Shown here: piece after piece, positions 1 to 22,978 of the stretch
Numbering within the stretch: position 1 is the stretch's first letter
Layout: the number at the start of each line of letters is the position of its first letter
From: Burkholderiales bacterium
GTDB taxonomy: Bacteria; Pseudomonadota; Gammaproteobacteria; Burkholderiales; Burkholderiaceae_A
Length of the DNA stretch: 22,978 bases
Assembly (NCBI GenBank): GCA_030828265.1
Contig: JAURCW010000001.1
Coordinates: forward strand, 1 to 22,978
Direction: 5' to 3'
Translations under genes and position numbers: made by a program
Notes under the pieces: generated by a model
Told to the model about the DNA's origin: nothing
Databases searched by the model: none
What the model saw: the letters and a program-made list of their open reading frames with translations, nothing else

Positions 1-1
1 C

Positions 2-559
2 GCATCACTTGCCGAACAGGGCTGTGTCCCCGATGTGGTTTTTTGGGTGGCTGGGGTCTATACGCCCATGCAGTCCTGGGATTTCGACCCCTATGAGGCC
101 GAAAAAACTCTGCGCATTAATCTTCTCTCCTGTTATCACGGTCTTCACTGGGTTCTAAAGCTCTGGGAGAACAATCCACGGCCCAGCCTTAAGCCCCATT
201 GGGTCTGGGTGTCGAGCGTTGCAGGTTACCGTGGACTTCCCTTGGCCATGGCCTACGGGGCTGGAAAGGCAGCGCTCAATCAGCTTGCAGAAATTAACTA
301 CCTCGAGCTTCGTCCAAAAGGGATCGGCGTGAGCCTGGTGCTACCGGGCTTTGTGAAAACACGGCTGACGGCCCAGAACGACTTCGAAATGCCCGCCCTG
401 TTGAGCCCTGAGGATGCGGCAGGCTTTACCTTACGTGGTCTGGCGAAGGGGGACTTTGAGATTCACTACCCTCGTCGATTCACCTTTTTTCTTAGGCTCA
501 TGCGCTGCCTGCCCTACGGCCTGTATTTTCGGCTCATCGGACGGCTTCGCCAGGGATAG
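2..559 (+). CDS. Short-chain dehydrogenase/reductase (SDR), 5' truncated by window edge
   Basis: This is the 3' portion (185 codons) of a classical SDR oxidoreductase. The reading frame is open from base 2, so the start codon and the N-terminal Rossmann glycine motif lie outside the window. The first visible residues end in VAGVY, at the place of the family's NAG motif. The catalytic Ser sits in a VSSVAG segment (codons at 212-217), and Tyr (254-256) and Lys (266-268) form the YxxxK pair within AYGAGK. SDRs reduce or oxidise a carbonyl or alcohol with NAD(P)H; the substrate cannot be read from the sequence. The next gene starts 5 bases after the stop, so the two are probably co-transcribed. 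An SDR followed by an NTF2-like protein is the order I recall from photolyase/ChrR-type photo-oxidative stress clusters of proteobacteria. That role is inference. Confidence 0.85.
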   Translation, partial: ASLAEQGCVPDVVFWVAGVYTPMQSWDFDPYEAEKTLRINLLSCYHGLHWVLKLWENNPRPSLKPHWVWVSSVAGYRGLPLAMAYGAGKAALNQLAEINYLELRPKGIGVSLVLPGFVKTRLTAQNDFEMPALLSPEDAAGFTLRGLAKGDFEIHYPRRFTFFLRLMRCLPYGLYFRLIGRLRQG

Positions 560-564
560 ATCTC

Positions 565-1068
565 ATGACAGCCATTCACCTTAGCGCCTGGAAGGCGGAA
601 TTCATTCGTCGGGCCGAAGCCCTGCACCCCGAGACGGTTGACGACTTTATAAGCCTCTACGCCGAGCACTGTGACTTTTCCGACCCTTTTCATAGCCTTA
701 AAGGGCGTAAGGCTATTGGTCAGGCCTACCGAAGCATGTTTCTCAATCTCCATGCGCCTCGCTTTACTGACCTGGTCATTGCCGAGGTGCCCGGTCCGGA
801 TCTTCAGGGGGGGGCTGAAGCCGGGCCTGAGCCCCTTGAGCTGGCCGCGCGCTGGGTGTTTCGCTTTGCTGTGGCTCCGAGTAAGCCCATGCAAGCCATT
901 GCGGGCACCAGTTGGCTTCGCGTGGACAGCCAAACCGGCCTGATAACGCGTCATGAGGACCACTGGGATGCTGCCTCACTTTTTGAGTCGTTTGGACCTT
1001 TGTCATGGGCAGTTCGCTACCTTCGTCAAAGGGTTGCTCGCGCCGCGCTTGTCACTAACATGACTTAA
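565..1068 (+). CDS. NTF2/SnoaL-like family protein
   Basis: A 167-residue protein whose pattern fits the nuclear transport factor 2/SnoaL-like cone fold: an N-terminal helical part with DFISLYAEHCDFSDPF at about residues 27-42, then GRKAIGQAYRSMF, then strands ending in a GTSWLRVD segment and an EDHWD segment. Members of this fold are small ligand-binding proteins or isomerase-like enzymes; which one applies here cannot be said. The ATG at 565 follows an AGGGA element about 9 bases upstream that overlaps the end of the SDR gene, so translation is probably coupled. The function may be tied to the SDR. In other proteobacteria this pair often lies beside photolyase and cyclopropane-fatty-acid-synthase-like genes, which would lie to the left of this window if present. 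Confidence 0.75.
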   Translation: MTAIHLSAWKAEFIRRAEALHPETVDDFISLYAEHCDFSDPFHSLKGRKAIGQAYRSMFLNLHAPRFTDLVIAEVPGPDLQGGAEAGPEPLELAARWVFRFAVAPSKPMQAIAGTSWLRVDSQTGLITRHEDHWDAASLFESFGPLSWAVRYLRQRVARAALVTNMT

Positions 1069-1090
1069 AAGATGCATAAAATGAGGGGTC

Positions 1091-1945
1091 ATGAAGTCAA
1101 TCTCCGCCCACCAAATGCTCTACCCCGAACTCTTTCGCGCCTTCGAGCGTGTACGTTGGGATCTCGAAAACGACATTAACTGGTCGGAATTCGATGCCAG
1201 CCGGCTGAGCGACGAGCAGGCGCTCACCATAAAAATGAACGCCATTACCGAGTGGGCCGCCTTGCCCGCAACCGAGATGTTTCTTCGCGACAATCGCCAC
1301 GACAGCGACTTTTCCGCTTTTATGTCCGTCTGGTTTTACGAAGAGCAAAAGCACAGCCTGGTTCTCATGGAATATCTAAGGCGATTTCGGCCCGACTTTC
1401 TCCCCACCGAAAAGGAACTGCATGCCGTTCGATTTGAGTTCGACCCGGCCCCGGCGCTTGAAACACTCATGCTGCATTTCTGTGGCGAAATTCGACTCAA
1501 CCACTGGTACCGTTGCGCCGCCCAGTGGCATAGCGAACCTGTTATTAAGCAAATCTACGAAACCATTGCCAAAGACGAAGCAAGGCATGGCGGTGCCTAT
1601 CTGCGCTACATGAAAAAGGCGCTTGCCCAGATGGGCGACTCTGCGCGGGCAGCCTTCTCAAAAATTGGGGTTCTCATGGCCTCGGCCCATCGAACGGCCA
1701 AGGCCTTGCATCCCACCAACCTGCATGTGAACGAGGCGCTCTACCCCAACGACACCGTCCAAAGCCGGCTTCCCGAACCCGGCTGGCTTGAGCGCTGGCT
1801 CGATGAGCAGATTCAGTTTGATGCGGGCTGGGAAAAGAAGGTTGCGGAGCGCATTTTGCACAACCTCTCCTTGCTCTTCGAACAACCCTTCTCCACGGTG
1901 CAAGAGCTCAACCGATTCCGAAAGTCCTTTGCCTCAAACGCTTAG
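1091..1945 (+). CDS. Ferritin-like di-iron protein (acyl-ACP desaturase/ribonucleotide-reductase-like fold), function unknown
   Basis: A 284-residue, mainly helical protein carrying two ExxH motifs in the spacing typical of di-iron carboxylate proteins: E85-x-x-H88 (in YEEQKH), a preceding E54, E133 (in CGEIRLNHWY), and E163-x-x-H166 (in KDEARH). This E...ExxH...E...ExxH pattern resembles acyl-ACP desaturases and related ferritin-like enzymes. A complete ligand set suggests an active di-iron centre, possibly an oxygenase, desaturase or peroxide-reactive enzyme. The substrate is unknown. The ATG at 1091 is preceded by GAGGGG at very short spacing. It begins 22 bases after the NTF2-like gene and may be its operon partner. 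It ends 5 bases from the convergent end of coaX with no recognisable terminator. Family membership is fairly sure; the reaction is not. Confidence 0.75.
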   Translation: MKSISAHQMLYPELFRAFERVRWDLENDINWSEFDASRLSDEQALTIKMNAITEWAALPATEMFLRDNRHDSDFSAFMSVWFYEEQKHSLVLMEYLRRFRPDFLPTEKELHAVRFEFDPAPALETLMLHFCGEIRLNHWYRCAAQWHSEPVIKQIYETIAKDEARHGGAYLRYMKKALAQMGDSARAAFSKIGVLMASAHRTAKALHPTNLHVNEALYPNDTVQSRLPEPGWLERWLDEQIQFDAGWEKKVAERILHNLSLLFEQPFSTVQELNRFRKSFASNA

Positions 1946-1950
1946 ACCAC

Positions 1951-2868
1951 TTAATACGAGGCCAGCCGCCAGGCTTTAAGGCCCTTTAAGATCAAGCTAG
2001 GGGCATGAACCACAGCGGGCCGTTTGACCCCATCAATCTGGGCACTTTGGCCTGCCGTACCGAAATAACGGACGTAATCCTTTAGCCACTGGCGTGCATA
2101 ACCTCCATGCACTGCAACCAGGCAAGGCCTGGCTCGAGAGAAAACCCCAGAAACCTGCGCCTGAGCAATGCCTTGCTGCATAGCGGCTCGCGTTACCGCG
2201 GGACTTTGAGGTCCCAGACCTGCCGTAGACTCGCCTAAAACCTTTGCCATCAAGCCGTAACCTGGGCGAATGGTTCCTCCCTGAAAATTAAAGCGGGTGA
2301 GGCCGGGAGGTGTACAGGCATCGACGGACAACCAGTCCATGACGGTGGCCGTGCCGGCAGAAACCAAAACCACGGCGCCCTCGGTCTGCCCGTCGGCTGC
2401 CACTGACTCGGGCCAGAGTGCCGGGCTTGAGACAAGACCCCAAAGCGCTGCCCATCGATCCGAACCCAGTTGCCTAGGGTTTTTATAGCCATTCACAAGC
2501 TCGAGGGTCTGTCCGTGGCGGTGCATCTTGTCCGGACCAACCTTGAGCCTGGCCTGGCTCAAAAATGGTCTTGCCTCGCATCCAAGGGCCTTGCAAAGCG
2601 AAGCCACCAAGGCGGCGGTTCGTTGTTCGGGCGCCACCGAGCAATAGACCATTTCAAGCGCGCCAGGCCCCAATCCTCTTCGCCCGGCCGATGGGCCTTG
2701 CTGTGTCTGTTGGGCAATGGCCTTGGCCATCAAGCGCGCCATGGCCTCAGGCCCCGAGCCATCCGAGCTCCAAGCCTCGGAGTGAACAGGGCCGAGCCCT
2801 TTCCTGAGGGATGGAGCAAGACACCATTTAATCGCGGTGTTGCCCATGTCGACAAGCAGATAGTCCAT
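1951..2868 (-). CDS. coaX: Type III pantothenate kinase
   Basis: CoaX phosphorylates pantothenate with ATP, the first committed step of coenzyme A synthesis, in the cytoplasm. Visible family motifs are the N-terminal phosphate-binding VDMGNTAIKW (Asp-x-Gly-Asn-Thr), LGSDRWAAL in the middle, SAGTATVMDW in the second half and GGTIRPGYGLM near the substrate site. I chose the ATG at 2868 (305 residues) because GCGAGG precedes it at about 9 bases. An in-frame ATG at 2886 would add six residues (MARRSV). At about 305 residues it is somewhat longer than many CoaX proteins. It is transcribed alone here, convergent with the ferritin-like gene and divergent from the VanZ gene, with no adjacent birA, which is often its neighbour in related bacteria. 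Confidence 0.9.
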   Translation of the reverse strand: MDYLLVDMGNTAIKWCLAPSLRKGLGPVHSEAWSSDGSGPEAMARLMAKAIAQQTQQGPSAGRRGLGPGALEMVYCSVAPEQRTAALVASLCKALGCEARPFLSQARLKVGPDKMHRHGQTLELVNGYKNPRQLGSDRWAALWGLVSSPALWPESVAADGQTEGAVVLVSAGTATVMDWLSVDACTPPGLTRFNFQGGTIRPGYGLMAKVLGESTAGLGPQSPAVTRAAMQQGIAQAQVSGVFSRARPCLVAVHGGYARQWLKDYVRYFGTAGQSAQIDGVKRPAVVHAPSLILKGLKAWRLASY

Positions 2869-2916
2869 CACGCTGCGCCTCGCCATTTTGTTGGGGACCT
2901 TGGCATCATAAGGGGC

Positions 2917-4128
2917 ATGCGAGCAAGCCGCCGAGATCGAACAAAAAGTTCTAGCCCCTGGGGGCTTTGGCTTGTAGCCCTAGGCTATGGGCTCGCGCTT
3001 GTTAGCCTCAGCCTCTTTCCATTTTCCGGCTGGCAGGACGCCCCGGGGTCGCCCTGGGCTTTTCTCTTTGAAGATCTGCCCCGCTACAGGACACAGTTTG
3101 ATATCTGGTCAAACCTCCTGGCCTACATCCCCATGGGCCTGGTCTGGGCAAGTCTTTTTGGTCGCTTAAAGCAAAATGAGCAACAGGGCTCCAAGGGATC
3201 CAAGGCAGGCCCTGTGCTCAAGGCGGCCGTCCTCTGCGTTGTCCTGTCATTTTTAATGGAATGCCTACAGACCTACCTGCCTACCCGGCGCGCCCAGTGG
3301 CTCGACCTGCTTACCAATAGCCTTGGTGGCCTTGCGGGAGCGCTGCTCTGGGCTTTAGGTCGACGTGTGCAGAGCATCTATCAGCGCCAGCGTCGACCCT
3401 TTCGTGGGGTCATCTGCATGACGCCTTTGCCAGGAGGTTGGCCTGTGGGTCTTGGCCTGATGGGCTTATGGCTTTTGGCGCAGGCAACCGGTCAGAGCCC
3501 GTGGCTTGCCATGTCGCGTAATTCACTGGCTGCACTTGGCTTGTCCACCGAGCTCCTTCATCTAAGTCCAGGCAGTGTCGCCACGATTGCGATGGAGGCC
3601 GGCCTAACCGCAAGCCACCTGGTCTGCCTAGCCCTACTCCTAAGGCTAACGCTTTCAGGGCTTGGCAGTGCATGGGCCAATCGACTTCAGGCGCAGTGGT
3701 CCATGGTGCTTGGACTCACCCTTTTTGCGGCTGTCCTCATTCGTGGCCTTTGGATCTGGCAGCTCTCGCCGGGCGCCTCTGCAGACAGCGTGCTTTTGCT
3801 AATCGCACTGCACGGCTGGCTAAGCCCTGGCGTGCAAACGGGCTTGTTTTTGGCTGGACTTCTTGGCGCGGCGGCCTTTGCGCTAGAGGCACGAGGCCTC
3901 GCCAAACTTGGCGTGGTGCTCATCTGTCTTGCGCTTGGCCTTTCGGCAAGTCTTGGCTCCGCAGAAGGCAGCGCGACCCTTGTCGGATGGGGCGCTCGAC
4001 ACTGGTCCAACCTTCAAGGGCTTGCCTATTTTTGCTTCGAAGTCTGGCCGCTGGCCTTTCTGATGTGGATGCTTATGATCGCAAGCCAACAATCGCCACA
4101 AAGCCTTGGTCGACGGCGTACCCCTTAA
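2917..4128 (+). CDS. VanZ-family integral membrane protein with long C-terminal membrane extension
   Basis: The VanZ-like domain occupies roughly residues 15-150 of 403. A first membrane segment near 15-38 is followed by DIWSNLLAYIPMG (62-74) and then MECLQTYLP...LDLLTNSLGG (about 114-138), the conserved D/N/P/G and E/Q...D...N..G pattern of the family. The remaining ~250 residues contain several further hydrophobic segments and have no domain I can name. VanZ was first described in a teicoplanin-resistance cluster, but chromosomal members in Gram-negative bacteria have no settled function; resistance should not be inferred. The frame stays open upstream through coaX on the opposite strand, so the start is uncertain. 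I chose the ATG at 2917, the first after coaX ends its coding region, with AAGGGG unusually close before it. The gene probably heads the run to lipA. Confidence 0.75.
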   Translation: MRASRRDRTKSSSPWGLWLVALGYGLALVSLSLFPFSGWQDAPGSPWAFLFEDLPRYRTQFDIWSNLLAYIPMGLVWASLFGRLKQNEQQGSKGSKAGPVLKAAVLCVVLSFLMECLQTYLPTRRAQWLDLLTNSLGGLAGALLWALGRRVQSIYQRQRRPFRGVICMTPLPGGWPVGLGLMGLWLLAQATGQSPWLAMSRNSLAALGLSTELLHLSPGSVATIAMEAGLTASHLVCLALLLRLTLSGLGSAWANRLQAQWSMVLGLTLFAAVLIRGLWIWQLSPGASADSVLLLIALHGWLSPGVQTGLFLAGLLGAAAFALEARGLAKLGVVLICLALGLSASLGSAEGSATLVGWGARHWSNLQGLAYFCFEVWPLAFLMWMLMIASQQSPQSLGRRRTP

Positions 4129-4145
4129 GCAACGTAAAATAAAGC

Positions 4146-4454
4146 ATGTCCTATTTTGAGCGTCACGTCTTTTTTTGCATCAACCAGCGCGACGGTGGCG
4201 CTGAATGCTGCTCCGAACTTGGCGCAGTCAATGCTCAGGCCCACGCCAAGGCAAGGCTCCAGGCAGCCAACGCACACGGCCCTGGTAAGGTGCGAGCCAA
4301 CCGCGCGGGCTGCCTAGACCGTTGCTCCGAGGGCCCGGTCTTGGTGGTCTACCCGGAAGGCGTCTGGTACCGCTATGTCGACACCAGCGACATTGACGAG
4401 ATTGTCGATCGCCACCTCATCGGCGGTGAGACCGTTGAGCGACTGCGCATCTAG
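4146..4454 (+). CDS. Thioredoxin-like [2Fe-2S] ferredoxin
   Basis: A 102-residue protein of the thioredoxin-fold (2Fe-2S) ferredoxin family. The cluster ligands are readable as C11 (in HVFFCINQR), C21 or C22 (adjacent cysteines), and C56 and C60 (in GCLDRCSEGP), followed by the family's VYPEGVWY segment. Such proteins carry one [2Fe-2S] cluster and transfer electrons or act as a cluster sensor. The partner is not evident. The gene begins 17 bases after the VanZ stop, without a strong ribosome site (only AAAG close by). In Burkholderiales this small ferredoxin commonly precedes the hydrolase, dacA-type, dat and lipBA genes, so it is a conserved neighbour of lipoate synthesis. LipA itself consumes an auxiliary iron-sulfur cluster, but a functional link is only a guess. 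Confidence 0.88.
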   Translation: MSYFERHVFFCINQRDGGAECCSELGAVNAQAHAKARLQAANAHGPGKVRANRAGCLDRCSEGPVLVVYPEGVWYRYVDTSDIDEIVDRHLIGGETVERLRI

Positions 4455-4492
4455 TTTCCAGTCCCTTTCTTGAACCCATCCCCCACGACCGT

Positions 4493-5194
4493 TTGAACGC
4501 TCAGACCGAACGCCTCCTCATTCAGGGTCCTGCCGGCGACTTGGAACTGGCCATCGATGAGCCCGGACCGTCAAAACCGTCGCTTGGGCTTGCAGTCATT
4601 GCTCATCCCCATCCTCTTTTTGGCGGCAACCTCGATCACAAGGTGGTTCAGACACTGGTCCGCGCTTTTGTCGACCTGGGTATGGTCTGCGTTCGCCCCA
4701 ATTTTCGAGGGGTTGGAAAGAGTCAGGGCAGCCATGCGGAGGGTCTGGGTGAGCAAGACGACCTCTGGGCGACATGGCAATGGGCCGAGGCCCGTTATGG
4801 GCAGGCGGTTGGGCGGCGTCGCTGGATGGGCGGGTTTTCTTTCGGTGCAGCAGTTGCAAGTTTCATTGCCCAGCAATGGCCCAACAAGCGAGAGGCGCTC
4901 GGCTTGACGCCTCTTGGCCTGCAAGCCTGCATCCTCGTTGGCCTCGCGGTGACCCGTCTAACCCCCGCGAACCTTGGCCTCAACACGGCCATAGTTCACG
5001 GCGAGAGCGACGAGGTTGTGCCGCTTGAGGCTGTCTATCGGTTTGCGCAAGACCAGAAAAAGTCAGTCATCGTCATGCCTGGAGCGGGGCATTTCTTTCA
5101 TGGTCGGCTCACCGAGCTACGAGCCCATATTCAATTTGCCATTCACGGCCTTCTTGCAGGCCAGACGGGCTCGGCCGACGAGGTAGTCACGTGA
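4493..5194 (+). CDS. Alpha/beta hydrolase (CocE/COG2945-like small hydrolase)
   Basis: A 233-residue cytoplasmic alpha/beta-hydrolase. The oxyanion region is AHPHPLFGGN (37-46), the nucleophile elbow is GFSFG with S116, and the likely Asp and His of the triad are D173 (HGESDEVVP) and H200 (PGAGHFFHG). The substrate is unknown; relatives act on esters or thioesters. The only plausible start is a TTG at 4493: the frame is open upstream but contains no ATG or GTG, and the next ATG lies beyond the conserved HPHP segment. No good Shine-Dalgarno sequence precedes it, so translation is likely weak or coupled. Its TGA overlaps the GTG start of the following DacA-like gene by four bases (5191-5194), a clear sign of translational coupling. 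Confidence 0.85.
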   Translation: MNAQTERLLIQGPAGDLELAIDEPGPSKPSLGLAVIAHPHPLFGGNLDHKVVQTLVRAFVDLGMVCVRPNFRGVGKSQGSHAEGLGEQDDLWATWQWAEARYGQAVGRRRWMGGFSFGAAVASFIAQQWPNKREALGLTPLGLQACILVGLAVTRLTPANLGLNTAIVHGESDEVVPLEAVYRFAQDQKKSVIVMPGAGHFFHGRLTELRAHIQFAIHGLLAGQTGSADEVVT

Positions 5195-6447
5195 GGCTCA
5201 GCAGGTGGTTCCTGACAGGCCTTATCCTCGGTGTGAGCCTTCTTGCCAGCTTAAGTCCCATCGCCAAGGCCCAGTCTGGGTCGAATTTCTGGCCCATGCC
5301 CAGTCAAATTTCTGCAGACTCCTGGCTACTCATCGATCTATCCACAGGCCAGACGCTTGCAAGCCTTAACGAAAACCAAGCCATGCATCCGGGAGGCCTG
5401 ACCGCGCTCATGACCTCCTACCTTACCTTCTCTGCCCTGCGCGACAGAGTCATCCGACTTGAACAGGTCATACCCAGTCCGCCAGAAAACGAGATTCCCC
5501 CTGGGCCGCGCATTTTTTTGGGCGCTCAGGGCGCCAATGTGAGAGAACTTCTTGAGGGTGTCCTTGTGCTTGGCGCGCACGATGCTGGCCTGGCGCTTGC
5601 CCGGGCCATTTCAGGCTCGGAGGCGGGCTTTGTTAATCTGATGAACCAGACCGCCCAGAAACTAGGCATGCGCCAGACTGTGTTCGTGAATGCAAGCGGT
5701 GCCTTTCATATCGACACACAAAGCTCTGCTCGCGATCTGGCCATCCTGGCCTCGACCCTCTATCAAGACTTTCCCGATGCACTGAATTACTCAAGCCGTC
5801 GGGAAATTAGCTTTAACGGCATTCGCCAGACCAATCCCAATCGACTCCTTTGGCTTGACCGAAGCGTGGACGGGCTTATGGCCACCGACCTGCCCGGCCG
5901 CTCAAGTGCATTGGTCACGGCCAAACGCCCACAACCCCTTGGTCCTCAGGAGCAGGTTCAACGCAGGATGATGGTTGTCATTAGTCAGGCTGAAACGCCA
6001 GAGAAGCGGGTACAGGACGCCCAAAGGCTGCTCAACTTTGGCTATCAGCAGTTCGATCTGATTCGGCTTTATCGACAGAACGAGGTCTCCGCCACCATCC
6101 GGGTCTACAAGGGCGCAACGGACGCGCTCGATACTGAGTTTCGTCAAGACGTGCTTGTTGCTATTCCACGAAACCAACAAGGTGGCATTCGGTCCGAGCT
6201 GCAGCACCCCCAAGGGGTGGTCGCACCGGTTGTCGCCAATCAGCCCGTGGGCGAACTTCGTGTCTGGTTTGGCTCGCGTCAGATTCACAGTGTGTCCTTG
6301 GTGGCTGCCGATTCCGTGAGGCCTGCTGGCCTTTTAGGCCGTGCCATTGACAGTCTGGTGTTATGGTGGAAATCCTTAGGTTTTCCACACTCCCTCAAGC
6401 AACAGGGCCCTCCCAATGAACGCAAGCTTTCTTCATCATGCTTTTGA
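5191..6447 (+). CDS. D-alanyl-D-alanine carboxypeptidase-like protein (PBP5/DacA family), predicted catalytically inactive
   Basis: A 418-residue exported protein with the full architecture of the DacA/PBP5 family (peptidase family S11): a signal peptide (1-28, cleavage near AKA-QS), a transpeptidase-like domain (about 40-285), a beta-rich PBP5 C-terminal domain (about 288-375) and a C-terminal amphipathic helix (about 380-398) suited to membrane attachment. Framework segments are well preserved: LLIDLSTGQ, LMTSYLTF, GSEAGFVNLMN, SSARDLA, NRLLWLD and LLNFGYQ. All three active-site motifs are gone: SxxK reads GLTA (69-72), SxN reads GAH (128-130) and KTG reads MAT (230-232). It should therefore not hydrolyse D-Ala-D-Ala and may bind peptidoglycan or a partner instead. 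The start is GTG, overlapping the hydrolase stop; the end overlaps dat by 32 bases. The reading frame is intact, so this is not simple decay. Confidence 0.88.
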   Translation: MRLSRWFLTGLILGVSLLASLSPIAKAQSGSNFWPMPSQISADSWLLIDLSTGQTLASLNENQAMHPGGLTALMTSYLTFSALRDRVIRLEQVIPSPPENEIPPGPRIFLGAQGANVRELLEGVLVLGAHDAGLALARAISGSEAGFVNLMNQTAQKLGMRQTVFVNASGAFHIDTQSSARDLAILASTLYQDFPDALNYSSRREISFNGIRQTNPNRLLWLDRSVDGLMATDLPGRSSALVTAKRPQPLGPQEQVQRRMMVVISQAETPEKRVQDAQRLLNFGYQQFDLIRLYRQNEVSATIRVYKGATDALDTEFRQDVLVAIPRNQQGGIRSELQHPQGVVAPVVANQPVGELRVWFGSRQIHSVSLVAADSVRPAGLLGRAIDSLVLWWKSLGFPHSLKQQGPPNERKLSSSCF

Positions 6448-7360
6448 TTCATCCTTTCCCGAAAACCTTGACCCCAAGAGTATTGCCTACCTCAATGGGG
6501 AGTTTCTTGCGCTTGAAAATGCCAAGGTTTCGGCGCTCGACCGAGGCTTTTTATTTGCCGATGGCATCTATGAGGTTGTCCCTGTCTACCGGCGCAAGCC
6601 TTTCCTCTGGTCGAATCATCTGCGCCGGCTCGTAAGAAGCCTCGCGGCCATTCAATTGCCAAGCCCACTTCGTGACGAAGACTGGACAGAGCTTGTGCGC
6701 CAGATGATTGAACACCAGGCCTTCGACGATCAGTTTATTTACCTGCAAATCACCCGTGGATCGGCCAAACGCGACCACGCCTTTCCTAAAAAGGTTCGAC
6801 CCACCGTCTTTGCAATGGCCACCGAGTTCAAGCGCCCTAGCCAGGTCGATCGAGAGAACGGACTAAAGGCCATTACGGTTGGTGACGAGCGTTGGCTGCG
6901 TTGCGACATCAAGTCTGTTGCTCTGTTAGGCAATGTCTTGGCGCGCCAACAGGCCGTTGATCAAGACGCTCATGAAGCCATACTTATTCGAGGCGATGTT
7001 GTAACAGAAGGCGCCTCAAGCAATATCTGGCTTGTTGTTGATGACGAACTGCTTGGCCATCCAAAGGACAACCTTGCGCTCGAAGGCATTCGCTACAGCC
7101 TCATCGAAGAGCTCGCCATAAGCTGTGGACTGAGGCTCAGCCTGCGCAAGCGCAGCCCCGCGGACCTAGCTCGCGCCAGCGAGGTTTTACTTAGCTCAGC
7201 AACCAAAGAGCTCTTGGCCATCACCTCTATTAATCAAAAACCTGTGGGCCAGGGACGGCCGGGACCCGTCTTTCATCAGCTGCGCGAAGCCTATGACAGG
7301 GCCATTGACATGGAATGCCCAAAGGCCGAATTGTCTGAGGCGGGCTCCTCAGCAGGCTAG
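6416..7360 (+). CDS. dat: D-amino-acid aminotransferase (fold-type IV PLP enzyme)
   Basis: A 314-residue aminotransferase class IV protein. The N-terminal part has AYLNGEF and LDRGFLFADGIYEVVPVY (about 25-58). The PLP-binding lysine is K166 in RCDIKSVALLGNVLARQ, the arrangement of Bacillus D-amino-acid transaminase. TEGASSNIW (197-205) is the family's second signature with the PLP-contacting glutamate. D-amino-acid transaminases interconvert D-alanine and D-glutamate with their keto acids; branched-chain or 4-amino-4-deoxychorismate lyase relatives share the fold, but the CDIKS motif favours Dat. The ATG at 6416 lies inside the end of the DacA-like gene and is the only start ahead of the conserved AYLNG segment. 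That extra N-terminal stretch of about 20 residues is longer than usual. It belongs to the same operon as the genes on both sides. Confidence 0.88.
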   Translation: MNASFLHHAFDSSFPENLDPKSIAYLNGEFLALENAKVSALDRGFLFADGIYEVVPVYRRKPFLWSNHLRRLVRSLAAIQLPSPLRDEDWTELVRQMIEHQAFDDQFIYLQITRGSAKRDHAFPKKVRPTVFAMATEFKRPSQVDRENGLKAITVGDERWLRCDIKSVALLGNVLARQQAVDQDAHEAILIRGDVVTEGASSNIWLVVDDELLGHPKDNLALEGIRYSLIEELAISCGLRLSLRKRSPADLARASEVLLSSATKELLAITSINQKPVGQGRPGPVFHQLREAYDRAIDMECPKAELSEAGSSAG

Positions 7361-7368
7361 CCCTATCG

Positions 7369-7647
7369 ATGATGCAGATTCCCGACCCGCAAGAATCACT
7401 CATTGAATTTCCTTGCGAGTTCCCAATTAAGGTCATGGGACTGCGGCGCGAGGGTTTCGCCCAAGAAATGGTCAAGGCCCTCGCCGACCTTGCACCGGAT
7501 ATCGCTGCCGAAAAGATTGAAATGCGGGTCAGTAAACAGGCCACCTACATAAGCCTCACCATTTATGTTCAGACGCATTCCAAAGCCCACCTCGACCAAA
7601 TCTATTTCTGCCTAACGGGCCATCCATGGGTCAAAGTGGTTCTCTAG
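7369..7647 (+). CDS. DUF493 (YbeD-like, UPF0250) protein
   Basis: A 92-residue protein matching the YbeD/UPF0250 family: an N-terminal LIEFPCEFPIKVMG segment, a central helix-rich part, then YISLTIYVQTHSKAHLDQIYFCL and a C-terminal VKVVL. The fold is a small ACT-like alpha/beta domain and the biochemical role is unknown. Genes of this family sit next to lipB in very many proteobacteria, as here, which suggests a regulatory or accessory link to lipoate metabolism (inference). Either of two consecutive ATG codons (7369 or 7372) could be used; no clear Shine-Dalgarno precedes them, and dat ends 8 bases upstream. Its 3' end overlaps the lipB start by 22 bases. Confidence 0.88.
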   Translation: MMQIPDPQESLIEFPCEFPIKVMGLRREGFAQEMVKALADLAPDIAAEKIEMRVSKQATYISLTIYVQTHSKAHLDQIYFCLTGHPWVKVVL

Positions 7648-8282
7648 TTGTCTGGCCCTCGAGTCGAGGGCTTGACTACCAGGCTGCGGTTGAACGAATG
7701 ACGAGCTACACCCTAGGGCGCATCGAGCAGTCCGACGACGCCTTGTGGCCTGTCGAGCATCCTGCGGTCTTTAGCCTAGGGCTTGCAGCTCAAAAGCATC
7801 ATCTCTTAAATACCGAGTCGATTGCTATTGTGCAGGCAGACCGCGGCGGTCAGGTCACCTACCATGGACCAGGTCAGTTGGTGATTTATTGCCTCTTAAA
7901 TCTTCGTCGTTATCAGCTCACGGTCCGAAGCCTGGTTACGCTTTTAGAGTCTGCGCTCATTGCGTTCATTGAAGGGCTTGGTGTCAAACCCGCCTACCGG
8001 GTGGTTGGTGCACCAGGGGTCTACGTTAATTGTCAGTGTGAGCGCCATAAAATTGCGGCCCTTGGCCTGAAAATTAAAAATGGCTGTTCTTACCATGGCG
8101 TTGCCTTAAACCTTCAGATGGACCTTGAACCCTTCGAGCGAATCAACCCCTGCGGTGTGCGAGGATTGAAGGTCACGGACCTGTCTAAAATGGGTGTCAC
8201 AATGCCATGGGACGAGGCGGCCCAGCGTGTCTGCCAGATCATCACTGAAATGCTCTTAAGTCGAAGGCCTCATGACCACTAA
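7626..8282 (+). CDS. lipB: Octanoyl-[acyl-carrier-protein]-protein N-octanoyltransferase
   Basis: LipB moves the octanoyl group from octanoyl-ACP onto lipoyl domains of 2-oxoacid dehydrogenases and the glycine cleavage H protein, the first step of endogenous lipoate synthesis. The 218-residue protein shows the signature [16 protein letters not shown] (71-86), the catalytic lysine region with K142 ([10 protein letters not shown]) and the acyl-accepting cysteine C176 in INPCG, followed by LKVTDL. Length is normal for the family. The ATG at 7626 is inside the preceding DUF493 gene, and no alternative start precedes the conserved N-terminus. It overlaps lipA by 11 bases, so lipB and lipA are very likely translated from one message. 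Confidence 0.95.
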
Positions 8283-9246
8283 TCCTAGCCCCAGCTCTGG
8301 GGAGCCTACCGCAGCCGTGAAGAAAAAGGGGGCTGCAAAAACTCGCCTCATCCCTATCGTTGCCCACACCGAAAGCCTTGGTCCGAAACCCAGCTGGATT
8401 CGTGTGAAAGCCCCAAGCCTCGGCTCCCGGTTTTTTGAAATCAAAGCGATTTTGCGGGAACACCGGCTTCACACCGTCTGTGAAGAGGCCTCCTGCCCCA
8501 ACATTGGTGAATGTTTTGGCAAGGGGACGGCAACCTTCATGATCATGGGCGATCGTTGCACTCGCCGCTGCCCTTTTTGTGATGTTGGCCACGGACGCCC
8601 CGATCCACTTGATACCGAAGAGCCGGAGAACCTTGCAAAGACCATTGCCGCCTTAAAACTGCGCTACGTTGTTGTCACAAGCGTCGACCGAGACGACCTC
8701 AAGGACGGGGGCGCAAACCACTTCGTGCAATGCATTCAAGAAATTCGCAGCCGTGCTCCAACCACTCAAATTGAAGTGCTCGTGCCCGATTTCCGCGGAC
8801 GACTCGATCGAGCGCTTGACATTTTAGTCACGGCTCCGCCCGACGTAATGAACCATAACCTAGAGACCGTTCCACGGCTCTACAGAACGGCACGTCCGGG
8901 GTCAGACTACCTGCATTCTCTTAGGCTTTTAAAAGAGTTCAAGCAGCGCGTGCCTGGAGTACCTACCAAAAGCGGCTTAATGCTTGGGCTTGGCGAAACC
9001 AACGAGGAGATCGTGCAGGTGATGCACGATCTTCGGGCCCATGACGTCGACATGATCACCATCGGGCAGTACCTGGCTCCATCCACGGCCCATCTCCCCG
9101 TTCTACGCTACGTCAGCCTGGAAGAGTTTGATTTTCTTGAAGCCACTGCAAAAGAGCTGGGCTTTGCCCATGCGGCAGTTGGGCCTTTGGTTCGCTCGTC
9201 TTACCACGCGGACCACCAGGCCGAGCTGGCTGGCTTCACATCCTAA
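8272..9246 (+). CDS. lipA: Lipoyl synthase (radical SAM)
   Basis: LipA inserts two sulfur atoms into protein-bound octanoyl groups, completing lipoyl cofactor synthesis. Both iron-sulfur clusters are visible in the 324-residue protein: the auxiliary cluster motif C70-x4-C75-x5-C81 ([12 protein letters not shown]) and the radical-SAM motif C96-x3-C100-x2-C103 (CTRRCPFC). The C-terminal RSSYHA (308-313) supplies the conserved serine that caps the auxiliary cluster. The first ~40 residues are a Lys/Pro/Ala-rich N-terminal extension before SWIRVKAP, common in betaproteobacteria. The start at 8272 overlaps lipB. It is the last gene of the run and meets tlpA tail to tail across 28 bases, with no obvious U-rich hairpin terminator. 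Confidence 0.97.
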
Positions 9247-9274
9247 AAAAGCTACGACTCGCGGTGGTGCTGGC

Positions 9275-9769
9275 CTAATTGACCTTGGCAAGTTCTTGCC
9301 TCAGCCATTTTCTCAACGAATCGAAATCGGGCTCCCCAACATAACGGCGAGTGACATCGCCATGACGGTCAACAATGAAGGTGGTTGGAGTCACGGCGAC
9401 ATCACCCCAGGCTTTTGCCCAGGCCTGATCAAGGTCATGAATGACCAAAAAAGGCAGGCCACGGTCCTCGACAAACTGGTTTAAAAAGTCGGGCCTGTCG
9501 TAACTCATGGCAACCGCAACCGTTTGAAAGCCCTTCTCAGCAAACTCCTCATGCAGGGCAATAAGGTCTGGCATTTCCTTGACGCAGGTGATGCAGCTTG
9601 TCGCCCAGAAATTCACCAGGTAGGGCTTACCGCGAAGTTGCTCTGTGGAGACAAGCTGGCCTTTAAGGTCTTGCGATGCCACCAAGGGGCTTGGCGATGG
9701 CCTTAAAAACGACCACCAGGCCCCAGCAACCATAACCAGTACAAGACCCAGTGCGAGCCACTTCTTCAT
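9275..9769 (-). CDS. TlpA/ResA-type membrane-anchored thiol-disulfide oxidoreductase
   Basis: A 164-residue periplasmic thioredoxin-like protein. An N-terminal hydrophobic segment (about 4-22) acts as signal anchor. The redox motif is C59-I-T-C62 within NFWATSCITCVKEMP, and the cis-proline loop is TPTTF near residue 128. TlpA/ResA proteins typically reduce apocytochrome or copper-site thiols in the periplasm; the specific target here is unknown. The ATG at 9769 has a strong AGGAGA ribosome site. It lies downstream of dolP on the same strand, separated by a perfect inverted repeat at 9786-9810. A redoxin next to dolP is a familiar Burkholderiales arrangement. Confidence 0.9.
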   Translation of the reverse strand: MKKWLALGLVLVMVAGAWWSFLRPSPSPLVASQDLKGQLVSTEQLRGKPYLVNFWATSCITCVKEMPDLIALHEEFAEKGFQTVAVAMSYDRPDFLNQFVEDRGLPFLVIHDLDQAWAKAWGDVAVTPTTFIVDRHGDVTRRYVGEPDFDSLRKWLRQELAKVN

Positions 9770-9785
9770 TGTGAAAGTCTCCTAA

Positions 9786-9810
9786 CCAAGGTTTTGATTA
9801 AAAACCTTGG
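9786..9810 (-). promoter_or_regulatory. Perfect 10-bp stem hairpin between dolP and tlpA
   Basis: CCAAGGTTTT at 9786-9795 is the exact reverse complement of AAAACCTTGG at 9801-9810, leaving a 5-base loop (GATTA). In the dolP-tlpA transcript (minus strand) the hairpin begins just after the dolP stop and ends a few bases before the AGGAGA ribosome site of tlpA. There is no U-run after it on the minus strand, so it is not a textbook terminator. It could be a partial terminator, a 3'-end stabiliser for the dolP message, or a control on tlpA translation. Confidence 0.55.
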
Positions 9811-9817
9811 ACCGCGT

Positions 9818-10492
9818 TTACGGCCTGGGGTTCTGACCACGGGTTTCAGGCGGAGGGCTTCCGGCCTCAACAGCGCGGTCGATGGCCCTGCGCTGGTCTT
9901 CAGAAATGATTTCAAAGGCCCTCACAACACGACGGACTCCAGGCACGCGAGAGGTAAGGCTTGCTGCCTCGTTGGCCTCCTTCTCGGTGGCCAACCCCAT
10001 GAGGTAGACCGTGGATGACTCAGTGACCACCTTGATGGCATTGGCATTAATAGAGCGACGATCGAGCAAGGTAAGCTTGACGCGGGTTGTGAGGTAGACG
10101 TTTTGGGTATAGGAAACCGTGCCTGCGGGTCGAGAAAGCTGAATTTCATTGACCACCTGACGTACGTTCTCAACCTTGGCAACGATCTCGCCAATTTCAA
10201 GCTTGGTTGCCGCATCGGGGGCAAAGCCTGTAATCAGCGCCGTTCGATTAAAACTAACAACGCTTGTTGAAATGGCCTTGTCAGAGCCAAACCGATCGCG
10301 AAGGCGGCTTGCAGCCTTGAGTTCAATGGCCTGGTCCTCGGCCTGAGCGCCCGTTGTTCGTCGGTCACTTATGGACATTGCACCTGCAACCATTCCTGTG
10401 GCCACCACAGGGAAGCAGCCCGGAAGCGTCATGACAAACACGGGCAACATAAGAAGCACAGGCCAGTGTGAACGAGAAACAGGTAATTTCAT
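9818..10492 (-). CDS. dolP: Dual-BON-domain outer-membrane lipoprotein (DolP/YraP-like)
   Basis: A 224-residue exported lipoprotein: a signal peptide with lipobox LPGC (lipid-modified C26), a short hydrophobic/glycine segment, then two BON domains at about residues 50-118 and 125-198, and a charged Pro-rich tail. The BON pattern is visible as repeated helix-strand units ending in VENVRQVVNEIQ and VPGVRRVVRAFE. DolP proteins sit at the inner leaflet of the outer membrane, bind anionic phospholipid and help maintain outer-membrane integrity. The ATG at 10492 has a good AGGAG site. The neighbouring yraN and rsmI are those found with dolP in many proteobacteria, but the diaA/SIS gene usually between yraN and dolP is absent. 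Confidence 0.88.
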   Translation of the reverse strand: MKLPVSRSHWPVLLMLPVFVMTLPGCFPVVATGMVAGAMSISDRRTTGAQAEDQAIELKAASRLRDRFGSDKAISTSVVSFNRTALITGFAPDAATKLEIGEIVAKVENVRQVVNEIQLSRPAGTVSYTQNVYLTTRVKLTLLDRRSINANAIKVVTESSTVYLMGLATEKEANEAASLTSRVPGVRRVVRAFEIISEDQRRAIDRAVEAGSPPPETRGQNPRP

Positions 10493-10556
10493 ACCGTAAG
10501 GCTCCTAAGAAGCGTTGGATTGTCTTTATTCTAAATGCTTTAGTGGTTCGGGAAGG

Positions 10557-10934
10557 CTAGGAGTCGCCAAGACTGAAGGCTGCTTTAATCCAGCTTATCT
10601 GTCGATGCGCATCAAGGCCAACCACGTCAAACCGGCAGGCTGGCAAGGTCTTCCAGCCCGTTTTTAAAAGCCAACAACGGCTGGCATGAACGATGCGGCG
10701 TTGCTTGCGCCAATGCACCGAGGCGAGGGGCCCACCGAACCTGCTGCAAGACCTCTGCCGAACCTCAACAAATACAAGCTGCGAGCCATCGCGCATAATA
10801 AGGTCGAGTTCGCCGCCACGAAACAACTGGTTCCTTGCAACGAGCTTTAGGCCTTGCGATTGCAAGAACTTCAGGGCAAGGTCTTCGGCGGCCTGCCCGA
10901 TGGCACGAGAGGAGATGGACGGCGGCAATGACAT
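10557..10934 (-). CDS. yraN: YraN/UPF0102 family endonuclease-like protein
   Basis: A 125-residue member of the UPF0102 family with a PD-(D/E)xK nuclease-like fold. Visible features are the N-terminal GQAAEDLALKFLQSQG, the acidic GGELDLIMRDG, and FVEVRQRS in place of the E-x-K arm, then HWRKQRRI. Biological function is not settled. The frame stays open 66 codons upstream into rsmI on the other strand, but the family's normal N-terminus fits the ATG at 10934. This start overlaps the divergent rsmI start (10928) by 7 bases. No strong Shine-Dalgarno is seen. It lies 64 bases upstream of dolP on the same strand and may share a transcript with it. Confidence 0.88.
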   Translation of the reverse strand: MSLPPSISSRAIGQAAEDLALKFLQSQGLKLVARNQLFRGGELDLIMRDGSQLVFVEVRQRSCSRFGGPLASVHWRKQRRIVHASRCWLLKTGWKTLPACRFDVVGLDAHRQISWIKAAFSLGDS

Positions 10935-11878
10935 ACCCAGACAGCTTGACGACTCGAGCCCGGGCCGATCTATCCCCCAACCGTTCAAAGCTTTATGTGG
11001 TTGCAACCCCCATCGGCAATCTTGGCGACCTGAGTCCTCGGGCGCGCGAGGTGCTTGGGCGGGCAGACGCCATCTGTACCGAGGACACACGCGTTTTTCG
11101 TCACCTCTGCATTGCAGCCGGTCTGTCCACAACCAAGCGGTTGCTTAGTCTTCATGCCCATAACGAGATGGAGAGAATCAACGAGGTTGTCAGCCTTCTT
11201 CAACAGAACCTCTCGGTTGCACTGGTCAGTGACGCGGGTACGCCAGGACTTTCAGACCCTGGCCAGCGCCTGGTGGCAGAGATTGCCCAACAGGGCTTTG
11301 AGGCGGTGGCTGTTCCGGGTGCAAGCGCTCTAACGGCGGCCTTAAGTATTAGCGGGCTTAGGCCCGAGGACAACGAGCCCATTATGTTTTGGGGCTTCTT
11401 GCCCTCACGCAAGAAGCAGCGTCAAGACCAGCTGGCCAGGCTCGCCCTTCTGCCAGGTCTTTCTGTTTTTTTTGAAAGCCCGCACCGTATCTTGAGCTGC
11501 CTTGAGGATGCATCGGTCACCTTTAACGAGGCGACACAGGTGGTGGTTGCGCGTGAGCTCACCAAGCGGTTTGAGACCTGCCTCAGAGGGTCGCTAAAAG
11601 AGGTGTTTGAAGGGCTCAATGCCCAACAAAAGGGGCCCAACCCCCAGGCTTTCAAAGGTGAATTTGTCGTGCTCATTAAAAACTTAATAGGCTCGTCGGG
11701 GCGAGAGCCAACAACACCCTTAGACGTCTCTGCTCCCATCTTGCAGCCCCAGGACCTTGTCTGGCTCAAAAGCCTTTGCAGGCACTGCCCAAAGCCCTTG
11801 GCGGCCAAACTTGCTGCCGAGGTGCTTGGGCTTAGCCGCGAACAAGCCTACAGCCTAGTGCTTGAGGCACCGAGCTAA
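10928..11878 (+). CDS. rsmI: 16S rRNA (cytidine-1402-2'-O)-methyltransferase
   Basis: RsmI methylates the ribose of C1402 in the decoding centre of 16S rRNA using S-adenosylmethionine. The 316-residue protein shows the tetrapyrrole-methylase-type features LYVVATPIGNLGDLS near the N-terminus, CTEDTRVFRHL, SDAGTPGLSDPG (SAM-binding loop), VPGASALTAALSISGL, FWGFLPSRKKQRQ and FFESPHRI, with a C-terminal helical domain. An open frame extends upstream, but the ATG at 10928 fits the family length, with AGGAGA at a rather wide spacing. It is divergent from yraN with overlapping 5' ends and convergent with dsbA across 24 bases. Confidence 0.95.
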   Translation: MTYPDSLTTRARADLSPNRSKLYVVATPIGNLGDLSPRAREVLGRADAICTEDTRVFRHLCIAAGLSTTKRLLSLHAHNEMERINEVVSLLQQNLSVALVSDAGTPGLSDPGQRLVAEIAQQGFEAVAVPGASALTAALSISGLRPEDNEPIMFWGFLPSRKKQRQDQLARLALLPGLSVFFESPHRILSCLEDASVTFNEATQVVVARELTKRFETCLRGSLKEVFEGLNAQQKGPNPQAFKGEFVVLIKNLIGSSGREPTTPLDVSAPILQPQDLVWLKSLCRHCPKPLAAKLAAEVLGLSREQAYSLVLEAPS

Positions 11879-11902
11879 ATCACTTTGGTAAGGCGAAAGA
11901 AA

Positions 11903-12556
11903 CTAGCCCGCCTTGCGCTCCCTGTTAACAAGGTAATCCACCACGGCCAAGGCGCGCTGATGATGACCGCCCACCATCGCCGGAGATGTCACATAACGAC
12001 CGTTAACAGCCAGCTGAGGTACGCCGTCAATTCGATAGGCCTGCATTAAGGCATTGGCTCGTTTCATCTGCGACTGCACAGAAAAAGACATCCAAGCCTT
12101 CTCGTAACGAGCCGGGTCAACCCCATTGGCCTTCGCAAAGCGTTTCTGGTCTTCAAGGCTAATAAGGGGCTTACGCTCGACATGAATGGCCTCAAAGACT
12201 TTTGAGGCCAGCTTGTCCGCAATGCCCATCGACTCAAGGCTGTAAAAAAGGCGCTGGTGAGTCTCCTCCCGAAAGGGCACGTGAACCTTACGAAAGACAA
12301 CGTCCTTAGCAAGGCCACTCTTCCAAGAGGCTAATGGGCCTTCAAAGGCTTTGCAATGGGGGCAGCCATACCAAAAAAATTCCAGAACTTCGATCTTGTC
12401 AGGGCTAGCAGTTGCCACCGGCTGACGAAGGACGCGGTAATCAATGCCCTCGTCAAAACCCTGCGCCCAGGCTGCTGGCCAGACTCCTAAGGCGGAAAGG
12501 CCAAGAAACCCCGCGCCCAATTGACGTCGCTTTCGATTCAAATCTGCATCTGGCAT
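11903..12556 (-). CDS. dsbA: Periplasmic thiol:disulfide interchange protein DsbA
   Basis: DsbA oxidises cysteine pairs of proteins entering the periplasm and is itself reoxidised by DsbB. The 217-residue precursor has an Arg-rich signal peptide (RKRRQLGAGFLG..., cleavage near AWA-QG), the active-site C65-P-H-C68 in FFWYGCPHCKAFE, an all-helical insertion, and the cis-proline loop GVPQLAVNGRY. The twin arginine followed by a weakly hydrophobic core could permit Tat export, but the Tat consensus is imperfect and Sec is equally possible. The ATG at 12556 has a strong AGGAGAG site. It follows the SPOR and argS genes, an order common in Burkholderiales, and ends convergent with rsmI. Confidence 0.95.
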   Translation of the reverse strand: MPDADLNRKRRQLGAGFLGLSALGVWPAAWAQGFDEGIDYRVLRQPVATASPDKIEVLEFFWYGCPHCKAFEGPLASWKSGLAKDVVFRKVHVPFREETHQRLFYSLESMGIADKLASKVFEAIHVERKPLISLEDQKRFAKANGVDPARYEKAWMSFSVQSQMKRANALMQAYRIDGVPQLAVNGRYVTSPAMVGGHHQRALAVVDYLVNRERKAG

Positions 12557-12629
12557 GACAACTCTCCTTATTCGCTAACTAGGGGCAGGCCTTCTCGAAC
12601 AACATCGACAGGCCCCCCGAAAAGTGACC

Positions 12630-13226
12630 TTAAGGGTTAAGACGGACCACCGTAGCCTCAAGACCGTTTTGGGAAAGACTGGACTTGGCTCGATTCAGTT
12701 CCTCAAAGTTTCGATAGGGTCCGAGGCGAACGCGAAAGAAAATGGTCTCGTCTTTTTTGGTCTCGAGAATGTGGGCCTCAAAGCCCATAAAGGCAAGACG
12801 AACGCGCATCTGTTCGGCTTCATCGGCCGACTTGAAGGCTGCAACCTGAAGAAAGAATTGGCTGGCCGCCGACGAGGCCGGGGCGGCCTGGGGCTTGGGC
12901 TCTTGGGCGGGTTGGGCTGCGACCGAGGGTCGCGATGCGCTCTTGTCTTGCCTGGTCTCCTCGGTCGTTGCGGAAGGCTTCGGCACCGGTGCCGTTTGCG
13001 CCACAGGCTCGGGCTGCACCGGCTCAACGCGCGGCGAAGGGGCTGCGGCGGGAAGTCGCTCTGAGTTTTGATTCGACAAAATGCCCCGGTCGACAAAGGG
13101 CACGGGGGCTCGCGTAACAAACATGGCTATTGCCGCTGCGACAACAAGACCCAGCGTAAGGCCTAAAACGAAGGCGAGCATGGTCTTTCCCTGCGGGGCG
13201 GAAACAGGCCGAGTGGGTTTGGTCAT
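12630..13226 (-). CDS. SPOR-domain inner-membrane protein (FtsN-like)
   Basis: A 198-residue bitopic protein: a short cytoplasmic N-terminus (1-14), one transmembrane helix (about 15-40), a Pro/Ala/Glu/Gln-rich periplasmic linker (about 55-118) and a C-terminal SPOR domain (about 122-198) beginning FFLQVAAFKS and ending FRVRLGPYRNFEELNRAKSSL. SPOR domains bind denuded glycan strands at the septum, so a role in cell division like that of FtsN or DedD is likely, though its essentiality cannot be judged. The start lies 2 bases after the argS stop with no separate ribosome site, so translation is probably coupled to argS. The biased linker composition also creates long open frames on the opposite strand that are not genes. 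Confidence 0.9.
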   Translation of the reverse strand: MTKPTRPVSAPQGKTMLAFVLGLTLGLVVAAAIAMFVTRAPVPFVDRGILSNQNSERLPAAAPSPRVEPVQPEPVAQTAPVPKPSATTEETRQDKSASRPSVAAQPAQEPKPQAAPASSAASQFFLQVAAFKSADEAEQMRVRLAFMGFEAHILETKKDETIFFRVRLGPYRNFEELNRAKSSLSQNGLEATVVRLNP

Positions 13227-13228
13227 GA

Positions 13229-15034
13229 TTACATTCTATCGGGGGATGACACCCCGAGAATACCAAGCCCCCGCCGCAGCATAACCGCCGTTGCGGCAAC
13301 CAGAAAAAGCCTAAGCTGACGAGTCGATGGGTCGTCGACTAGAACCCTGTGGGCGTTGTAGAAACCATGGAAGTCAGCCGCCAGATCGCGCAGATAGAAG
13401 GCCAGCAAGTGAGGGGCACAGTCACGGGCAGCCTGGCTAAGAAGGCTCGGGTACTCGGCCATACGCAAACACAGGAGCCGTTCTTTGTCTTGCATTTCAA
13501 TTTCTTGGGACTGAAATAGGCGATGGATCTCCTGGGCCGAGTCAGCCAGCGCCTCTACCGTGGTCTGTGCCTGAGCGAGCACACTGCAACAGCGGGCATG
13601 GGCATATTGGACATAGTAAACAGGGTTCTCATCGGTCTGAGAGACCGCCAGGTCAACATCAAAAACAAACTCGGTATCGGGCTTACGCGAGACAAGAAAA
13701 AACCTTACGGCATCCCTGCCCTTCTGAAGTTGCTCTGGGCTTGGCTCAGCGGTGTCTGCCTCACCCAGGCCTGATGACCAAACAATCAAATCGCGCAGAG
13801 TGACGTACTGGCCGGCACGCTTAGAGATCTTGACCTCCTGACCGTGACGCATTACGGTGACCATCTTGTGCAAGAGATACTCTGGAAAGTCTTTGGGGAT
13901 GCCGATATTAAGGGCCTGGAGGCCCGCGCGAACCCTCGCCACTGTTCCATGATGGTCAGAGCCCTGGATGTTTATGGCGCGAGCGCAGCCACGTGCAAAT
14001 TTTTGTTCGTGATACGCCACGTCTGGAACAAAATAGGTAATACCGCCGTCCGACTTGCGCATCACCCGATCTTTGTCATCGCCATAGCGCGTGGTGGCGA
14101 GCCAGAGCGCCCCCTCACTCTCGTAAGCGTCCCCCGATGCAAGGAGTCGGTCAATAACCCGATTAACGTGGCCGTCGGTGTAAAGCGAGGACTCAAGGCT
14201 AAATCGATCAAAGCGCACGCCAAAAGCCTTGAGGTCAAAGTCTTGCTCTCGACGTAGATAAGCCACAGCAAACTGCCGAATGGCATCAAGATCATCGAGG
14301 CCGCCACTGCCAGTTATTCGAAGGCCGTCGGCCGTATCAATGGTCTCCCCATCCTGATAGGCTTTGGCGATATCTAGTATGTAATCTCCGCGGTAGCCGT
14401 CCTGCGGAAAGGCCGGGTTGTCGGGGGCAATGCCCTTGGCGCGCGCCTGAACAGAAATGGCCAAATTGTTGATCTGGGCACCGGCGTCGTTGTAATAGAA
14501 CTCTCGGGTAACGCTGTAGCCCTGGGTCTGTAAAACCGCTGCAAGACAATCGCCCAAGGCGGCTTGGCGGCCATGACCCACGTGCAAAGGGCCAGTGGGA
14601 TTTGCCGAGACAAACTCCAAAATAACCTCTTGCGGGTCTGTTTGAACGACGCAGCCAAACTCTCGCTGGGACAGACAGCTGAAAATAAGCTGCGCATAAA
14701 CCGAATCTTTAAAGCGCAGGTTGATGAAGCCCGGGGGGGCCACGCTGGCCTCTTTGATCGTCTGAGATAACACCGGGCTTTGGCCGATTGCACTGGCCAG
14801 GGCCGTTGCAAGAGCCATAGGGTTTTGGCCATACGGCTTAGCAAGCCGCATTGCAATATTGCAGGCTAGGTCACCATGGGACCACTGTTTGGGACTCTGC
14901 AGACTTTCATCAAGCTGATCGAGGGTTGGGGGTTCAAGGCCTGCTGAGACTTTCTCGGCGGCCAGGTCTTGCAAGACTCCGAGCAGTTCATGGCGAAGGT
15001 CTCTAAGAAGGTTCTGTCTAAAAATGGGTGTCAC
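13229..15034 (-). CDS. argS: Arginyl-tRNA synthetase
   Basis: A class I aminoacyl-tRNA synthetase of 601 residues that charges tRNA-Arg. The N-terminal Add1 tRNA-recognition domain (about 1-130) is followed by the catalytic core with the HIGH-type motif HVGH (151-154, in TGPLHVGHGRQAALGD) and a degenerate KMSKS loop KISKR (402-406), typical of ArgRS. The anticodon-binding DALR domain covers about 480-601 with ARCCSVL near its start. The start is GTG at 15034 with only a weak AGAG element before it. A tRNA-Arg(CCG) gene lies 68 bases upstream on the same strand, so both may share a transcript. The SPOR gene follows 2 bases after its stop. Confidence 0.97.
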   Translation of the reverse strand: MTPIFRQNLLRDLRHELLGVLQDLAAEKVSAGLEPPTLDQLDESLQSPKQWSHGDLACNIAMRLAKPYGQNPMALATALASAIGQSPVLSQTIKEASVAPPGFINLRFKDSVYAQLIFSCLSQREFGCVVQTDPQEVILEFVSANPTGPLHVGHGRQAALGDCLAAVLQTQGYSVTREFYYNDAGAQINNLAISVQARAKGIAPDNPAFPQDGYRGDYILDIAKAYQDGETIDTADGLRITGSGGLDDLDAIRQFAVAYLRREQDFDLKAFGVRFDRFSLESSLYTDGHVNRVIDRLLASGDAYESEGALWLATTRYGDDKDRVMRKSDGGITYFVPDVAYHEQKFARGCARAINIQGSDHHGTVARVRAGLQALNIGIPKDFPEYLLHKMVTVMRHGQEVKISKRAGQYVTLRDLIVWSSGLGEADTAEPSPEQLQKGRDAVRFFLVSRKPDTEFVFDVDLAVSQTDENPVYYVQYAHARCCSVLAQAQTTVEALADSAQEIHRLFQSQEIEMQDKERLLCLRMAEYPSLLSQAARDCAPHLLAFYLRDLAADFHGFYNAHRVLVDDPSTRQLRLFLVAATAVMLRRGLGILGVSSPDRM

Positions 15035-15068
15035 GGGCTCTACTTTGCTGTCTGCGAGATACGGGCTT

Positions 15069-15085
15069 AGGCATGCCTGGCCAGG
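15069..15085. repeat. Two overlapping 10-bp palindromes between tRNA-Arg and argS
   Basis: AGGCATGCCT (15069-15078) and CCTGGCCAGG (15076-15085) are each perfect self-complementary decamers sharing three bases. They lie in the 68-base spacer between the tRNA-Arg 3' end and the argS start. As RNA they could only form loopless or alternative stems. A role in separating the tRNA from the argS message is speculative, and chance is possible. Confidence 0.35.
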
Positions 15086-15102
15086 GGGGTTTCTTTGTCG
15101 AT

Positions 15103-15178
15103 TGGCGCGTCTGGCAGGAATCGAACCTGCGACCCTTGGCTTCGGAGGCCAATACTCTATCCACTGAGCTACAGACGC
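15103..15178 (-). tRNA. tRNA-Arg (anticodon CCG), CCA encoded
   Basis: The minus strand folds into a complete cloverleaf: acceptor GCGTCTG/CAGACGC, D arm GCTC-AGTGGATA-GAGT, anticodon stem TTGGC/GCCAA around the loop CTCCGAA (anticodon CCG), a five-base variable region GGGTC, and T arm GCAGG-TTCGATT-CCTGC. Discriminator G73 (15106) and an encoded CCA (15103-15105) follow. The A after GG in the D loop fits A20, an identity element for arginine tRNAs. It reads CGG codons. It lies directly upstream of argS on the same strand. The near-palindromic TATTAT/TATAAT element at 15191-15200 would place a start about nine bases ahead of the mature 5' end. Confidence 0.97.
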
Positions 15179-15190
15179 TCGTCATGCCTT

Positions 15191-15200
15191 CGTATAATAC
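15191..15200. promoter_or_regulatory. Near-palindromic -10 element, possibly bidirectional (tRNA-Arg and cytochrome c)
   Basis: The plus strand carries a perfect TATAAT at 15193-15198, about 54 bases before the cytochrome c ATG. The minus strand reads TATTAT at 15199-15194, which would start the tRNA-Arg transcript at about 15187. The surrounding GTATAATAC is close to self-complementary. Matching -35 boxes are poor on both strands, so this rests on the -10 sequence and position only. It is the only spacer between these divergent units. Confidence 0.5.
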
Positions 15201-15251
15201 GCGGTAAGTCCTGCGGTTCCGGGTCTGTCCCCTTCTTTTTAGGATCGTCCT

Positions 15252-15791
15252 ATGTCCAATTCAAACAGCTCGTCACACGCCTCTTCTGAGAATCATGAGG
15301 AGCATGAAAGCCCCATTCGCACGCCACAGCAGCTTATTGTGGTGGTGGCGCTGTCTTTCATCGTTCCCATCATCGTTATTGTTTTGCTCACCAAGTACGT
15401 AAGCTCCTCGGTGAAGGTGGGTGCAGGAAGTGATGCCCTCACCCCCGAGGCCATTGCCGAGCGTATTGCCCCAATTGGTCGGGTCGCAACAGAGCCTGAA
15501 GCTGGAACGGTTGCTGCAGCAGCTTCTGTTGTGAAGGCCGCGCTGCGCTCGGGTCCTGAAGTCTACGGCGCGGTCTGCGCGGCCTGCCACACAGCCGGTG
15601 TGCTGGGAGCACCCAAAATGGGGGATGCCGCTGGCTGGAAGCCACGGCTCTCAGCGGGGCTCGACGCATTGGTGAATTCCTCCTTGAAGGGGAAAGGAGC
15701 CATGCCTGCTCAGGGGGGTGGCGCTTATTCCGACGAAGAGATTAGGAAGGCGGTTATTCACCTCGTGAACGGCAGCGGCGGCTCTTTCTAA
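15252..15791 (+). CDS. Membrane-anchored c-type cytochrome (cytochrome c5-like)
   Basis: A 179-residue protein with a Ser/His/Glu-rich cytoplasmic N-terminus (1-27), one transmembrane anchor (about 28-47), an Ala-rich linker and a periplasmic class I cytochrome c domain (about 100-175). Haem attaches at C109-A-A-C112-H113, and M151 in GAMPAQGG is the likely sixth ligand. It probably shuttles electrons between respiratory complexes. AGGA lies about 8 bases before the ATG at 15252. coq7 follows 3 bases after its stop, so quinone synthesis and a respiratory carrier are co-expressed here. The same pairing occurs in other Burkholderiales, as far as I recall. Confidence 0.92.
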   Translation: MSNSNSSSHASSENHEEHESPIRTPQQLIVVVALSFIVPIIVIVLLTKYVSSSVKVGAGSDALTPEAIAERIAPIGRVATEPEAGTVAAAASVVKAALRSGPEVYGAVCAACHTAGVLGAPKMGDAAGWKPRLSAGLDALVNSSLKGKGAMPAQGGGAYSDEEIRKAVIHLVNGSGGSF

Positions 15792-15794
15792 ATA

Positions 15795-16457
15795 GTGTTC
15801 CGGGTTCTTTCATCACTCGATCGTGCCTTTGTAGGGCTCGACACGGCCTTACGAACACTGGCGGGCTCCCGTCCCTACGGCTCCGGGCGACCTTCCCCGG
15901 CGGATGCCGAGGGGGTTGTCAGCGCGAGCGACCCTCCAGGCCTTAGTCCCGAGGAAGCCAGACATGCGGCGGCGCTTATGCGCGTCAATCATGCAGGCGA
16001 AGTCTCTGCGCAAGCGCTCTATCAGGGGCAGGCGGCCGCAGCCGATAGCGCACCGCTCTATGATCTTTTGCAGTCTGCTGCACGCGAGGAGGCCGATCAT
16101 CTACGATGGACAGAAGATCGCATACACGAGCTGGGGGGCCGCCCGAGTCTTCTTAACCCGGTCTGGTGTACGGGTGCGTTTCTACTTGGTTATGTTGCTG
16201 GCCGAATGGGTGGCCCCATTTCGCTGGGTTTTCTCTCAGAGACCGAACGGCAGGTCGAGGCTCATCTCGAGTCCCACCTCAAGAAGTTGCCGGCGGGCGA
16301 CACGGCCTCTCGTCGAGTTTTACAGCAGATGATTGCCGATGAAGCGGAGCATGGGCTCAACGCTCGCCGTCACGGCGCCAAGGAGTTACCAGCCGTTGTG
16401 CAAGGGGCCATGAAAAGCTCCGGGCGCCTGCTCACCACCGCTGCCTATTACATTTAA
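15795..16457 (+). CDS. coq7: 2-polyprenyl-3-methyl-6-methoxy-1,4-benzoquinone hydroxylase (Coq7)
   Basis: Coq7 is the di-iron hydroxylase that carries out the last hydroxylation in ubiquinone synthesis at the inner membrane. The 220-residue protein shows the duplicated di-iron pattern: E69 (NHAGEVSAQALYQGQ), E99-x-x-H102 (REEADHL), E155 (ERQVEAHL) and E183-x-x-H186 (DEAEH). The middle has hydrophobic, membrane-associating helices (VWCTGAFLLGYVAG). The start is GTG at 15795, 3 bases after the cytochrome stop, with no Shine-Dalgarno, suggesting re-initiation coupled to the upstream gene. It ends 9 bases from the convergent priA stop. Organisms use either Coq7 or the flavoenzyme UbiF for this step. 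Confidence 0.95.
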   Translation: MFRVLSSLDRAFVGLDTALRTLAGSRPYGSGRPSPADAEGVVSASDPPGLSPEEARHAAALMRVNHAGEVSAQALYQGQAAAADSAPLYDLLQSAAREEADHLRWTEDRIHELGGRPSLLNPVWCTGAFLLGYVAGRMGGPISLGFLSETERQVEAHLESHLKKLPAGDTASRRVLQQMIADEAEHGLNARRHGAKELPAVVQGAMKSSGRLLTTAAYYI

Positions 16458-16466
16458 CCAGCGCGC

Positions 16467-18623
16467 TTAAGACAGCCCCAGAGGGTCCACGTCAATAATA
16501 AGATCGCGCAGCCCTTGGGCCTGTGCGATGGCCAGGGCAAGCTCCAACCCCGCATTCAGAGGTCCTCGACGGGACGACTCAAGAACCATATGCCATCGGT
16601 ACTGGTTCGCCCGTTTCTCGGGATAGCTTGGGCTTGGACGATGGACCTGGCAGTCGGCGGGCTTGGATTGAACGAGCGCCTCGTAAAGCCTATTGAATTG
16701 GTCTTGCACGGCAAGCTCCGTGCGCGCTGTCATGCGCAAGGCCGCAATATGTCCATAGGGTGGAAGCAAGGCCTGTCGGCGCTCCTCGAGTAGGGCATGA
16801 AGGTAGGAGGCTGGGTCGTCCCCTTTCAGGCCCTGAAACAAGGGGTGTGTTGGGTAACGGGTCTGAAGAAAAACCCGTGCCTGATCTTCATGTCGCCCTG
16901 CCCGACCACTGACTTGGAGAAGGGTCGAAAAGAGCCATTCGGGAGCCCGAAACTCGGGGCTAAGCAGTTGCGCGTCGACATCAAGCACGACAACGGTAGA
17001 CAAGCCCGGAAGGTCATGTCCCTTGGCCAAAATCTGCGTGGCAAGAATGATCTCCGGCTTGGGCTGCTGGAGCTGCTTAAGCATCTGCGTCATCTTTTCC
17101 ATGGTGCCTGCACTGTCGCTATCGACGCGGGTTAGTGCAACGCCAGGAAATACTGCGGCCAGTTGCTCTTCAAGCGACTGAATACCAAACCCCTGCCCGG
17201 TAAGCTCTGCTGCGCCGCAAGAAGGACACCGAGGCTGAGGTTTTTTAACGATCCCACAGTGATGGCAGATCATCTGCCACTGACGAGTCTTTTTATGGAG
17301 AACCATCGAGACCGAACAATGCTCACAGCCTTGTGTCCAGCCACAGGACGGGCAGCTTAACAAAGGGGCGTAGCCTCTTCGATTAAGAAAGAATAGAACC
17401 TGGCGCCCGCGGCCAAGTGTCTCCTCTACGGCCTTGTGTACGGTGTCGGTCAGTACCCCGGCGCAGGCCATGCGCTCCTTGTTCAGGTTCACCATAACCA
17501 GTGCGGCCCGCGGTGCCCCAGTGGCCTGCTTCAAAAGGCGAACAAGGCGATAGCGACCCTTCTCAATCTGAGCCAAAGACTCCAAGGAAGGAGTGGCAGA
17601 GCCCATGACCAGTCGAAGACTCTGCTGAGAGGCTAGATAGGCTGCAAGATCACGAGCCGAGTAACGCACTGAGTCTTGGCTCTTGTAGGAGCTGTCATGC
17701 TCCTCATCCACCACAATCATTGCGAGTCGAGGCAGTGGTGTCATTAGGCTTAGGCGTGTACCCAAGATCAGTTGTGTGACACCGTGGACCGCCTGCATCC
17801 AAGAGGACGCGCGCTGGCGATCGGTCATGCCACTGTGCAGAATACTCAACGCCTCTGGCTCAAGGCTCAGCGCGTCGAGCAGTCGCGACTTTAAGACGGG
17901 CGTCAAGGCAATTTCTGGTACCAAGTAAAGCACCTGGGCCTCTGGGTTGATCTGCCACAGGCGTTTGATCAACTCGACATAGACCAGTGTTTTGCCAGAC
18001 CCAGTGACACCCTGTAAGTAGACCGGCTTGGCATGGTTTTTACAGGGCTCTCTAAATCCAAGCGAGTCAGTCGCTATTTCAATGGCCTGTTGCTGCTCGG
18101 CAGTTAACAAAAGTGGGTGTACTGATGAGGGCGGATCAGCGCGCGAGCCCGTTTCTTTGGGCTGCCTTAGCAAGTCCGCCGCATACTTTTGAAGAAGTTT
18201 CTGAAGGGGCGACTTTGCGGTGGCGGTTTCTGGCTCGCATGAGGCCAGAAGGTTTTTACTGCTTCGAAGCCAGGCCGGAATGACCATGCTCAAGACTGAG
18301 CCAAGGCTTGATCGGTAATAGCTTGCAATGAAGGTAAGGAACTCGATCTGGGGCTTCGTCAAAGATGGGATCGCTGTGAACCTTCCTAAGACCTGACGGC
18401 GTTTAAAGCGGTCCGAGTCACCGGGCTCTTTATTGGAATGGATCACCACGGCCAACAAGACCCGCTTGGCAAAAGGCACAACAAGCCAATCGCCTGATCG
18501 GACCTCAAGATCCCGCTCCGTTAGGATCTGGGGGGGCCAGTCGTAATCAAACTCGCCGAGCCCTGGGGCAACAACAGCAACCGATAAAACCTTGGGCTCA
18601 CACGGAGGAGCTAATGGGGACAT
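16467..18623 (-). CDS. priA: Primosomal protein N' (PriA), replication-restart helicase
   Basis: PriA recognises stalled or broken forks and reloads the replicative helicase. With the start at 18623 it has 718 residues, normal for the family. The N-terminal 3'-DNA-end-binding region (about 10-80) precedes a DEAH-type helicase: Walker A GVTGSGKT (205-212), DEEH (306-309), GSATPS and, near the C-terminus, SGRAGRHEDQARVFLQT. Eight zinc cysteines are present as CPSC, CEHC, CHHC and CPSC (424-469). An in-frame ATG at 18689 would overlap hemE. I prefer 18623, 20 bases after the hemE stop with AAGG close upstream, because the conserved N-terminus starts soon after it. It is the last gene after atpC-hemE. 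Confidence 0.95.
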   Translation of the reverse strand: MSPLAPPCEPKVLSVAVVAPGLGEFDYDWPPQILTERDLEVRSGDWLVVPFAKRVLLAVVIHSNKEPGDSDRFKRRQVLGRFTAIPSLTKPQIEFLTFIASYYRSSLGSVLSMVIPAWLRSSKNLLASCEPETATAKSPLQKLLQKYAADLLRQPKETGSRADPPSSVHPLLLTAEQQQAIEIATDSLGFREPCKNHAKPVYLQGVTGSGKTLVYVELIKRLWQINPEAQVLYLVPEIALTPVLKSRLLDALSLEPEALSILHSGMTDRQRASSWMQAVHGVTQLILGTRLSLMTPLPRLAMIVVDEEHDSSYKSQDSVRYSARDLAAYLASQQSLRLVMGSATPSLESLAQIEKGRYRLVRLLKQATGAPRAALVMVNLNKERMACAGVLTDTVHKAVEETLGRGRQVLFFLNRRGYAPLLSCPSCGWTQGCEHCSVSMVLHKKTRQWQMICHHCGIVKKPQPRCPSCGAAELTGQGFGIQSLEEQLAAVFPGVALTRVDSDSAGTMEKMTQMLKQLQQPKPEIILATQILAKGHDLPGLSTVVVLDVDAQLLSPEFRAPEWLFSTLLQVSGRAGRHEDQARVFLQTRYPTHPLFQGLKGDDPASYLHALLEERRQALLPPYGHIAALRMTARTELAVQDQFNRLYEALVQSKPADCQVHRPSPSYPEKRANQYRWHMVLESSRRGPLNAGLELALAIAQAQGLRDLIIDVDPLGLS

Positions 18624-18643
18624 GCCTTGCACCCAACCCGGGG

Positions 18644-19702
18644 CTACTTGCTTCTGGAGCTGAACTCCCGAACGGCCTCCACCAGGCACTGAACATTTTC
18701 AGGTGGTGTGAACTGAGATATGCCATGACCCAAGTTAAAGATATGGCCAACACCCGGCTCAAGCTGCCCAAAACTCTGAATGGTTCGGGCCACCTCGGCT
18801 CGAATGTGGTCGGGATGGCCCAACAAGACAGCCGGGTCGAGGTTGCCCTGGATGGCACACTGGGAGCCCACACGTGCGCGCGCCTGGCCCAGACTCACTG
18901 TCCAATCCACGCCAAGACCAGTGCAGCCGGTGGCAGCAATTCGCTCAAGCCACAAGCCGCCACCTTTCACAAAAACAATCGTTGGTGTTTCAGGGAACTG
19001 CTGCGTGAGAGCGGCCACGACCTTCGACAAAAACGCCTGCGAGAATCGACCAAACTGGGCGTCTGCCAAAAGACCTCCCCAGCTGTCAAAAAGCATGATG
19101 GCCTGAGCACCCTTGCGGATCTGCATGGCGCAATACTGAATGACAAGCTCGGTTACTTTTTCAAGTAGAAAAAGCACCAGATCAGGCCGGCTATAAAGCC
19201 ACTGCCGCACCTTTAAAAAATCATCCCCGCTGCTTCCCCCAGCCACCATGTAACAGACCAGGGTCCATGGGCTGCCCGAGAATCCGATAAGAGGTACTCG
19301 GTTACTAAGGGCCTTTCGTATGGTCTGAACCGCATCCCCCACGTAGCTCAATTCATGCTCAATGTCGATGGCGGGAAGCTCACGAATGTCAGCCTCTGAC
19401 TGAATGGCCTTCTTGAACCGAGGGCCCTCACCTTCAACAAAGTGAAGTCCTAGGCCGAGAGCGTCGGGAACCGTAAGAATGTCTGAAAAAAGGATGGCGG
19501 CATCAAAGCCATAGCGGTCAATGGGCTGCAGCGTCACCTCACAGGCAAGCTCAGGCGACTTGCAAAGCGCCATGAAATTGCCAGCTTTTTTACGGGTGGC
19601 GTTGTATTCGGGAAGGTACCGACCCGCCTGACGCATGAGCCAAACGGGAGTCCGGTCAACAGGCTCCCGCCGAAGCGCTCGAAGAAAAAGGTCGTTGGTC
19701 AC
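18644..19702 (-). CDS. hemE: Uroporphyrinogen decarboxylase
   Basis: HemE removes four carboxyl groups from uroporphyrinogen III to give coproporphyrinogen III in haem synthesis. The 352-residue protein carries the first signature [15 protein letters not shown] (19-33, with R24 and R28), D74 in [14 protein letters not shown]151 in CYMVAGG, and the C-terminal NLGHGI segment with its conserved histidine. The start is GTG at 19702; GGAAAG lies about 14 bases upstream, so the ribosome site is poor. It follows atpC after a 68-base gap containing two small hairpins without a U-tract, so read-through from the ATP synthase operon is plausible. The atpC-hemE-priA order is common in Burkholderiales. 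Confidence 0.97.
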
Positions 19703-19729
19703 TTGGGTTTGTTCTTTCCGCCCTTAGTG

Positions 19730-19765
19730 CTTCAAGCCTAGAGGCTGGAAGACCGCGCCTGGTCT
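19730..19765 (-). promoter_or_regulatory. Paired small hairpins in the atpC-hemE spacer
   Basis: Two inverted repeats adjoin: CTTC-a-AGCC (19730-19738) pairs with GGCT-g-GAAG (19743-19751) around TAGA with one mismatch, and AGACC (19750-19754) pairs with GGTCT (19761-19765). They share two bases, so only one can form fully. No U-run follows on the minus strand. They could mark a leaky terminator or processing site at the end of the atp message. Weak evidence. Confidence 0.35.
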
Positions 19766-19770
19766 CGTCT

Positions 19771-20187
19771 TTACTTATTGCCCTTAACCCGACGAATGGC
19801 GGAAAGCTGGGCAAAAGCAATGGCCAGCTCGGCCTGCGCCGAGGCGTAATTCATGTCGGACGACTTGGTCTGGAGAGCTTGCTCGGCCAGGCGCTTTGCC
19901 TCATTCACCTTCGCCTCGTCGAGGTCCTTGCCACGTATTACCGTATCGGCAAGAACGGATACGCCTCCAGGCTGCACTTCAAGAATTCCTCCAGCCACAA
20001 ACAAGAGTTCCTCTTGGCCTTGGTCGGTTTTAATACGCACAGTGCCAGGACGAATACGAGTAATAAAGGGAGCGTGCCCCGGGAGAATGCCAAGCTCTCC
20101 CAGTTCTCCCGGTAGCGCGACGAATTGTGCCTGTCCCGAGAAGACCTCTTCTTCGGCACTTACAACATCAACCTGCAGGGTCTTCAT
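19771..20187 (-). CDS. atpC: ATP synthase F1 epsilon subunit
   Basis: Epsilon is part of the central stalk and can inhibit ATP hydrolysis through its C-terminal helices. The 138-residue protein shows [16 protein letters not shown] at the N-terminus, the family's [14 protein letters not shown] (about 30-43), a beta-sandwich with [23 protein letters not shown], and two C-terminal helices starting [18 protein letters not shown]. The ATG at 20187 is preceded by GAGGAC. It lies 51 bases after atpD as the last structural gene of the atp operon. Confidence 0.96.
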
Positions 20188-20238
20188 ACTGTCCTCACTT
20201 CTTGGGCTGTCGAGTCATGCTTAAGTTGTGCTTGTACC

Positions 20239-21678
<1,440 letters not shown>

Positions 21679-21683
21679 TTAGA

Positions 21684-22550
21684 TTAAACGGCTGCCGCGC
21701 CACCAACGATCTCTGAGAGCTCTTTGGTAATAGCTGCCTGTCGCGCTTTGTTGTACGAAAGTTGAAGTTCATCAATCAGCTGTTTCGCGTTGTCAGAAGC
21801 AGCCTTCATCGCCACCATACGAGCACTCTGCTCACAGGCCATGTTCTCAGCGACCGCCTGGTAAATCAGAGACTCAACGTACCGATTAATAAGATCAGAA
21901 AGCACCTGCTCGGCATTGGGCTCGTAGAGATAGTCCCAGTCATGATTGGGATCCAGATCGTCGAACTGATCTTCGGGCAAGGGCAAAACTTGCCTCACAG
22001 TCGGCTCTTGCTTCATGGTGTTAACGAACTCATTGCTTGCAAGATAGAGCGCGTCAATCTTTCCCGTTAAGTAGTTGTCAAGCTGAAGACGGACGTTGTC
22101 AAGCACTGCCTCATGGGAGGGTATGTCACCAAGCTGAGACAGAGAAGAAACGACACGACCACCGTTACGGTTGAAGAAGCTGATGCCCTTGTTACCAAAC
22201 GCCGAGATGTCAACTTCTATGCCCGAGGCCGCCCAGTCTTTCATTGACTGAAGAATATGTCGAAGAATGTTGGTGTTAAGACCACCACATAAGCCTTTAT
22301 CGGTTGTCACAACAATTAGGCCTACGCGCTTGGTATCACGCTTGACCATAAAGGGGTGAACGTACTCCGGGCTTGCATGGCTAAGGTGTGCACAAATCGC
22401 AAGTACCTTACGTACATAAGGTCGGCCCGCTCGCATTCGCTCTTGCGCTCGCCGCATTTTCGAGGCGGCCACCATCTCCATAGCCTTGGTGATCTTGCGC
22501 GTGTTTTGCACGCTCTTGATCTTGCCTCGTATTTCTTTAGATCCTGGCAT
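21684..22550 (-). CDS. atpG: ATP synthase F1 gamma subunit
   Basis: The rotating central shaft of F1, 288 residues, normal length. The N-terminal coiled-coil helix carries [20 protein letters not shown] then [14 protein letters not shown]. The middle has [15 protein letters not shown] (the family's GLCGG turn), and the C-terminal helix has [20 protein letters not shown] and [20 protein letters not shown]. The ATG at 22550 has a good AGGAAA site. It lies 53 bases after atpA in the canonical alpha-gamma-beta-epsilon order. Confidence 0.98.
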
Positions 22551-22603
22551 AAGTTTCCTGTGGCTTTAGGTTAAAGACGTGTTGAACAACTGTCCTTCGC
22601 CCT

Positions 22604-22978
22604 TTAGTAAGCCCCCGTCTTTTTGAATGCTTCAATGGCTGAACGCAAGGCTGCCTCGTGTTCTGAGGACAAATCTTTTGCTGACTCAATGGCATTCACG
22701 AGATCAGCATGCGAACTTGCTAGGTAATCACGCAATGCCTTTTCAAAGCTGTTTGCCTTCGCTACCTCCACGTCATCCATGTAGTTGTTGTTGACGGCGA
22801 AAAGGGTCAGGGCCATTTCCCAGACCTGAAGCGGGTGATACTGAACCTGCTTCATAAGTTCGGTAACCAGGCGGCCTCGCTCAAGCTGTTTACGCGTGGT
22901 TTCATCGAGGTCAGAAGCAAACTGCGCAAAAGCGGCAAGCTCCCGGTACTGGGCAAGTGCAAGGCGCACGCCTGCTCC
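22604..22978 (-). CDS. atpA: ATP synthase F1 alpha subunit, C-terminal 124 residues (partial)
   Basis: The frame is open to the window edge, so only the C-terminal helical domain of the non-catalytic alpha subunit is seen. The identifying segment is [19 protein letters not shown] followed by [17 protein letters not shown], both characteristic of AtpA. The apparent start at 22969 is an internal GTG, not the real start. The protein ends [11 protein letters not shown]. The nucleotide-binding core and the upstream genes atpB, E, F and H should lie to the right of this window. Confidence 0.97.

What the first reader, a model, noticed from the sequence alone, without database searches (positions are those of the whole stretch)
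5191..6447. DacA/PBP5-family protein with all three catalytic motifs replaced: a probable pseudo-carboxypeptidase
The reading frame is intact and aligns by eye along its full length with D-alanyl-D-alanine carboxypeptidases, including signal peptide, C-terminal domain and amphipathic anchor. Yet the catalytic SxxK is GLTA (codons 5395-5406), SxN is GAH (5572-5580) and KTG is MAT (5878-5886). Flanking framework residues such as LMTSYL, GSEAGFVNLMN and VDGL are kept, so replacement is selective and not general decay. Several changes are one base from the usual codon (AGC to GGC, AAC to CAC, AAG to ATG), but together they need many events. This suggests selection for a non-catalytic role: binding peptidoglycan stems, acting as scaffold, or modulating an active paralogue. 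The gene stays embedded in an overlapping operon with dat.
Basis: partly seen in the sequence, partly recalled or inferred. Interest (0 to 1): 0.78.

Follow-up and report, generated by a model that had tools for sequence, protein, structure and literature searches.

The report
Conserved catalytically dead DacA/PBP5 protein
A cell-wall trimming enzyme has lost its whole cutting site in one bacterial genus, yet the protein is preserved about as strictly as the working genes beside it, so it very likely has a second job that needs no cutting.

Summary
All 10 orthologues recovered from 11 genomes of the genus lack all three motifs. All 7 of a sister genus keep SxxK but read GAH/NAH and MTG, an intermediate state. 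Decay is rejected for this lineage: dN/dS is 0.03-0.07 in four close pairs, about 0.03-0.05 in the dead domain alone, at or below dat and the hydrolase where they could be compared. Other substrate-pocket residues are gone too, which weakens 'binds stem peptides'. Beyond the finding: loss of one or more DacA motifs in a full-length frame recurs in six further Burkholderiales families (24 sequences; at least 7 changes on one quick tree), is rare outside the order (2 of 128), and three genomes keep only a recognisable PBP5_C domain at the locus. Some of those other lineages do look relaxed. Best reading: a membrane-anchored non-catalytic envelope protein, probably a scaffold or adaptor. The partner is unknown; no structure model could be made.

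The parts
5191..6447 (+). dacA orthologue, 418 aa, all three catalytic motifs replaced
5191..5274 (+). probable signal peptide (hydrophobic N-terminus ending near AKAQ; by eye)
   Evidence: mean hydropathy; no predictor run
5299..5877 (+). Peptidase_S11 domain (catalytic motifs lost)
5395..5406 (+). SxxK position, reads GLTA
5572..5580 (+). SxN position, reads GAH
5878..5886 (+). KTG position, reads MAT
6052..6318 (+). PBP5_C domain
   Evidence: residues 288-376
6325..6372 (+). amphipathic C-terminal anchor AGLLGRAIDSLVLWWK; the 14-residue windows starting at 377 and 376 have the two highest hydrophobic moments in the protein; GLLGRA(I/V)D in 17 of 17 f1 proteins
4146..4454 (+). (2Fe-2S) ferredoxin-like gene (name recalled, not searched), syntenic neighbour
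4493..5194 (+). alpha/beta hydrolase gene, overlaps dacA start by 4 bases
6416..7360 (+). dat, D-amino-acid transaminase, overlaps the dacA end
7369..7647 (+). DUF493 gene
7626..8282 (+). lipB (lipoyl ligase fold, LplA-B_cat)
8272..9246 (+). lipA (radical SAM, LIAS_N)

Best explanation
The gene is the true dacA of this lineage, turned into a pseudoenzyme and kept for a job that needs no catalysis. Shown here: orthology, loss of all three motifs throughout the genus, an intermediate state in the sister genus (most simply: SxN and the Lys of KTG went first, SxxK later), and strong purifying selection on both the dead catalytic domain and the C-terminal domain after the loss. Inferred: the protein is exported, sits on the outer face of the inner membrane through its amphipathic helix, and acts as a scaffold or adaptor that holds or places other envelope proteins, while D-Ala removal has been dropped or handed to other enzymes (the PbpG-type paralogue, DacB where present, or class A PBPs).
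For: Same locus order ferredoxin-hydrolase-dacA-dat-DUF493-lipB-lipA in the genus and, as far as flanks reach, in the sister genus; intact relatives keep parts of it. Genus g1: 10 of 10 recovered orthologues have none of the three motifs; sister genus g2: 7 of 7 keep SxxK but read GAH/NAH and MTG. Omega for G000/G005 is 0.066 [0.042-0.095], S11 domain alone 0.031 [0.014-0.055], against dat 0.089 [0.059-0.131] and hydrolase 0.174 [0.110-0.269]; for G000/G006 dacA 0.032 [0.019-0.050] against dat 0.080 [0.052-0.133]. dN(dacA)/dN(dat) is 0.24-0.78 in 7 f1 pairs and 0.50-1.70 in 12 intact pairs. The anchor stays 75-88% identical in G008, whose S11 and PBP5_C parts are 30-39% identical to the other g1 copies. 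In E. coli the same Ser-to-Gly change (S44G) leaves PBP5 without activity and nearly abolishes septal localization (PMC2909392, passages read), so this protein is very unlikely to be an enzyme of the usual kind.
Against: No partner, localization or phenotype is known. In E. coli, S44G PBP5 does not complement the shape defect, so the known shape role needs catalysis. In other lineages with lost motifs (f24, f18) selection looks relaxed, so motif loss alone does not imply a new role. The sister group g3 has no dacA, so the role is dispensable there. Dat and dacA intervals overlap in G000/G005; more distant g1 pairs have omega 0.11-0.24, with saturated dS, and in G009/G010 the hydrolase is lower than dacA (0.110 and 0.130). 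Against lipA, dacA is equal in G006 and G001 but less conserved in G005 (89 and 95%) and G004 (54 and 76%).
Confidence: 0.66

Rival explanations
1. Slow pseudogene decay: carboxypeptidase activity became unnecessary and the gene is drifting towards loss.
For: g3 has no dacA at the locus; G008 is very divergent (branch 1.95); the f24 degenerate pair evolves 4.6 times faster than dat and two f18 pairs have omega 0.24-0.32; several genera have no clear DacA match.
Against: In the window's own clade omega is 0.03-0.07 in close pairs, and no stop lies in any of the 10 g1 matched stretches; the dead domain itself has omega 0.03-0.05.
Confidence: 0.1
2. Changed chemistry: a new active site, for example around the conserved His of GAH, so the protein is still an enzyme.
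For: His at the N112 position in 14 of 17 f1 proteins, Asp at the next position in 17 of 17 (the Asp is also in 75 of 75 intact ones); g2 still has the Ser/Lys pair.
Against: The His is Leu, Gln or Arg in G010, G004 and G008; the K213 position is Met, Ile, Leu, Tyr or Phe in g1, which looks like filling a cavity and not like a new catalytic set.
Confidence: 0.1
3. Ligand-binding pseudoenzyme: it still binds muropeptide stems (decoy, sensor or targeting) without cutting them.
For: R248 equivalent kept in 17 of 17; the S11 domain is about as constrained as PBP5_C; in E. coli, PBP5 localization depends on substrate recognition (PMC2909392).
Against: K47, S110, N112, K213, T214, H151 and H216 equivalents are lost in all g1 copies, S44 in 9 of 10 (the tenth has a Ser by chance, in SALA), and the R198 equivalent is Pro in the four closest genomes.
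Confidence: 0.14

Closest known systems
E. coli PBP5 / DacA (Peptidase_S11 + PBP5_C)
   Same: Domain order, probable signal peptide, C-terminal amphipathic anchor; homology over nearly the full length.
   Different: All three catalytic motifs and most substrate contacts are replaced.
Engineered PBP5 S44G (PMC2909392, passages read)
   Same: Same Ser-to-Gly change at the nucleophile; membrane-anchored, inactive.
   Different: Laboratory mutant with a single change that does not complement; here a natural, conserved form with every motif changed.
PbpG-type S11 paralogue of the same family of genomes (name recalled)
   Same: S11 domain (PF00768).
   Different: Keeps SxxK/S(E/D)N/KTG in 22 of 22 copies read; lies elsewhere in the genome.
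Inactive peptidase homologues in general (review PMC11266112; abstract start seen in the listing)
   Same: Pseudopeptidases kept for protein-protein interaction, regulation or scaffolding.
   Different: That review covers metallopeptidases; no natural motif-less S11/DacA appeared in the titles and abstract starts listed by searches.

Membership tests
Peptidase_S11 / DacA-PBP5 family (homology) | Significant match to the S11 domain model | tested here: met
   138 bits, cut-off 27.6
Peptidase_S11 / DacA-PBP5 family (homology) | PBP5_C domain after the S11 domain | tested here: met
   46 bits, cut-off 21.2
Peptidase_S11 / DacA-PBP5 family (homology) | C-terminal amphipathic anchor | tested here: met
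   highest hydrophobic moment windows at residues 376-377; GLLGRA(I/V)D in 17 of 17 f1 proteins
Peptidase_S11 / DacA-PBP5 family (homology) | dacA locus synteny | tested here: met
Peptidase_S11 / DacA-PBP5 family (homology) | NCBIfam DacA/DacD equivalog cut-offs | tested here: not met
   139 and 178 bits against cut-offs of 694 and 610
Active serine D,D-carboxypeptidase | SxxK | tested here: not met
   GLTA; no S..K anywhere
Active serine D,D-carboxypeptidase | SxN | tested here: not met
   GAH
Active serine D,D-carboxypeptidase | KTG | tested here: not met
   MAT; no KTG-like string anywhere
Active serine D,D-carboxypeptidase | D-Ala release or penicillin acylation | not testable with these tools
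   needs purified protein
Pseudoenzyme under selection | Catalytic residues lost across a clade with the frame kept | tested here: met
   10 of 10 g1 orthologues
Pseudoenzyme under selection | dN/dS well below 1 after the loss | tested here: met
   0.03-0.07 in four close g1 pairs, 0.11-0.24 in three distant ones
Pseudoenzyme under selection | Defined non-catalytic function | not testable with these tools
   no partner or phenotype known

The most novel reading that the evidence does not exclude
DacA of Burkholderiales has a second, catalysis-independent function carried by the PBP5_C domain and the membrane anchor. Because of it the gene can lose its enzyme activity and still be kept, and this has happened about seven times in the order. 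One family (f1) has turned it into a dedicated non-enzyme under full selection, and in another (f19) three genomes have let the catalytic domain change beyond recognition while keeping PBP5_C.
Probability: 0.45. Interest if true: 0.82.

Novelty: new variant of a known kind. Interest (0 to 1): 0.68.

Why it matters
PBP5/DacA is the textbook D,D-carboxypeptidase, and why its particular membrane attachment matters for its role, beyond access to substrate, is an old question. A natural series from intact enzyme, through an intermediate with only SxxK, to a fully motif-less but strictly conserved protein, with further losses in other families, separates the two functions without engineering and points to the PBP5_C domain and anchor as a part to study. 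It also warns that S11/DacA annotations should be checked for motifs before a carboxypeptidase is counted in a genome.

Tried and rejected
Alternative active site elsewhere in the protein: no S..K and no KTG-like string exists in it. Assembly or frameshift artefact: rejected, since separate genomes at 90, 91 and 75% identity carry nearly the same form. Second DacA in this genome: none found, but the assembly is 76% complete. VanY-type replacement: 0 of 26 family genomes. PF00144 (beta-lactamase/AmpH-type): 9 of 26, of which two (G008, G023) are only hits on S11 genes, so 7 of 26. Loss of L,D-transpeptidation: not so, YkuD in 25 of 26. Defence-system link: no PADLOC match. Special link to the dat operon: ordinary, the dacA-dat-DUF493 order occurs with intact DacA. 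A first alignment used loci in mixed orientation and was thrown away (redone). Literature: searches listed no paper on a natural motif-less DacA, judged from titles and abstract starts; several lists were capped or dominated by unrelated papers, and the library holds open-access papers only. Whether PbpG and DacB are really absent from G001 (97% complete) was not checked by synteny.

Full report
WHAT IS THERE. The ORF at 5191-6447 (+) is intact, 418 aa, and starts with GTG overlapping the end of an alpha/beta hydrolase gene; its end overlaps dat. Pfam finds Peptidase_S11 (residues 37-229, 138 bits) and PBP5_C (288-376, 46 bits). The NCBIfam models for DacD, DacA and a third D-Ala-D-Ala carboxypeptidase (PRK10001.1) match along nearly the whole length but far below their cut-offs. 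Residues at the catalytic positions are GLTA (5395-5406), GAH (5572-5580) and MAT (5878-5886); no S..K and no KTG-like string occurs anywhere else in the protein. Against solved structures the best match is 4k91 (D-ala-D-ala-carboxypeptidase, E 2e-47), whose SLTK, SGN and KTG align to these three places.

ORTHOLOGY. The order ferredoxin-like, hydrolase, dacA, dat, DUF493, lipB, lipA is the same in the window, in four relatives with longer flanks (L032-L035), in G008 and, as far as the fetched flanks reach, in two g2 genomes; intact order members G072, G067 and G028 keep parts of it in the same order. This is the dacA locus, not a paralogue. It is the only S11 gene found in the window's genome, which is 76% complete.

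THE FORM IS A CLADE WITH AN INTERMEDIATE. The window's family f1 holds 26 genomes. In genus g1, 10 of 11 genomes have the orthologue (in the 11th, G007, the tail of dat stands at a contig start). All 10 lack all three motifs: GLTA/GAH or AAH/MAT or MAA (G000, G005, G006, G001), GLSV/GAH/IAI (G009), GLSG/GAH/YAT (G002, G003), GLTL/GAQ/FAT (G004), GLTS/GAL/LAT (G010) and a very divergent SALA/QAR/LGS (G008). In genus g2, 7 of 7 keep SxxK (SLTK, SLSK, SMAK) but have GAH (NAH in G011) and MTG. Most simply, SxN and the Lys of KTG went first and SxxK later. In genus g3 no orthologue was found in 8 genomes; none of six g3 dat loci showed dacA or the hydrolase within the 1.5 kb flanks, and in the two read for synteny (L231, L236) ferredoxin-like and dat are direct neighbours. 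In 399 order genomes the best match outside f1 reaches 262 bits, while f1 orthologues in that sample reach 396 or more; G008, not in that sample, has 217 bits.

SELECTION. NG86 on codon alignments (bootstrap of codons). G000/G005: dacA omega 0.066 [0.042-0.095], S11 domain alone 0.031 [0.014-0.055], PBP5_C with linker 0.033 [0.011-0.063], dat 0.089 [0.059-0.131], hydrolase 0.174 [0.110-0.269]; the dacA and dat intervals overlap. G000/G006 and G005/G006: dacA 0.032 and 0.038, dat 0.080 and 0.083, hydrolase 0.109 and 0.142. G002/G003: dacA 0.044 (no dat found at the G002 locus, hydrolase dS undefined). g2 pair G017/G023: dacA 0.025, dat 0.049, hydrolase 0.063. More distant g1 pairs, with saturated dS: G000/G001 0.113, G009/G010 0.130 (hydrolase 0.110, i.e. 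lower), G002/G004 0.236. As a control for the gene's normal pace, dN(dacA)/dN(dat) was 0.50-1.70 in 12 pairs with intact motifs (a 13th lacked dat) and 0.24-0.78 in 7 f1 pairs. Other lineages with lost motifs: one f24 pair 4.57, two f2 pairs 1.10 and 1.22, a mixed f2 pair 2.18; two f18 pairs have omega 0.32 and 0.24; one f19 pair 0.041 (another undefined); f44 pairs 0.027 and 0.117 (intact f44 pairs 0.120 and 0.059). So in f1 the dead enzyme is fully constrained, while f24 and f18 look relaxed. G000/G005 (dS 0.86) is the most reliable pair. Identity to the window, dacA and lipA: G005 89.4 and 95.1%, G006 91.4 and 91.7%, G001 72.5 and 73.3%, G004 54.4 and 76.3%; dat in the same order 83.4, 77.0, 57.2, 51.6%.

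WHICH PART IS KEPT. In g1 nearly all substrate contacts looked at are gone: equivalents of K47, S110, N112, H151, K213, T214, H216 in all ten, S44 in nine of ten (the tenth has a Ser in SALA), R198 as Pro in four. D113 and R248 equivalents are kept in 17 of 17 f1 proteins (residue roles in PBP5 are recalled, except S44, for which one search was read). The anchor is 79.7% identical on average among nine g1 proteins, against 53.3% in 40 intact ones, and GLLGRA(I/V)D stands in 17 of 17 f1 proteins. G008 is 33-39% identical to the other nine in the S11 domain and 30-34% in PBP5_C, but 75-88% in the 16-residue anchor. Catalytic-domain identity minus PBP5_C identity is about 0 in f1, -5.5 in f2 and -2.9 in f19 degenerate groups, against +4.9 to +7.5 in three intact family groups; but f24 degenerate is +9.9, f18 +3.9 and f44 degenerate +0.9, and the f44 degenerate anchors are less alike than expected, so the shift is not universal.

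BEYOND THE WINDOW. Among 144 Burkholderiales DacA sequences, intact sets are 0 of 17 in f1, 1 of 5 in f2, 4 of 9 in f18, 0 of 5 in f19, 11 of 12 in f22, 7 of 12 in f24, 5 of 9 in f44 and 75 of 75 in other families. The 24 degenerate ones outside f1 are all full length (331-347 core residues against 331 in an intact reference); 9 of the 24 have lost all three motifs, the rest one or two. On a tree built without the motif columns the fewest intact/degenerate changes are 7. It is a quick tree with SH-aLRT only; some degenerate rows are long branches, and the join of f18 with f19 may be false. Per motif the fewest changes are 6 (SxxK), 4 (SxN) and 7 (KTG). f1 and f2 group with support 79 only, and the first branch of f2 (G075) is intact, so their losses look separate. 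Outside the order, one genome per family, 126 of 128 DacA copies read are intact and 2 (G497, G417) have lost all three motifs. These 128 are all but 9 of the 137 non-order genomes with a match; the 9 not fetched include the weakest and partial matches, so the rate may be somewhat higher.

A FURTHER STAGE. Of 50 genomes without a clear DacA match, 3 have a PBP5_C domain: G170, G265 and G350, all f19. Their proteins (304, 412 and 391 aa) match PBP5_C with 46-52 bits and nothing else in Pfam at E up to 1. G265 and G350 have the hydrolase, DUF493 and lipB beside it and G170 has DUF493, so these look like dacA remnants in which the catalytic domain is no longer recognisable. This supports, without proving, that PBP5_C is the part that matters in f19. 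The other 47 of 50 (29 of the 32 at least 90% complete and at most 5% contaminated) have no PBP5_C match, so the whole protein is dispensable in many genomes.

WHO CUTS D-ALA. A PbpG-type S11 paralogue (name recalled) is found in 22 of 26 f1 genomes and all 22 copies read have SxxK, S(E/D)N and KTG. DacB (S13) is over the cut-off in 20 of 26 (in G008 in two pieces of one frame), and 10 of 10 loci read have S..K, SNN and KTG. DacB was not found in G000, G001, G005 and G006, the window's closest group, nor in G007 and G022; G001 (97% complete) has no PbpG match either. VanY is absent (0 of 26). YkuD is present in 25 of 26; in E. coli the L,D-transpeptidase YcbB depends on tetrapeptides made by PBP5 (PMC5089857, passages read), so some D,D-carboxypeptidase activity probably remains, perhaps from the PbpG-type protein or class A PBPs (PMC13059705, passages read, says class A PBPs can have such activity, and that in A. 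baumannii PBP6b the activity depends on the catalytic Ser).

MECHANISM. In E. coli, PBP5 S44G, the same Ser-to-Gly change as here, shows no activity, has little or no septal localization and does not complement the shape defect; without its anchor PBP5 still digests pentapeptides as well but complements only slightly (PMC2909392, passages read). So the window protein cannot be doing E. coli PBP5's job by the known route. What is left is a probably exported, membrane-anchored two-domain protein under strong constraint whose catalytic and most substrate-contact residues are replaced: most likely a scaffold or adaptor in the envelope. Shown: orthology, lost motifs, clade, intermediate, constraint. 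Inferred: export, anchoring, scaffold role. Unknown: the partner.

NOVELTY. Pseudoenzymes are a known kind; a natural, selected pseudo-DacA and its repeated origin did not appear in the listings of searches of the open-access library. I call it a new variant of a known kind.

Noticed in passing
L227:952-1863, L228:1444-2679 (-), L229:1450-2622 (-): Three genomes of family f19 keep a PBP5_C-domain protein at the dacA locus (in G170 beside DUF493) whose N-terminal part no longer matches S11.
   Followed up: partly
L220, L221, L222 (family f24): A compact S11-like protein (266-273 aa) with SLTK, SAN or SSN, and KTG, and no room for PBP5_C, exists in G048 and G094 (degenerate DacA) and G326 (intact DacA); it may have taken over the catalysis.
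   Followed up: partly
L082 (G008), minus strand: dat and DUF493 stand in one open frame of 407 aa, an apparent fusion.
   Followed up: no
G001 (whole genome): A 97% complete genome of the genus has no match for PbpG, DacB or VanY and only a motif-less DacA plus one PF00144 protein; how it makes tetrapeptides is unclear.
   Followed up: no
L344 (G497), L348 (G417): Two gammaproteobacterial families outside Burkholderiales also have a DacA with all three motifs lost.
   Followed up: no
L035 (CAMAZF010000001.1): Record titled Bordetella parapertussis matches a 2.2 Mb MAG (G004) that groups in the window's genus; the title is probably wrong.
   Followed up: no
G092 contig C1 (3,387,087 bases): Contig length equals the published size of Betaproteobacterium UKL13-2, so family f22 probably holds that strain.
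   Followed up: partly
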